Notes under the pieces: model-generated
The model's input: the letters and a program-made list of their open reading frames with translations, nothing else
What the model was told of the DNA's origin: nothing
Databases searched by the model: none
Shown here: piece by piece, positions 1 to 64,000 of the stretch
Layout of the letters: the number at the start of each line of letters is the position of its first letter
Position numbering within the stretch: position 1 is the stretch's first letter
Made by a program: the position numbers and the translations under genes
NCBI RefSeq assembly: GCF_012769535.1
Contig: NZ_CP046565.1
Location: 944,501 to 1,008,500 of the forward strand
DNA from: Methylococcus geothermalis
GTDB taxonomy: Bacteria; Pseudomonadota; Gammaproteobacteria; Methylococcales; Methylococcaceae
Direction of reading: 5' to 3'
DNA: 64,000 bases

Positions 1-80
1 GTGTCTGGTGAAAGCCCGTCTGCTTCTGCTGCCAGCGCTCGTGCCAAAAGTCAGGGTCCATGGCCCGCGAATTTCCGCAC

Positions 81-425
81 TCAGTCCGGCCGGCGGTCCG
101 GATAGACCCCTTTCGGGTTGTAGCCGTAGACGCCGAACGGGCGGGAGAAAGTAAACGCCGCCGGTCCTACCACCAGGGCATCACCGGCCTTGCGGAAGGC
201 ATCGTGGGGCTCGGCTGCCGAGGCAATGCCGGTCAAGGGGCTGGTGGCCAGGAACAGCGCCGTGCCGACGATCGTGGCCACCAGTCCGACCGGCCGCATG
301 ACCAGGACTTCGTTGAGTACTTCGATGAAGCTCATGGGCCCTTTCAGCGTGTTGGGTCCCATGGCGGCGGAATTCTGGGCGGTCACGAGGGCCAGGCACA
401 GCAGGAGGAGGCGCAGGGTTTTCAT
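81..425 (-). CDS. Small exported protein, function unknown
   Basis: A 114-residue protein that I do not recognise. It begins with a typical signal peptide (basic MKTLR, a Leu-rich core, then a small-residue AQNSAA region) and has one more hydrophobic stretch around residues 40-60 (PVGLVATIVGTALFLATSPL). This suggests an exported or membrane-anchored product. The C-terminal third is Gly/Tyr/Pro rich (VYGYNPKGVYPD). I chose the ATG that puts the signal peptide at the N-terminus; an in-frame ATG six codons upstream (443) is also possible, and neither has a strong ribosome site. It lies downstream of a Tat-exported DUF882 gene on the same strand, which may be coincidence. Function is not inferred. 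Confidence 0.7.
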   Translation of the reverse strand: MKTLRLLLLCLALVTAQNSAAMGPNTLKGPMSFIEVLNEVLVMRPVGLVATIVGTALFLATSPLTGIASAAEPHDAFRKAGDALVVGPAAFTFSRPFGVYGYNPKGVYPDRRPD

Positions 426-557
426 GCGTTGACGAGTGTCCATTCCAAAGGTGAGCAAACCCTCTCGTCCCGCGGCTGGCTGAGCAGGGCGCCGGCGGCC
501 GTACGTTGGGTCACGCATAGTGTGCGCAAGCGAGTCCGGCCTGTCCAGCCGAAGACC

Positions 558-1145
558 TTACCAAGAGCGGATGCGTCCAGTGTCCAGATGGACGAAATCG
601 GCAAGCCGGTAATAGCCGACGCCGCCATACTGCAACGCCAGGGCGGTCTTGCGAAGCGTCCGGGTGCTGACGTCGCTCATCCGCAGATCGATCGCTTTAC
701 CTTCCATGTGCAGGCTGTGTTCCGCCACACCGTGGCTGTGCTTGCGCAGCATCCGGTTGGTTTCCGGGGCGCGATAGCCGGAAATGATTTCGAAGGTGCC
801 GTTGGAGCGGGTCAGCGCGGAGATCGCGTAGAGTATGTCGATAAGTCCCGGATCCATGGGATAGCTTTCGTCGACGTGATGGTCCCGGAGGAAGTGGCTG
901 AACTGCCGCAGGGTCCTGCGGTCGTAGTTTTGTTCCGGACAGCACACCAGGGTCATGTCTTCGCCGGTATGCTTGTTATAGAGATACAGAGTGCGCTCTT
1001 GGCTCAGGGAGTACGCGTGGGCGTCGAAGCTGGGGAGGAGAAGGGCTCCGGTTGCGGCGATGCCCACCCGGGCGAGAAAACTGCGGCGGCTGAGATTGGG
1101 TTCGGAGGCGCGCATGGGCGTGCGCAAGGACGGATTGAATCCCAT
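558..1145 (-). CDS. Tat-exported DUF882 (YcbK-like, peptidase M15-fold) protein
   Basis: A 195-residue protein with a twin-arginine signal (SRRSFLARVG around residues 19-28, followed by a hydrophobic AATGALLLPS stretch). The mature part carries the zinc-peptidase M15/DUF882 signature: SGYRAPETN, then HSLHMEGKAIDLR, then VHLDTG near the C-terminus. These supply the two His and the Asp of a Zn site as in D-Ala-D-Ala carboxypeptidases and YcbK. The family is thought to act on periplasmic peptidoglycan; the exact substrate is unknown. The start at 1145 has AGGGG a few bases upstream; a second ATG ten codons in would also keep the Tat motif. Confidence 0.88.
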   Translation of the reverse strand: MGFNPSLRTPMRASEPNLSRRSFLARVGIAATGALLLPSFDAHAYSLSQERTLYLYNKHTGEDMTLVCCPEQNYDRRTLRQFSHFLRDHHVDESYPMDPGLIDILYAISALTRSNGTFEIISGYRAPETNRMLRKHSHGVAEHSLHMEGKAIDLRMSDVSTRTLRKTALALQYGGVGYYRLADFVHLDTGRIRSW

Positions 1146-1395
1146 TATGACCCCTATCGGTAGTGGAACATCGGTAATGACAGGGTGCGGAAAAAGCCGC
1201 TGCCGCTCGTTTTCGGCGGAGCCGTCGGCAGTGGCTTTTGCGACATCCTGGTGGCCCAACCGGCGCAATCGACCGCACACACATCGGGCAAAGGCCAAAC
1301 TGTAAGCGCTAAGAATGCCCGAAATCAACCCTTGACATGTTGTGAGACCGTTTCAACCGGCTGTCCGGAGGGGAAAACATGCGGTTCCGGAAGGT

Positions 1396-2079
1396 TTAGA
1401 AGAGTTCCGGCTGGATGGCGTCAAAGTCCGGGCCATTGGGATGATCGCTCGTCGTCGCTCCGCCTTCCCGAACCAGCAGGAAGGTTTTGAAGCCCGCTTC
1501 CCTGGCGGCATTCAGCTCGCCTTCGACATCCGAGAGGAACAGGATTTCCTCCGGCGGCAGGCCCATTTGCCGGGCAATGTCACGGTAGGCATCGGGCGCC
1601 TGCTTCGCGCCGATACGGGTGTCGAAGTAACCGGAAAACAGCGGCTTGAGATCGCCGAAGCGGGTATGGCCGAACAGCAGTTGCTGGGCATGGACCGAGC
1701 CGGAGGAGAACACATACAGGCCGATGCCCTGTTCATGCCAGGCTTTGAGCCGTCGCACGGCGTCTTCGTACACGTGCCCGAAAAAATCGCCGTTGCGGTA
1801 GCCCTCCTCCCAGATCAGACCCTGAATAGCCTTGAGCGGCGTGACCTTGCGGTCTTCGTCGATCCAGCGGACGAGCTGGGCGATGACGCCTTCATCGTCC
1901 AACGAAGCGTCTCCTGCCGCCGCTCTGGCGTCGGCGAGGAGGCCCCGGACGGTGTCGTCGCCGGCGCGGCTGCGGACGAAATCCGCCATTCGGGCGCGGG
2001 CATAGGGAAACAGCGTTTCTTTCACGAAGGACAGGGAGGAGGTCGTGCCCTCGATGTCGGTGAGAATCGCCCGGATCAT
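1396..2079 (-). CDS. mtnC: Enolase-phosphatase E1 (methionine salvage)
   Basis: A bifunctional HAD-family enzyme of the methionine salvage pathway. It enolises 2,3-diketo-5-methylthiopentyl-1-phosphate and then dephosphorylates it to the acireductone. The N-terminus has the HAD nucleophile motif in the MtnC form (LTDIEGTTSS), with motif II in YVFSSGS and motif III/IV in FLSDVEGELNAAREAG. At 227 residues it is full length for the family. Its ATG overlaps the stop of mtnD by 4 bases, so it is the last gene of an mtnB-mtnD-mtnC operon. The start was chosen at MIRAILTDIEG because the HAD motif must lie at the N-terminus. Confidence 0.95.
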   Translation of the reverse strand: MIRAILTDIEGTTSSLSFVKETLFPYARARMADFVRSRAGDDTVRGLLADARAAAGDASLDDEGVIAQLVRWIDEDRKVTPLKAIQGLIWEEGYRNGDFFGHVYEDAVRRLKAWHEQGIGLYVFSSGSVHAQQLLFGHTRFGDLKPLFSGYFDTRIGAKQAPDAYRDIARQMGLPPEEILFLSDVEGELNAAREAGFKTFLLVREGGATTSDHPNGPDFDAIQPELF

Positions 2080-2636
2080 GCGAAAGCCTTCAGATAGTCT
2101 TCGAGCTTGGGAAACCGCTCGCCGATGTCGCTGCCGGTGAAATCCGCCACCCAGCCTTCCGGTGTGGTGAACAGCCGGATGCACTTCAGGCAGGGTTCGG
2201 CGCCCATGTCGAACCAATGGCGGGCGTTGGCCGGAACGCTCAGCAGGTCGCCCCGCTCGCACAGGATGCCATAGACCCGGTCGCCGGGATGCAGATAGAA
2301 CAGGCCGCGGCCTTCGACGAAGAAGCGCACCTCGAAGTCACTGTGGGTGTGCTCGCTCAGGAAGCGCGATCTCAATTCCTTCTTCTGCGGATGATCGGGG
2401 CCGACGCTGATGACGTCGGCCGATTCGAAACCGTATTTCGCCTTCAAGCGTTCGACCGAATCGGCGTAGGCCGCGAGGATCGTTTCCTGCTCGGCATCCG
2501 GTTCGAATGCCCGGCCCGCCCGCCAGCGCTCGAACAGGACGCCGATTTCAGCCAGCCGCTCCGCAATGGTGTCGCCGTCGCGGATGATCTCCGGCGCGGA
2601 GGTGCCGGACTCGGGGTGAATGGTCAGAAGGCTCAT
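2076..2636 (-). CDS. mtnD: Acireductone dioxygenase (methionine salvage)
   Basis: A cupin metalloenzyme (186 aa) that cleaves acireductone with O2, either to formate plus the methionine keto-acid (Fe form) or to the off-pathway CO-producing products (Ni form). The metal ligands are visible as HTHSDFE (two His and a Glu) and a distal His in NARHWFDMG. The surrounding sequence (VRFFVEGRGLFYLH, DLLSVPANARHW) is typical ARD. It sits between mtnB and mtnC with 4-base overlaps on both sides. The start at MSLLTIHPE was chosen because the residues further upstream do not resemble the family. Confidence 0.95.
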   Translation of the reverse strand: MSLLTIHPESGTSAPEIIRDGDTIAERLAEIGVLFERWRAGRAFEPDAEQETILAAYADSVERLKAKYGFESADVISVGPDHPQKKELRSRFLSEHTHSDFEVRFFVEGRGLFYLHPGDRVYGILCERGDLLSVPANARHWFDMGAEPCLKCIRLFTTPEGWVADFTGSDIGERFPKLEDYLKAFA

Positions 2637-3247
2637 CGGTTGACTCCGTGCATGCGGGTTTCCAGGTCGAAGAGGAATTCCAGCGCTTCCAGATGCCGCA
2701 ACGCATCGGCGACCGATTTTCCCCAAGTGTAGAAGCCGTGTCCGGCGATGAGGTAGGCCAGGATGTCGCCGTGCATCTCGATGTATTCCTCGACTTTCAG
2801 GGCGAGGCGGGGGATGTTCTGATCGTTGGGGAAAATCGGCACGGCGATCCTTGTCTCGTGAGTGTCGATGCCGGCCAGCGCCTTCAGCAGCTCGTAGTCC
2901 TCCAGGATCACTTCACCGGCGACCAGCCGCGACAGCAGGGTGGCGGCCGGCGAGTGCGGATGCAGCACGGCACCGGCATCCGGATAGCGCCGGTAGATGC
3001 CGGTGTGCAGCAGGGTCTCCGCCGAGGGCCTCCTGCCGTCGAGCGAACGGCCTTCGGCATCCACCAGCATGATGTCCTCGGGAAGCAGGCGGCCCTTAGG
3101 CCGGCCGGAAACCGTGATGGCGATTCGGCCGTCGCTCAGGCGCGCGGAAAGGTTGCCGCTGGTGGCGGGAACCCAGCCGCGGCTGTCCATGAAGCGGCCC
3201 GCATCGATCAGTTCGGCGGCGCGGGTTTGGAATTCGGTGTCGTGCAA
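2633..3247 (-). CDS. mtnB: Methylthioribulose-1-phosphate dehydratase
   Basis: A class II aldolase/adducin-fold zinc enzyme that dehydrates 5-methylthioribulose-1-phosphate, the first enzyme of the mtnB-D-C operon. Family signatures are ATSGNLSAR near residue 30, the zinc-binding LHPHSP, and a third His in IAGHGFYTWG. The start is uncertain. A TTG at 3247 (LHDTEFQTRA) gives 204 aa, the usual family length. An in-frame ATG at 3316 would add 23 residues that do not look like the family, and neither has a clear ribosome site. The mtnA isomerase and the nucleosidase are not in this window. Confidence 0.92.
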   Translation of the reverse strand: MHDTEFQTRAAELIDAGRFMDSRGWVPATSGNLSARLSDGRIAITVSGRPKGRLLPEDIMLVDAEGRSLDGRRPSAETLLHTGIYRRYPDAGAVLHPHSPAATLLSRLVAGEVILEDYELLKALAGIDTHETRIAVPIFPNDQNIPRLALKVEEYIEMHGDILAYLIAGHGFYTWGKSVADALRHLEALEFLFDLETRMHGVNR

Positions 3248-3376
3248 GATGGAAGTTCGCCGGAGGAAGTCGAGGTGGAATCTGCCGATTCTAGCGGCAC
3301 CGGCGGGCCGATTCAAAATCGCAGGGAGAAGGCTGCTTCTCGCCCGGTCGACTCCCTGCTCTTGCGGAAGGACGCT

Positions 3377-4312
3377 TCAGTGGTTGTGGTGCATCCCGGA
3401 CAGGTCCTGAGGCATGGGGGCGTCGGGCGTGGCGAGCACGAAGCCCCAACGTGATTCGGTGAAGCCGGAGAGCCCGACCAGCAGGGAGTGGAAATCGAAT
3501 CCGCTTTCGCTGGCCTTGAGGCCGCGATTGACCATCAGTATCCCCAGGATCAGCACGATGACGCCGGAGAACCGGACCAGCTTGGGTTTCAGGCCGGCCG
3601 AGATGAGCGCGGCGAACCAGCCGAAGCTGAGCATCACCGGCAGCGTGCCCAGGCCGAAAAAGAACATCAGGAGGGCGCCCTCGACCGGGCTGCCGGTGCC
3701 CGCGGCCATGATGTACATGGCTTGCAGCGGGCCGCAGATGATCATGAGGCCGTTGAGCAGGCCGATGACGAAAGGGCTGTGGGACTGCCTCGACTGTGTG
3801 CCGATGAAACGCAGCAGGAAGCCTGGGGTCTTGATCTGGAAATGGCTCAAGGCCGGCACCCAGCGCAGCATCCCCAAGCTGAACAGGATCAGGAACAGGC
3901 CGGCGGCGATGCCGATGGCTCCCCGAAGCACCGGCGAAAAGGAAAAAATCGATCCGATCAGGCCGAAAACCGCTCCGATGGTCGTGTAGGACAGGGTCTT
4001 GCCCGTGCCGTAAAGCAGGTGGGATAGGGGGGATGGTTTGCCGCCGCTGCCGGGTTGGGTGGCATAGGCCAGCACCAGCGCCCCGCACATTCCGACGCAA
4101 TGGAAACCGGTCAGAAGACCGGTCACAAACAGCAGCCAGTAGTTCATGTCGCGCCCGAGCGTCGGCATCTGGGCCAGAGCGCCCATGCGTTCGTCCAGGA
4201 AGAGGATCAGGATGACTCCTAAGATACCCAGGACAATCGCGCCCGGGCGTCTGAGCCAGGCGGAAGGACTCGCGATGGACTGTCGGTTCGCTGCGTTGGT
4301 CGAGTTCATGTT
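3377..4312 (-). CDS. TauE/SafE-like (DsbD-like) multi-pass membrane protein
   Basis: A polytopic inner-membrane protein (311 aa from the chosen ATG) with about seven hydrophobic segments. The motif TGFHCVGMCG, with paired Cys, is typical of the DsbD-like/sulfite-exporter-TauE group that often sits beside CcoI/FixI copper ATPases and cytochrome-oxidase maturation genes. The C-terminus ends in a His/Met-rich tail (MPQDLSGMHHNH) that could bind metal. A role in copper or thiol handling is inferred from the motif and the metal block just downstream. An upstream ATG at 4354 would add 14 residues. Confidence 0.82.
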   Translation of the reverse strand, partial: NMNSTNAANRQSIASPSAWLRRPGAIVLGILGVILILFLDERMGALAQMPTLGRDMNYWLLFVTGLLTGFHCVGMCGALVLAYATQPGSGGKPSPLSHLLYGTGKTLSYTTIGAVFGLIGSIFSFSPVLRGAIGIAAGLFLILFSLGMLRWVPALSHFQIKTPGFLLRFIGTQSRQSHSPFVIGLLNGLMIICGPLQAMYIMAAGTGSPVEGALLMFFFGLGTLPVMLSFGWFAALISAGLKPKLVRFSGVIVLILGILMVNRGLKASESGFDFHSLLVGLSGFTESRWGFVLATPDAPMPQDLSGMHHNH

Positions 4313-4472
4313 TCCGATCGGGTTGTGGTACGGACGAGGTGTGAGGACAGCCAAGAGGCCTCGGAAATTATAAGGCGTGCAGATTTTCTGCCAGTTTGTT
4401 CGGCGTCAAATCCGGCCGGATCCTCGGGCCTTGGTGAGAAGGGGGAAAGGACCGTGCCGCAAAAGTGCGTGA

Positions 4473-4497
4473 TATCACACAGATAGCCTGTGTGATA
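4473..4497. promoter_or_regulatory. Perfect 10-5-10 palindrome, candidate operator
   Basis: The half-sites TATCACACAG and CTGTGTGATA are exact inverted repeats separated by ATAGC. The palindrome lies between the divergent TauE/SafE-like gene and the 90-residue membrane protein gene, about 135 bases upstream of the latter. No T-run follows, so a dimeric-regulator site is more likely than a terminator. The halves resemble CRP-type TCACA/TGTGA elements but in the opposite orientation, so I do not assign a regulator. Confidence 0.5.
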
Positions 4498-4631
4498 CGC
4501 CATGCCTGCGCGTGTTCCCGCGCCGCGGCTGCACCGCCGATGCTTGTGAATCAAGCAGCTAAGCACTGGGCACGAATGTTGAAAAAGATTGTTTCGTCGC
4601 AGCATTCATTCTCATCAAGAGCGAGGCGAAC

Positions 4632-4904
4632 ATGAAAAACTCCCAGCTAGCCCATGTGAAACCCATCGAAAAGCCGAAAACGGTCCGCGCGCGGAAGCAG
4701 GATGCGCCGATCGGACCGCTGTTGATCGGCACCGGCCTCGCGTTCGCTTCATTGATCCTGGTGCCTGCGATTGCCACTCAGGTCGGCCTGGGAACCAGTC
4801 TGACCGGTGCTCTCCGAATCGCCCTCATGAAAGCTTCCAGCCGCGCCATTCGCGGCTCGGGCGACGGTGCCGAAGCTGCGACCATCAGCTTCAGCTGTCA
4901 CTGA
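4632..4904 (+). CDS. Small single-span membrane protein, function unknown
   Basis: A 90-residue protein with a basic N-terminal segment (KPIEKPKTVRARKQ), one hydrophobic span at about residues 27-55 (GPLLIGTGLAFASLILVPAI), then an amphipathic tail ending in SFSCH. I do not recognise the family. GAGCGAGG lies just upstream of the ATG. A strong intrinsic terminator follows 35 bases after the stop, so it is probably its own transcript, perhaps controlled by the palindrome upstream. Its position at the head of a metal-transport block suggests a related role, but nothing in the sequence proves it. Confidence 0.6.
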   Translation: MKNSQLAHVKPIEKPKTVRARKQDAPIGPLLIGTGLAFASLILVPAIATQVGLGTSLTGALRIALMKASSRAIRGSGDGAEAATISFSCH

Positions 4905-4938
4905 ATTTCCGTCCTCCGGCCGGCCATGCCGGCGTAGA

Positions 4939-4975
4939 CTCCGCAGGCCGTGCAAACCGCTGCGGAGCTTTTTAT
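4939..4975 (+). terminator. Intrinsic terminator after the 90-aa membrane protein gene
   Basis: The 8-bp stem CTCCGCAG/CTGCGGAG with a 13-base loop is followed by CTTTTTATTAT, the form of a Rho-independent terminator on the forward strand. Confidence 0.85.
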
Positions 4976-5026
4976 TATCTGCCTAGATTGATTGATTTTT
5001 CGTAAGAGACATCAAGGAGACGATGG

Positions 5027-5230
5027 ATGGACACCGAACCGCGTGTTTGTGACTTGTGCAGTCTGCCCGTGATTCCGCCGGGCTTTCCGCTGAATACGAC
5101 CAGCGGGCTCAAGGTCTTCTGCTGCGAAGGCTGCCAGGGCATTTACAGGATGCTTCACGAGGCCGACATCCTCGTCGAGGCTGCCGCCAGCCACGCGGAA
5201 GGGCCGGATTTACCTCATTCGAACAAATGA
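5027..5230 (+). CDS. Stand-alone Cys-rich metal-binding domain (ATPase-cat_bd type)
   Basis: A 67-residue protein carrying CDLC near residue 9 and VFCCEGCQGIY near residue 30. This Cys pattern is typical of the putative metal-binding domain that normally forms the extreme N-terminus of CcoI/FixI-type P1B ATPases. Here it is a separate small protein about 1.1 kb upstream of an ATPase whose own N-terminus lacks it. A role as a metal donor or sensor for that ATPase is inferred. AAGGAGA precedes the ATG at good spacing. Confidence 0.8.
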   Translation: MDTEPRVCDLCSLPVIPPGFPLNTTSGLKVFCCEGCQGIYRMLHEADILVEAAASHAEGPDLPHSNK

Positions 5231-5310
5231 CCGATAATCAGGGTCGGCTCTCGATCGCTCCGATGGGTGGGGCGTCGGAATGTTTGGCACAGTCAGCGAG
5301 GAACTAGATC

Positions 5311-5751
5311 ATGGCTCATGTACACGGCGGGAAGACGATGGCGGAAGCGGCAATGGGCGCGGGGGCGGCGAGGGCGATGGAGCATGGGATGGGGCCCATG
5401 ATGGCCGGCATGGAGGGCATGATGAATCACGGCGCAATGCAGGGCGCTCGCCACCTGGTCCAGTCATCGCACAACGTTGCCGCGGTCGCCAAGGGGGCGG
5501 CGGTAGGCGCCGCCGCGACGGCGGGGACGCATGCCGGCCGCTCGCTGTTCAAGCGGGTGTTCACCCATCCCCTGGTGCTGTTCGGCCTCGGCATGGCCGC
5601 AGGCTATTACATTCACAAATATCGCAAGGAGATCATCGGCTCGGCCATGAGCATCGCCGAGGGCGGCAAGGATTTCGTCCTTCAGCAGAGGGAAAATCTC
5701 GAGGATCTGCTGGCGGAACGCCAGGAAGGCTCCGAGCGCGGTGATACCTGA
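5311..5751 (+). CDS. His/Met-rich single-span protein of the metal-transport block
   Basis: A 146-residue protein. The first 50 residues are rich in Met, His, Gly and Ala (for example MEHGMGPMMAGMEGMMNHG), which suggests a Cu(I)-type soft-metal site. One hydrophobic span follows (HPLVLFGLGMAAGYYIHKY, about residues 86-105), and the C-terminus is a charged helix (QQRENLEDLLAERQEG). I cannot name a family. It lies between the Cys-rich metal-binding protein and the HMA-like protein in the same direction, so a role in delivering or sequestering copper at the membrane is inferred from composition and context only. Confidence 0.7.
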   Translation: MAHVHGGKTMAEAAMGAGAARAMEHGMGPMMAGMEGMMNHGAMQGARHLVQSSHNVAAVAKGAAVGAAATAGTHAGRSLFKRVFTHPLVLFGLGMAAGYYIHKYRKEIIGSAMSIAEGGKDFVLQQRENLEDLLAERQEGSERGDT

Positions 5752-5802
5752 CACGGTGGGCAAAAACGTACCGGCTGATCGCTATCGTCAGGTCTTGAGA
5801 CC

Positions 5803-6387
5803 ATGTCACTGAAAAAACAGATTATTTTGCGCTATAGCGGTGCCGGCCATGTGCGTTTCGATCTGCCGGCGGAGCTCTGCGAGGCCTCGGCGCGCGCTCA
5901 AATCGAGTCCGCTTTGCGTGCACTCGACGGCGTTTACCGGGTGAGCTTGTCGCCGGGCAGCCGCAAGCTCTCGGTACGATTCGACATCGCCGTGTGCGAC
6001 CTCAAGACCATCGGGCGGCGGCTGGCCCAGCTGGTCGATGCCGGCGTCGGGCAGGCCGGTCGGGTTCAGGGTGCCGTGAGCGTCTCGGTGGGCCGGCCTC
6101 TCGGTTGGCTGCGCCAAAAAGCGCAGGAGGCCGGCGAGACCCTGGCGGCCATGAAAATCGTCGCCCGGCGGACCATGAAAAATTCGCCCAAGCTGCTGAC
6201 GCCGGCGCGGGAAAGAGGATTCATAGAATTTTTCAACGACGTGCTGGTGCTCTATCTCATCAAGCTGCATTGGCACCTGATCACCCAGCACTGGCTCCGA
6301 CAGCCTCTTCGCTATCGCTATGAATGGATGGCGGTGTTCTACATGATTTTCCTTCTGGTCCGGTCGCGGCGTCCCCGTAATGTCTGA
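5803..6387 (+). CDS. HMA-like domain protein lacking CxxC
   Basis: A 194-residue protein. Residues about 5-80 resemble a heavy-metal-associated ferredoxin-like fold ([18 protein letters not shown], then [22 protein letters not shown]) but the metal-binding CxxC loop is absent. A long charged middle segment follows, and the C-terminus is one membrane-like stretch ending in basic residues ([16 protein letters not shown]). Its stop overlaps the ATPase start by 8 bases, which implies translational coupling. It may be an accessory or regulatory subunit of the ATPase; this is inferred from context. Confidence 0.8.
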
Positions 6388-8878
6388 CGTTGCGGGTTCG
6401 GGGATTTCCACCCCTCGCGCCACGCCGGCGCCATTTGCCCATGCCTGGCCCCATCTCGAAGTCGTGCATGCCTTGCGGCGGCGCGTCCGGATCCAGGCGC
6501 CGGCGCTGCGCAAGGATCCGGAACGCTGCTACCTGTTGCAGATCCTGCTGCTCAAGCACTCCGGGGTGCGGTCGGTACGCGTCGCGGCGGACCTCGGTTC
6601 GGTGGCGATCCGCTTCAACCCGGATCAACTGCCGCGCGCGAACCTGCTGCAGGTGGCGGATCACCTGATCGCGAGCCTGGGGCGCCGCAAGCAGGCGCCG
6701 GAGGCGCTCGGCGGCGCCGGCAGTGAGGGGGGGCCGGTGCGCGAGTGGCAGTTCGCGATCGAAGGGATGACCTGCGTGTCCTGCGCGCTGCTCATCGAGA
6801 TGATGTTGAAACGGCAGCCGGGCATCCGCGACGTCTCCGTCAATTTCGCCACGGAAACCGCCACTGTCCGGGCCGTCCTCAGCCGCGACGCCGTCATGGC
6901 CGCCATCGCGCGGATCGGTTATCGGGCGCAGGCGGCCGACAGCATCGTCCAGCGCAAACTCATGGTGGCACGGGAAGCCGAGCGTCTGCGGCAGGCGCGC
7001 CGCCAGGCTCTGGTATCGGCGCTGCTCAGCGCCCCCGTCGTGGTGCTCGGCATGGTCATGCCGCACGGCCGCGTCTGGGCTTGGCTGAGCGCCATCCTGA
7101 CGACGCCGGTGGTACTCGGCAGCGGCCGCTCTTTTTTCTCCAAGGCATGGAGACTGGCGGCCCAGGGGACCGCCAACATGGATTCGCTGGTGGCATTGGG
7201 GGTCGGTGCCGCCTATGGTTCCAGCGTCGCGGCCTTGCTGACTCGGCGCGGTGAACTTTATTTCGAGGCCGCCGCCGCCATCGTGAGTTTCGTGCTGTAC
7301 GGCCGCTATCTGGAGGAAACCACCCGCGGCCGTGCCCATGAAGCGATCCGGCGCCTGCTCGACCTGCAACCCGCCACCGCCACCCTCCTCAGGGACGGCG
7401 AGGAATTCGAAGTGCCCGTCGAATCCCTGAAGGTGGGCGAGGTGGTGCGCGTGCGTCCGGGCGACCGTTTGCCGACGGACGGCGAAGTGCTTGCCGGCAC
7501 GTCCGGCGTCGACGAATCCATGGTGACCGGTGAAAGCGTTCCCGTGATCAAGCGGCCCGGCGACCGGGTGATCGGCGGCTGCGTCAATGGCACCGGGGCG
7601 CTCCAGGTGAGGGTCACGGCGGTCGGGGAGGATACGGTGCTGGCCGGCATCATCCACATGGTGGGACAGGCGCAGTCGTCGAAACTTCCGATCCAGAAGA
7701 CCGTGGATCGGGTGTCGGCGGTGTTCGTGCCGACGGTGCTGGTGATTTCGGCCGGCACGTTCATCGGCTGGACCTGGCTTGGCGCCCCGGTTGCCAGAGC
7801 ATTCGCCAACGCCATCGCGGTACTGCTGATCGCCTGTCCCTGCGCGCTCGGGCTGGCGACGCCGGCAGCCATCATGGTGGGAACGGGACAGGCTGCCCGC
7901 AAGGGCATTTTCATCCGCAATGGCGAAAGCCTGGAGATGGCGTCGAAGCTGACCGCCGTCGTGTTCGACAAGACCGGCACCATCACCGAGGGCAAGCCCG
8001 AAGTCACCGACATCGTCCGGTTTTCGCGGCTCGGAGAACCCCGCTTGCTCGGCCTGGCGGCGGCGGCGGAAATCGACTCCGAACATTTCCTGGCGCGAGC
8101 CATCGTGCGCAAGGCACAGGAGGCCGGCGCCGATTCCCTGGTTTCCCAAGAATTCGACAGTGTGCCGGGACGGGGGATCCGGGCCCGGATTGATCGCCGT
8201 GAGGTACTGATAGGCAATGCCGAATGGCTGGCGGAGGCCGGCATCGACCTTGCCGCTGCCCTGCAGGCGGCTTCGAGCCTGGCCGAGCAAGGCAAGACGC
8301 CGGTTTTCATGGCGCTGGACGGCAAGCTCGCGGCGGTTTTCGGCATTGCCGACCGCCCCCGTGAACTCGCGCGGACTGCCATCGAAAGGCTGCAGGACCT
8401 GAACGTCCGCACGCTGATGGTGACCGGCGACGTGGAGGCGGCCGCGCAACACATCGCGCAGCAGGTGGGCATTGCCGAGGTGACGGCCCGTGCCCGGCCC
8501 GAGCAGAAGCTGGAGATCATTCGCGCCCTGCAGGAGCAGGGAGAACGGGTGGGCATGATCGGCGACGGCGTCAACGATGCGCCCGCGCTGGCCGCGGCCG
8601 ACGTGAGTTTCGCCATAGGTAGCGGCACCGACGTGGCGATCCAGACCGCCGACATGATCATCAGCCAGGGCGATATCAGCCGGGTCGCGGACGGCATGGC
8701 GCTCAGCCAGTTCACACTGCGGGTCGTCCATCAGAATCTTGCCTGGGCGTTCGGCTACAATACGATCGCCATCCCGCTCGCAGTCATGGGGCGGTTGAGC
8801 CCGATGATCGCGGCGGGCGCCATGGCGTTCAGCTCGGTGTCCGTGGTGTTGAATTCCCTGCGCTTACAGCGGCAATAA
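6380..8878 (+). CDS. copA: Copper-type P1B-ATPase (CopA-like)
   Basis: A full-length heavy-metal-translocating P-type ATPase (832 aa). A degenerate HMA-like region without CxxC covers about residues 25-100. A normal HMA domain with GMTCVSC follows near residue 130. The membrane core includes the CPC motif ([10 protein letters not shown] near 485), the actuator TGES near 384, the phosphorylation site DKTGT near 530 and the hinge [15 protein letters not shown] near 728. CPC predicts Cu(I) or Ag(I) export. The gene overlaps the preceding HMA-like gene by 8 bases. The exact paralogue (CopA-type efflux versus CcoI-type cuproenzyme loading) cannot be settled here; the CcoI-like pieces upstream lean to the latter. 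Confidence 0.93.
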
Positions 8879-9085
8879 GCCGCGTCCAGTTGTCCTCATG
8901 GCGCGATTCATCCGTGGATCGCCCATCGTCCTGGGCCTTAGCCCTTTCCGATTTTTTCCGGCCGTTCTGAATAGGGAATGCCTCTTCGGAGGCCATCGGA
9001 CGCCGTCATGGGATTCGAAACTGATTCGGAGACTGTGGGTGTTATGGTATATTTTGTTGCAAATATGCCTATGGTGAGGAATCAC

Positions 9086-9715
9086 ATGTTGTTACGAATT
9101 CTTGGCGGGCTGGCGCTGGCCTTGATGCTATCGGCGGGAAGGGTCGCCACGGCCGACACCGGCACGGAAGCTGCGCGCATGGTGGTGGACAAATTGAACG
9201 GCGCGCTCATCGATGTGATGAAAAATGCAAAACAACTGGGTTATCAAGGACGTTACAAGAAACTTGACCCCGTGGTGCGAGAGGTTTTCCAGTTCGAAGC
9301 CGTGGCCCAGATCGCCTTGGGTTCGCACTGGAAGACGCTGAGCGACGAGCAGAAGCGGGAATTCGTGAAAAAGCTCACGGAACTGAGCATCGCCACCTAC
9401 GCCGCCCAGTTCAACAGCTATGGCGGCGAACAGTTCCAGTACGATTCGGATCAGGTGGTCAAACCCGACCGTGTGGTCGTCCGCTACAAAATGGTGATTC
9501 CCAAGGAGACTCCCGTGAAGTTCGATTACATGGTCAATCAGTTCGACGGGAAGTGGGAGATCATCAACATCGTCGTCGATGGCATCAGCGATTTGGCGCT
9601 GAAAAAGGCCCAGTACACCAGCGTCATCGACCGTGAAGGCTTCGATGTACTGATGACCAAGCTGACCCAGAAAATTACGGACTACGCCAACAACGACAAT
9701 AACTCCAAGAGCTGA
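9086..9715 (+). CDS. MlaC/HpnM-family periplasmic lipid-binding protein
   Basis: A 209-residue exported protein of the MlaC/Ttg2D (toluene tolerance) family, which carries phospholipid or hopanoid lipids across the periplasm. A signal peptide (LLRILGGLALALMLSAG) is followed by the family's helical core (YKKLDPVVREVFQFEAVAQIA) and the C-terminal sheet (FDYMVNQFDGKWEIINIVVDGIS). The start at 9086 is fixed by GTGAGGA five bases upstream and by the signal peptide; earlier in-frame ATGs lack this. Because the next genes are hopanoid genes including the transporter HpnN, it may be HpnM, the hopanoid-associated MlaC homologue. That is inference from neighbours. Confidence 0.88.
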   Translation: MLLRILGGLALALMLSAGRVATADTGTEAARMVVDKLNGALIDVMKNAKQLGYQGRYKKLDPVVREVFQFEAVAQIALGSHWKTLSDEQKREFVKKLTELSIATYAAQFNSYGGEQFQYDSDQVVKPDRVVVRYKMVIPKETPVKFDYMVNQFDGKWEIINIVVDGISDLALKKAQYTSVIDREGFDVLMTKLTQKITDYANNDNNSKS

Positions 9716-9740
9716 GGCCATTACGGAAAATGGGCAACAA

Positions 9741-9771
9741 AAAAGGCATCCCGCGGGATGCCTTTTTTTTT
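9741..9771. terminator. Bidirectional intrinsic terminator between the MlaC-like gene and copD
   Basis: The GC-rich palindrome GGCATCCCGCGGGATGCC is flanked by an A-run on the left and nine Ts on the right. It sits between the convergent MlaC-like and copD genes, so it can stop transcription from both sides. Confidence 0.9.
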
Positions 9772-9791
9772 GCGTCTGTCGAAACGGGCTT

Positions 9792-11468
9792 TCAGTACAG
9801 CGGTTCCCGATAGAACATCAGGAAGTTGCCGATGATGAACATGGCCAGGATCGACAGGAAGCCGGCGACGTGCCCTTCGTCGAACCCGCCTGCGGTCCTC
9901 GAAGAGGACGCGGGCGCCGCTGCCAGCCTCAGTTCCAGCCAGCGTCCACTGGCGACGACGACCGCCAGCAAACCCATCGCGGTGTGCGTCGACTGGATCA
10001 GATATTCGCTCTTGAGCTCGAACTCCGCGTGCGAGTGGGTCAGCAGCAGGATGCCGCCGAACGCGCTCAGCACCGGGAACATGTAGCGTAGCCGATCCGC
10101 ATCGGGCCGGGTCCGGGCGCGCAGTTCGAGGACCCCGAGCAGAAACGCCAGCAGTGTCGCGATGCGGTGCTGGAACACCTCGCCGTTGCCGAAAGTGCTC
10201 TCCCAAAAGCCGATGGGACCGAGCGGCCAGGTTTCCGCATCGCTGCGGAAGAACAGGAAGATGCTCAATCCGATGAAGCCCACCGGCCAATAGTGTGTCC
10301 AGCGGAAACGCCCCGTGTAGGACAGCATCGCCACCAGGCACATGCCGGTGAGAAAAATGCCGGAGATGTTGTGGTTGTAGTCCGACCACTCGGTGGCGGC
10401 GACCGACGGGACTTTGTCCACCACGGCGACTCGGCCCGCTTCCCCGGCCAGAAGCTGCTCGTGCGTCGGTGAGCTGATTTTCGGCAGGCGCGGCGCGAAC
10501 ATGTAGGCCACCTCGGAGACGGTCGCGGTGGTGTCCTTGATGTCCACCGATGGCGGCTGGGAAGACAGCGTCGCGGCGACGAACAGCACGCCCACCAGGA
10601 CGAAGGTCTCGGCCTCGATGAAATAGGGCACTTTGCCGGTCAGGTCGGCCGAGGCACCACGCAGCTTCCATTCCTTCCCCGCCTTGTGGTTGCGGTAGGC
10701 GAAATAGAGCGCGCCGCCCATCAGCGCAACCTTGGTCGCCACTAGGGCGCCGTAACCGGTGCCGAACAGCCCGTCCAGCGAGCCGATGTATTCGACGGCC
10801 AGAGGCAGGCCGGTGGAAAGCAGCAGCAGCACGGAGGCTGCGCCCAGCCAGCCGAAGCGCGTGATCGCCAGCGGCCAGAAGTGGTGCGCCGCCTGCTCCG
10901 ATCGCCGGGTATGCCACAGAAACAGAAGCTGGGCGACGCCGCCGAACCAGACCGCGGCGGCCAGCTGGTGGATTACCGTCATGACCATGAGTTGTTCGCG
11001 GTGCTCGAAACGCCCGACGCCATGGACCAGCCAGGCGCCGCTGATCACCAGCGGCACGGTCAGGACGGCCGCGGTGTTCCAGGCGGGGCGGTTGTGGGGC
11101 GCGGCGCTGAGCTGCACCGCCAGGTAGACGAACCCGCACGAGAGAACGAAGCGAAGCAGGCCGGCGATGAACTGCACCGTGCCCAGGTAGGCGCCGAGAG
11201 GGAAATCGCCGAGCGTCGCGGCGAGCAGCAGGCCCTTGATCAATAGCTTGGTGCCTTGCATGGCGGCCAGCGTGATCGCGCCGCCTTTCAGTATGCGGAC
11301 ACAGATGGCGACCACCGGTTCCGGCGCGCTGACGCCGGCCGAGGATCTGTCCCAAATCCGCAGAATCCAGGCCGCCCAGATCAGGCTGCCGACGATCAGC
11401 GCATAGCTGATGAGCATCAAGCCGCCGAGGAAATCATCGATGAAATTGGCCAGGCCTTGTAGGAACAT
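9792..11468 (-). CDS. copD: CopD-like copper import/resistance membrane protein
   Basis: A 558-residue polytopic protein with a dozen or more hydrophobic segments. The N-terminal half is CopD-like (FIDDFLGGLMLISYALIVGS, VIHQLAAAVWFGGVAQLLFL with the conserved His and Trp). The C-terminal half has additional membrane spans with His-rich loops (HYWPVGFIGL, LTHSHAEFELKSEYLIQSTH). CopD partners with periplasmic CopC in copper transfer across the inner membrane. Its start is 18 bases after copC, and it is the last gene of the hopanoid operon. It is longer than classic CopD (about 300 aa); the second half resembles the extended CopD proteins of other proteobacteria. Confidence 0.9.
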   Translation of the reverse strand: MFLQGLANFIDDFLGGLMLISYALIVGSLIWAAWILRIWDRSSAGVSAPEPVVAICVRILKGGAITLAAMQGTKLLIKGLLLAATLGDFPLGAYLGTVQFIAGLLRFVLSCGFVYLAVQLSAAPHNRPAWNTAAVLTVPLVISGAWLVHGVGRFEHREQLMVMTVIHQLAAAVWFGGVAQLLFLWHTRRSEQAAHHFWPLAITRFGWLGAASVLLLLSTGLPLAVEYIGSLDGLFGTGYGALVATKVALMGGALYFAYRNHKAGKEWKLRGASADLTGKVPYFIEAETFVLVGVLFVAATLSSQPPSVDIKDTTATVSEVAYMFAPRLPKISSPTHEQLLAGEAGRVAVVDKVPSVAATEWSDYNHNISGIFLTGMCLVAMLSYTGRFRWTHYWPVGFIGLSIFLFFRSDAETWPLGPIGFWESTFGNGEVFQHRIATLLAFLLGVLELRARTRPDADRLRYMFPVLSAFGGILLLTHSHAEFELKSEYLIQSTHTAMGLLAVVVASGRWLELRLAAAPASSSRTAGGFDEGHVAGFLSILAMFIIGNFLMFYREPLY

Positions 11469-11486
11469 GTGTTGTACGACCTCGAA

Positions 11487-11867
11487 CTAGGGGTTGTCGA
11501 CGCGGAACCGGATCACGTTTTCGGTGAAGTGGCCGTCTGCCGCGAACACCTTGTATTTCAGCGCATAATCGCCGGGTTCCAGCGGGGGGATATCGACCAG
11601 CATCTCGCCCGCCTTCTTGCCGTTGGCGATGTTGACCGGGTGGAACACGTCGCCCTTGCTGACCAGAAAGACCCGCGACAGGGCGAGTTCGACCCCGGAG
11701 TTGAAAAACAGCACCACCTTGGTCGGATGGTTGGCCTTCACCGGGTGGCTGGTCAGCGAGGATTCGGTGACGACGGCATGGCTCCAGGCCTTGGGAGTGA
11801 GCGCGAGCAGGCACAGGGCGACCGCCGGCATGAGCCGTCCGGATCGTTTGATGGTACGTGGGAACAT
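11487..11867 (-). CDS. copC: CopC-like periplasmic copper-binding protein
   Basis: A 126-residue protein with a cleavable signal peptide (AVALCLLALTPKAWS) and a mature N-terminus beginning HAVVTESS, where the first His is the classic Cu(II) ligand of CopC. The conserved distal site appears as AADGHFTEN. The rest is the immunoglobulin-like CopC fold (VVLFFNSGVELALS, LEPGDYALKYKV). It lies 27 bases after hpnO and 18 bases before copD, so copper acquisition appears to be co-transcribed with hopanoid tailoring genes. Confidence 0.93.
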   Translation of the reverse strand: MFPRTIKRSGRLMPAVALCLLALTPKAWSHAVVTESSLTSHPVKANHPTKVVLFFNSGVELALSRVFLVSKGDVFHPVNIANGKKAGEMLVDIPPLEPGDYALKYKVFAADGHFTENVIRFRVDNP

Positions 11868-11894
11868 GGCTACCTGGCGTGTGTAGGTGAAGGG

Positions 11895-13283
11895 TCAGCC
11901 GGCCTTGGCTTTCAGGGCGTGGCTGGTCAGGTTCTTGCCCAGGTCCCAGATGGCGCCGGGGACCTTGTGGCAATCGGCGATGACCGCATCCATGGCCTGG
12001 AGTATCCAGTCGGCGTCCTTCTGGCCGATCACCAGCGGTGGCAGGAACTTGACCACGTTCATGCCATGCCCCGCCACCTGGCTCAGAATGCGGTGAGTCT
12101 TGAACAGCGGAATGGTGATCATCTGGCTGAACAGCCCCTTGTTGGCGGTTTCCAGCAGGCTCCAGGCGGCCTTGAGCGAAAAGCTGCGGGGGGCGCCGAA
12201 CTCGACCGCGATCATCATGCCTTTGCCGCGCACCGCATGCAGCAGCTCGTAACGGTCGGCCATCGCCCTGATTCCGGAAGTGATCCGGTCGCCGATCCGC
12301 GCCGCATTTTCGACCAGGCCTTCCTCGTCGATGACGTCGAGAGTGGCGATGCCGGCCGCCATCGCCATGTTGTTCTTGGAAAACGTGGAGCCGTGCACCA
12401 CGGCGCGATCCATCCGGTTGAACACGGCTTCCATGATGGGCTTCTTCATGGCGACGGCGCCGACCGGGATGAACCCGCCGGAGAGCGCCTTGGCCATCAG
12501 GATCATGTCGGGTTCGACGCCCCAGTGTTCGATGGCCCAGAATTTCCCGGTGCGGCCGATGCCGGTCTGGATCTCGTCCGCGACGAATAGCGTGCCGTGC
12601 TTCCGGCACAAGCGGGCGGCCTCGGCCAGGTAGTCGTCGTCGGGCAGGTTGACGCCCTTGCCCTGGATCGGCTCGACGATGAAGGCGGCCACGTCGCCGT
12701 GGCGCAGGGCTGCTTCGAGGGCACCCAGGTCGTTGAACGGCACGGCGATGCAGGCCGGCAGCAATGGACCGAAGCCGTCGCGGAACACCTGTTCGCCGTT
12801 CAGCGACAGCGCGCCGAGGGTGAGGCCGTGGAAGCCGTGCTCGCAATACACGATTTTTTCCCGCTTGGTGGTGTAGCGGGCGAACTTGATGGCCGCTTCC
12901 ACCGCCTCGGCGCCGGAGTTGCAGTAGAACATCCGCGACAGATCGCCGGGGCAGCGCTGTAGGATCTTTTCCGACAGCAGGCCGCTCAGGAGCGATACGT
13001 CCATCTGGACCAGATCGGGAAGCTGGGCATCCAGCACGTCCTTGAGCGCCTCGACCACCTTGGGATGGTTGCGGCCCAGGGCGAACACGCCGAAGCCGCT
13101 GAGAAGGTCCAGGTACGCCTGGTCCTTGTCATCGTACAAGTAGGGGCCTTGTGCCCGGACGTACACCCGGTCGTACCCGATCGTCTTCAATACCCGGACC
13201 ATCTGGGTGTTGAGATGTTTCTCGTGCAGATCGAAATTTTCGCCTCTCCGATCCCTCAGCAGGTCGGCAATACGACTCGACAT
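11895..13283 (-). CDS. hpnO: Class III PLP aminotransferase, HpnO-type
   Basis: A 462-residue aminotransferase of the ornithine/acetylornithine class. HpnO converts the side-chain aldehyde of bacteriohopane to 35-aminobacteriohopanetriol, the parent of the amino-hopanoids characteristic of methanotrophs. Visible motifs are NSGAEAVEAAIKFAR, FVADEIQTGIGRTGKFWA and HGSTFSKNNMAMAAG, which contains the PLP Lys. The assignment to hopanoids rests on its place between hpnN and copC in the operon. The ATG at 13283 follows AGAGG; two TTG codons immediately precede it. Confidence 0.9.
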   Translation of the reverse strand: MSSRIADLLRDRRGENFDLHEKHLNTQMVRVLKTIGYDRVYVRAQGPYLYDDKDQAYLDLLSGFGVFALGRNHPKVVEALKDVLDAQLPDLVQMDVSLLSGLLSEKILQRCPGDLSRMFYCNSGAEAVEAAIKFARYTTKREKIVYCEHGFHGLTLGALSLNGEQVFRDGFGPLLPACIAVPFNDLGALEAALRHGDVAAFIVEPIQGKGVNLPDDDYLAEAARLCRKHGTLFVADEIQTGIGRTGKFWAIEHWGVEPDMILMAKALSGGFIPVGAVAMKKPIMEAVFNRMDRAVVHGSTFSKNNMAMAAGIATLDVIDEEGLVENAARIGDRITSGIRAMADRYELLHAVRGKGMMIAVEFGAPRSFSLKAAWSLLETANKGLFSQMITIPLFKTHRILSQVAGHGMNVVKFLPPLVIGQKDADWILQAMDAVIADCHKVPGAIWDLGKNLTSHALKAKAG

Positions 13284-13327
13284 CAACAACCTCTGGTTTC
13301 GTAAATGGTCAAATTTCGCATTCTACA

Positions 13328-15991
13328 CTAAGCCCGTCCGGCCTTGACCCGGCGGGCGGCGAAAGCGGGCAGTACCACCAGCGCGCACACCAGCGACAGC
13401 ATCAGGCCGATCGCCAGCAGTATGCCCATGGACGACATGCCGGGATGCGGGGTGAAGGCGAGGCTGGCGAAGCTGAACACGGTGGTCAGGGCGCCATAGA
13501 ACACGCCTTTGGCTTCGCTGGAATCCAGCAGGGCGTCATGCTGGGACTTCAGGTAATGCAGCCGGTGCGCCATGTGGATGCCGTTGTCGACGCCGAGGCC
13601 GAACAGGAGCGGCAGGGCGATGATGTTGGCGAAATTGAAGGGCACGTGGATGAGCACCGTCGCGGCTGCGGTGAACAGCGAGGCGAGCAGCAAGGGCAGC
13701 AGGACCAGCAGCGTATCCTTGATGTTTCTCAGGACCAGGAGCAGCAATAGGGTGATCGCGGCAAGCGCCGTGCCGAAAGCCTGCCCGAATGCGACGATCA
13801 CGGCGTTCATCGACTCCAGATAGGTCACCGGCAGGTCGGTGACGTCGGGGTCCACCGTCTGCGCCTCCCGGATGAATTCCCGCAGATTGTCCAGGTCGTT
13901 GAGGTCGTTTCTGGGGAATATCTGCAGCCGGTAAAGCCCGTTCTTGCTGATCCAGCGCTCACGGATGTCCGCCGGCAGGGAGTCCAGGGTGATCGGTCTC
14001 GCTTCGAGACCGGTGTTCAGATTGGCGATGGTTTTCCTCAGGCCGCCCAGAACGCTTTTTTCGAGCGCATCGAGGCGGGGTTGGGCCGCCTCAGGGGGCA
14101 GCGCCTGCAAATCCTCGAGGAGTTTTTCAAGGGTGCCGTCGAGTTCAACGATGTCGGGATCCGGGCTTTTTTCGAGCCGCTTGCGGAGCGCGACGTGCAG
14201 TTTTTCCAGCGTATGCAGAGTCGGCTTCGCCGCAGCGGCGGCGGGGAAATTCTGCAACTGAGGTCCGAGCACCAGGGCCAGATCGCCGATGGTGGCCAGT
14301 TTTTCCTCCTGCCGGTCGGGGACGAAATCGAAGATGCTGCGCACGCTGTCGACGGAGGCCAGCCTCTCGAACCTACGAATCCGGTCGTGCGCGTCCTCCT
14401 CGTTGGCCGCGAGCGAAGCCAACGTCATCGGCGAGGTGTCGCGGGATTTCAGCAGATACTTGAAAGTCTTGACCGACTCGGTGGTCGGGTCGCGCAGGTT
14501 GATCGGGTTGAAATCGATGACGATCCGGCTCAGCAGGGCGCCGGCCGCGATTCCCAGGATCAGGGTCAGTATCCGGATCGGTCCGGCATAGCGCATCGGC
14601 CAGTTGGAAAGCAGCGCCCGAGTCAGGGCGCGCGGTCGGTGCTGGGCGGCCCGGCGGGAGGGCTGGTAGGGCAGGATGTTCATGATCGCCGGCAGCACCG
14701 TGAAGGTAGTGGCCAGGGCGATGAACATGCTGGTGCCGGCGATGATGCCCAGTTCGGCAACGCCGGAATAGGCCGTCGGGATGAATGCGTAGAGGCCGAT
14801 GGCCGCGGTCAGCGTGCACAGGAGCAGCGCCGAGCCTGTCGACGCGAAGGTTTCGCGCAGGGCGGCCCGTTGCGGCATGCCCCGCAGGATGAGTTCCCGG
14901 TAACGCAGGCAGAAATGGGACGAATAAGCGTCCCCCATGCCGATGAACAGCACGGTGAAGGAGATCGAGATCAGGTTGAGCTGGCCGATCGCGAAGGTGG
15001 CGAAACCCATGGAAAACACCAGGCCCATGCCCAGCGTCAGGAAAGTGGCGAACATCAGCTTGAACGAACGGTAGGCCAGCCATAGCGTGAGGCAGACCAG
15101 CACCGCCGATGCCTCGCCGGCGAGGGTGACGCTCTCCTGTACCGTCAGCATTTCCTCGTGTTCCAGGACGACTTCGCCCGTCTTCCGCACCTGGACATCG
15201 GACAACGCATCGGTGCGAATCTCGTTGATGGCATCGTCGATGGTGGCTATGGCCCTTGCCGCCGGCATCAGCTCCTCGAAGAAGAGTTTCGGCCGGATGA
15301 CGATGAAACGCTTGGTGATGCCAAGACCGTCCTTCTCCCCCATGATCAGCTGTTGCCAGGACAGACGGTAGGGACGGTTGTCCACGGCGGCTTGAAACGC
15401 TTCATTGAGACGGCGGGTGAATGCGCCCAATTCCACGGGAAGGTCCGATTCCTTGGCATCCAGCGCCTGGACGTAGATGCCGAAGAAGCCGTCGAGGCTG
15501 TTGTCCTCGGCCAGCCTTCCGAAGAACGGCTGGGCGGCGGAAAGATCCTGGCTGACCTTTTCCAGGTCTTCCAGGCTCAGGTACAAGAGGCCGTTGCGGG
15601 CGAAGAAGTCGCCGCCGTCGGGCACATAGACCGACTCGATCGTCGCCGGTTGCCCGGCCAGCTTCTGCTGCAGCGCGTCGACGGCATCGGAAGCCTGTTC
15701 TGGCGTCCGGCCCTCGACCAACAGCACGATGGTGGAGACGTCCTGGGGGAATTCGGTTTCGAACCGGATCCTGTTTTTCTGGAACGGCAGTTCCGTCGAG
15801 ATCGTGTCCGCCGTGTTGGTGTTCACGGTCAGGTTTTTCATCGTGTATTGCAGCGTCAGGCCGCAGGCGGCGAGCGCGACGAACACGACCAGCCAGGGAT
15901 GGCTCAGAACCCTGGCTTCCCAGCCGTGCATCAGGCGGATGAGAAAACTTGCCCGGGCTTCCGGCGTGACGGTCTGTTTTCCTTTGGACAT
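13328..15991 (-). CDS. hpnN: Hopanoid transporter, RND/MMPL family
   Basis: An 887-residue MMPL/RND-type transporter with the expected two halves: one membrane helix, a large periplasmic domain, a five-to-six-helix bundle, then the same again (for example GMGLVFSMGFATFAIGQLNL and LLFGLGVDNGIHMAHR). HpnN moves hopanoids to the outer membrane in other bacteria. It follows hpnG by 8 bases and precedes hpnO by about 44 bases on the same strand. The MlaC-like gene beyond copD could be its periplasmic partner. Confidence 0.93.
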   Translation of the reverse strand: MSKGKQTVTPEARASFLIRLMHGWEARVLSHPWLVVFVALAACGLTLQYTMKNLTVNTNTADTISTELPFQKNRIRFETEFPQDVSTIVLLVEGRTPEQASDAVDALQQKLAGQPATIESVYVPDGGDFFARNGLLYLSLEDLEKVSQDLSAAQPFFGRLAEDNSLDGFFGIYVQALDAKESDLPVELGAFTRRLNEAFQAAVDNRPYRLSWQQLIMGEKDGLGITKRFIVIRPKLFFEELMPAARAIATIDDAINEIRTDALSDVQVRKTGEVVLEHEEMLTVQESVTLAGEASAVLVCLTLWLAYRSFKLMFATFLTLGMGLVFSMGFATFAIGQLNLISISFTVLFIGMGDAYSSHFCLRYRELILRGMPQRAALRETFASTGSALLLCTLTAAIGLYAFIPTAYSGVAELGIIAGTSMFIALATTFTVLPAIMNILPYQPSRRAAQHRPRALTRALLSNWPMRYAGPIRILTLILGIAAGALLSRIVIDFNPINLRDPTTESVKTFKYLLKSRDTSPMTLASLAANEEDAHDRIRRFERLASVDSVRSIFDFVPDRQEEKLATIGDLALVLGPQLQNFPAAAAAKPTLHTLEKLHVALRKRLEKSPDPDIVELDGTLEKLLEDLQALPPEAAQPRLDALEKSVLGGLRKTIANLNTGLEARPITLDSLPADIRERWISKNGLYRLQIFPRNDLNDLDNLREFIREAQTVDPDVTDLPVTYLESMNAVIVAFGQAFGTALAAITLLLLLVLRNIKDTLLVLLPLLLASLFTAAATVLIHVPFNFANIIALPLLFGLGVDNGIHMAHRLHYLKSQHDALLDSSEAKGVFYGALTTVFSFASLAFTPHPGMSSMGILLAIGLMLSLVCALVVLPAFAARRVKAGRA

Positions 15992-15999
15992 TGCTCAAG

Positions 16000-16710
16000 T
16001 CAGAATTTTCCGGGCGCGTGCAGATGGGGCCTCATCGCGCGCAGGGTTGCCGATGCCGCCCTGAAAGCCAGAGCCAGCCGAATCAAGTCGGGAATTTCCG
16101 AAGGCCGCCGGGCCAGATGGGCCATGAGCCGCGGAAGCCGGGTATTGCCGTGCGGGTCGAGCGCATCGAGCACGCTGCGGGGAATCGCCGTCGCGGCGTC
16201 GTCGGCGATGGCGCGGATCACCAGTACCGGCAGCTTCAGCGCCGTTGCGGTGCGGGCGATGGCGCCGCTTTCCATGTCGACGGCGTCGGCGCCGGTGGTG
16301 GCCGCCAGCGCCCGCTTGGCGTCGCGGCCGTGGATGACGCCGTCGCTTGCAGCCAGCCGTCCGGTGGACAATTTGCACGGGAGGGTTTCCGCGTACCGCA
16401 GCGCTCCTCGGTGCCAGTCGGGATGCGTAGGCAACACCGTGCCGTCGGCACACGCGATTTCGGTGGGCAGGACGAGATCGCCGGAAGCCAGATGTCCCCG
16501 CAGAGCGCCGGCACAACCCCAGCTGATCAGGGCGTTACAGCCTTCCGCCGCCAGCCGGTGCGCGGCCTTTTCCGCATTATCGGGCCCGCTGCCGGACAGG
16601 CAGAGGTGGAGGGTGTCACTGACGGCAACCGGTTCACCGCGGCGCGGCCGGCGCCGCGTCAGCGTTCGACATTCGGCCGGCAGGGCGACGACCAGACCGA
16701 TCCGAGTCAC
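16000..16710 (-). CDS. hpnG: Adenosylhopane nucleosidase/phosphorylase
   Basis: A 236-residue nucleoside phosphorylase-fold enzyme (opens TRIGLVVALPAECRTL; SGSGPDNAEKAAHRL; SWGCAGALRG; DAVDMESGAIARTA, with the family's MESG/A substrate motif). HpnG removes adenine from adenosylhopane, the product of HpnH, to give ribosylhopane. Its ATG overlaps the stop of the cyclase gene by 4 bases. Together with hpnH it gives the organism the C35 extended side chain. Confidence 0.93.
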   Translation of the reverse strand: MTRIGLVVALPAECRTLTRRRPRRGEPVAVSDTLHLCLSGSGPDNAEKAAHRLAAEGCNALISWGCAGALRGHLASGDLVLPTEIACADGTVLPTHPDWHRGALRYAETLPCKLSTGRLAASDGVIHGRDAKRALAATTGADAVDMESGAIARTATALKLPVLVIRAIADDAATAIPRSVLDALDPHGNTRLPRLMAHLARRPSEIPDLIRLALAFRAASATLRAMRPHLHAPGKF

Positions 16711-18671
16711 GCCCGGGCGTAGCGTTCGTTACGGTAACGAGCCAGCGCCCACAGCGGGAAGAATTTGTCGTAGCCGTGATATTTGAGATAGAACACCCGC
16801 GGGAAGCCCGGTGCGGTGAAGCATTCGTCGTTCCAGAAGCCGTCGGCCCGCTGCTGCCGGAGCAGATAGTCCACGCCGGCCTGGACTTCGGGCGATAGGG
16901 CCTCGCCCGCCGCGATCAGCGCGATCAGTGCGAAGCCGGTCTGGAATGCCGTACTGGTGTGGAAACTCCCCCGATACGAAGTATCGTGATAGCTGAAATT
17001 GTCCTCGCCCCAGCCGCCATCCTCGCGCTGGACGCTCTTGAGCCAAGCCACCGCGCGGCGCACGCTCGGATCGTCGTTCGGAATGCCGGCCGCCTCGTAG
17101 GCCAACAGCACGGACCACGTACCGTAGATGTAGTTGGTGCCCCAGCGGCCGAACCAGGAGCCGTCGGCTTCCTGTTCCCGGCGCAGGTAGGCGATCGTGC
17201 GGTCCAGCGCGGGACGCAGCTCCGGCTGCCGGTCGACCCGTTTGGCGAGGAACATGGCGCAGCGGGCGCTGACGTCGGCCGTCGGCGGGTCGAGCAGGGC
17301 GCCGTGGTCGGCGAAGGGAATGGAGTTGAGATAGTAGTAAGTGTTGTCGGCGTCGAAGGCGCCGAAGCCGCCGTTGCTGGACTGCATGCCGGCGATCCAG
17401 TTGGCCGCCAGGCGCAGGGTTTCGTCGAAGCGCGGATCACCGGAACCCTGCAGCGCATGGGCCACGACGGCGCTGTCGTCGACGTCCGGGTAGTAGTCGT
17501 TGCCGAACTGGAATGCCCAGCCGCCGCCTTCCAGGTTCGGCCGGTTCACCCGCCAGTCGCCGGGCGCATCCTTGTCGATCTGCTTCGAGGCCAGCCATTG
17601 CAGCCCCTTGTGCAGTGCCGCATCGAGCTGGAGATCGGCGGTATGGCGCGCCACTTCCTGCAAGGTCAGGGCGGTCAGGGCGGTATCCCAGATCGGCGAG
17701 ACGCAGGGCTGGCAGTAGGCGCTCTCGCCCTGGAACACGAGCAGCCGCTCGATGGACTCGCGGGCGATCCGGCGGCGCTCGTCGTCGGGCGGCACGCCGA
17801 GGAAATCCAGCGCCTCGTAGGCGTTGACCATGGCCGGGAAAATCGCGCCCAGTCCGTCGACGCCGTTGAGCCGCACCGTAAACCACTCGAAAGCCTTCTG
17901 GGTCGCCTTCTTGCGCACGGCGCTCGGGATCAGCGGCTCAAGCATTCGGCCAAAACGTTCCAGGCCGAGGATGGCCTTGCCGAGCGGCGTCCGGACATGG
18001 TCGAAATAATGGCGCTCCCGTTGCGGGTCTACCGTGAATAGTTCGCGGATTTGGGTCTTGGTCGGGTTGCGGGCGGTCACCTTGTGGCTGCACAGGATGA
18101 ACAGCGGCACCATGACCGTGCGCGACCAGTACGACACCTTGTCCAGGTGGAACGGAAACCATTTGGGCAGCAGCATGATTTCCACCGGGATGAAGGGGAT
18201 GCCGCGCCAGGGAATCTGTTCGAACATGGCGAGCATGATGCGCGTGAACACATTGGAGCGCGCAGCGCCACCCTGGGCGAGAATCCACTCCCTAGCCTTC
18301 GTCATGTGGGGGGCGTCGATCGGATCGCCGGCCAGCTTGAGGGCGTAGTAGACCTTGACGGTGCAGCTGATGTCGCCTGCGCCGCCCTGGAATAGCGGAT
18401 AGCTGCCGTCGGCGCTCTGGTGGGCGCGCAGATAGTTGGCGATTCGGGCTTGCAGCTTTTCGTCGATTTCATCCATGAAGTGCATCATCAGGATGTATTC
18501 GGCAGGGATGGTACAGTCGGCTTCCAGCTCGAATACCCAATAGCCTTCCTGGTGTTGCAGGCTCAGCAAATGATCTTTGGCCCGCCGGATCGCCGCATCG
18601 AGAGGAGACTCGACGTATGAGGCGGTCAGCGGCGGTTCGAGGTTCGATATGACGGTCGCTTCTCTCAACAT
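16707..18671 (-). CDS. shc: Squalene-hopene cyclase
   Basis: A 654-residue monotopic membrane enzyme that cyclises squalene to hopene/hopanol. Several QW repeats are visible (DGSYPLFQGGAGD, NGGFGAFD, DGSWFGRWG, DGGWGEDNFSYHD, DGFWNDECF). The catalytic acid motif is DVDDSA at residues 396-401, where most bacterial enzymes have DXDDTA. The N-terminal region (HLLSLQHQEGYWVFELEAD) is typical. AGGAAAC precedes the ATG. It lies 32 bases after the squalene synthase gene and overlaps hpnG by 4 bases. Confidence 0.97.
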   Translation of the reverse strand: MLREATVISNLEPPLTASYVESPLDAAIRRAKDHLLSLQHQEGYWVFELEADCTIPAEYILMMHFMDEIDEKLQARIANYLRAHQSADGSYPLFQGGAGDISCTVKVYYALKLAGDPIDAPHMTKAREWILAQGGAARSNVFTRIMLAMFEQIPWRGIPFIPVEIMLLPKWFPFHLDKVSYWSRTVMVPLFILCSHKVTARNPTKTQIRELFTVDPQRERHYFDHVRTPLGKAILGLERFGRMLEPLIPSAVRKKATQKAFEWFTVRLNGVDGLGAIFPAMVNAYEALDFLGVPPDDERRRIARESIERLLVFQGESAYCQPCVSPIWDTALTALTLQEVARHTADLQLDAALHKGLQWLASKQIDKDAPGDWRVNRPNLEGGGWAFQFGNDYYPDVDDSAVVAHALQGSGDPRFDETLRLAANWIAGMQSSNGGFGAFDADNTYYYLNSIPFADHGALLDPPTADVSARCAMFLAKRVDRQPELRPALDRTIAYLRREQEADGSWFGRWGTNYIYGTWSVLLAYEAAGIPNDDPSVRRAVAWLKSVQREDGGWGEDNFSYHDTSYRGSFHTSTAFQTGFALIALIAAGEALSPEVQAGVDYLLRQQRADGFWNDECFTAPGFPRVFYLKYHGYDKFFPLWALARYRNERYARA

Positions 18672-18703
18672 GGGCGATGTTTCCTGGAGGTTCGGGGCGT
18701 GTT

Positions 18704-19792
18704 TCAGATGTCAATGGGCCTGGGCTGCAGTACGGCGGCCGGAGTCGCGGCGGGCAGGCCGAGTCCGGCGAGCCGGAAGGTCATCTTCAGCAAGGTGTCG
18801 TTGCCGCGGGTCAGGCGGGAGGCGAGTATCGTCGCCTTGACCGCCCGCCGCGTGATCTTGACTTGGCTGGAGTCGCTGAAATAAAGGTTGCCGTGGATCT
18901 TGCGCAGGGTGAGCACCGCCATGCCCAGGGCCCACAGGCAGAATTCGCGGATGCCGGTTTCATGGCTCGGGATCAGCAACGTATAATCCAGCGCGTTGCG
19001 CAGATGCGCATGTGCCACCCCGATCAGCCGGTCGAAGCCGCGGACGAAATCTGGATTGTTGTGGCCGGGACGCAATTCGGACAGCGCGAAGCCGCAATCC
19101 GAAAACACGTCCTGCGGAAGCCAGCAGACGCCGCGCGAATGGTCGTCCCACAGATCCTTGAGGATGTTGGTCATCTGCAGGCCCTGTCCGAACGATACCG
19201 CGAGTTCCATGAGCCGGCTCCGGTGCGCGGCGATTTCCGGCGAATAATGGCAGAACAATCGGGTCAGCATTTCGCCAACCACGCCGGCGACGTAATAGCA
19301 ATAATCACCCATCTGCCGCAGGTCTTTGAGACCGTGGCTTAGGTCTTTGTCCTGAAACTCGGCCATTCCCCTCGACATCGTGGCCACGCACTCGGCCAAT
19401 GCCTCCTGCTGGGGCGGAGCGAAGCCGTGAGTAATGCGGATGACGCGCGGAATGGCGGCGACCAGTTCCCTTTCAGAGGCCAAGGTCTGTTCCGAGAGCA
19501 GCGGAAAAAGCTCGTCGGCGAGGGGTGCGGCCGGGGCATGACCGGCAACGACCTGCGCGAAGCGCTCGCAATACCGTCTCTTCTGCGCCGAGCCGAGTGT
19601 CACCTCGTCCTCGATGGTGTCGACGATCCGGCACAACAGGTAGCCGTTGGATACCGGCCGGGCCAGATTTTCCGGCAGCCGCGGGATCGTCAGGGCGAAA
19701 GTGCGCGACACCCCGTCCAGAAAATAGGCCTGGAACTCGTCGTCCGACATGTTCTCGTGCATCGCAGGTTGCGAGGGGGATGTTCCGCTCAT
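18704..19792 (-). CDS. sqs: Squalene synthase (single-enzyme type)
   Basis: A 362-residue trans-isoprenyl synthase that condenses two farnesyl diphosphates to squalene. The two Asp-rich motifs are DTIEDE (residues 58-63) and the second in NILKDLWDDHSRG; the flanking FALTIPRLP and GYCYYVAGVVGEML-like regions match eukaryotic-type squalene synthase rather than HpnC/HpnD. No C-terminal membrane anchor is present, so the protein should be soluble. A soluble squalene synthase is known from M. capsulatus. It is the first gene of the operon. The ATG has no ribosome site of its own but overlaps the stop of a possible 13-codon leader. Confidence 0.93.
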   Translation of the reverse strand: MSGTSPSQPAMHENMSDDEFQAYFLDGVSRTFALTIPRLPENLARPVSNGYLLCRIVDTIEDEVTLGSAQKRRYCERFAQVVAGHAPAAPLADELFPLLSEQTLASERELVAAIPRVIRITHGFAPPQQEALAECVATMSRGMAEFQDKDLSHGLKDLRQMGDYCYYVAGVVGEMLTRLFCHYSPEIAAHRSRLMELAVSFGQGLQMTNILKDLWDDHSRGVCWLPQDVFSDCGFALSELRPGHNNPDFVRGFDRLIGVAHAHLRNALDYTLLIPSHETGIREFCLWALGMAVLTLRKIHGNLYFSDSSQVKITRRAVKATILASRLTRGNDTLLKMTFRLAGLGLPAATPAAVLQPRPIDI

Positions 19793-19830
19793 CGGGATAG
19801 GCGTCGGTTGCTGGAGCTCGAGTCGGCCAC
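19789..19830 (-). CDS. Possible leader peptide translationally coupled to sqs
   Basis: A GTG preceded at suitable spacing by AAGGAG opens a 13-codon frame (GTG-GCC-GAC, Ser/Arg rich) whose TGA stop overlaps the ATG of sqs as ATGA. The sqs ATG itself has no recognisable ribosome site, so ribosomes ending here may initiate sqs. It is too short to support by protein similarity, and could be fortuitous. Confidence 0.35.
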   Translation of the reverse strand: MADSSSSNRRLSR

Positions 19831-19859
19831 CGTGGCTAACTCCTTGTAAAAGGGTTGAA

Positions 19860-19887
19860 AGTCTACTGATTCGGGCGATCGAGTCAA
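19860..19887 (-). promoter_or_regulatory. Candidate sigma-70 promoter for the sqs-shc-hpn operon
   Basis: On the minus strand TTGACT and TAGACT are separated by 16 bases, about 30 bases upstream of the possible leader peptide. The match is good for -35 and moderate for -10. No experimental support is available. Confidence 0.45.
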
Positions 19888-20176
19888 GTTCTGTTGTTTT
19901 TTTATCAAAGATGAGTTGAGTAATATGCAACTGGATGCTAGCATGCGTACCCATTCAAAGGGAATGCCGCAAGCCTTTTTTTAAACAAGAAATAAGGATC
20001 GTTGTTACAATCCGGGCTCAATCCCTAGTGCCAGACTGGGAAAATGTCCCGCAACGTCTCATGGGCGGCTATCAGGCAATGGTTTGGCCGGTGTGCCTTT
20101 GGGCCGATATGAACCGACTGTCGGGGCGGTTGTCTCAAGCCATCCCGTCGCCAGCTATAGAATCGAGGAGAAACGA
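19888..20176. other. Intergenic region between divergent sqs and hpnH
   Basis: This stretch separates the sqs operon from hpnH. It is AT-rich near the sqs side (a T-run and GAGTAATATGC) and contains a weak forward promoter-like pair (TTGAGT, 17 bases, TAGCAT, near 19915-19943) that could serve hpnH. The strong GAGGAG ribosome site of hpnH ends it. I see no coding region or recognisable riboswitch. Confidence 0.5.
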
Positions 20177-21292
20177 ATGGGCGTTCCACTGCGTCAACAA
20201 CTGACCGTCGCAAAGTATCTGCTCAAACAGAAAATTTTCGGGGTCAAGCGCTATCCTCTGGTGCTGATGCTCGAACCGTTGTTCCGCTGCAACCTGGCTT
20301 GCGCCGGGTGCGGGAAGATCGATTATCCGGACGAGATATTGAATCGACGCTTGAGCGTCGAAGAGTCGCTCCAGGCCGTGGACGAGTGCGGTGCGCCCAT
20401 CGTGTCCATCGCCGGGGGCGAGCCGCTGCTCCACAAGGAATTGCCCGAGATCGTGCGCGGCATCATCGAGCGCAAGAAATACGTTTATCTGTGCACCAAC
20501 GCGCTGCTGCTCAAGAAGCGGATCGACGATTACCAGCCTTCCCCGTTTCTGACGCTGTCGATCCACCTTGACGGCAACCGCGACAGGCATGATGCGTCGG
20601 TCTGCCAGACCGGCGTGTTCGACCGGGCTGTCGAAGCCGTCGAGATGGCGATCGCCCGCGGTTTTCGCGTGACCATCAACTGCACCCTGTTTCAGGGCGA
20701 GTCGCCGGAGGAGGTGGCCGAGTTCCTGGACCATACCAAGCGCTTGGGCGTCGAAGGCGTGACCATCGCGCCGGGTTTCAGCTACGAGCACGCGCCGCAG
20801 CAGAACATCTTCATCCGGATGCGGGACAGCAAGGAGCTGTTCCGCAAAGTATTCAAGCTGGGCCGCGGGCGCGGCTGGCGTTTGAACCATTCGGGGCTGT
20901 ACCTCGATTTCCTGGCGGGCAACCAGAGTTACAACTGCACGCCCTGGGGTAATCCGACCCGAAACATCTTCGGCTGGCAGAAGCCGTGCTACCTGCTGGT
21001 GGACGAGGGCTATGCGCCTTCCTTCCGGGCCTTGATGGACGAAACGCCCTGGCACAAGTACGGCAATTCGAAAAATCCGAAATGCGCCAACTGCATGGCG
21101 CATTGCGGCTACGAGGCCAGCGCGGTGGAAGACGCCATGCACCGTCCCTGGAAAGCGGCCTGGGTCGCCCTGTTCGGGCCGAAGACGACAGGAGACATGG
21201 CGCCGGAGCCGAAGCCGGAATACGAGACCGAGGCGCCTGGTTCAGTTCCCGTCAAGGTGCGTCCGGCGACCCGCATCGAAGCAGTCGAATAG
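20177..21292 (+). CDS. hpnH: Radical SAM adenosylhopane synthase
   Basis: A 371-residue radical SAM enzyme that adds the 5'-deoxyadenosyl group to diploptene, the first step of C35 hopanoid side-chain synthesis. The [4Fe-4S] motif is CNLACAGC near residue 37, followed by IVSIAGGEPLLH. A C-terminal Cys cluster (NPKCANCMAHCGYEAS) fits an auxiliary region of the family. GAGGAG lies six bases before the ATG. It is transcribed divergently from the sqs-shc-hpnGNO operon and ends in a strong terminator. Confidence 0.95.
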   Translation: MGVPLRQQLTVAKYLLKQKIFGVKRYPLVLMLEPLFRCNLACAGCGKIDYPDEILNRRLSVEESLQAVDECGAPIVSIAGGEPLLHKELPEIVRGIIERKKYVYLCTNALLLKKRIDDYQPSPFLTLSIHLDGNRDRHDASVCQTGVFDRAVEAVEMAIARGFRVTINCTLFQGESPEEVAEFLDHTKRLGVEGVTIAPGFSYEHAPQQNIFIRMRDSKELFRKVFKLGRGRGWRLNHSGLYLDFLAGNQSYNCTPWGNPTRNIFGWQKPCYLLVDEGYAPSFRALMDETPWHKYGNSKNPKCANCMAHCGYEASAVEDAMHRPWKAAWVALFGPKTTGDMAPEPKPEYETEAPGSVPVKVRPATRIEAVE

Positions 21293-21315
21293 TCCAGCCA
21301 GGGTGAGGCGCAAGC

Positions 21316-21345
21316 AAAAAAGCCGGCTTTGAGGCCGGCTTTTTT
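21316..21345. terminator. Bidirectional terminator between hpnH and apt
   Basis: The 7-bp stem AGCCGGC/GCCGGCT with a six-base loop is flanked by an A-run on the left and a T-run on the right. It lies between the convergent hpnH and apt genes. Confidence 0.9.
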
Positions 21346-21368
21346 GCGCCCGAGGGCAACGGAGAGCG

Positions 21369-21884
21369 TCAGTAATGCAGCAGTGAATGCACGCGGCGGC
21401 CATTCAAAGCCTGCCGTCCTTCGAGTGCATCGAGTTCGACCACGAAAGCGCAGGCCGCGACTTCGGCCCCCAGGTTTTCCACCAGTGAGCAACTGGCGCG
21501 GGCCGTGCCGCCGGTGGCCAGCAGATCGTCGACCATCAGCACGCGGTCGCCAACCCCTAGCGCATCCAGGTGTACCTCCAGGCGGGCCGAGCCGTACTCC
21601 AGGTCATAGTCGATGGCCTGGACGTTGTAGGGGAGTTTGCCCGGCTTGCGCAGGGGCACGAAGCCGACCCCCAGCTCCCAGGCCGCCAGCGCGCCGAAGA
21701 TAAAGCCCCGCGCCTCCATGCCAGCCACGGCGGTGATGTTATCGCCGATGAAGGGGTGGATGAGCTGGTGGATCGCGAATCTCATCGCCGCCGGGTCTTT
21801 GACCAGGGGCGTGATATCGCGGAACAGGATGCCTGGTTTCGGGAAGTCCGGGATGTCGCGGATGTGGGAGCGCAGTTTGTCCAT
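21369..21884 (-). CDS. apt: Adenine phosphoribosyltransferase
   Basis: A 171-residue type I phosphoribosyltransferase that converts adenine and PRPP to AMP. The N-terminus (IRDIPDFPKPGILFRDITPL) and the PRPP-binding loop (VLMVDDLLATGGTA) are diagnostic. Its ATG shares a base with the stop of dxs, so the two are coupled. It would recycle the adenine released by HpnG and by methionine salvage, both encoded nearby; that link is inference. Confidence 0.96.
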   Translation of the reverse strand: MDKLRSHIRDIPDFPKPGILFRDITPLVKDPAAMRFAIHQLIHPFIGDNITAVAGMEARGFIFGALAAWELGVGFVPLRKPGKLPYNVQAIDYDLEYGSARLEVHLDALGVGDRVLMVDDLLATGGTARASCSLVENLGAEVAACAFVVELDALEGRQALNGRRVHSLLHY

Positions 21885-23803
21885 CAGGGCTTGCTCTTGC
21901 CCGAGCGGCGGGCGCGCTGGGATTTTTCGGTGGAAGCCGTGGCCTGAAGGAAGGCATCGATCGATCGGGCGATGCCAGCCTGGTCCAGCCCGGCGATGGC
22001 CAGGAGTTCCTCCCGGCTGCCCTGGTCGAGGAATTCGTCCTTCAGCCCGATCTGGCAGATCGGAATCCGGCAGCGCTGGGCTGCGAGGAATTCACTGACC
22101 GCACTGCCCGCGCCGCCCGCGACGGCGTTTTCCTCGACGGTGACAATGTGGTCGTGGGTGCCGGCCAGCTCCAGGATCAGCGCCTCGTCGAGCGGTTTCA
22201 CGAAGCGCATGTTGACGACGGTGGCGCCGAGTTTTTCGCCGACCGCGAGCGCGGCCGCCAAGGTCGCGCCGAAGGCCAGGATGGCGGTGCCTTTGCCGCA
22301 GAGACGCACTTCGCCCTTGCCGAGGGGAATCGCGGTCATGGCCTCCTCGGGCTTGACGCCGGGTCCCCTGCCTCGTGGATAGCGGACAGCCGCCGGCCCG
22401 TCGTGGAGGAAGCCGGTATAGAGCATCTGCCGGCATTCGTTTTCGTCCGCCGGTGTCATGATCAGCATGTTGGGAATGCAGCGCATGAAGCTCAGGTCGA
22501 AGCTGCCGGCATGGGTTGGGCCATCCGGGCCGACCAGGCCGGCGCGGTCGATCGCGAACAACACAGGCAGGTTCTGCAGGGCGACGTCGTGCACCAGCTG
22601 GTCATAGGCGCGCTGCAGGAAGGTGGAATAGATGGCCACCACCGGCCGGTAGCCTTCGCAGGCCAGGCCCGCGGCGAGCGTCACGGCATGCTGCTCGGCG
22701 ATGCCGACGTCGAAGTAGCGTTCCGGGAAGCGCTGGGAAAACTCGAACAGGCCCGAACCCTCGCGCATCGCCGGAGTGATCCCTAGCAGACGCCTGTCCC
22801 GCGCGGCCATGTCGCATAGCCATTGGCCGAATACTTCCGTGTAGGTCGGTGTCCCCGGTTTGGACTTGGGCAGTTCGTCGGCGTCCAGGTCGAACGCGCC
22901 GACGCCGTGGTAGGCGACGGGGTCTTTTTCCGCCGGCGCGTAGCCCTTGCCCTTGCGGGTCACGACGTGCAGGAAGCGGGGGCCTTTTTGGTCGCGCAGA
23001 TTGCGCAGGGTGGTGATCAAGGTGTCCAGATCATGGCCGTCGATCGGCCCGAAATAATTGAAGCCCAGTTCTTCGAACAAAGTACCGGGCGCCACCATGC
23101 CCTTGACATGTTCTTCCGCCCGGCGCGCCAGCTCCCAGACGCCGGGCATGTGGCGGCCCAGGAGGTGCTTGCCGCCTTCGCGGACCGACGAATAGAACTT
23201 TCCGCTCAGAATCTTCGCCAAATAGTTGTTGAGCGCGCCGACGTTTGGCGAGATCGACATTTCGTTGTCGTTGAGGATGATCAGGAGGTTCGCGTCCAGG
23301 GTTCCGGCATGGTTGAGCGCCTCGAAGGCCATGCCGCCGGTGAGTCCTCCATCGCCGATGATCGCCACCGCATGGCTGGGCCGCCGGTCCAGCCCGGCAG
23401 CGATGGCCATGCCGAGGGCGGCGCTGATCGAGGTGCTGGAATGGCCGACGCCGAAGCAGTCGTAAGGGCTCTCCGCCCGGTTGGGGAAGGCCGACAGGCC
23501 GTCCTTCTTGCGGATGGTCGGGAGCCGGGCGCGGCGTCCGGTCAATATCTTGTGCGGATAGGCCTGATGTCCGACGTCCCAGACCAGTTTGTCTTCGGGG
23601 GTGTTGAAGACGTAATGCAGCGCGATGGTCAATTCCACCGTCCCGAGCCCCGCGGCCAGGTGGCCGCCCGACTGGCTCACGCTCTCCAGGAGATAGCCCC
23701 GCAGTTCTTCGGCGAGCTCAGGCAGCCTGTCTTCCGGCAGGTTGCGCAGTGCGGCGGGATTGTCTGCCGCTTCGAGAAGGGCATATCTTGTGGTTTCGGT
23801 CAT
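21884..23803 (-). CDS. dxs: 1-deoxy-D-xylulose-5-phosphate synthase
   Basis: A 639-residue thiamine-diphosphate enzyme making DXP from pyruvate and glyceraldehyde-3-phosphate, the first step of the MEP isoprenoid pathway. Visible motifs include [16 protein letters not shown] near the N-terminus, the ThDP motif [18 protein letters not shown], and the catalytic-Glu region [15 protein letters not shown]. The length is normal. It follows ispA by 129 bases on the same strand and supplies precursors for farnesyl diphosphate and the hopanoids. Confidence 0.97.
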
Positions 23804-23932
23804 GTAATCGCGTTCCAGGTTGCTCGGTCCGGGCGGAGGCTTCGGCTGTCCAGACTTGAAAATAAGTAAAGTAGGTTACTCGGGAATTATGTAACCGCGG
23901 TCCCCGCCTTTCAAGGAAACCACGGTTTGCCT

Positions 23933-24838
23933 CTAGCTCTGCCGTTGGATGATGAATCGGGAAAGTTCGCGCAACAGATCGGCCTCGGGACCGAAGCCGG
24001 CCAGGCTTTCCAGTGCGGCTTCGTGCATTTCCAGCGCTTTCTCCTTGGCGCCGCCGAGTCCCAGCAGGGCCGGGTAGTTGGGCTTGTTGTGGCCGCGGTC
24101 CTTGCCCTGGGTTTTCCCCAAGGTCTGGGTGTCGCTTTCCTCGTCGAGGATGTCGTCCTGGATTTGGAAGGCGAGGCCGATGCACTTGGCGTAGTGGTCC
24201 AGGCGGCCGGCTTGCTCGGCCGGCAGGCCGGGACGGGTCAGGCAGGCCAGCCGAACGCTGGCGCGGATCAGGGCGCCGGTCTTGCGGATGTGCATGTTCT
24301 CCAGATCCGGAAGGTCCAGTTTCTTGCCCACCGAATCCAGGTCGATCGCCTGGCCGCCGACCATGCCGGCCGGGCCGCTGGCTTGCGACAGGGTTTCGAC
24401 CATGGCGAGGCGGTTTTCCGCCGGCACGGCGATGCTGGGGTCCTGGGCGAGCACATGGAAAGCCAGGGCCTGCAGGCCGTCGCCGGCAAGTATCGCCGTG
24501 GCCTCGTCATAGGCCTTGTGGCAGGTCGGCTTGCCGCGGCGCAGGTCGTCGTCGTCCATTGCCGGCAGATCGTCGTGGATCAGCGAATAGACGTGGATGA
24601 ATTCGACCGCGCAGGCGGGACCGTCGAGCAGATCGGCGTTGGCGCCGATGGCTTGGCCGGTCGCATAGGTGAGCAGGGGGCGCATGCGCTTGCCGCCGCC
24701 GAGCACCGAGTAGCGCATGGCCTGGTGGAGCCGTTCCGGCATGCGGTCGGCGGCCGGCAGGCGCGCATCCAGCGCCCGTTCGACCCGCTCCTGGCAGGAC
24801 CGCATGAAATCGCGCAGAGAGTGTTCAGGGTTCATCAC
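23933..24838 (-). CDS. ispA: Farnesyl diphosphate synthase (short-chain prenyltransferase)
   Basis: A 301-residue polyprenyl synthase. The first Asp-rich motif ([15 protein letters not shown]) and second (FQIQDDILD) are both present, and the chain-length region upstream (EFIHVYSLI) fits an IspA-type C15 product. It supplies FPP to squalene synthase. It overlaps xseB by 14 bases, the usual xseB-ispA-dxs order of proteobacteria. Confidence 0.96.
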
Positions 24839-25055
24839 GAAAAGGCTTCAAAGTGGGTAAACTGTTTTCTTCTAGCAGGATCTGGACCTTCTGTTCGGCA
24901 TCCTGCAGCGACTTTTGACAGGTCCGCGTGAGCTCGATTCCCCGTTCGAACAGCTTGAGGGACTCTTCGAGGGGCAGGTTGCCCTGCTCCATGCGTTCCA
25001 CCAGTTGCTCCAGCTCGGCTAGGGCTTCTTCAAAGCTCGGGGGTTTGCGGGCCAT
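24825..25055 (-). CDS. xseB: Exodeoxyribonuclease VII small subunit
   Basis: A 76-residue helical protein with the family signature [19 protein letters not shown] and the conserved [12 protein letters not shown]. It forms the small subunit of the single-strand exonuclease VII with XseA (not in the window). The start at [12 protein letters not shown] was chosen to give the normal length. It is the first gene of the xseB-ispA-dxs-apt run and diverges from parE. Confidence 0.93.
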
Positions 25056-25209
25056 GGGGATTCTGTGCGGTAGTCGTAAGGTGCGGCGGTGATGAGTGTG
25101 CGTCGGAGCCGAACGCGGCATTATCTCAAACTTGTCAAGTTGATTAAAATGCGCCGCTGTTCGTGACGGCCGCCGCGTCCCCATCCCCATCCTGTATTGC
25201 CCTCGCCCA

Positions 25210-27096
25210 ATGAACGAAGTTTACGACGCCTCAGCCATCGAAGTCCTGAGCGGACTGGATCCGGTTCGCCGCCGGCCGGGCATGTACACCGACACCAGCC
25301 GGCCCGACCATCTCGCCCAGGAGGTCATCGACAACGCCGTGGACGAGGCGCTGGCCGGTTTTGCCCGGCAAATCGAGGTCCGCTTCCTGGCCGACGGCGG
25401 GCTGGAGGTGCGCGACGACGGCCGCGGCATGCCGGTCGATCTGCACCCGGAACTGGGCGTCTCCGGCGTCGAGGTGATCCTGACCAAGCTGCACGCCGGC
25501 GGCAAGTTCTCCCAGAAGACCTACCGCTATTCCGGCGGCCTGCACGGCGTCGGGGTGTCCGTGGTCAATGCCTTGTCGCAGCGCCTGGAGGTCGAGGTGC
25601 GGCGCAACGGGAAAGTCCACGCCATCGCCTTCGAAAAGGGCGAAAAGGTGAGTGAACTGGCCGAAACCGGCACGGCGCCCAGGCGCGAAACCGGTACCAC
25701 GGTGCGATTCTGGCCGGAAGCGCATTATTTCGACAATGTCCGGTTTTCCCGGTCGCGCCTCAAGCATTTGCTGCGCGCCAAAGCCGTGCTGTGTCCGGGG
25801 CTGGAAATCCGGATGTCCGACGATGCCAGCGGCGAGACCGAAACCTGGTGTTACCAGAACGGCTTGCCCCAATACCTGCTGGACCAGTTGCGGGGCAACG
25901 CCTGCATCCCGGACGAGCCGTTCACCGGAGCGATGGAGGGCCGACAGGAGGCGGTGGATTGGGCGTTGCTGTGGTGTCCGGACGCCGCTGCCCCGGTGAC
26001 CGAGAGCTACGTCAACCTGGTGCCGACGGTGCAGGGCGGCACCCACGTCAACGGCCTGCGCACCGGCCTGACCGAGGCGGTGCGGGAATTCTGCGAGTAT
26101 CGCAACCTCTTGCCGCGCGGCATCAAGATCGCGCCGGACGACGTCTGGGAGCGCTGCAACTACGTCCTGTCGGTGAAGATGCAGGAGCCGCAGTTCGCCG
26201 GCCAGACCAAGGAGCGGCTGAATTCGCGCGAATGCGCCTCCTTCGTCTCCGGCGTGGTGAAGGACGCCTTCAGCCTGTGGCTGAACCAGCATCCCACGGT
26301 CGGCGAGCGCATCGCCGAACTGGTGATCGAAAGCGCCCAGAAGCGGCTGCGCGCCAGCCGTCAGGTCACCCGCAAGCGGGTCACCAGCGGCCCGGCGCTG
26401 CCCGGCAAGCTGGCCGATTGCGCGGCGCAGGACTTCAACCGCACCGAACTGTTCCTGGTCGAGGGCGACTCCGCCGGCGGTTCGGCCAAGCAGGCGCGCG
26501 ACAAGGATTTCCAGGCCATCATGCCCTTGCGCGGCAAGATTCTGAACACCTGGGAAGTGGAGTCCGGGGCCATCCTCGGCTCGCAGGAGGTGCACGACAT
26601 CGCCCTGGCCATCGGCGTCGACCCCGCCGCCAGCGACCTGAGCGGCCTGCGCTACGGCAAGATCTGCGTGCTGGCCGACGCCGATTCCGACGGCAACCAC
26701 ATCGCCACCCTGCTGTGCGCCCTGTTCCTGCGCCATTTCCGCGCCCTGGTCGAGGCCGGCCACGTGTTCATCGCCATGCCGCCGCTGTACCGCATCGACG
26801 TCGGCAAGCAGGTGTACTACGCGCTGGACGAGGCCGAGAAGAAAGGCGTGCTGGACCGGATCGAGGCCGAAAAGATCAAGGGCAAGATCAACGTGCTGCG
26901 CTTCAAGGGCCTGGGCGAGATGAACCCCTCGCAGCTGCGCGAAACCACGATGAATCCCGACACCCGGCGGCTGGTGCAGCTGTCGCTGGACGACCCGGCC
27001 GCGACCGACGAGCGCCTCGACATGCTGCTGGCCAAGAAGCGGGCCGGGGACCGCCGCGTCTGGCTGGAAGAAAAGGGCAATCTGGCCGACATCTGA
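25210..27096 (+). CDS. parE: DNA topoisomerase IV subunit B
   Basis: A 628-residue type IIA topoisomerase ATPase subunit. It has the GHKL ATP site ([38 protein letters not shown]) and the TOPRIM metal site ([28 protein letters not shown]). The ending matches ParE ([19 protein letters not shown]) rather than GyrB, which would be longer. parC follows directly, so the two subunits are co-expressed for decatenation. Confidence 0.97.
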
Positions 27097-27114
27097 CCCG
27101 TGCAAGCATCCACC

Positions 27115-29349
<2,235 letters not shown>

Positions 29350-29380
29350 GCGTCGCTAAGACAGTTAGCGTTAAAAAGCC

Positions 29381-29798
29381 TTACATCTTCTCCTTCGCGG
29401 CGTTGGGAAATTTCCGGGTGAGGGCACCGGGCAGATAGACCTCGCCATAACCTTCTGCCAAATCGGATGGGTGGAGCGTGAGGCACCCGAGCCAAGTGTG
29501 CCCTCAGCGGTTCGACCACCTTTTCCGGCAACGGGACGCCCCTATCCTTGCCTCCCTCGCACCCTGAAAAAGCAATCCGAGGCAAAAGGAAAGACCTGAT
29601 AATCCATCTAGCCGGCCCCCCGACCCATTTATTTCCAAGATCGCCGCCAGCTCGGAGAAGGAAGCAGGGTGGTAACCCCCGGAAGACCGCAGGAGTGCGG
29701 CTTTACCGTCACAGTCGATCGAGCGCGGTGACAAGAACGCCATATCGTGCCAGCAGGGCCTCATAGCGACGGGTCAGCTCTGCGGGGAGCGTCAGCAT
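29381..29798 (-). pseudogene. Degenerate integron-type tyrosine integrase (intI-like)
   Basis: Minus-strand remnants of an integron integrase. The C-terminus reads [27 protein letters not shown] and stop, a hallmark of IntI proteins. Just upstream, in another frame, GGKDR and [15 protein letters not shown] continue the gene, so a one-base frameshift lies near 29470. At the far end an ATG opens LPAELTRRYEALLARYGV, an IntI-like N-terminus, which stops after about 30 codons. The middle 200 or so residues, with most of the catalytic Arg/His motifs, are missing, and the gap holds a 37-base piece shared with the transposase remnant 3.4 kb away. It points away from the forward cassettes, as expected for an integron. 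Confidence 0.75.
29563..29599 (+). repeat. 37-base copy of the transposase 3' end inside the intI remnant
   Basis: These bases are identical to 33046-33082, the 3' end and stop of the REP-associated transposase remnant. They include the 19-base element GGCAAAAGGAAAGACCTGA that also forms one arm of that element's inverted repeat. Similarity fades within about six bases on the left side. Confidence 0.9.
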
Positions 29799-29952
29799 GG
29801 GGTGGTATCCATATCTGTCTATCTTCGGAAAAGGGGTGATAAACAGAAGGATAGACCAACAAAATCAAAGGCGTTGCCAACCGGAAGACGGTGTGGTAGA
29901 AGCTTCACGGAAGATAAACGGAAACCATTCAATTAGTTATTAGGCAAGGAGC
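29799..29952. other. Putative attI/promoter region of the decayed integron
   Basis: This stretch lies between the intI-like remnant (minus) and the first cassette gene (plus), where attI and the cassette promoter would be. It is AT-rich, and ATTAGGC at 29939-29945, one base off the GTTRRRY core, lies just before the AAGGAG ribosome site of the first cassette gene. I see no other recognisable elements. Confidence 0.4.
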
Positions 29953-30513
29953 ATGGCTTACACGCTAACCGAGTGCGAAGAAGAACGGGACTACCGCTAC
30001 TCGCTGCGCGCGAGAACCGATGCAGCCGGCAGTGCGTTCTTGGTCGTGGTCCAGTGCAACCCGAGTCGAGCATCGGGCACACGCTCCGATCCGACCGTGG
30101 GCAAGGTATCGAACTGGGCGGAAGAGAACGGGTTTAGCTCCGTTACGTTCCTCAATTTATTCGCCCGCCGCAGCCCAAGCATTCACGAGATCAGCCATCT
30201 TCCATACGTTGATCTTGTGGGTCCGAGAAACGATGAGGTTCTCGCTCTCCACGCCGCTGGCGCCTCAACGCTGGTTCTGGCGTGGGGTAGCAGCCTTCCC
30301 GTCCCAGAAGAGCTGTACCTCAAGCGTCTGGTCGAGGTGCGCGGATTGCTTATGGGACGTCCGGCGCATCGGGTCGGTTCTCTGGCGTGCGGTCGCTATC
30401 CGCGCCACGGCAGAATGTGGAACGCCGACAATCGCACGCTAGAGCCGCTGGAGTGGAACGAGTTGTTGCCTAACCCCTCGCTCCAGCGGGACGCGCTAAA
30501 GCGCGCCCCTTAG
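29953..30513 (+). CDS. DUF1643 family protein (first integron cassette)
   Basis: A 186-residue protein of the DUF1643 family, recognised by VQCNPSRASGTRSDPTV near residue 36, by SSVTFLNLFARRS, and by the later VLAWGSS. The family is common in integron and phage cargo and its biochemical role is unknown. AAGGAG precedes the ATG. The last 15 residues (NPSLQRDALKRAP) are encoded by the attC-like site that follows, so the original stop may have been lost or the cassette naturally reads into attC. Base composition is somewhat less GC-rich than the flanking chromosome. Confidence 0.8.
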   Translation: MAYTLTECEEERDYRYSLRARTDAAGSAFLVVVQCNPSRASGTRSDPTVGKVSNWAEENGFSSVTFLNLFARRSPSIHEISHLPYVDLVGPRNDEVLALHAAGASTLVLAWGSSLPVPEELYLKRLVEVRGLLMGRPAHRVGSLACGRYPRHGRMWNADNRTLEPLEWNELLPNPSLQRDALKRAP

Positions 30514-30534
30514 CTCCACAATCTTGAGTTTGGT
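30468..30534 (+). repeat. attC-like recombination site 1 (partial or degenerate)
   Basis: It starts with the R'' box GCCTAAC and has a stem of the attC form (GCTCCAGCGGGACGCGC, TAAA loop, GCGCGCCCC). The R' end is only GTTTGGT, two bases off the complement of R''. It overlaps the 3' end of the DUF1643 gene. Confidence 0.5.
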
Positions 30535-30728
30535 ATTTATCAATATTCCGGTCAATGGAACTCGGTTGCTGGAATTTATATGTTTTGTAGCCTGACAGAC
30601 CGAAAAGGTGACAGATTTATTTTCTGGTGGTGTGCCACCTGCCTAACAAAGGCTTGCAGCGGAGCCAGCTACGCCGGCCTGCTGAAGCCGGGCGTTAGGT
30701 GTAAGACGGAACAGCACTTCAAATCGCA
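30535..30728. other. Short stretch between cassettes with no convincing gene
   Basis: This AT-rich interval holds an attC-like site but no supported gene. One ATG-initiated frame (87 codons from 30580) runs straight through the attC site and into the next gene and has no recognisable domain, so it is not annotated. The stretch may be an empty or eroded cassette. Confidence 0.45.
30641..30700 (+). repeat. attC-like recombination site 2
   Basis: It begins GCCTAAC and ends with the exactly complementary core GTTAGGT apart from the last base, at the 60-base length typical of attC. The inner arms GGCTTGCAGCGG and CCTGCTGAAGCC pair with an extra base on one side, the asymmetry expected of attC. 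This is the best of the three sites. Confidence 0.75.
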
Positions 30729-31480
30729 ATGGGCCAAGCTAAAACGATATACATCAATGAGGATTGGTTGGCTTTTTCGGAGAAAGTCAAACGAAGAGAT
30801 GGCTACAAGTGCTTGCAATGCAGGAGAGGACTGGGAGAAGTAACATTACAGGTTCATCATGGAATTTACGTAGCCGGTAGAGCTCTTTGGGAATATGCTC
30901 TCAGTGATTGTCGAACTTTATGTAAAGGGTGTCACGCTAAAGAGCATGGTCTTATCGAGCCAGACAGAGGTTGGACGCTATTATCGATAGATGATTTAGG
31001 CGGTCTTGATGGCATTTGCGAAAGAAAAACTGCGGCGCCGGAATACGGTACGCTCATTTAACTTATCATCCGAAGTGGGGGTATTTTGTTGTAGGGAGTA
31101 CCTGCATCAAGCATCTGACCAAAGAAGATCGTCCCTTGAGCAGCAATGTTATCCATCTGTACCAGAACATCAGTAATTTTGTGCGCTCGTCAGAGTGGTT
31201 AAGAGATATTACACAAAAAGGCAAAAGGTTTATTTCATCCACTTACAAACACCATAAAATCCGAATTTACGGGGAAGAATTGTCCCATTCGTTCCAGCTT
31301 GCATTGAAGAAAAGAGGTATTCAGCGGTACGACTTCAGAGAGATAATTGATGCAAAAGGGAAAAATACTTTGGCTGTTAAAGAATTGGCTTATACTGCCT
31401 TGCGGGGCACGTTATCTGAGAGCGAAGACGAAAAACAACTTCTGAGAAATTTGTATCGTGAACTTAAGTCAAACACATAA
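30729..31480 (+). pseudogene. HNH endonuclease-like cassette gene with a frameshift
   Basis: Two overlapping frames form one gene. The first (to 31061) is an HNH nuclease domain: YKCLQCRRGLG, LQVHHGIYV, LCKGCHAKEHG. At an A5 tract (31025-31029) the reading frame must step back one base to continue as CERKNCGAGIRYAHLTYHPK, WGYFVVGSTCIKHL and a helical C-terminus of about 120 residues. This could be a one-base deletion or programmed -1 slippage on the A-run. The codon usage is AT-rich, unlike the chromosome. The product would be a DNA-cleaving cassette protein; its biological role is unknown. Confidence 0.72.
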
Positions 31481-31543
31481 CACGGCGCTTCACTCGACCG
31501 AAAACCACTATGCGGTTTTAGTCGGGTGAGCTAGGCGTTGGGC
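31475..31543 (+). repeat. attC-like recombination site 3
   Basis: It starts ACATAAC and ends with the core GTTGGGC (fits GTTRRRY). The inner arms CGCTTCACTCGACC and GTCGGGTGAGCTAGGCG pair over most of their length around an extended stem (GAAAACC/GGTTTT). It immediately follows the HNH-type cassette gene, whose stop lies inside the left end. Confidence 0.65.
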
Positions 31544-31706
31544 AAAGAAAAAATGAAAACGTGGAAGCTATTAAACCGGCCATATTTTTCCGTACGCAGA
31601 AGCAACGTAACGCATTGATATTAATAACACCTGCGTTCGAAATTACATGACCGGGTTAACATGTTTGACTTTCCAAGCTGGAGCAATCATTGTTTTTGAG
31701 GGCGGA

Positions 31707-32018
31707 ATGCGATCCTTTAGATTCGCACTAATTATGGGCATGGCGAGCTTAATAATGGCATGCACTACTGTTTGGTATCATCCAACGAAGTCTACACAAG
31801 AATTCTATGCGGATGATTCCTCGTGCAGGGCTCAGGCTGGATTCGGTGCTAACAACCAAATCATACCAGCTTATAACAATTCTTTTGCTCAGGGATGGAA
31901 CCAAGGCGCAGCTATTGGAGCCGCAATTCAACAAAAAACTATCTATACAAATTGTATGATGGGCAAGGGTTGGAGTACCGAAAAACCATCGTATACGTCT
32001 ACGTCCTCAAGTAACTAA
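31707..32018 (+). CDS. Small lipoprotein in the integron cassette region
   Basis: A 103-residue protein with a lipoprotein signal peptide (basic N-terminus, FALIMGMASLIMACT with the lipobox Cys), so probably membrane-anchored outside the cytoplasm. The mature part has HPTKSTQEFYADDSSCRAQAG and ends in a Ser/Thr tail. The pattern of a Cys in the mid-part and another in NCMMGKGW resembles small outer-membrane lipoproteins of unknown function. GAGGGCGGA directly precedes the ATG. It is AT-rich compared with flanking genes, consistent with acquired DNA. Confidence 0.7.
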   Translation: MRSFRFALIMGMASLIMACTTVWYHPTKSTQEFYADDSSCRAQAGFGANNQIIPAYNNSFAQGWNQGAAIGAAIQQKTIYTNCMMGKGWSTEKPSYTSTSSSN

Positions 32019-32045
32019 AATTTAACGAGCTATCATAAAGCTAGC

Positions 32046-32582
32046 ATGGAATGCGAAACAGACTCAGATTGTTCAGCAGGAAAAAACTGTCGAAGTAAAA
32101 AAGGGGGTGGGACGGAATGTCGCTCAACGGAACCGTCACTTTCAAACACAGACGAATTAACCAGTTCTAATTATTTGGAGCAAGATAGAAACCAGACAAA
32201 TGAGCTTAGTCTTGTGCAGAATGGTGGAGTTTATGAAGTGCCTGTTACTCTCAATGATGTATTGAAAATTAATGTAATTCTTGATAGCGGAGCAACAGAT
32301 GTATCCATTGCTCCAGATGTTGCACTTACATTAATTAGAACTGGGACAATTCAAAAATCTGATTGGCTTCCAGGAAAAATTTATCAGTTCGCTGATGGCT
32401 CACAGGCAAAGAGTTTTCGCTTCCGATTAAGATCAGTCTCAATCGGAAATAAGCATTTTGAAAATATACCCTGCAGTATCGCCAACTCGTTAAAAGCGCC
32501 AATGTTGTTAGGCCAGAGTGCATTAAAACGTCTAGGCAAATACACTATTGACTATGAAAAAGGCACTTTGCAATTTGAATAG
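32046..32582 (+). CDS. Retropepsin-like aspartic protease, Cys-rich N-terminus
   Basis: A 178-residue protein whose C-terminal 120 residues match bacterial clan AA (retropepsin-like) aspartic proteases: LDSGATDVSI with the catalytic Asp, then MLLGQSALKRLGKYTIDY. The first 30 residues are Cys-rich (CETDSDCSAGKNC), resembling a small disulfide-bonded module. No signal peptide is visible from this ATG and no clear ribosome site precedes it, so the real N-terminus may lie upstream in a broken frame. It lies 27 bases after the lipoprotein gene and has AT-rich codon use. Confidence 0.75.
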   Translation: MECETDSDCSAGKNCRSKKGGGTECRSTEPSLSNTDELTSSNYLEQDRNQTNELSLVQNGGVYEVPVTLNDVLKINVILDSGATDVSIAPDVALTLIRTGTIQKSDWLPGKIYQFADGSQAKSFRFRLRSVSIGNKHFENIPCSIANSLKAPMLLGQSALKRLGKYTIDYEKGTLQFE

Positions 32583-32654
32583 TCTATTAGGGAACCTCTG
32601 AACAAACCCTGCGGGTAAGCTATTCCTGCCCAGCAAGATTACGGGGTCAATTAC

Positions 32655-32676
32655 GGGTCAGGTCTTGCCTTTTGCC
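32655..32676 (-). repeat. Left inverted REP-like repeat of the RAYT remnant
   Basis: This 22-base element matches the reverse complement of 33064-33085 at 21 of 22 positions. The two flank the transposase remnant as terminal inverted repeats. Confidence 0.85.
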
Positions 32677-32698
32677 ATGCTGCAGCTAGCCATGCTGC

Positions 32699-33082
32699 AT
32701 GTCCAGACCTCCACCAATCGAGTTTGCCGGTGGCCTGTACCACGTGACCTCCCGCGGCGACGGGCGCGAGGCGGTTTTCCTGGCCGAGGAAGACAGTCCT
32801 TTGTTTCTGGGCGTGCTGGACGAGGTGGCGCAGAACTTCCACTGGGCGGTGCCTGCCTACTGTTTGATGGACAATCACTATCACCTCCCTGCCATCCAGC
32901 GCCGACCCTTACCCCAACCACTGGCTCGGATTGCCCAGAACCATGAACGCGACGTGGCAATCTTCCTCGCCTACGCCAGCGGTGGGTACCGTTTGAAGGA
33001 AATCGGCGACCATTTTGGGCTGCACTACTCCCGGGTCAGTCGCATCCTGAAAAAGCAATCCGAGGCAAAAGGAAAGACCTGA
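32699..33082 (+). pseudogene. REP-associated tyrosine transposase (RAYT/IS200-type), internally deleted
   Basis: A 127-residue remnant of a Y1 HUH transposase of the REP-associated class. The N-terminus has the family opening (PPIEFAGGLYHVTSRGDGR), and YCLMDNHYHL carries the HUH motif. The sequence then jumps to a C-terminal helix-turn-helix (LKEIGDHFGLHYSRVSRIL). Intact relatives are roughly 220-320 residues and hold the catalytic Tyr in the missing middle, so this copy should be inactive. It is bounded by inverted REP-like repeats, and a 37-base piece of its 3' end is also present in the integrase remnant. Confidence 0.8.
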
Positions 33083-33085
33083 CCC
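33064..33085 (+). repeat. Right inverted REP-like repeat of the RAYT remnant
   Basis: The partner of 32655-32676. It overlaps the last codons and stop of the transposase remnant. Its first 19 bases recur at 29581-29599. Confidence 0.85.
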
Positions 33086-33104
33086 CTTGATCCGGACCCG
33101 GCCA

Positions 33105-33296
33105 GTGTCTCCGTTTCCTGTCACCTATTACAAAGGCTCGGTGGAAGTATTTAGGTCTTATGATGGTTTAGGGGTTTTGGTTTGGACGATTGATTTCGAG
33201 TCGCAGCCGGAAGATGCCGCATCGGTGGCGGAACTGGTGCGCAGTGCCATAAGCGACGGTATCGACGGCATGGAAAAGGATCTCTGCGGCGCGTAA
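33105..33296 (+). CDS. Small hypothetical protein, possibly truncated
   Basis: A frame of 63 residues from a GTG (or 69 from a TTG at 33087) whose sequence looks protein-like: VEVFRSYDGLGVLVWTIDF, then an acidic amphipathic helix AASVAELVRSAISDGI. I do not recognise it. Neither start has a ribosome site, and it begins right at the edge of the transposase remnant, so it may have lost its 5' end to that element. It ends 11 bases from the convergent yfbR. Confidence 0.4.
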   Translation: MSPFPVTYYKGSVEVFRSYDGLGVLVWTIDFESQPEDAASVAELVRSAISDGIDGMEKDLCGA

Positions 33297-33306
33297 CGAC
33301 AACTAC

Positions 33307-33894
33307 TCAGAGCACCAGCCGGTCCAGCGTCAGTTCATAGCCGGGCACGAACACGTTCATGAAATAGTCGACTTCCGGCAACCCCAGTTGCCGGATTTTT
33401 TCCCGGATTTCCTCTTCCGCGTTGACGAATTCGGTATTGCCGGCCCGCCGTTCGGCGCAGCATTTCAGGTAGGCGGCGATGCGGTCGGCGGCTTTGATGA
33501 TCGCGCCGACGTCCTCGGGGATGGCTTCGGGCAGCAGCATCCGGGCGAATGCCGGTTTCAGTTCTTCCGGCAGCAGGGCGAGCAATTCCTGCGAGGCTTT
33601 TTGCTCCAGGTCCTTGTAGGCGTCGCGGATGGCGGGGGAGTGGTATTTGATCGGGGTGGGCAGGTCGCCGGTGATGGCCTCGCTCACGTCGTGGTAGAGG
33701 GCGGCGGCCGCGACACGGTCGGCGTCGATGGGCTGGTGGAAGATTTCGCTGCGGATCACCGCCAGGGCATGGGCGATGACGGCCACTTCCCAGCCGTGCT
33801 CCATGACGTTTTCTTCGTAGGCGTTGCGCATGAGGCCCCAGCGCTTGATCCAGCGCAGGCGGCCCAGGTGGGCGAAAAACGGGCTTTCGTTCAT
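33307..33894 (-). CDS. yfbR: 5'-deoxynucleotidase, YfbR-type HD hydrolase
   Basis: A 195-residue HD-domain phosphohydrolase that removes the 5' phosphate from deoxynucleoside monophosphates. The metal ligands are visible in VMEHGWEVAVIAHAL, ALYHDVSEAITGDLPTPIK and the later IIKAADRIAAYLKC, and the length matches E. coli YfbR. The start at MNESPFFAHLGRL was chosen to match the family N-terminus; the longer upstream frame has no similarity. It diverges from the chemosensory operon. Confidence 0.92.
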   Translation of the reverse strand: MNESPFFAHLGRLRWIKRWGLMRNAYEENVMEHGWEVAVIAHALAVIRSEIFHQPIDADRVAAAALYHDVSEAITGDLPTPIKYHSPAIRDAYKDLEQKASQELLALLPEELKPAFARMLLPEAIPEDVGAIIKAADRIAAYLKCCAERRAGNTEFVNAEEEIREKIRQLGLPEVDYFMNVFVPGYELTLDRLVL

Positions 33895-33999
33895 TGGGAG
33901 CAGATTCTTTTGGTTCGGCAGGCTCGGCGTACCGGGGACGCTCCTGCATGACTCTCGCGGCATGCAGAAAAATGCATGGGCCGGTATGATCTCCAGACT

Positions 34000-34455
34000 A
34001 TGTTGCTCGTACCCTTCCAGATCGGCGGTGAGCATTATGCACTGCCTGCCGCCGATGTCCTTACAGTAACGCAGGTTCCCCGGCTGCGTCCGCTGTCCCA
34101 GGCGCCGGCCTGGGTGGCGGGCGTTTTCCGCTATCGCGGTGCCGTTCTGCCCGCCGTCGATCTGAGCCTGCTGATCAGCGGCCGGCCCTGCCGTGCTCTG
34201 CTGAGCACGCGTCTGCTCCTGGTCGGAAATGCCGAAGGGGCTGTGCCCGCGCTGGGACTGCTGGCCGAGCGGGTGACCGGCACGGAGACCGTCGATCGGG
34301 ACGCGCTTCGCGAGACCGGCGTCAGCATTCCCGGTGCCGAGTGGCTGGGGGCGGTGGCCGGCCTCGACCGGGTGGTGCTGCAACTCATCCGCTGGCAGCC
34401 TCTCGCGACGGAGGAACTGGCCCGTTTATGTGCCGAGGTGGAGCGGTGCGCTTGA
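34000..34455 (+). CDS. CheW-like adaptor (WspB position)
   Basis: A 151-residue CheW-domain protein (LLVPFQIGGEHYALPAADVL; AGVFRYRGAVLPAVDLS) that would couple a receptor to the CheA kinase. It is the first gene of a six-gene Wsp-like operon and overlaps the following cheR by 10 bases. The ATG at 34000 was chosen to start the CheW fold; an ATG eight codons earlier is possible. Confidence 0.85.
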   Translation: MLLVPFQIGGEHYALPAADVLTVTQVPRLRPLSQAPAWVAGVFRYRGAVLPAVDLSLLISGRPCRALLSTRLLLVGNAEGAVPALGLLAERVTGTETVDRDALRETGVSIPGAEWLGAVAGLDRVVLQLIRWQPLATEELARLCAEVERCA

Positions 34456-35717
34456 TCGCCGGCAGCGGCTGGGTGCGGGATTGGCTGGCGGCGGCCGGGC
34501 TCGAGTCTCGCGCCTTGGGGGAGGCCGCCATCGAATGCGCCTTGAAGCGGCGGCTCGACGCTACCGGCTACGATGCCGCGGCCTACCCGGCAAGGCTGGC
34601 GGCTGATGCGGAGGAGCGAGCGCGTCTGCTGGAGGCGGTATTGGTGCCCGAAACCTGGTTTTTCCGGGAACCGCCGGCCTTCGAGGCGCTGGCCGAGTTC
34701 GCCGCCCGGCATCGCTCGGAACGGCGGCCCGGGCCGTTCCGGGTGCTCAGCCTGGGCTGTTCGACGGGGGAGGAGCCTTGGTCCATCGCCATCGCGTTGC
34801 GGGAGGCCGGGATGAAAAGGGGGGATTTCCGGGTCGAAGCCTTGGATCTCAGCGCCGGGGCCATCGATACGGCCAGTGCGGGAATCTACGGCGGCCGCTC
34901 GTTCCGGAATCCAGGGGACGGGCTCTGGCGCAGCCGCTACTTCGATGAGACCGGGCATCGCCGCTACCGTGTGAAGGAGGGGCTGCGCGGGGACGTCGAG
35001 TTCCGTGTCGCCCACCTGGGCGAAGCGGGTTGGGGCGACGGCGACCAGCGCTACCACGCGGTGTTTTGCCGCAACGTGCTCATCTATCTCAAGGCTGATC
35101 TCAGGGCTCGCATCATTGCACGGTGCCGTGAGGCGCTAACTCCCGGCGGTCTGCTGGTTTTGGGGCATGCCGACGGCATCGGGGGGCTCGATCATGGTTT
35201 CCGGCGGCATGGTGCGGCCGGTGCGTTTTCCTGGGTGCGGCAGGATTCGACCGAAGCGGAAACGCCGCGCCCTGCACCCTCCCGGCTGGCGCCGTCCCAG
35301 CAAGCCAGATGCGGCGCCTCGACCGGAGCAGCCGAGGGTAGGACGTCCTCAAGGCCGGATGCCCCTGTGGGCACCCTAAAGGAACCTGCGCAGGTAGCCG
35401 CGTTGGGCGATGGCACGACTCTGAGTGCCGCACGTGCCCTGGCAGATCGGGGGGATTACACGGGCTCGGAACGCCTTTGCCGCGACTATCTGGTTTCGCA
35501 TCCTCATGATCCCGAGGTCCACGCACTGCTTGGGATCATCATGTCTGCCTCGAACCGGGAGGAGGAAGCTCTCAAATATTTCCGGCAGGCGCTCTATCTG
35601 GCCCCCTCGCACGGCGAAAGCCTGCTGCACATGGCCGCCTTGCACGAGCGGCGAGGGGAGGGAGAGCGTGCCCGCCACTTTCGCAACCGCTCCGCCGCCG
35701 GTGAGGGAGGGCAATGA
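34446..35717 (+). CDS. CheR methyltransferase with TPR tail (WspC-like)
   Basis: A 423-residue protein. The N-terminal two-thirds is CheR: an all-alpha domain, the PETWFFREP motif, SAM site VLSLGCSTGEEP, and FCRNVLIYLK. The C-terminus (about 330-415) contains TPR-like repeats (EVHALLGIIMSASNREEEAL, YFRQALYLAPSHGESLLHMA), as in WspC. It would methylate receptor glutamates. The GTG start overlaps the end of the first cheW. Its stop overlaps the next cheW by 4 bases. Confidence 0.92.
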   Translation: MRLIAGSGWVRDWLAAAGLESRALGEAAIECALKRRLDATGYDAAAYPARLAADAEERARLLEAVLVPETWFFREPPAFEALAEFAARHRSERRPGPFRVLSLGCSTGEEPWSIAIALREAGMKRGDFRVEALDLSAGAIDTASAGIYGGRSFRNPGDGLWRSRYFDETGHRRYRVKEGLRGDVEFRVAHLGEAGWGDGDQRYHAVFCRNVLIYLKADLRARIIARCREALTPGGLLVLGHADGIGGLDHGFRRHGAAGAFSWVRQDSTEAETPRPAPSRLAPSQQARCGASTGAAEGRTSSRPDAPVGTLKEPAQVAALGDGTTLSAARALADRGDYTGSERLCRDYLVSHPHDPEVHALLGIIMSASNREEEALKYFRQALYLAPSHGESLLHMAALHERRGEGERARHFRNRSAAGEGGQ

Positions 35718-36367
35718 AGGAAGCCGGAATCCCGGAGGGGAGCTGCTGGAACCAGATCGGCATCTACGGCAGCCGGGAGTGCCCCCGCCTCGCCGAGGTG
35801 ATCCACTGCCGCAGCTGCGGTGTTTATCAGGCTGCGGGCCGTGCGTTGTTCGACCGGCCGCCCGCCGAGGACGCCATCGAGCGCTGGACCGAGCAACTGG
35901 CGGCCGTGCCGGACGAGGACGCCGCGGAACGGACGTCGCTGGTGGTCTTCCGGCTGGGGTCGGAGTGGTTTGCCCTGCCGTCGGAGCGGGTTCGGGAAGG
36001 TGTCGCGGCGGGTCCCTGGCGGCGCGTCCCGCATCGCAGCGGGAAGAGTTTGTTGGGGATCATGAGCGTGCGCGGCGATCTGATCCCGTATTTTTCCCTC
36101 GCCGCCGTTCTGGGCGTCGAAAGCGAAGGCGATTCCGCGAGCGAACTGGTTTTGGTTTGCGGCGGGGAGGGACGCCGGCTGGTGTTTCCGGTCGGGGCCA
36201 TCCTCGGCGCGAGGCGTCTGATCTTGGACGAGGAAAGCAGGCCCCCGGCGACGGTCGGCAGGGCGACCGATGCGTATACGCGGTGGCTGGTGCCGCTCCA
36301 CGTGGGCAGCGTGGCGGTGCTGGACGCCGAGCGCCTGTTCGGGGCGCTGGAGGCGATGCTGCGATGA
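35714..36367 (+). CDS. CheW-like adaptor with Cys-rich N-terminal extension (WspD-like)
   Basis: A 217-residue protein. The N-terminal 45 residues (CWNQIGIYGSRECPRL, IHCRSCGVYQAAGRALFDRP) match the extension of WspD. A CheW domain follows (SLVVFRLGSEWFALPSERV, LLGIMSVRGDLIPYFSL). As a second adaptor it probably couples a distinct receptor or position to the CheA. Four-base overlaps join it to cheR and to the cheA hybrid. Confidence 0.88.
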   Translation: MKEAGIPEGSCWNQIGIYGSRECPRLAEVIHCRSCGVYQAAGRALFDRPPAEDAIERWTEQLAAVPDEDAAERTSLVVFRLGSEWFALPSERVREGVAAGPWRRVPHRSGKSLLGIMSVRGDLIPYFSLAAVLGVESEGDSASELVLVCGGEGRRLVFPVGAILGARRLILDEESRPPATVGRATDAYTRWLVPLHVGSVAVLDAERLFGALEAMLR

Positions 36368-38634
36368 GCGATTTCGCCCTGCTGGATTTGTTCCGGGAGG
36401 AAGTCGACGTCCATGCCGGCGTTTTGACCGCCGGCCTGATCGCGCTGGAAGCCGGGCCGGCCGGACCCGGGCAGATCGAACCGCTCATGCGCGCGGCCCA
36501 TTCGCTCAAGGGGGCGGCGCGGGTCTTGGGGCTGGACGCGGCGGTCGGCATCGCCCACGCGATGGAGGACGGCCTGGTGGCGGCCAAGGAAGGCAGGCTG
36601 GCGCTGATTCCCGCGCGGGTCGATGTGCTGCTCAAGGGCGTCGACTGGATCGTCGCCCTGGCGCAGGTGGACGAATCGGACCTGCCGGCCTGGCTGGTGG
36701 CGCAGGCCGACGCAGCGGACGCTCTGGAGCGCCGGTTGCGGAATCTGGCCGGTGTGGAATCCGGCACGGCTGGCGGGTCCGCCGAGCCGGCAGCCGTCGC
36801 GTCCGCCCCGCCGGTGCCCGCGGCGGCCGTTCGAACCGCACTGCCTGCCGCCGAAATCGTAGCTGCGGGGGAGACGGCTGCGACGTCGCCGGAGCCCGCT
36901 GCCGCGCCGGACCGCTCGGTCAAGATCAATGCCGAAGTGCTCAACCGCATCATCAGTCTGGCCTCCGAGTCGCTGGTCGAGGCGCACCGGATGGAGGACC
37001 TGCTGGCCAGGCTGGACATCACCCGCCAGGGGCTGGCCCGCCTGGCGGCCGCGCTGCAGCGCGGGGAGTCCGGCGGCGCTCGATCGGCAGAGGTTGCCGA
37101 CGGCGCGCTGCGGTTGCTGGAAGAGGTACGGAGCGGACTGGCGCGAACCCTGGAAGAGCTGGAGGCCCACGCGCGCCGCGCGGCGCTGACCGCCGAATCG
37201 CAGTTCAGGGAGGTGGTGGCCGGCAGGATGCGCCCGTTCGAGGAAGGCGCGCGTTCGTTTCCGCGCCAGGTCCGCGATCTGGCGCGGGAGCTGGGCAAGC
37301 AGGTGCATTTCGAGCTCAGCGGCGGCACGACCCTGGTCGACCGCGACATCCTCGCGAAACTGGAGGCGCCTCTCGGCCATCTGCTCCGGAACGCTCTGGA
37401 TCATGGCCTGGAGCAGCCGGAACAGCGGCGGGCGGCGGGGAAGCCGGCTGCCGGCAGCCTCCGCCTGGAAGCGCGCCATCATGCCGGTCTGCTGCTGATT
37501 TCGGTGAGCGACGACGGCCGGGGTGTGGACCGCGAGCAACTCCGCCGCAAGATCGTCGAACGCAACCTGACCACGGCGGCTCTGGCGATGCAGATGACGG
37601 ATGCCGAGCTGTTCGATTTCCTGTTTCTGCCGGGACTGTCGACCTGCGACGTGACCAGCCGGGTCTCGGGCCGCGGCGTGGGCCTCGACGTCGTGCAATC
37701 CATGGTACATGCCGAGGGCGGCTCGGTGTCGGTGGAGTCGGTGGCCGGCCGCGGGACGGTATTCCGGCTCCAGCTCCCGGTCACCCGGTCGGTGGTCCGC
37801 GCCCTGCTGGTCCGTCTCGACGGCGAGCCCTACGCCTTTCCTCTGGCGCGCATCGGCTATCTGGCGGCGCTGGAGCCTTCCGAGCTCAGGACCGTCGAGG
37901 GTCGGACCTATTTCGTGGCGGACGGCGTCAACATCGCCCTGGTCTCCGCCCGTGAACTGCTGGAAATGGGCGCCCCGGAAACGATGGGGGATCGCATCCA
38001 CGCGGTGATCCTCATGAACCAGGGCGAATCCTATGCCATCGAGGTGGACGCCTTTCTAGGCGAGTCCGAACTGGTGGTCAGGCCGCTGGATGCCCGTTTC
38101 GGCAAGGTGCCGCACGTCAGCGCCGTTTCGGTCGGCGAGGACGGCATGCCCGTGCTGATTCTGGACGTGGACGACCTGTTCCGGTCTATCGCCTCGATGC
38201 TGTCGGGCGGACTGGCGGTCGGGCGGCGGAACCGGGCGGTGCCGGCGCGCCAGCGTGTCCGCAGGATCCTGGTGGTGGACGATTCCATCACCGTGCGCGA
38301 GCTCGAACGGCGCCTGCTTGAGCACCACGGCTACGAGGTGGACGTTGCGGTCGACGGCATGGAGGGCTGGAACGCGCTGGGCCTGGGCCGTTACGACCTG
38401 GTGGTCAGCGATGTCGACATGCCGCGCATGAACGGCATCGAACTGGTTCGGCGGATTCGGGCCGATGCCCGCTTCGGGCGGCTGCCCATCATGATCGTTT
38501 CGTACAAGGACAGGGAGGAAGACCGGATGGCCGGATTGGAAGCGGGGGCGGATTACTACCTCGCCAAGAGCGGGTTCCGCGACGACACGCTGATTAAGGC
38601 GGTGCGGGAGCTGATCGGCGAGGCCGCCGTTTGA
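36364..38634 (+). CDS. CheA kinase with C-terminal receiver (WspE-like)
   Basis: A 756-residue hybrid kinase. HPt domain: MRAAHSLKGAARVLGLD with phospho-His 46. Then an Ala/Pro linker without an obvious P2, the dimerisation helices, and the GHKL kinase (LLRNALDHGLEQP; SVSDDGRGVDRE; VSGRGVGLDVVQSM). A CheW-like domain follows (LVRLDGEPYAFPLARIGYL) and then a receiver with VVSDVDMPRMNG. The receiver at the end is typical of WspE and probably acts as a phosphate sink. The start at MSDFALLDLFREEV was chosen; a longer forward frame from 35425 has no similarity in its first 300 codons. Confidence 0.93.
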   Translation: MSDFALLDLFREEVDVHAGVLTAGLIALEAGPAGPGQIEPLMRAAHSLKGAARVLGLDAAVGIAHAMEDGLVAAKEGRLALIPARVDVLLKGVDWIVALAQVDESDLPAWLVAQADAADALERRLRNLAGVESGTAGGSAEPAAVASAPPVPAAAVRTALPAAEIVAAGETAATSPEPAAAPDRSVKINAEVLNRIISLASESLVEAHRMEDLLARLDITRQGLARLAAALQRGESGGARSAEVADGALRLLEEVRSGLARTLEELEAHARRAALTAESQFREVVAGRMRPFEEGARSFPRQVRDLARELGKQVHFELSGGTTLVDRDILAKLEAPLGHLLRNALDHGLEQPEQRRAAGKPAAGSLRLEARHHAGLLLISVSDDGRGVDREQLRRKIVERNLTTAALAMQMTDAELFDFLFLPGLSTCDVTSRVSGRGVGLDVVQSMVHAEGGSVSVESVAGRGTVFRLQLPVTRSVVRALLVRLDGEPYAFPLARIGYLAALEPSELRTVEGRTYFVADGVNIALVSARELLEMGAPETMGDRIHAVILMNQGESYAIEVDAFLGESELVVRPLDARFGKVPHVSAVSVGEDGMPVLILDVDDLFRSIASMLSGGLAVGRRNRAVPARQRVRRILVVDDSITVRELERRLLEHHGYEVDVAVDGMEGWNALGLGRYDLVVSDVDMPRMNGIELVRRIRADARFGRLPIMIVSYKDREEDRMAGLEAGADYYLAKSGFRDDTLIKAVRELIGEAAV

Positions 38635-39698
38635 GAATCGCGATCGTAAACGGCGACCTTCAGGCGATCGAAACCTTGCGTTGCGTGGTCGAACCGGTCA
38701 CCGGCCTGGAGGTCTGCTGGACCGCCCTCGACGGGAAGGAAGCCGTGGCCCGCTGCGCCGCCGACAGACCGGACCTGATTCTCATGGCGATGCACCTGCC
38801 GGAGATGGACGGCGTCGAGGCCACGCGCCGCATCATGGGCAGCACCCCCTGCCCGGTCCTGGTGGTGACGGCGACGATCGCCGGTTCCTTCAGCCGGGTC
38901 TACGACGCCATCGCGGCCGGCGCGCTGGATGCGGTCGAGACGCCGCGACGGCTGGAGGACGGTCAGGCAATCGCCGGTGCAGACGAGCTATTGCGCAAGA
39001 TCGGAACGGTGGGGGCGCTGATGGCTCCACCGGCACAAGGGGTAACGCCGGGAAAGCGGGCGCCTCGACAGCCGCGGCCGTCGGACGGCGGAGAGGTGCC
39101 GGTCGTGGCGATCGGGTCTTCCACCGGAGGTCCCCAGGCGCTCGGCGTCGTCCTGTCGGGGCTTCCTGCGGACTTTCCCGCCGCCGTGCTGGTGGTGCAG
39201 CATTTGGACGCGCGTTTCGCCAGCAACCTGGCGCAAGGGCTGTCGCGCCAGACGCCGCTGGAGGTCAGGCTGCTGGAACGGCCGGAGCGGATCAGGCCGG
39301 CCACCGTCTTTCTGCCGGCTCGCGAGGCGCACATGGTGCTGGACGGACGGAGGCGGCTCCGCTACGTCGAAGCGCGGGACCAGGCCCACCACTGCCCATC
39401 GGTGGACCGGCTGTTCGAAAGCCTTGCCGCGCTCCCCGGCCTGGCCGGCTGCGGGGTTTTGCTGACGGGGATGGGCAGGGACGGTGCGGCCGGGCTTCTC
39501 GCCATGCGCCGGGCGGGCCTGATGACCATTGCCCAGGACGAGAGCACCAGCGTCATCTGGGGTATGCCGGGGGCTGCGGTCAGGCAAGAGGCGGCCGCCG
39601 CCGTCTTGCCTCTGGATCGGATCGCGCCCGCCGTGGTGCGGCACATACGTTCGTTAACGGAACCGGGACGAATGTCCCTGGGAGCATTTGATGAGTGA
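38631..39698 (+). CDS. CheB-type methylesterase with a defective receiver (WspF-like)
   Basis: A 355-residue receptor methylesterase. The C-terminal esterase is intact: IGSSTGGPQALG with the catalytic Ser, VVQHLDARF and LTGMGRDGAAG for the His and Asp. The receiver (residues 1-120) has LILMAMHLPEMDG where CheB has LILMD..MPxMDG, so the phospho-acceptor position is Ala53. The acidic pair after the first strand is also altered (VNGDLQ). It is therefore unlikely to be switched by phosphorylation. The TTG start overlaps the kinase stop by 4 bases, and the stop overlaps the next gene by 8. Confidence 0.9.
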   Translation: MRIAIVNGDLQAIETLRCVVEPVTGLEVCWTALDGKEAVARCAADRPDLILMAMHLPEMDGVEATRRIMGSTPCPVLVVTATIAGSFSRVYDAIAAGALDAVETPRRLEDGQAIAGADELLRKIGTVGALMAPPAQGVTPGKRAPRQPRPSDGGEVPVVAIGSSTGGPQALGVVLSGLPADFPAAVLVVQHLDARFASNLAQGLSRQTPLEVRLLERPERIRPATVFLPAREAHMVLDGRRRLRYVEARDQAHHCPSVDRLFESLAALPGLAGCGVLLTGMGRDGAAGLLAMRRAGLMTIAQDESTSVIWGMPGAAVRQEAAAAVLPLDRIAPAVVRHIRSLTEPGRMSLGAFDE

Positions 39699-40863
39699 AG
39701 AAAAGGGACGGGTGACGGCGCTCGCGGTCGCCCACCCCGTCGTCGTCCTGCTGATCGACGACCAGAAGATCATCGGCGAAGCCGTCCGCCGGCTGCTGAA
39801 GGACGAGACCGACATCGAGTTCCATTTCCTGAGTGATCCGACCCAGGCGCTGGCCGAGGCCGAGCGCGTCAGGCCCACCATCATTCTCCAGGACCTGGTG
39901 ATGCCGGAGGTGGACGGGCTCGATCTGGTGGTGCGGTTCCGGGAGCACCCGGCCTCCCGCGACATCCCGCTGATCGTGCTGTCGAGCAAGGAGGAGCCGA
40001 CGGTGAAGGCGGAAGCCTTCGCACGGGGGGCGAACGACTACCTGGTCAAGCTGCCCGACCGCATCGAGTTGATCGCGCGCCTGCGCTACCATTCCAATGC
40101 CTACATCGCCCAGTTGCAGCGCGACGAGGCCTACGGCGCGCTGGCGGCGGAACTGCACGAGGCGGCGAGCTACGTGCGCTCGCAACTGCCGGCGCCGATA
40201 CTTGCGGGGCCCATCCGCAGCGCTTGGGAGTTCGTGCCTTCCACCACGCTGGGAGGGGATTCCTTCGGCTATTTCGACGTCGATCCCGGCCATTTCGCAT
40301 TTTTCCTCCTGGACGTCTGCGGCCACGGCGTGGGGCCCGCCCTGCTTTCGGTATCGGCCATGGCGGCGATCAGCCAGCGTACCCTGCCGGAGGTCGATTT
40401 GCTGGATCCGGCATCGGTGCTTGGCGCGCTCAACGAAGCCTTCGCCATGGAAAAGCATAATCTGCTGTATTTCACCATCTGGTACGGGGTGTTCGACCGG
40501 GCCACCCGTACCGTGCGCTATGCCAGCGCCGGCCATCCGCCGGCGGTCGTCATCCCGGCAGGCGGCGCGCCCGTCGAGCTGCGGCAGCAGGCCATGCCCA
40601 TAGGCGTCATGGGCGACGCTTCGTTCCCGGCCGCGGCATTCCGCTTGCCGCCGGCTGCCACGGTTTATCTGTTCAGCGATGGGATTTACGAGGTCACGCG
40701 TCCCGGCGGCGAGGAGTTTACGTTCGGCGAGTTCATGGACCAACTGGCGTCGGTCGCTTCGTCCGGCGGCGGTCCGATGGAGATATTGGCGGCGATGCGC
40801 GACATTCAGAACAGCGCGGAATTCGAAGACGACGTCTCCGTTCTGGCGCTGAAATTCGATTGA
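39691..40863 (+). CDS. Receiver-PP2C (SpoIIE-type) phosphatase response regulator
   Basis: A 390-residue two-domain output protein. Residues 15-140 are a receiver with Asp68 in LQDLVMPEVDGL and acidic DD at 23-24. The sequence through KEEPTVKAEAFARGANDYLVK and the ARLRYHSNAYIAQLQRDEAY linker resembles the receiver of WspR. The C-terminus is a PP2C/SpoIIE phosphatase (TTLGGDSFGYFDVD, LLDVCGHGVGPALLS, FSDGIYEVT, DDVSVLAL). In the standard Wsp system this position holds a GGDEF cyclase. GGAG lies just before the ATG. It ends the operon. Confidence 0.9.
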   Translation: MSEEKGRVTALAVAHPVVVLLIDDQKIIGEAVRRLLKDETDIEFHFLSDPTQALAEAERVRPTIILQDLVMPEVDGLDLVVRFREHPASRDIPLIVLSSKEEPTVKAEAFARGANDYLVKLPDRIELIARLRYHSNAYIAQLQRDEAYGALAAELHEAASYVRSQLPAPILAGPIRSAWEFVPSTTLGGDSFGYFDVDPGHFAFFLLDVCGHGVGPALLSVSAMAAISQRTLPEVDLLDPASVLGALNEAFAMEKHNLLYFTIWYGVFDRATRTVRYASAGHPPAVVIPAGGAPVELRQQAMPIGVMGDASFPAAAFRLPPAATVYLFSDGIYEVTRPGGEEFTFGEFMDQLASVASSGGGPMEILAAMRDIQNSAEFEDDVSVLALKFD

Positions 40864-41198
40864 TCATCAAGGGCTCCGGAGCGGATTCGCCGCCCCGGCG
40901 CGCCGATGATCCTATGGCCGATCGGCGGGTAGGGGAAGCCATCTTTTCGGGTTCCGCCGGATGCGGCGCATCGCCTGCCGGCATCCATTGGCCCTAAGTA
41001 TAGCCATTCCGTGCGCAAAGCTCGTCGCCGGAAGTGTTCGAAATGGCCTGCGTCTCGATTTCGTCGCCGACTCCCTCTACACTTCCGAACCGAGCGCGCT
41101 GGGCCGCGCGAGTGCCATGTTTCTCCCACTGCAGCCGTTGCGCATGTCCTTCAACCGTGCTGCCATCGACGCATTTCATCAAGGAACGGGGTCTCAAG
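40864..41198. other. 335-base intergenic region after the chemosensory operon
   Basis: GC-rich sequence with no supported gene. There is an imperfect inverted repeat around 40870-40920 (GCCGCCCCGGCGCGCC, GATCGGCGGG) but no T-run, so a terminator is not claimed. The following solute-binding protein is preceded by AAGGA, about 12 bases upstream of its ATG. Confidence 0.4.
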
Positions 41199-41938
41199 AT
41201 GTCCAAACTGCCGAAGCTGAGCCTGGCCGCCATGCTGTTGTTCTTTGCCTTGGCCGCCAGGGCCGAGCAATTGCGCGTGGTGGCGGACGAGTGGCCACCG
41301 TATGTCGACCCGAGCGCCGCGGGCGGCGGCCTGGCCATCGATCTGGTGTCCGCCGTGTTTTCGCGCGCCGGCTACACCACGCAACTCACGGTGGACGACT
41401 GGTCGCGCGACCTCGAGGGGGCCAGCATCGGCGTCTACGACGTGGTCGCGAACATCTGGTACACCGACGAACGCGCCCAGTATCTCGATTACAGCGATCC
41501 TTACCTGGTCAACGATGTCCGCTTCGTCAAGCGCAAAGGGACCGACATCGAGTTCGAGGATTACGGCGACATCCGGGGTCTGCGGATCGGCATGGTGAAG
41601 AACTACGGCTATCCTTCCGGATTTCTCCGTGCCGGCGGCTTGCTGAAGATCGCCAACGACACCCTGGTCGAGGCGCTGACCGAACTGGTGGAGGGCCAGT
41701 GCGACCTGGTGATCGACGATAAGTACGTGCTGGAGTACACGGCGAAGAAGTACCTGCCCGAAAGCGAGAACCGCCTCGAATTCCTGCCGCGGCCGGTCGG
41801 GCTGGAGCAGCTCCACATCGCCGTCAGCAAGGCCAATCCCCATCACGCCCGGATCGTCGACGATTTCAATCGGACTCTCAAGGCGATGAAGAACGACGGC
41901 ACCTACGGCCGCATTCTGGATGCCCACCATTACCGGCC

Positions 41939-41942
<4 letters not shown>
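41199..41942 (+). CDS. Periplasmic solute-binding protein, SBP_bac_3 family
   Basis: A 247-residue exported protein. A signal peptide (LSLAAMLLFFALAARA) precedes EQLRVVADEWPPYVDPS, the opening of family 3 extracellular binding proteins (amino-acid type). YTDERAQYLDYSDPYL and the later LVEALTELVEGQCDLVIDD are typical. No transporter genes accompany it. As it lies directly after a receptorless chemosensory operon, it could be a ligand-binding partner, but that is speculative. Its 3' end overlaps the convergent peroxidase gene by 4 bases. Confidence 0.88.
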
Positions 41943-42433
<491 letters not shown>

Positions 42434-42467
42434 GTCGTGTCCTTCCTGTTGGGAGGGCGGGGCGCTG

Positions 42468-43820
42468 TCAGGTGACGACCACGCGGTTGCGCCCGCCCGA
42501 TTTCGCGGTGTAAAGCGCCTTGTCGGCACGGTCGACCAAGGCGGTGTCGTCTTCCACGTCGGTGTCCGGATACGCCGTCGCTCCGATGCTGACGGTCGCG
42601 CGTATCGCCTGGTCGCCATCCATCAGTACCAGATCCTCCACCATGTGGCGCAACCGCTCGCTGACATATTCGAGGTCGTGCAGTGACGCGGCGGGCAGGA
42701 CTGCGATGAATTCCTCGCCGCCGTAGCGGATCAGGACGTCGCCCTCCCGCAGCACGGAGCGCGCGGTCTTGGCGACGCGGGCGAGGACCCGGTCGCCGGC
42801 CAGATGGCCGTAGGTGTCGTTGATCCGTTTGAAATAGTCGATGTCGAACATCAGGATGCCGAGCGGGAGGTTCAGCCGAACCGCCCGCTGGAACTCCTCG
42901 CGCAGCCGGGCCATCCCGAACCGCCGGTTGTACGCACCGGTGAGGGGATCGAGCGCCGCCAGCGTCTGCAATCGGTGGTACAAGAGCGCATTGTGCAATG
43001 CCAGCGCGAGACCTCTCTCGAAGACGTCCAGGCGATTGCGGTCTTCGGCACTGAAGCCTTGGCCGCTGGCCAGCACCACCGCCCCGAGGACGACCTCCTT
43101 GTGCAGCACGGGGTCGATGACGACTTCCCTCGGCCGGAACTGCGCCAGCATCCCGTCCACCACCAGGTCCTCGGGCAGCTTCACCATGTGGCGGCGCTCA
43201 GTGCGCAGGGCGCTGCGGACGCGGTCGTTGTTCGCCAGCAGGTGAGCGCTGCCGATGCCCTGGGATGCGGCAACCCGGATTTCGCCATCCGCCTCGATCA
43301 GGATCGCCCCGCCGTCCGCGCCGGTGTGCTGCAGCAAGAGCGCCAAGGCCTGCTCGGTCAGCTGATGCACGTCGAGCTCGCTGACCAGCATCTCTGTAAA
43401 GGTACGCACGGCCGTTTCGGTTTCGATCGAAAGCGCCAGCGCCTCGATCAACTGGTTGAATGCCCGGGTGCTGTCGCCGATTTCGTCGTCGGAATCGACC
43501 TGGATGGCACAATGGTCCGGGGTGCATTTTTCGGCGGACTCGCCGTGCGCCATGCCTTTCAGCCGGCTTGTGACGAAACTCATCCGTTCCGCCAGCAGAC
43601 GCAGCCGTTCGCCGACGACCGAACGCGCCAGCGCGATGTTCATCGCGCCCACGGCGAATCCGGCGGCAATGCAGGCGGCGAAGAACCAGGGCGTCAGGAC
43701 GAAGGGGGAAGGAATCCCCAGACTCAGTGCGAAGAACGGAAAAATCAGCCCGATCAACAGGCCGAAGCCGATCATCCAGATCGACAGGTCGACGAAGACT
43801 TTGCGGGTCAGTCGGAGCAT
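42468..43820 (-). CDS. Membrane-anchored GAF-GGDEF diguanylate cyclase
   Basis: A 450-residue enzyme predicted to make cyclic di-GMP. Two hydrophobic segments lie at about 12-35 and 42-62, followed by a HAMP-like linker, a GAF-like domain (about 145-290) and a GGDEF domain whose active site reads RYGGEEF. An inhibitory RxxD site (REGD) lies five residues upstream, so product feedback is expected. It is close to the Wsp-like operon that lacks its own cyclase, which makes it a candidate partner. The start gives the first membrane helix at once. Confidence 0.92.
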   Translation of the reverse strand: MLRLTRKVFVDLSIWMIGFGLLIGLIFPFFALSLGIPSPFVLTPWFFAACIAAGFAVGAMNIALARSVVGERLRLLAERMSFVTSRLKGMAHGESAEKCTPDHCAIQVDSDDEIGDSTRAFNQLIEALALSIETETAVRTFTEMLVSELDVHQLTEQALALLLQHTGADGGAILIEADGEIRVAASQGIGSAHLLANNDRVRSALRTERRHMVKLPEDLVVDGMLAQFRPREVVIDPVLHKEVVLGAVVLASGQGFSAEDRNRLDVFERGLALALHNALLYHRLQTLAALDPLTGAYNRRFGMARLREEFQRAVRLNLPLGILMFDIDYFKRINDTYGHLAGDRVLARVAKTARSVLREGDVLIRYGGEEFIAVLPAASLHDLEYVSERLRHMVEDLVLMDGDQAIRATVSIGATAYPDTDVEDDTALVDRADKALYTAKSGGRNRVVVT

Positions 43821-43957
43821 CGGGGCGTTCCAAGGTTGCTGGTGGTGGCTGGAAACCGGGCCGGTTTGCCGACAGTCCTGAGTTTAGCCGGCTTTGCATC
43901 CGCCTGACAGGGTGGCGCGGGTTGACCCGGACAGGTCTTGTCCAGTAGCTTGGGGCC

Positions 43958-44502
43958 ATGAAAATCATCGCAGTGATTTCGCAGAAAGGCGGAGCCGGCA
44001 AGACCACGCTGGCCATCAACCTGGCCGTTGCGGCGGCGCTGGCGGGAAGCGGCGGCGTCACGCTGGTCGATCTGGACCCCCAGGCCAGCGCCAGCGTCTG
44101 GGGCGACAACCGGGAGTCTTCCATGCCGCGGGTCGAGGCCGCCCAGGCGAACCGCCTGCAGCAATGCCTGGACCGAGCCCGTGCCGACGGCGGGGGGTTC
44201 ACGGTGATCGACACGGCGCCGCATTCGGAGACCGCAGCGCTGGCCGCGGCGCGCTTCGCCGATCTGATCCTCATTCCCTGCCGGCCCGCGGTGCTCGATC
44301 TGCATGCGATCGGCACCACGATCGACCTCGCCCGGCTGGCCGGGACGCCCGCGCGGTGGTGCTGAACTCGATTCCGTCGCGCGGCTCGCTGGCGGACGAG
44401 GCGGCGGAGGCGGTCGCCGGCTACGAGGTTCCGCTGGCCCCGGTGCGCATCGTGCAGCGCGCGGCTTATGTGCACCGGCGATCGGCCGCGTTTGCCGGCT
44501 GA
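43958..44502 (+). pseudogene. ParA-like ATPase, frameshifted
   Basis: The N-terminal 135 codons encode a ParA/MinD-type ATPase (ISQKGGAGKTTLAINLAVA, the deviant Walker A; LVDLDPQASASVW; VIDTAPHSE). Near 44350 the frame ends after TPAR, but AVVLNSIPSRGSLADEAAEAV, the expected continuation, follows in the next frame to 44502. A one-base change therefore splits the gene, and the C-terminus is also short for the family. No parB or replicon genes are nearby, so it probably belongs to a class of orphan chromosomal ParA proteins and is likely inactive. Confidence 0.8.
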
Positions 44503-45207
44503 CGGTCCATGGGGCGGTGTATGGCGTGACCTATACGGTGGTTTTTCCCTGGGCCCTGGTGCGTTGAGGGACAAGCTCAAGCCGCCGAGACCGCGCGGAC
44601 GCGACGGCGCAGCAGAACGATCGCTCTGAATCCGAGCAGCACGGTGAGCAAGGTTGCGAACCTCAGGGGGTCGGAGATGTCCTTCTTCACCAGCCACAGG
44701 TAGTGGATCACCCCGCCGGCGGCCGAGACGTAGACCAGCCGGTGCAGGCGCTGCCAGCGCTTGCCGCCGAGCCGGCGCATCATCGCATCGGTCGACGTGA
44801 CCGCCAGCGGAATCAGCAGTACGAAGGACGGAAATCCGACGGTGATGAACGGCCGTTTCGCGATGTCCTTCAGTATCGCCGGCCAGTCGAAGAACTGGTC
44901 CAGCACCAGGTAGCCGGTGAAATGCAGCGTGCCGTAGAAGAACGCGAACAGGCCCAGCATCCTCCGCAGACGTACCAGCCAAGGCTGCCGCAGGAGGATG
45001 CGCAACGGCGTGACAGCGAGGGTGATGAGCAAAAAGCTCAAGGTCCAGTAGCCCGTCGTCCGGATGATCTTTTCGATGGGATTTGCTCCCAGCGTGCCGA
45101 GCACGGCGCCGGTGGACAGCTTGGCCAAAGGAATCAGGGCCGCGAGAAACACGGCGGCCTTCGCGGCCCTCAGCGCGTTCGCTCCGGGCCGCGGGCGTTT
45201 CGTTCCG

Positions 45208-46140
<933 letters not shown>

Positions 46141-46257
46141 GGAAGTCTCCCGCCTCAGGCGATGCGTCGCGGCGTCTTGCTTGCCGATGATGGTACTGCA
46201 TGTCGCGCCATCGCTGTAGCATGCCGGCCATCGCCGGGTGAACGGCAGGGCGGCGGG

Positions 46258-47616
46258 TCAATCCAGGCGAATGATGCCCGGCGCTAGGCCATCGGCATAC
46301 CGCTGCCACATCGCCTGGTAAAGCGCTTCCAGGTTGCGCGTATAGCGAGGGGTGTCGAATAGCGGCGTGGTGAGCCGGTTCGCCATCAGCCTGGCGTTCA
46401 CGCGGGCCAGGCGCTCCGGCTGGGTTGCCAGTTCCAGGGCCAGGTCATGGTAGTCCCCGAGCTCCGTGGTGATCAATTCGGGCAGGCCGATGGCGGAGAG
46501 CAGGCTGCCCGCAACCCGCGAGGGAAAGGTCTCGCCCATGCAGGTGACGATCGGGACGCCGGCCCACAAGGCGTCGCTGGCCGAGGTGTGGGCGTTGTAG
46601 GGCCAGGTGTCGACCATCAGATCGGCCAGTTGCAATCGGCCCAGGTGCTCGATCTGCGGCTTTTCGTCGGCAAACACCAGGCGTGCCGGAGCGATGCCGC
46701 GCCGCAGCGCCTCGCGTTCGAGGTTGGCTTCCGCCGACGGATTTTTCAACAGCCACAGCACGCTGCCGGGGACGGCCGCCAGCAGCCGGCACCAGATGTC
46801 GAAAACCACGGGGGTGATCTTGTAGGCCTGGTTGAAGCAGCAGAACACGAAACCTCGTTCCGGCAGTCCGGCGTCCTTGCGGCTGGGTTTTTCGCCGACC
46901 GCGCCCCGGCAGCCGTGGGGTTGGTAGCTGTCCGGCAGGTAGGCGAAGGCTTCGCTGTAGTGCTCCGCGCTTTCCTGTGGCGTCAGCACCGGGTCGGTCA
47001 CGATGTAATCGGCGAAATCGCCGCCGAGTGTGCCGGGATAGCCGAGATAGTTGACCTGAATCGGTGCGGGACGGAAGGTCAGGATCATGGTGCGGCTGGC
47101 ACGGGTGTAACCTTTCAGGTCAACCAGGATATCGATGCCGTCGCGGTGAATGAGACTCGCCGCGTCTTCGTTCGTCAAGGCCTCGATGTCGGTGAAGCGG
47201 TCGAAGGTGCGCTCCAGCCGTTGCCGCATCCCCTTGCCGTCGTCGGGTCCATAGGAGTAGGCGAAGATTTCGAACCGCGCCCGGTCGTGCAGCTCCAGCA
47301 TTTCGACCAGCAGGAAGGCGGTCGCGTGTTCATGGAAGTCCGAGGAGAGATAACCGATGCGAAGCTTCATCCGGCCGGAAGGCGTAAATTCGAAGTTTCT
47401 GGCCTGCCGCTGCTCTTCGCTGGCGGCAATCCGGTCCCGCAGCCAAAGTTCGGAACATTGCCGCTGCTCCCCGGCGCTCATCTCCGGGAACGACAGCAAG
47501 GAAAACGGCGCCAGTTTTCCGGAAACCCCCCGGGCGAGCAGGTCGCGCATTGCCTGGACCCAGGTGTCCTGATAGCTCCAGTCGCAGACGAGCTGACTGA
47601 GGGCGTGCATGTTCAT
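46258..47616 (-). CDS. GT41 (OGT/SPINDLY-type) glycosyltransferase without TPRs
   Basis: A 452-residue protein with the O-GlcNAc-transferase-like catalytic region (LRIGYLSSDFHEHATAFLL; VDLKGYTRASRTMI; VNYLGYPGTLGG; CCFNQAYKITPVVFDIW; DLMVDTWPYNAHTSASDALW; FPSRVAGSLLSAIGLPELI). Bacterial members usually carry many N-terminal TPR repeats; this one has only a short helical segment before the catalytic domain. The acceptor is unknown; candidates include proteins or small molecules. The ATG at MNMHALSQLV was chosen, and the upstream frame is low-complexity. Confidence 0.88.
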   Translation of the reverse strand: MNMHALSQLVCDWSYQDTWVQAMRDLLARGVSGKLAPFSLLSFPEMSAGEQRQCSELWLRDRIAASEEQRQARNFEFTPSGRMKLRIGYLSSDFHEHATAFLLVEMLELHDRARFEIFAYSYGPDDGKGMRQRLERTFDRFTDIEALTNEDAASLIHRDGIDILVDLKGYTRASRTMILTFRPAPIQVNYLGYPGTLGGDFADYIVTDPVLTPQESAEHYSEAFAYLPDSYQPHGCRGAVGEKPSRKDAGLPERGFVFCCFNQAYKITPVVFDIWCRLLAAVPGSVLWLLKNPSAEANLEREALRRGIAPARLVFADEKPQIEHLGRLQLADLMVDTWPYNAHTSASDALWAGVPIVTCMGETFPSRVAGSLLSAIGLPELITTELGDYHDLALELATQPERLARVNARLMANRLTTPLFDTPRYTRNLEALYQAMWQRYADGLAPGIIRLD

Positions 47617-47727
47617 CGGCGGTTCGCTTGGGGTCCGTGTCGGAGGGGGCGGGCATCGAAAGCATGCGGCGAGAGGCTTCTGACCAAGGGTCCTATGGGA
47701 ACACAAGACGGCCGGCCATGCACGCGT

Positions 47728-48141
47728 TCATTTCCGTGCTCCGTCCGTGTCCCAGGCTTGGCGGAATGAGGAAAACGCGTCGGAAAAGCCTTGCCTGATG
47801 TGGCCCCAAGCGTCCTTCGAGCCGTTCTTGAGGCGGTCCGCCTGGGTGGATGCCTGATCCAGCGCTTCCTTCGATGTGTCCCGCGCGGCCCGGTCGACCT
47901 GCGCCCATTGTTCGCTGGTTCGGGATTTCAGCTCGTTGAATCCTGATTTCATCGAATCGGCGGCTTCGCTCCCCTTCCGGGAGGAATAGTCGCCGATGGA
48001 CTGGGCGGTCTCCTTCATTTCGCGTCCGATGCGTTCGATCGACGGGGGCTCGCCGGAGTTGTCAGCGCCAAGGCTGGGAGAGGCCGGCTGCAGGAACAGG
48101 ACCGCAACAACGAGGTAGGGAAGATGGGCGCTGGTTTTCAT
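47728..48141 (-). CDS. Exported helical protein, function unknown
   Basis: A 137-residue protein with a signal peptide (HLPYLVVAVLFLQPASPSLG). The mature chain is almost entirely charged amphipathic helix (REMKETAQSIGDYSSRKG; GFNELKSRTSEQWAQVDRAA; DQASTQADRLKNGSKDAW), reminiscent of late-embryogenesis-like or coiled-coil stress proteins. It lies 36 bases downstream of a cation antiporter gene on the same strand. Function is not inferred. Confidence 0.75.
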   Translation of the reverse strand: MKTSAHLPYLVVAVLFLQPASPSLGADNSGEPPSIERIGREMKETAQSIGDYSSRKGSEAADSMKSGFNELKSRTSEQWAQVDRAARDTSKEALDQASTQADRLKNGSKDAWGHIRQGFSDAFSSFRQAWDTDGARK

Positions 48142-48177
48142 AAAAGCTGGCTCCTCATGGCATACGGCGCCGGATCG

Positions 48178-49353
48178 TCATGCCGGCAAGCCGAGTTTTG
48201 TACGTAGCTTGTTGGCCAGGATGGGGAAGGCCAGTACCGAGATCATGCCTGCACTGACCAGGACGGCCGCACGTTCGGGGGACATGAGGCCCGCTGACAA
48301 GGCAATTTCGGTGATCACGACGATCAGGGGCAATCCCGTCGCGGAATAGAGGATGAAGGGGATGGCATCCGCGGGCGACAGGCTGCGGCGATAGACGAAC
48401 AAGGAAACGCTCCGGACCAGGATCAGCAATGCCAGCAGGATGATGATCTGGACCGGCACGAGGGGGCTTGCCCAGAGCGCGCCGAGATCGAACCGTATGC
48501 CGGCCGTGACGAAGAAGATGGGAACGAGAAAGCCGTATCCGATGGCGTCGAGCTTGGATCGCAGCGCCTCGCCGCCGGGTCCTTTGCTGGCGAGGCCCAC
48601 GACCATGCCCGAGGCCAGCGCGCCCATGACGATGTCCAGCCCGAATTTGCCGGCGAGCAGGATCAGCAGCGCTTGCAGGGCAATGCAGATGCGTACGGGA
48701 AATTGGCCGCTGCGCTGCATGGAGCGGGCGAGGCGGTCGACCACCTTCGAGGATCGGACCCGGATGGCAAGGTAGGCTGCGGCGAGGGTGATCGCCACGA
48801 AGGAAAGCACGAACAGGGTGTGGAGGACATTGCTGTCGTTCGGAATCGCCAGGAAGGACAGCAGAAACATCGGACCGAGCTCGCCGATCGCGCCCGAAGC
48901 CACCACGTACTTGCCGAATTCGGTATCGATGTCTCCACAGTCGCGCAGGATGGGCACGAGTATGCCCAGCGCAGTGGTGGTCAATGCCGCGGCAGCCAGC
49001 AGCAGTGGCAGGCGGATCAGCCCCATCGCCTGGAACAGGAGCACGCAGAGAATCGCAACCCCGAAGGACAGCGCCCAGCCGAGCGCCCCCATCGCCAGTG
49101 GCCGTTTTCCGATTTTCCCGAGATCGATCTCCATGCCGACCTGGAAGATCAGAAAGGTCAAGCCCAGATGGGCCAGGGCGTCGACTACCAGGGACGGTTC
49201 CGCCAGGTGCAGCACCTGGGGTCCAGCGATGATGCCCAGAAGTATCTCCGCTACGACGATGGGCATCCGAAAGTTCTTGGGCAACTCCGCCAGCATGGGC
49301 GCGAGCATCGCGATGAGTGCAATCAACAAAAGGTCGGTCCGGAAGCTTTCCAC
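48178..49353 (-). CDS. CPA2-family (Kef-type) monovalent cation/proton antiporter
   Basis: A 391-residue membrane protein with about 12 hydrophobic segments and CPA2 motifs (VVAEILLGIIAGPQVLHL; LTFLIFQVGMEIDL; ALTTTALGILVPIL; VGLASKGPGGEALRSKLD). No RCK/TrkA-N domain follows, so it is the transport domain alone. It would exchange Na+ or K+ for protons. It starts with GTG, supported by AGGAGGAAAAGG immediately upstream. Confidence 0.9.
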   Translation of the reverse strand: MESFRTDLLLIALIAMLAPMLAELPKNFRMPIVVAEILLGIIAGPQVLHLAEPSLVVDALAHLGLTFLIFQVGMEIDLGKIGKRPLAMGALGWALSFGVAILCVLLFQAMGLIRLPLLLAAAALTTTALGILVPILRDCGDIDTEFGKYVVASGAIGELGPMFLLSFLAIPNDSNVLHTLFVLSFVAITLAAAYLAIRVRSSKVVDRLARSMQRSGQFPVRICIALQALLILLAGKFGLDIVMGALASGMVVGLASKGPGGEALRSKLDAIGYGFLVPIFFVTAGIRFDLGALWASPLVPVQIIILLALLILVRSVSLFVYRRSLSPADAIPFILYSATGLPLIVVITEIALSAGLMSPERAAVLVSAGMISVLAFPILANKLRTKLGLPA

Positions 49354-49623
49354 CCTTTTCCTCCTGGTATCTCGTTCCGCTGGTCAAGACAGGCCGCGGC
49401 GTCCGTCGCCGGACGACATCCGTAAGCGTTCGAATGGGCGCGGCAGTCTGTAACCCTAACCGATGAAGTCCAGTGTGCGCAAAAGGAATGTTAAGATCAC
49501 GCCAAGTGTGTCCGGTTCCCGGACGAGATGCAGTCATCGCATGGCGGGCGATACGCCGAGCGATTTTCGAGGCCGGGCGCCGACAACCGATTCTGAAATT
49601 GCTATCCGAAAAATGGATTTCTT

Positions 49624-50913
<1,290 letters not shown>

Positions 50914-50953
50914 GGAAAGGCCCCGCGGCGCTCGCCGAAGGGCCTGGGAGGCT

Positions 50954-52858
50954 TCAGAGCAGGCTCTGCAGCAAACCGTTCAGCTTGTGCACGAATGCCG
51001 CAGGGTTATCGAGCTGGCCGCCCTCGGCCAGCACGGCCTGGTCGAACAGGACGGAAGCCAGGTCCTGGAATCGGGCATCCTCGGTTTCCGTCTTCAGGCG
51101 TGCGATCAGGCCGTGGTGCGGATTGATCTCCAGGATCGGCTTGCTGCCGGGGACGTCTTGGCCCGCGGTCTTCATGATCCGTTCCATGGTCCGGCTGATG
51201 CCATAGGATTCCGAGATCAAACAGGCCGGTGAATCAGTGAGTCGGTGGCTCAGACGCACGTCGCTTACCTTGGCCTCCAGTGCCTTTTTCAGCCGTTCCG
51301 TCAGCGGCGCGAACTCTTCCTTCTCGGCCTCCGCTTCGGCTTTTTCTTCCTCGCCTTCCAGCGCGCCCAGGTCCAGGTCGCCCCGCGCCACCGATTGCAG
51401 CGACTTGCCCTGGTACTCGGTCAGGTAGCCGACCAGCCATTCGTCGATGCGGTCGCTCAGCAGCAGCACCTCGATGCCCTTCTTGCGGAAGATTTCCAGG
51501 TGCGGGCTGTTTTTGGCGGCGCCGAAGCTCTCGGCCGAGACGAAATAGATTTTGTCCTGGCCTTCCTGCATCCGGCCGATGTAGTCGTCCAGGGAAACCG
51601 TCGGGTCCTCGCTGTCCGTGTGGGTGGAGCTGAAGCGCAGCAGCTTGGCGATGCGGTCCTTGTTGGCGAAGTCCTCGATGATGCCTTCCTTGAGCACCTG
51701 GCCGAAATGGCCCCAGAATTCCTTGTACTTGTCCGGCTCGTTGGTGGCCAGATCTTCCAGCAGCCCCAGCACTTTCTTCACCGCGCCGCCGCGAATTTTC
51801 TCCAGCTGCTTGTTTTCCTGGAGAATTTCACGCGAGACATTGAGCGGCAGGGTGTCGGAATCGATCACGCCGCGGACGAAGCGCAGGTAGCGCGGCATCA
51901 GCTTGTCCGAGTCCTCCATGACGAAGACCTTGCGGACGTAGAGCTTCACGCCGCGCTTGGAATCGCGGTCCCACAGGTCGAACGGCGCGTGCTTGGGGAT
52001 GTAAAGCAGCAAGGTATATTCGTTGGTGCCCTCGACCCGGCTGTGGACGCGGGCCAGGGGTTCCTGGAAATCGTGCGAGACGTGTTTGTAGAACTCGTTG
52101 TAGGCCTCGTCGGTGATCTCGTCGCGGTTCTTGGCCCACAGCGCGGAGGCGCTGTTGACCGTCTCCCACACCTCGGCCGGCGTTTCCTCGCCTTCCTTGG
52201 GCTCGCCGGCTTCCCGCAGCATTTCGATGGGCAGGGAGATGTGGTCGGAGAATTTGCGGACGATCGAGCGCAGCTTCCAGCCATCCAGGAACTCGTCCTC
52301 CCCTTCGCGCAGATGCAGGGTCACGCGGGTGCCGTGTTCGGTCCGCGTCGCAGACTCCAGGGTGTAATTGCCTTCGCCGGCGGATTCCCAGCGCACGCCT
52401 TCCTCGGCCGGCGTGCCGGCCTTGCGGGTTTCCAGCACCACCTTGTCGGCGACGATGAAGGCGGAGTAGAAACCCACGCCGAACTGGCCGATCAACTGGC
52501 TGTCCTTGCTCTCGTCACCGGTCAGCGATTCGAAGAACTGCTTGGTGCCCGAGCGGGCGATGGTCCCGATGTTGTGCTGCACCTCCTCGCGCGTCATCCC
52601 GATGCCGTTGTCGCTGATGCTCAAGGTGCGGGCGGCCTTGTCGAACTCGATCCGCACCCGCAGCCGGCTGTCGCCCTCGTACAGCGCTTCGTTGCCGAGC
52701 GCGCTGAAGCGCAGCTTGTCGGCCGCATCGGATGCATTGGAAATCAATTCGCGCAGGAAAATCTCCTTGTTGCCATACAAGGAGTGGATCATCAGATGGA
52801 GCAGTTGCTTGACCTCGGCTTCGAAGCCCAGGGTCACTCGATTTTCGGCGACTGTCAT
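50954..52858 (-). CDS. htpG: Molecular chaperone Hsp90 (HtpG)
   Basis: A 634-residue Hsp90. The N-terminal ATP site is clear ([18 protein letters not shown]-type region; [32 protein letters not shown]). The middle domain ([12 protein letters not shown]-type region) and the C-terminal dimerisation domain ([23 protein letters not shown]) follow. The ATG at 52858 is preceded by AGGGGGACC; an ATG ten codons earlier is possible. It is convergent with gltA. Confidence 0.97.
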
Positions 52859-53087
52859 GGGTGTAGGTCCCCCTTTGAGTTGTGACACGAACGGAAAAAT
52901 CAGGCCTTCGAATTGGAGGCAAGGCGGGCCGATTTCAACACTGGTTCAGTCGGAGTCTCGATCCGGGCACCACTTCGCGCTCGACCTCAGCCTTTCCAGC
53001 CCAGCTTGTTTCTGGTCCACGCAGGACTGCGGCGGCAATCCAATACCGCAAAGACGCGCGCGATTTGGCCTTCCAGCCGGGGGCGGC

Positions 53088-54110
53088 TCAACGGTCATGA
53101 AGGTAAAGCACGTAAGCATTGCCCAGGTATACCAGCAGCAGGGCAATGCTGACCCAGCCGACGGTCCTGAACAGCCGGGTGTTGGCGCGGTAGAGGAGGC
53201 CCACGATGAAGATGCCGGTCATGACCATGGCCGAGAACGCCGACAGCGCGTGGACGGGCGAGACATGCGACAGCAGCGGCCCGGGCAGGAAAGCCAGGTC
53301 GTCGACGGCGAGAATGCAGACGTTGAACAGATTGCTGCCGAGCAAATTGGCGATCGCCATGTCGACGGCGCGGATGCGCACCGCACCGATCGTGACGCTC
53401 AGTTCGGGCATCGAGGTGGCGGCCGCGATGAACAGGGTGCCGACGAAGCTCTTGTGCCAGCCCATGGTTTCGGCCAGCGCAGTGCCGATGGACGGTAGCC
53501 AGGCACCCGCACCGACGACCACGGCGGCAGCCGCGAGATACTGCATCACCGCCCGTCGTAGGCGGATGCCGGGATATTGCTCGGTCACTTCTTCCGCGAA
53601 GGACGCCATTTGCTCGCGTTCATAAAGGAACACGGCGCGCATGGAAAACATGTACAGGAGGCCGAGCAGGGGGGAGTAAAGTCCGACCCAGCCCAGCGCC
53701 GGTACGATGTCCTTGTCGGCCAGCAACAGGTTGATGCCCACCAGGCCGAGCAGGATGATGCCGAAGCCCGCCGAGAGCAGATGGCCCTGGCTGGCGCGGC
53801 GGTAGACCGATTCGTGCCGGTGCAGGAAATCCAGGGCGACGAGGATGGCGAGGTTGAATACGCAGCTTCCCAGCACGTCGCCGGCGGCGATGTCCGGAGC
53901 CGCCGCGACGGTGACCGCGCTGACGCCGGTGATCAGTTCGGGAAGAGATGTCGCCGTGGCCAGCAGGATCAGGCCGATCCAGCTCCCGGACAGGCCGGTC
54001 TTTTCCGCGATCACATCGCCGTAGCGGGAGAGCCGGAACCCCGCCATGCCGATGAGCGCGGCGCACAACAGGAATTCCGCCCAGGGAATCAGCAATTCCG
54101 GCGCAGCCAT
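53088..54110 (-). CDS. Ca2+/Na+ (K+-dependent-type) exchanger
   Basis: A 340-residue member of the Ca2+:cation antiporter superfamily. Two inverted alpha-repeats are visible: ATATSLPELITGVSAV with GDVLGSCVFNLAI, and AAATSMPELSVTIGAVR with NLLGSNLFNV. The SLPEL/SMPEL Glu residues coordinate Ca2+. About ten hydrophobic segments fit the family. It lies immediately downstream of ftsH on the same strand. Confidence 0.9.
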   Translation of the reverse strand: MAAPELLIPWAEFLLCAALIGMAGFRLSRYGDVIAEKTGLSGSWIGLILLATATSLPELITGVSAVTVAAAPDIAAGDVLGSCVFNLAILVALDFLHRHESVYRRASQGHLLSAGFGIILLGLVGINLLLADKDIVPALGWVGLYSPLLGLLYMFSMRAVFLYEREQMASFAEEVTEQYPGIRLRRAVMQYLAAAAVVVGAGAWLPSIGTALAETMGWHKSFVGTLFIAAATSMPELSVTIGAVRIRAVDMAIANLLGSNLFNVCILAVDDLAFLPGPLLSHVSPVHALSAFSAMVMTGIFIVGLLYRANTRLFRTVGWVSIALLLVYLGNAYVLYLHDR

Positions 54111-54132
54111 CCGGCGGCCTTGTTCCCGTTCG

Positions 54133-56046
54133 CTAGGACGCCGCTTCGCGGATGATGGCTTTGACTTCCTCGCCGCTCACGACTTCCTTTTCCTTGAGCA
54201 GGGCGGCGAGCTTGTCCAGCGTGGCGCGGCGCTGGGTGAGGATTTCGCGCACGCGCTGCAATCCTTCCTCGACCAGCTTCCTCACCTCGTTGTCGATCAG
54301 CCGTGCCGTTTCCTCGCTGAAGTTGCGTTCCTCGGCACCTTCGATATTGAGATAGGCCAGCTGCTGGCGGCGGCCGTAGGTGAGGGGGCCGAGCACCTTG
54401 CTCATCCCCAGGCTGCAGACCATGGTGCGGGCGATTTCCGAAGCCTTTTCCAGGTCATTCTGGGCGCCGCTGGAGGACTCTCCGAATACCAGTTCCTCCG
54501 CGGTGCGGCCGCCGAGCAGGATGGCGATCTGGTCCTTCAGCTCCTGTTCGGTCGACAGGAACTTCTCCTCCACCGGGAGCTGGAGGGTGAAACCCAAGGC
54601 CGCCGCCCCACGGGGAATGATCGAGACCTTGTGCACGGGTTCGCCGGTAGGCACGATTTCGGCGACCAGGGCATGGCCGGATTCGTGCACCGCCACGCGG
54701 TGTTTCTCGGCGTCGCTGAGCAAGCGGCTCTTCTTCTCCGGTCCGGCCAGGATGCGGTCGATGGCGGCTTCGAAATCCGCCATGCCGATCGCCGTCTTGT
54801 TGGCGCGCACGGCGATGATGGCGGCTTCGTTGGCGGCATTGGCCAGATCGGCGCCGACGAAGCCGGGCGTGCGCTGGGCGACGACGCGCAGGTCGACGTC
54901 CTGGTCGAGCTTCATTTTTTGGGTATGCAGCCTGAGGATCGCGACGCGGTCCTCCAGTCCCGGCTTGTCCACCACGATCTGGCGATCGAAGCGGCCGGAG
55001 CGGAGCAGGGCCTTGTCCAGGATTTCCGGGCGGTTGGTGGCCGCCATCACGGCGACCCCGACCGAGGGGTCGAAGCCGTCCATTTCGGTCAGCAGCTGGT
55101 TGAGGGTCTGCTCGCGCTCGTCGTGGCCGCCCATCACCACCGGACCGCCGCGGGAGCGGCCGATGGCGTCCAACTCGTCGATGAAGATGATGCAAGGCGC
55201 GTTCTGGCGGGCTTGTTCGAACAGGTCGCGCACGCGGGCCGCGCCGACACCGACGAACAGTTCGATGAATTCCGAGCCGCTGATGTTGAAGAACGGCACC
55301 CCGGCTTCGCCCGCCACGGCGCGGGCCAGCAGGGTCTTACCGGTGCCGGGTGGACCGACCAGCAGCACGCCCTTGGGCATGCGCCCGCCCAAGCTCTGGA
55401 TGCGGGTGGGGTTCTGCAGGAACTCGATCGTTTCCCGCAGCTCCTGCTTGGCCTCGTCGGCCCCGGCCACGTCGCCGAAAGTGACCTTGGCGGCGGTATC
55501 GGCCTGGATCTTGGTCTTCTTGCCGATGCTCAGGAAACCCCGCCCGCCGGTCATGCGCCGCGCCATCCAGGTCCAGAACAGGGTCAGCAGGGCGATCGGT
55601 ACGACCCAGTTGAAGATCAGGTTGCTGAACCAGTTGCTGCCGTAGCGGACCGTGTATTTCACGCCCTTTTTTTCCAGTTCGGCGGCGAGTTCGTGGTTCC
55701 ACAGCGGCACGGTGATGAAGGCTCTGGGCGATTCGCCTTCGGCTTCGGGCTTGAGGGTGCCCGAAATGGCCTGCTCGGTGACCACGGCCTCTTCCACCTT
55801 TCCTTCGGACACCGCCTTCAGGAACTCGCTGTAGGGGATTTCCTCGTTGCGCAGAGTCTGGTAGCCGTTCAGCAGGTACAGGGTCGACAGCACCAGCAGC
55901 AGGTACAGAATCATGTTGTTGCGGCGGCGGATGCCGTCGGGCCCCTCGCCCGAGATGCCGGCTTCGCTTTTCACCCGTTGCCAGAAATCGCTCAGGGTAT
56001 CGAACAGCTTGCGGGGCGGTGTGGAATTTTGGGTGTTCTTGGCCAT
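54133..56046 (-). CDS. ftsH: ATP-dependent zinc metalloprotease FtsH
   Basis: A 637-residue membrane AAA+ protease. Two N-terminal transmembrane helices ([17 protein letters not shown] and [18 protein letters not shown]) flank the periplasmic domain. Then come Walker [15 protein letters not shown], Walker [13 protein letters not shown], the SRH ([20 protein letters not shown]) and the zinc site [10 protein letters not shown]. It degrades misassembled membrane proteins. GGAGA precedes the ATG. The genomic context differs from the common rrmJ-ftsH order. Confidence 0.97.
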
Positions 56047-56176
56047 GGGAGTCTCCGGTTAAGGCTGCATGACGGCCGGGATGGTCGGTTCCGCTGGGGA
56101 GATTCTAGTGCTTGTGGCGCCGGATTGCTGCAAGGGATGGCCGGCGCCGCCCCGGGCCGCGTCACGGGGGATCGGC

Positions 56177-57745
56177 TCAGGTCCTGGTCTCGACGCGGCG
56201 TGACAAATCGGCAAAAACACCCGCGAGATCATGCAGGACTTCCTGGTTGGCATAGCGAACCACTTCCAGCCCAAGGGAATTCAGAAAGCGCGTCCGTTCG
56301 CCATCGTATTCGATTTGCCGGGCATGGCTGTCGCCGTCGATCTCGATGACCAGTTGAAGTTCGGAGCAATAGAAATCGACGATGTAGCTGCCTATGGGTT
56401 TTTGCCGCAGGAACTTGTACCGAGCGAACTGGCGGCAGCGCAGCACTTTGTTCCAGAGCAAGGATTCGGCCGGGGTGGGGTTCCTGCGGTTTTCACGGGC
56501 CAGGGCGGTGAGGTTCTTGTCGTAGGGGAGGTAGATGGCCCTCTGAACCCTCCTGCCCCCAACCCCCCTGCCCCCCTTATCAGGGGGGTTATCAAGGGGG
56601 TGCGGCGAGGACGCTCCGGCTTTTTCCTCGAGAAGGGATTGAGAGGACGGTGTATCTTCCCCCCTGACAAGGGGGGATTGAGGGGGGTTATTTTTCATCA
56701 TCTTAACGTCGATGCCTGTTACACCCCCCGGCTCCCCCATCCGCCCGATCCGGCCCGACTGAGCATAGCCCTGCGACTCGAACAAGGCCATGACCTCGCC
56801 GGCGCTCGCCGGATCGCAGGCGACCAGCAGGCCCCCGCTGGTCTGGGGATCGCACAGCAGCTTGTGCTGCCATTCGGCCAGCTCGGGGCTCAGACGGACC
56901 CAAGCGCCGTAGCTGTCCCAGTTGCGGGCGGCGGCGCCGGTGGCGTAGCCTTCCTGGGCCAGTTCCCTGGCGATGTCGATGACGGGAATGTCGCCGAAGA
57001 CGATCTCCGCGCCGAGACTCGATCCCCGGCAGATTTCCAGGAGATGCCCGAGCAGGCCGAAGCCGGTGACGTCGGTCATGGCATGGACCCCGTCGAGCTC
57101 CGCCAGCGCCGCGCCGACGCTGTTCAGGCGGGTGGTGTGTTCGATCATCCGGGCATAGCCCGTGGCATCGAGTCGGCCTTTTTTGAGAGCCGCGCTGAGG
57201 ACGCCCACACCTAAGGGTTTGCCCAGGATCAGCACGTCGCCGGGCCGGGCCCCGTCGTTGCGCTTCAGCTTGTCCGGATGCACCAGGCCGAGCGCCACCA
57301 GGCCGTAGATGGGTTCGGGGGAGTCGATCGAGTGCCCGCCGGCGATGGGGATTCCCGCCGCTTCGCACACCGCCGCGCCGCCGGCCAGGATCTTCCGCAT
57401 CGTCTCCACCGGCAGCTTGTCCACCGGCATGCCCACCACCGCCAGGGCCAGGATCGGCGTGCCGCCCATGGCGTAGACGTCGGACAGGGCGTTGGTGGCG
57501 GCGATGCGGCCGAAATCGTAAGGATCGTCGACGATCGGCATGAAGAAATCGGTGGTGGCGACCACGGCCTGATGGGGCCCGATACGGTAGACCGCGGCGT
57601 CGTCGCTGGTCTCCGTACCGACCAGCAGGTCGGGAAAGCGGCTCGCCAGGGGCAGTTCCGCCAGCATCTGCGACAGCACGGCGGGGGCGATCTTGCAGCC
57701 ACAGCCGCCGCCGTGGGAGAGCGTGGTCAATCGGACGTCGGTCAT
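56177..57745 (-). CDS. selD: Selenide water dikinase fused to a DUF559 nuclease-like domain
   Basis: A 522-residue in-frame fusion. Residues 1-345 are a complete SelD, which makes selenophosphate from selenide and ATP: GGGCGCK with the catalytic Cys15 and Lys18, [60 protein letters not shown] linker made of a Pro/Gly-rich repeat ([23 protein letters not shown]) follows, then a DUF559 domain ([53 protein letters not shown]) of the very-short-patch-repair-like nuclease fold. It is the last gene of the selenium operon, 10 bases after the TusA-ferritin gene. Confidence 0.9.
56528..56705 (-). repeat. C/G-run repeat segment encoding the SelD-DUF559 linker
   Basis: This stretch holds two short inverted C-run/G-run units (CCCCCTTATCAGGGGGG and CCCCCCTGACAAGGGGGG) and matches the pattern of dispersed repeats that encode NPPxSPLxxG-like peptides when translated. 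It forms the junction between the SelD and DUF559 parts, suggesting that the fusion arose by insertion or recombination at this repeat. Confidence 0.65.
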
Positions 57746-57755
57746 TGGAGGGGCC

Positions 57756-58970
57756 TCACATGAAATTCCGGGTATGCAGGCTGGCCAGTCGCCGGGCCTG
57801 GTTTTCCTCGAAGCCGAGCTTCTGCAGGCGCAGGCGGCGGCCTTCGGCCATCTCTCGCTGCAGCGTCTGCACCGCTTCGAAGCCGCGGGCGATCGCCGCC
57901 GGCGACCAGGCGCCCGCCGCGAGCAGCACCAGGGCGTCGTAGACTTCCTCGTTGAGCCCGGCGCTGGCGGCGAGGCTGTCGTAGCGCAGTTCCACCGCAT
58001 TGGCCAGCCGGCTGCGCAGCTCGGGTTCCCGCCGCAGTCGCTGGAGCAGGTGGGCCATGCCGAAGGCCACGTGGCGGGCCTCGTCCCGCGCCGCCAGCCG
58101 AGCGATCTGGGCGGTGACCGGGTCGGGGGCGTGGGCATGGAGGAAATGCAGCAGATTGACGAAGGTGCCTTCGCCCAGCACCGAGAGCAGGAAGGAAGCG
58201 ATCGAGAAATCCGGCGCGTCGAACAGGGTCTTGAGCGAGCTTTGCCCGCCGGCGGTGGACAGGGCCGGTTCCCGCCGTTTCAGCCGGGCGCGGCGGGTGA
58301 ACACCTCGACGTGGCGGGCCTCGTCCGCCACCTGGATCGCCAGCAACTGCATGATCTCGCGGTAATGCGGATGGATGCGGCCGAGGAAGCGGGCGGGTAT
58401 CAGCAGGGCGGCGTTCTCGTTCTCGATGAGGTAGGTCATGACCTGCACCACCGCGTCCTCGACCTCGTCCGGCAGCTCGAACGGGGCGTTCCAGTCCACC
58501 GCGGTTTCCGGATCCCATTGCGCGGCCAGCGCCTGGCGGTACAGTTCCGCCGCTTCTTCGGCCCAGACCTCGGCCTTGCGGTCCAGCGGGAAATGCCATT
58601 CCGGCCCGCCGGCCTCCACCGTCGCTCCTCGCGCCGCCAGGCCCCAGCGGGACTCCGCCCGTTCGGCCACGGCTTCGGGTTCGCCCGGATCGGCCTTGCC
58701 GCAGCGTTCCGCGCCTTGCCAGCGTCCGGTCTGATAGCCGCCGCGGACGATGTCGGCCCGATTGTCGGTCACTTCGGCCAGCCGATGGCCCTGCGCCCGG
58801 CACCAGGCGGCGAGATGGGCCTGGAAGCCGGGCGCGCAGGCGCGCACGCGCAGGGTCGCGCCGGGCGGAATGCGGCTCAAGGCCCGCTTGACCAGCAGGT
58901 GCGCTCCGCGGTCGAAGCCGAGCGCCTCAATATCGATAGTCGGCGGCGAGGATGCGTCCATCGGGAGCAT
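57756..58970 (-). CDS. TusA-like fold fused to a ferritin-like di-iron domain
   Basis: A 404-residue protein with two parts. Residues 10-65 look like the TusA/SirA fold ([34 protein letters not shown]), but the sulfur-carrying Cys of the CPxP loop is replaced by DRGAH. The rest is a ferritin-like helical domain with a duplicated di-iron set: Glu183/185 then ADEARH (217-220), and Glu267 then RDEARH (297-300). It lies between a PhnD-like gene and selD, with a 10-base gap to selD. An oxidase or oxygenase role tied to selenium or sulfur handling is inferred; no substrate is known. The start overlaps the upstream gene by 44 bases; ATGs at 58970 and 58961 are both possible. Confidence 0.82.
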
Positions 58971-59784
58971 AAAACCCTTGCCGGTCGACCGCCGCCTCCA
59001 GTAGCCCGTAGCCGCTGCTGCGCCCCGGCAGCCATTGCTTGAGTCCTTCCAGTTCCAGCAGGGGGCGGACCGCCGGGTCGTCCCAGGACATGGCCAGCAA
59101 CAGTTCGACGAAGCGCCCGACCCGTCCTGCCGGTGCGCCGGGGCTGGCGGTGAAGTTGCAGTGGTCGTAGGCGCCGGTCTGCGCCAGGATGCGGGTCGCG
59201 CCCGGCGTCAGGGTGCCGTCGGTGGTGAAGGCGAGGTGGTTGCCGTCGATCAGGCAGGCCGCATCGACTTCCCCGCGCAGCAGCGCCAGCGCCGCATCGC
59301 GCTCGCCGCCGATGTGGTCGCCGTGCTTGCCGCCGAGCAGGTCGAAGCGGCGGACGGCGAAGTCGCGTCCCGCCTGCAGGCCGTTTCTGGCCAGGTGTTC
59401 GAGCGGGATGAGGGTGGCCTGCGGCGAATCGACCGCGCCGAAGCCGACGGTCTTGCCGCGCAGGCCGTCCAGGGTTTCGATGCCGGCATCGGCGCGGACC
59501 ACGATCAGGGAAGTCAGGTCGCGGTCGGTGTCGCGCATCGCGACCGCATCGACCGACGAACCCCGCGCCTTCGCCAGGCGCTCGGCCCGCAGCCAGGCCA
59601 GCGGCGAGTTCCAGGCCAGGTGGATCGTGCCGTCGAACTGGGCTTCGACCTGGCGCTCGTAGTTGGAGTACAGCAGGTAGTCGAAGGCCAGGCCCTGGTC
59701 GGCGAAATGCGCCTTGAAGCCTTCCCAGATGGTGACCACCTTCGGCGCATAGGCCACCGCGCCCAGGATCAGCGTTTCGCTCAT
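58927..59784 (-). CDS. PhnD-like substrate-binding protein without signal peptide
   Basis: A 285-residue type II periplasmic-binding fold of the phosphate/phosphonate (PhnD) group (LILGAVAYAPKVVTIWEGFK; DGTIHLAWNSPLAWLRAE; RDTDRDLTSLIVVRADAGI; LRGKTVGFGAVDSPQATLIP; GEVDAACLIDGNHLAF). No signal peptide or lipobox is present and no permease or ATPase genes lie nearby, so it may work in the cytoplasm as a sensor, carrier or enzyme. It lies 12 bases after the flavoprotein gene. PhnD-like proteins next to selD are sometimes annotated as putative selenate binders, but I cannot verify that here. Confidence 0.8.
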   Translation of the reverse strand: MSETLILGAVAYAPKVVTIWEGFKAHFADQGLAFDYLLYSNYERQVEAQFDGTIHLAWNSPLAWLRAERLAKARGSSVDAVAMRDTDRDLTSLIVVRADAGIETLDGLRGKTVGFGAVDSPQATLIPLEHLARNGLQAGRDFAVRRFDLLGGKHGDHIGGERDAALALLRGEVDAACLIDGNHLAFTTDGTLTPGATRILAQTGAYDHCNFTASPGAPAGRVGRFVELLLAMSWDDPAVRPLLELEGLKQWLPGRSSGYGLLEAAVDRQGFYAPDGRILAADYRY

Positions 59785-59796
59785 GGTTGCGATTCT

Positions 59797-60912
59797 CTAG
59801 AACAGGGGCAGGCCGCAGACGGCCTTGCCGATGAAGTCGTACAGCACGTCGGAGGTGGGCGCCATCACCGCCGCCGCGCGGGCGTCGCGGAACGGGCGCT
59901 CGATGGCCAGATCCTTGCGGAAGGCCGCCCCGCCGCACACCCGCATGGCGGTATCGGTGACCGCCAGCGCAGCCTCCGCCGCGGCCGCCTTGACTTCCAG
60001 CACCCGCAACAGGGCATCGTCCCGTGCCGATGCCAGCGCCTCCAGGGTGTCGTTCAGCAGCGCCTCGACCCCGTCGGCGCGGATGCGGGCGCGGGCCAGG
60101 TAGGCGCGCAGCGTGGGCAGGTCCGCCAGGCAGGAGCCCAGATGTTCCAGCCGGGTCCGGCCGGCGTGGGCGCAGGCGCGCTCCAGCGCCGATTCCATCA
60201 GGCCGAGCGAGCAGGAGGCGTTCAACACCGAAAAGATCGGCAGCACGACCTCCATCATGATGGCGAAGCCGCCCCCATCGGCGCCGAGCCGCGCCGTGGT
60301 CGGCACCCGTGCGCTTTCGGCCACGATGGGCGCCGAGGCGTTGCCCCGCAGCCCCAGGCCGTCGAACGGCTTGGGCCGACGCAAGCCGGGGTTGCCGGCG
60401 GCGACCAGCCAGAGCGTGCTGGCGCCTTCGGCTTGCACCGGCCGCGACGACCACACGTAGGAATCGGCCTCGCCGGCCGAGGTCACCATGGTCTTGGCGC
60501 CGCTCAGCAGCACATCGTCGCCGTCGGCCGAGGCGACGCCCAGCGGCGCCCAGAAATGGCTGCGCGAGCCGGATTCGGAAAAGGCGAGGGTGGCGAGATG
60601 GCGGCCGGCCGCGATTTCGCGGCGCAACTCGGGCGGGCCGTATTTCTCGACGACCGCCGTGGCGCAGTAGTGCATGGTCACCACCATGGCGGTGGAGCCG
60701 CAGGCACGCGCCAAGCGCGACACCACGGCACTGGCGTCGGCCAGCGAGCCGCCGAGCCCGCCGACCTCGGCCGAACTGATCAGCCCCAACAGGCCGGCCT
60801 GGCCCAGGGCGGCGACGGCGGAGCGTGGAAACAGGGCGTCGCGGTCCACCGCCTCGGCGGCCGGTGCCACGACGGACGCGACGATATCGTCCAGGGCTTC
60901 GAGCTTCTTCAT
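59797..60912 (-). CDS. Acyl-CoA-dehydrogenase-fold flavoprotein lacking the catalytic Glu
   Basis: A 371-residue flavoprotein of the acyl-CoA dehydrogenase superfamily (LLGLISSAEVGGLGGSLAD; ATLAFSESGSRSHFW; GAKTMVTSAGEADSYV; AMRVCGGAAFRKDLAIERPF). The YEGT motif that carries the catalytic base of ordinary dehydrogenases is replaced near residue 350 by AVMAPTSDVLYDF, and the ending GKAVCGLPLF resembles DszC/SfnB-type flavin-dependent monooxygenases. It is therefore more likely an oxygenase acting on a small S- or Se-containing compound than a beta-oxidation enzyme. It follows tRNA-Sec in the selenium operon and heads the three-gene set. Confidence 0.82.
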   Translation of the reverse strand: MKKLEALDDIVASVVAPAAEAVDRDALFPRSAVAALGQAGLLGLISSAEVGGLGGSLADASAVVSRLARACGSTAMVVTMHYCATAVVEKYGPPELRREIAAGRHLATLAFSESGSRSHFWAPLGVASADGDDVLLSGAKTMVTSAGEADSYVWSSRPVQAEGASTLWLVAAGNPGLRRPKPFDGLGLRGNASAPIVAESARVPTTARLGADGGGFAIMMEVVLPIFSVLNASCSLGLMESALERACAHAGRTRLEHLGSCLADLPTLRAYLARARIRADGVEALLNDTLEALASARDDALLRVLEVKAAAAEAALAVTDTAMRVCGGAAFRKDLAIERPFRDARAAAVMAPTSDVLYDFIGKAVCGLPLF

Positions 60913-61353
60913 GGGCAGACCTGTCACATGAAAAAAGCCGGTCGGATGAGACCGGATGGGCCGCAACCAGGCACGCGGGCCGGGTTCGCGGTGGCGTGCG
61001 GCGAGGCTCGTTTCAGACCGCGCCGGCCGGCACATTTTGCCACGGCGCCGGGCCATCCGTATGCATTTTCGCTCCGGAGGCACTCGAAAGCCGTATTCTC
61101 CGGCTGTCCGGAGGCGCGAAGCCAGCCTACCCATGGCGCCACCGGTGGACTGTCAGGTGTTCCGACGAGAGGCAGGCATGACGGCTTCATCCAGCCGTTT
61201 CTCCCTTGACTTTTAGGGGTGACACCCGCCGCATCTCGCTCCAGGTTGCCGAGGTGAACCGATCTGCCCATGCCGCAGTCCCCGCATGACACGGGCAAAA
61301 CGCTCTTGCCGGCGCGGGTCCTGATCGTGCATGGCGTCACTTGGACCGGATGC
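60913..61353. other. 441-base leader between tRNA-Sec and the flavoprotein gene
   Basis: GC-rich stretch with no supported protein gene. It ends in a terminator-like hairpin only 18 bases before the flavoprotein start, and it contains further inverted repeats (CTCCGG/CCGGAG near 61085-61115). A short minus-strand frame ends in a CGGCH motif, but it has no ribosome site. I find no match to a known riboswitch core by eye. Confidence 0.45.
60931..60955 (-). terminator. Terminator-like hairpin just upstream of the flavoprotein gene
   Basis: On the minus strand CCGGTC and GACCGG pair around a six-base loop and are followed by CTTTTTT. The T-run ends 18 bases before the flavoprotein ATG. It may end transcripts from tRNA-Sec or act as an attenuator in the leader. 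Confidence 0.75.
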
Positions 61354-61449
61354 TGGCGGAAGAGAATGGGAGTCGAACCCACCTGAGGCCGTCTCACGGC
61401 CCCATCCGGTTTTGAAGACCGGCCGCCCCACCGGGGACGCTGCTCTTCC
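61354..61449 (-). tRNA. selC: Selenocysteine tRNA (anticodon UCA)
   Basis: A 96-base tRNA with the selenocysteine form. It has an 8-bp acceptor stem (GGAAGAGC with TCTCTTCC, one mismatch), the anticodon loop CTTCAAA with TCA, and a long variable arm. The T-arm GTGGGTTCGACTCCCA is followed by discriminator G and an encoded CCA. It lies 44 bases after selB on the same strand. Its presence shows that UGA is read as selenocysteine somewhere in this genome. Confidence 0.95.
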
Positions 61450-61493
61450 GAAGTCGGGCGGATTCTATCGAAAAAACCGGGGGCCGCGGCGTT

Positions 61494-63398
61494 TTAGAAC
61501 TCCAAGGTTTCGTTGCGAAGGCGGTGGCTGTCCTTGACGCGGCGGGTCAGGCCGATGCGGTCGAAGAATTCCAGGATGTGGATGGCGAGCTTGCGGCCGG
61601 TGCCGATACGGTTGCGGAATTCGGCGGCCAACACGGCGCCGTCCGGGCTGTCGCCGGCGGCCTGCCGGACGATGGCGGCGAGTTGGGCGACGGCGGTCCG
61701 GTCGAAGTAGTGGTCGTGGGCGACGCGGTACACCCGCCCGAGCCGGGCGGTGCGCATCAGCAGCCGGCGCACCGCCGTTTCGTCGAGGTTCTCGGCGCGG
61801 GCGATGTCGCGTACCCGGGGTGGCTGGAACGGCTCGGCGGTCAGCCGCGGCGCGAGACGGTTCCACAGGGCTTCGTCTTCCGGGGCGAGGCTGAGTTCAT
61901 GGCCGGGCAGGTGCCACCAGGAGCCGTCGCGGCGGCACTGGCCATCGGCCAGCAGCTCGGCCAGGAGCGCACCGAACGCCGGGCGTTCCATCCGGGGCGC
62001 GGTGCGCAGGCGCAGCTGCTCGGTGTTGAGGCCCAGCGAATCGGGCACGTCTTGATGTTCCTGCCGCAGGGCGGCGATGACCTCGGCGCGGAGCGCCGCC
62101 CAATGCGCCGGGGAAAAGGCGAGCGGGCTGGCGCCGTCGATTTTCTTCAGGGCCAGCTTGGCGCAGAGTCTGTCGGTCTCGGCTGCGGTCAGGTTGGCAT
62201 TGGCGGCGAAGGCGCCGAGATCGACGCCGTTCGGCGCGCAGTCCAGCAGGGCCCCGAGCCGGGTTTCGGGAAGGTCCTGTTCCCAGGCGGTCAGGATGGC
62301 GCGGCGCTGCGGCGAGCGGCGGCCCCGGGCAGGAGGCTGGGTGTCGAGCACCGTGCCGCCGGCCAGGGTTCGCTGGGCGGCGGCATCGCGCAGGATGCAG
62401 CGGTCGCCCTGGACCGCGCAGGTGGGCTGGTCCAGCACCAGTTGTGCCCAGGCGCTCGCGCCCGGCTCCAGCGTGTCCGCTTCGAGCAGGGCGACATGAC
62501 CGGCGGACCGGAACGCGCCGAGGTGGACGTGCACCGGCGTCCAGTGGCGCAGCGGCCGGGCTTCGCTGCCCAGCAGCCGGAGCCGGACGTCCAGCCGCCG
62601 CGTCGGCCGCTGCAGGGCCGGCGCCAGCACCCAGTCGCCGCGCTGCACCTCGTGTTTTTCCACGCCGGCCAGATTGAGGGCGCAGCGCTGGCCGGTCTGG
62701 CCGGATTCCGCGGGGCGGTTCTGGGCGTGGATGCCGCGGATGCGGACTTTCAGGCCGGACGGGGCGACGAGCAGATGATCGCCGGCGCGGACCTTGCCGG
62801 AAAACACGGTGCCGGTCACCACCGTGCCGATGCCGGCGACGGTGAAGCTGCGGTCCACCGCCAGGCGGAAGCCGCCGCCGGGGAGGCGGGCGTCGAGCCG
62901 GGCCGCCGCCGCTTCCAGATGGGCGCGGAGTTCGGCCACGCCGGCGCCGGTGTGGGCCGATACCTCGAACAGCGGGCAGCCGGCGAGGCGGGTGCCGGTC
63001 AGCATGGTTTCGATTTCTCCCCTGGCTGCGGCGATCCGTCCGGCATCGGCGAGATCGGTCTTGGTCAGGGCCACGGCGCCGTGCGCGACGCCGAGCAGGT
63101 CGATGATCTGGAGGTGTTCCACGGTCTGCGGCATGGGGCCGTCGTCGGCCGCCACCACCAGCAGGGCGAAGTCGATGCCGGTGGCGCCCGCCAGCATGTT
63201 GTGGATGAATTTCTCGTGGCCGGGCACGTCGACGAAGCCGAGGATGTCGCCGCTGCTCAGCGGGGTATAGGCATAGCCCAGGTCGATGGTGATGCCGCGG
63301 GATTTTTCTTCCGCCAGGCGGTCTGCGTCCACGCCGGTGAGCTGCTTCACCAGGGCGGTCTTGCCGTGGTCGATATGGCCCGCGGTGCCGACGATCAT
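61494..63398 (-). CDS. selB: Selenocysteine-specific elongation factor
   Basis: A 634-residue translation GTPase. The G domain is clear: [17 protein letters not shown], the [10 protein letters not shown] switch, [10 protein letters not shown] and TKTDLAD. It is followed by EF-Tu-like domains 2 and 3 and by a chain of winged-helix domains at the C-terminus that bind the SECIS hairpin ([30 protein letters not shown]). Its ATG overlaps the selA stop by 4 bases. Confidence 0.96.
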
Positions 63399-64000
63399 CC
63401 CGGGAATTCCAGCAAAGGCAGCTGGCCGAGGAAGGCCGCCTCGTCCTCCAGGCAGCGCAGGTCGAAGCGCAGGCCGCCATCTTCCAGCCGCCCAATGACG
63501 GGGAGGGGCAGGTCGCGGAAGGCTTGCGCCAGCCGGTTGAGGGCGCGCCCGCCGCCCTGCTGCGGGCGGAGGACGAGACAGGCGCTGGGCAGGCGGTCGA
63601 GCGGGAGCGAACCGCTGCCGATCTGGCTGCGGCAGGCTTCGACCGAAACCACGGCGCGTGCTCCCAGCGAGGCTTGCACGGCGGGCAGGAGACGCTGCGC
63701 CGCCGCGCGGATATCGGTTTCCGTCCGCGTCAGCAGCCGCAGGGTCGGCAGCCTTTCCGCCAGCCATTCGGGGCTGCGGTAAAGCCGCAGGGTCGCATCG
63801 AGGGCGGCGAGGGTCATCTTGTCCACCCTCAGGGCGCGCTTGAGCGGATTGCGCTTGATCCTGGCGATCAGCGCCTTGCATCCGACCAGGATGCCGGCCT
63901 GAGGGCCGCCCAACAGCTTGTCCCCGCTGAAGCTGACCAGGTCGGCGCCAGCGTTCAGCGCGTCCTGCGGCGTCGGTTCCTTCGGCAGGCCGTAGGCACC
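63395..64000 (-). CDS. selA: L-seryl-tRNA(Sec) selenium transferase, 5' end outside the window
   Basis: The C-terminal 201 residues of a PLP enzyme that converts seryl-tRNA(Sec) to selenocysteyl-tRNA(Sec) with selenophosphate. The PLP Lys motif [18 protein letters not shown] is present, followed by [20 protein letters not shown] and the C-terminal domain ([20 protein letters not shown]). The N-terminal half lies beyond base 64000. It is the first visible gene of the minus-strand selenium operon. Confidence 0.95.

Follow-up and report, generated by a model that had tools for sequence, protein, structure and literature searches.

A conserved three-gene set between tRNA-Sec and selD in Methylococcus geothermalis and its possible role in selenium supply

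Introduction

How selenium is delivered to selenophosphate synthetase (SelD) in bacteria is a long-open question. SelD is fed by NifS-like selenocysteine lyases, by sulfurtransferases and by thioredoxin-linked selenite reduction, and the traits that depend on it include Sec, selenouridine, the Mo-hydroxylase cofactor and selenoneine. According to the accessible part of a 2026 review, a specific high-affinity system for selenium transport is still to be identified in prokaryotes (PMC13188914), and the accessible part of a 2024 study reports that, when five putative transporter loci of a methanogen were deleted, none proved strictly indispensable on any of the selenium sources (PMC11097638). In Methylococcus geothermalis, three genes stand between tRNA-Sec and selD, and the question raised by this locus is whether they take part in selenium metabolism and, if so, on which side of SelD they act.

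Results

The analysed stretch of DNA, here called the window, comprises 64,000 nucleotides of contig NZ_CP046565.1 (positions 944,501 to 1,008,500). All genes of the locus lie on the minus strand, in the order fdhE-selA-selB-tRNA-Sec-ACAD-SBP-TUSFER-selD. The C-terminal part of selA was found at 63395-64000; the gene continues past the window end, and the rest of it was read from the genome beyond, where fdhE adjoins selA. The gene for the Sec-specific elongation factor, selB (61494-63398, 634 aa), overlaps with its start the selA stop, and a selB homologue is likewise next to selA in locus L043. The tRNA-Sec gene, with anticodon TCA, was called by ARAGORN at 61354-61449 and matched Rfam RF01852 at 61358-61449 with 77.3 bits; a spacer of 441 bp separates it from the ACAD gene. 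The last four genes are tightly packed, with a gap of 12 bp between ACAD and SBP, an overlap of 44 bp between SBP and TUSFER, and a gap of 10 bp between TUSFER and selD, just as the earlier note had read them, with the tRNA-Sec gene in its place. The selD product (56177-57745) matched TIGR00476 with 439.6 bits over its first approximately 340 aa, after which it carries a C-terminal DUF559 extension. No transporter gene was found within the ACAD-SBP-TUSFER-selD unit of the window. The idea of a conserved terminator or attenuator upstream of ACAD was rejected: the hairpin at 60955-60938 was common only to G002 among four relatives aligned, and the four terminator-like sites found in the region compare with 3.2 expected.

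ACAD (59797-60912, 371 aa) is a flavoprotein of the acyl-CoA dehydrogenase fold, in which the N-terminal, middle and C-terminal domains of this family (PF02771, PF02770 and PF00441) all scored over cut-off. It is a relative of NCBIfam Rv1679/FadE16 (NF049984) but not a member by score (415.8 bits, cut-off 600). In SCAD-type acyl-CoA dehydrogenases, the Glu of the YEGT motif is the catalytic residue; in ACAD it is replaced (MAPT motif), and RDARITEIYEGTSE of the mitochondrial short-chain enzyme aligns with RDARAAAVMAPTSD of the window protein. The same position was occupied by Ala, Gly or Ser in 74 of 74 ACAD homologues, and by Glu in none. The earlier note had taken this protein for an oxygenase-like flavoenzyme; the flavoprotein fold holds, whereas the oxygenase-like label may or may not apply, because acyl-CoA dehydrogenases outscore flavin monooxygenases as relatives of ACAD and yet their catalytic Glu is gone from it. 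The fold is also common to two sulfur enzymes, 3-sulfinopropanoyl-CoA desulfinase and SfnB, but the window ACAD scored 106.6 and 68.8 bits with them, far under their cut-offs of 600 and 430.9. None of the eight annotated recurrent neighbour families of the trio, whose genes were called by a simple script, belongs to sulfur-source use.

SBP (58927-59784, 285 aa) is a binding protein with a Phosphonate-bd domain (PF12974, 103.2 bits). The fold of its predicted structure is nearest to PhnD and PtxB (Foldseek E of 2.4e-23 and 7.6e-22, respectively), and HtxB, ArrX and AioX also stood high among the fold matches. SBP thus has the fold of PhnD/PtxB-type transporter binding proteins, but not their export signal or adjacent transporter genes: no signal peptide was found, and the first strand of the model begins at residue 5. 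By score it belongs neither to the Rv1680 SBP-like family (NF049985; 237.5 bits, cut-off 400), of which it is a relative, nor to TIGR04553, the putative selenate SBP (47.8 bits, cut-off 250). With the latter, the binding protein of a putative PhnCDE-like selenate ABC transporter, it shares the fold and a distant sequence kinship. However, the TIGR04553 protein is periplasmic and comes with transporter genes, whereas the trio SBP lacks a signal peptide and many of its conserved residues are different. No TIGR04553 protein over cut-off was found in the genome of the window; in G267, an apparently related SBP adjoins selD.

Modules of the Rv1679-Rv1680-Rv1681 type (NF049984, NF049985, NF049973) likewise contain an ACAD next to an SBP, from the same families as in the trio, and have the ACAD MAPT motif and the GKHGD motif and Cys209 of the SBP in common with the trio proteins, although the window ACAD and SBP fall under both family cut-offs. 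Two genomes (G260 and G277) carry such a sibling pair with neither selD nor TUSFER found, so the ACAD-SBP pair alone is not selenium-specific. The neighbour of the pair in G277 (locus L169) is a radical SAM protein (NF049973, 498.4 bits). Rv1679 and Rv1681/MoeX are named in earlier papers.

TUSFER (57756-58970, 404 aa) had no Pfam or NCBIfam match above cut-off, and its best indications are scores under the gathering threshold for TusA (26.3 bits, cut-off 28.6) and AurF (22.8 bits, cut-off 29.6). In the predicted structure (pLDDT 89.9), both folds of a fusion are supported, with a TusA-like domain at about residues 1-80 and a ferritin-like di-iron domain after it. By Foldseek, the N-terminal domain matched E. 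coli TusA of the IscS-TusA complex (3lvj_C) with a TM of 0.78 by target, 2.1 A and 28% identity, and the di-iron part matched aldehyde-deformylating oxygenase and VlmB at 16-20% identity. The putative di-iron ligands E183, E217, H220, E267, E297 and H300 were identical in 85 of 85 TUSFER sequences, 83 of them different, and these two E and two ExxH groups sit in the helix bundle of the model. The resulting E/ExxH/E/ExxH pattern is presumably that of enzymes of the aldehyde-deformylating oxygenase, VlmB and AurF type, with which TUSFER has fold and pattern in common; it differs from these ferritin-like di-iron oxygenases by the fused TusA-like domain, by a conserved HTRNFM tail at the C-terminus and by its AurF score under the Pfam cut-off. 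The earlier note had seen a di-iron protein with a sulfur-carrier fold. The fusion is upheld by the model, but a classic sulfur-carrier role is doubtful because the CPxP cysteine is absent from the TusA-like domain, where the window sequence reads DRGAH (G22 in 84 and H24 in 79 of 85 aligned sequences). In this, TUSFER departs from the TusA/YedF (SirA-like) proteins, whose fold it shares. YedF is a proposed selenium protein fused to DsrE, according to the accessible part of one paper (PMC5322559), whereas the partner domain in TUSFER is the di-iron domain. No TUSFER match was found in the plasmid collection.

The genome scan gave 158 confirmed TUSFER relatives, and the best 80 of them, from several phyla, served as the locus set. 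The trio is complete and co-directional in 76 of these best 80 of 158 loci, so the arrangement is not due to chance and the three genes form one conserved unit, as had been supposed. In G029, ACAD and TUSFER are both broken and SBP and selD are intact.

The linkage to selenium genes, which the earlier note expected in related genomes, was found in part. Among the best 80 of the 158 loci, selA, selB, selD or tRNA-Sec lay within the flanks (at most 10 kb per side) at 20, and at 16 of the 51 from this set with both flanks of at least 9 kb. At the remaining 35 of these 51, the search to about 10 kb met neither a Sec or selenouridine gene nor one for TIGR04553, and most loci are therefore tied to selenium by co-occurrence in the genome. 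The linked arrangements differ between the family of the window, Ideonella, Hydrogenophaga, Pseudacidovorax, Azoarcus, Novimethylophilus, Luteimonas, Streptomyces and Microtetraspora. A quick TUSFER tree, on which 61 of 85 rows were scored, requires a minimum of eight changes of Sec-gene linkage, and starred branches force four of these. The label is nevertheless clustered on the tree (8 changes vs 18.6 in shuffles), and therefore the linked loci are not all independent.

At the genome level, 50 of the 80 loci were hand-picked, favouring isolates and long contigs; the 49 genomes covered were searched, with L077 and the other 30 loci left out. A selD gene over cut-off was present in 46 of these 49 hand-picked TUSFER genomes vs 129 of 398 in the phylum sample, and in the sample of relatives all five genomes with a strong TUSFER match (that of G029 being the remnant) have selD vs 15 of 61 overall. 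Together with the linkage at 20 loci, this supports the proposed tie to selenium use. Base rates come from the phylum sample and the relatives and, in addition, from one order and one family, leaving out Myxococcota, Acidobacteriota and Planctomycetota. In the order, that of G256 (Burkholderiales, as inferred), selD occurs in 183 of 250 genomes, and in the family, that of G505 (Micromonospora), in 19 of 36. Against a base rate of 0.73, the binomial P of 46/49 is about 2.5e-4 with kinship ignored, and its weight is only moderate because selD is so common in one main host order. The trio was found in 3 of 250 genomes of the same order sample, and strong TUSFER matches numbered two among the 398 of the phylum sample. 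It is rare even among selD genomes, which means that SelD does not need the trio.

By comparing the uses of selD in the 46 positive genomes, 12 were found to have mnmH without selA, 15 selA without mnmH, 19 both, and none neither. Of the three TUSFER genomes without selD over cut-off, two have selA or mnmH, and the third (G483, a MAG) has none of the three genes. Only G475 among the 12 selenouridine-only genomes is titled as a strain; the others are MAGs, bins or isolates of uncertain type, among which some absences of selA may be gaps. The profile against the Sec machinery came out differently from a link to Sec alone: the trio tracks SelD. Its presence with SelD across end uses, rather than with either Sec or selenouridine, favours a role in selenium supply.

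Discussion

The module is very probably related to selenium. That it acts on the supply side is somewhat favoured by the evidence, and we consider the chances evenly balanced that the trio is an accessory selenium-supply module upstream of SelD. We hypothesize that the cytosolic SBP would bind a small selenium compound, by its fold most likely an oxyanion or an oxyanion-like species. ACAD, by its flavin, and the di-iron domain of TUSFER would then convert this compound, probably with O2, and selenium would be released in a form usable by SelD; the TusA-like domain could serve for docking to a partner or for keeping hold of the product. We infer supply rather than consumption, and likewise what the substrate is, that O2 is used, in which order the steps run and that selenium is handed over to SelD; it is rather doubtful that the chemistry runs as proposed. 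Tentatively, the trio might be a dedicated O2-dependent system of selenium acquisition, in which SBP as a cytosolic oxyanion-type binding protein, a flavoenzyme without the dehydrogenase base and a di-iron/TusA-like selenium-holding enzyme jointly degrade a selenium compound, organic or oxidised, and feed SelD for selenocysteine and selenouridine in several phyla. The known systems that feed SelD share with this proposed role the aim of bringing selenium to SelD; to our knowledge, their proteins are unrelated to those of the trio, and if O2 is used, so is the chemistry. The trio was not described in the open-access selenium literature searched by title and start of abstract. The accessible parts of PMC5322559, PMC2432076, PMC13188914, PMC9312934 and PMC5029168 mention neither ferritin nor phosphonate, and those of the last four do not mention acyl-CoA.

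It is also conceivable, though unlikely, that the trio stands downstream of SelD and turns its selenophosphate into a further selenium metabolite or cofactor; TUSFER and ACAD would then do the tailoring, and SBP would act as a carrier. The tracking of selD irrespective of Sec or selenouridine would agree with this, since consumer or detoxification roles fit the same co-occurrence profile as supply, and metabolite synthesis typically employs flavin enzymes and oxygenase-like ones, such as VlmB relatives. However, none of the 46 selD-positive genomes has the trio as the sole use of selD, each having selA or mnmH, although genomes with neither are rare anyway; and the only neighbour families seen at more than 5 of the 86 clustered loci are those of Sec, formate dehydrogenase, ABC-ATPase/PhnE-like and SDR genes. 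Moreover, at 6 of the best 80 of 158 loci tblastn found a homologue of the TIGR04553 SBP ("putative selenate ABC transporter") close to the trio, and the three scored by profile reached 360-402 bits (cut-off 250), so that supply fits better than consumption.

Somewhat less probable is a protective function in aerobic cells, by which the trio would remove excess selenide or a toxic selenium compound in the vicinity of SelD, through oxidation or sequestration. Such a set would track selD too, and the di-iron and flavin domains could oxidise selenide while SBP could buffer the ligand. Against this speak the putative import system at the same 6 of the best 80 of 158 loci and the rarity of the trio (3 of 250 vs 183 of 250 for selD), which argues more for one particular source than for a widespread need.

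A sulfur or general acyl-CoA-type module without a selenium role, brought near selD by joint transfer of an island, is improbable. The sibling pair without selD, the 35 unlinked loci among the 51 well-flanked ones (from the best 80 of 158) and the resemblance of ACAD to SfnB and 3-sulfinopropanoyl-CoA desulfinase as well as to acyl-CoA dehydrogenases would suit it; the differing arrangements with their repeated linkage changes on the tree, the selD count, in which unlinked loci are included, and the failure to find TUSFER in the two sibling-pair genomes speak against it. Finally, TusA feeds sulfur to Moco enzymes, and by tblastn 13 of the best 80 of 158 loci contain a homologue of the formate dehydrogenase catalytic subunit, many of them with fdhE nearby. 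A role in the maturation of this molybdoenzyme, in which the position of Sec-containing formate dehydrogenase alone would account for the nearness of the trio to Sec genes, can nevertheless be set aside as very improbable because 12 trio genomes with selD and mnmH show no selA (only G475 titled as a strain), all 13 formate dehydrogenase loci also carry selA, and four Hydrogenophaga loci (L075, L088, L089 and L092) pair the trio with selD with no formate dehydrogenase catalytic gene in the DNA examined.

The selenium-supply reading is therefore the one we retain, and the trio suggests a selenium-feeding route into the selenium pathway of the cell that is not described in the literature searched. 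A trio that follows SelD whatever the end use offers few genes to delete and few proteins to purify, and it could reveal which selenium compound is scavenged.

Gene organization and distribution of the trio

The window covers 944501–1008500 of a single-contig genome of 3.37 Mb. The minus strand in this region reads fdhE, selA, selB, tRNA-Sec, ACAD, SBP, TUSFER and selD. The three genes between tRNA-Sec and selD encode an acyl-CoA-dehydrogenase-fold flavoprotein (ACAD, 59797–60912, –), a PhnD/PtxB-like binding protein (SBP, 58927–59784, –) and a TusA-like/ferritin-like di-iron fusion (TUSFER, 57756–58970, –). The order from selA to selD described in the earlier note was confirmed, with fdhE beyond selA, and the gene coordinates reproduce its spacing of 12 bp, an overlap (44 bp) and 10 bp. 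A terminator-like hairpin (60938–60955, –) lies 25 nt ahead of ACAD; it is shared by G002, a genome of the same genus, and is missing from three other relatives. At the 3′ end of selD (56177–56760, –), the reading frame continues into a DUF559 domain, and this stretch carries two CCCCCCTNNNNAGGGGGG repeats (56571–56588 and 56659–56676). A similar selD extension is an open frame in G003, which has selD and no TUSFER match, and is broken up by stops in G002. The G002 locus keeps trio-selD, and no tRNA-Sec, selA or selB was found within 5 kb upstream of its position 5134.

Searching named genomes with an alignment of five TUSFER sequences yielded 158 confirmed relatives. By title, the best 80 of the 158, which were retained, come from Beta-, Gamma- and Deltaproteobacteria/Myxococcota, Actinomycetota, Acidobacteriota, Planctomycetota and Rokuibacteriota. 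TUSFER is found together with both ACAD and SBP in 76 of the 80 loci; two of the four incomplete loci are at contig ends (L058, L097) and two show no ACAD (L076, L107). Linkage to selenium genes in other genomes was among the tests proposed for the trio. In the flanking DNA, at most 10 kb per side, selA, selB, selD or tRNA-Sec was found for 20 of the 80 loci; where both flanks reach 9 kb or more, the count is 16 of 51. The arrangements are selA-selB-trio in Ideonella and Hylemonella, selA-trio-selB in Pseudacidovorax and one Hydrogenophaga, trio-selD in other Hydrogenophaga, selD-selA-selB-trio in Streptomyces tibetensis and selD-trio-selA in Microtetraspora, and in Luteimonas the trio faces selD-selB-selA. 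The 20 linked loci include L055, which is the same contig as G032 (L043); its record title, Methyloversatilis universalis, may be wrong, as its TUSFER is identical to that of G032, a genome assigned to the same family as the window. In a quick tree of TUSFER sequences (linked, 23 rows; unlinked, 38; unscored, 24), Sec-gene linkage changes at least 8 times, at least 4 of them forced by starred branches, against 18.6 changes on average with shuffled labels; thus, linked loci group by kinship.

Association with SelD

Co-occurrence was followed in 49 TUSFER genomes drawn from 50 of the 80 loci. A selD match over the cut-off was present in 46, selA in 35 and mnmH, for selenouridine, in 32. The three genomes without selD are MAG records, of which G466 has selA, G495 has mnmH and G483 has neither. 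Among the 46 selD-positive genomes, 12 have mnmH without selA, 15 selA without mnmH, 19 both and none neither, so the trio goes with SelD, whatever the use of selenophosphate. By title, strains make up 1 of the 12 selenouridine-only genomes (G475, Hydrogenophaga aromaticivorans) and 7 of the 15 selenocysteine-only genomes (G481, G487, G494, G501, G502, G504, G505), and therefore some absent genes may be assembly gaps. In seven genomes (G491, G492, G497–G500, G506), the best selD match has one in-frame TGA, so that the enzyme of these genomes may be a selenoprotein.

The weight of this co-occurrence is lowered by how common selD is among the hosts: it was found in 183/250 genomes of the order to which G256 belongs (Burkholderiales by inference), the source of many of the 49 genomes, and in 19/36 of the family of G505 (Micromonospora), against 129/398 in the phylum sample. 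With 0.73 taken as the base rate, the probability of at least 46/49 is ~2.5e-4, kinship ignored. Among the relatives of the window genome, selD was found in 15/61, including all 5 with strong TUSFER matches, one a remnant (hypergeometric 5e-4, kinship ignored). A supply role would lead one to expect this tie to SelD; a role in selenocysteine only, selenouridine only or formate dehydrogenase would not.

Protein features and the sibling pair

All three acyl-CoA dehydrogenase domains were identified in ACAD, which bears out the first fold assignment. Its top NCBIfam match, the Rv1679/FadE16 family, is under the cut-off (415.8 vs 600 bits). In the alignment, its MAPTSD lies opposite the YEGTSE motif of mitochondrial short-chain acyl-CoA dehydrogenase, and the catalytic Glu is replaced by Ala, Gly or Ser in 74/74 clustered sequences. 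Structure comparison gave a PhnD/PtxB fold for SBP, as had been proposed, and proteins that bind phosphate, phosphite, hypophosphite, methylphosphonate, arsenate and arsenite are among its closest solved structures. H154, D156, H157, D207, H208 and C209 are invariant in 54 aligned trio SBPs (250–340 residues). SBP is without a signal peptide: its first strand starts at residue 5, whereas three relatives from TIGR04553, the putative selenate ABC transporter substrate-binding protein family, have 32–39 residues ahead of the matched domain. The predicted structure of TUSFER (pLDDT 89.9) has an N-terminal TusA-like and a C-terminal ferritin-like domain, with Foldseek matches to E. coli TusA and to aldehyde-deformylating oxygenase and VlmB. 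The di-iron ligand pattern E183, E217-H220, E267 and E297-H300 is identical in 85/85 sequences. Both folds of the TusA-like/ferritin-like fusion suggested earlier were recovered, but the TusA-type CPxP cysteine is absent; the second cysteine, C57, opposite a TusA cysteine, is retained in 80/85.

In Pseudacidovorax (L080) and two Hydrogenophaga loci (L083, L092), the trio has TIGR04553-scoring binding proteins (360–402 bits, cut-off 250) and PhnC/PhnE-like genes in its vicinity, and tblastn placed such a protein in 6/80 loci; none over the cut-off was found in the window genome. In G267, an SBP relative adjoins selD (L171, 154–3057; PhnD-like, 29% identity, one internal TAG), beside an ABC-ATPase-like frame judged by eye, with no TUSFER among the matches listed.

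G260 and G277, both without selD, have an ACAD-SBP pair of the trio kind (49–50% and 35–36% identity) that shares the MAPT motif and SBP Cys209, and no TUSFER was found in either. In G277, the Rv1679-Rv1680-type pair (L169, 233–3507) adjoins, on the opposite strand, an Rv1681-family radical SAM gene (498.4 bits, cut-off 380), and G260 has a similar frame. The pair is thus a two-protein unit whose chemistry need not be selenium-specific, and this speaks against simply taking all three genes as selenium-specific. The version seen in selD genomes is distinguished by TUSFER.

Proposed role

The likeliest reading is that a selenium compound is held by SBP, transformed and its selenium passed to SelD. 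Cytosolic SBP would bind the compound, ACAD and the di-iron domain of TUSFER would transform it with O2, and selenium would reach SelD, perhaps via the TusA-like domain. Beside the folds and residues demonstrated for the three proteins, we infer the substrate, O2 use, step order and hand-over. Two rivals keep the tie to selenium: the trio may be a consumer of selenophosphate or a safety valve for selenide. A third, that it may be a sulfur-type module with coincidental selenium linkage, has the pair in genomes without selD on its side and the presence of selD in 46 of the 49 genomes against it.

The folds are already known and the sibling families are already in NCBIfam. In the selenium-genomics literature searched, mostly outside subscription journals, word searches found neither ferritin nor phosphonate, nor acyl-CoA in the papers where it was sought, and no described selenium supply or use system made of these parts came up; accessory candidates named in one of the papers are YedE, YedF, LysR-like and DUF3343 proteins (PMC5322559). 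Should the trio prove to be a selenium form of the Rv1679-Rv1680 unit, and should the function of that unit be established, it would be less new in kind.

Returning to supply of SelD, in G029 (L045, 6694–8178) internal losses have disrupted both ACAD and TUSFER, but the SBP between them, the selD after them and tRNA-Sec are intact; the breakage of both enzyme genes with SelD retained fits the expectation for an accessory pathway. TUSFER is rare, with 3/250 in the order sample and 2/398 strong matches in the phylum sample, all with selD. SelD therefore does not need the trio, which seems adapted to some specific source or condition.
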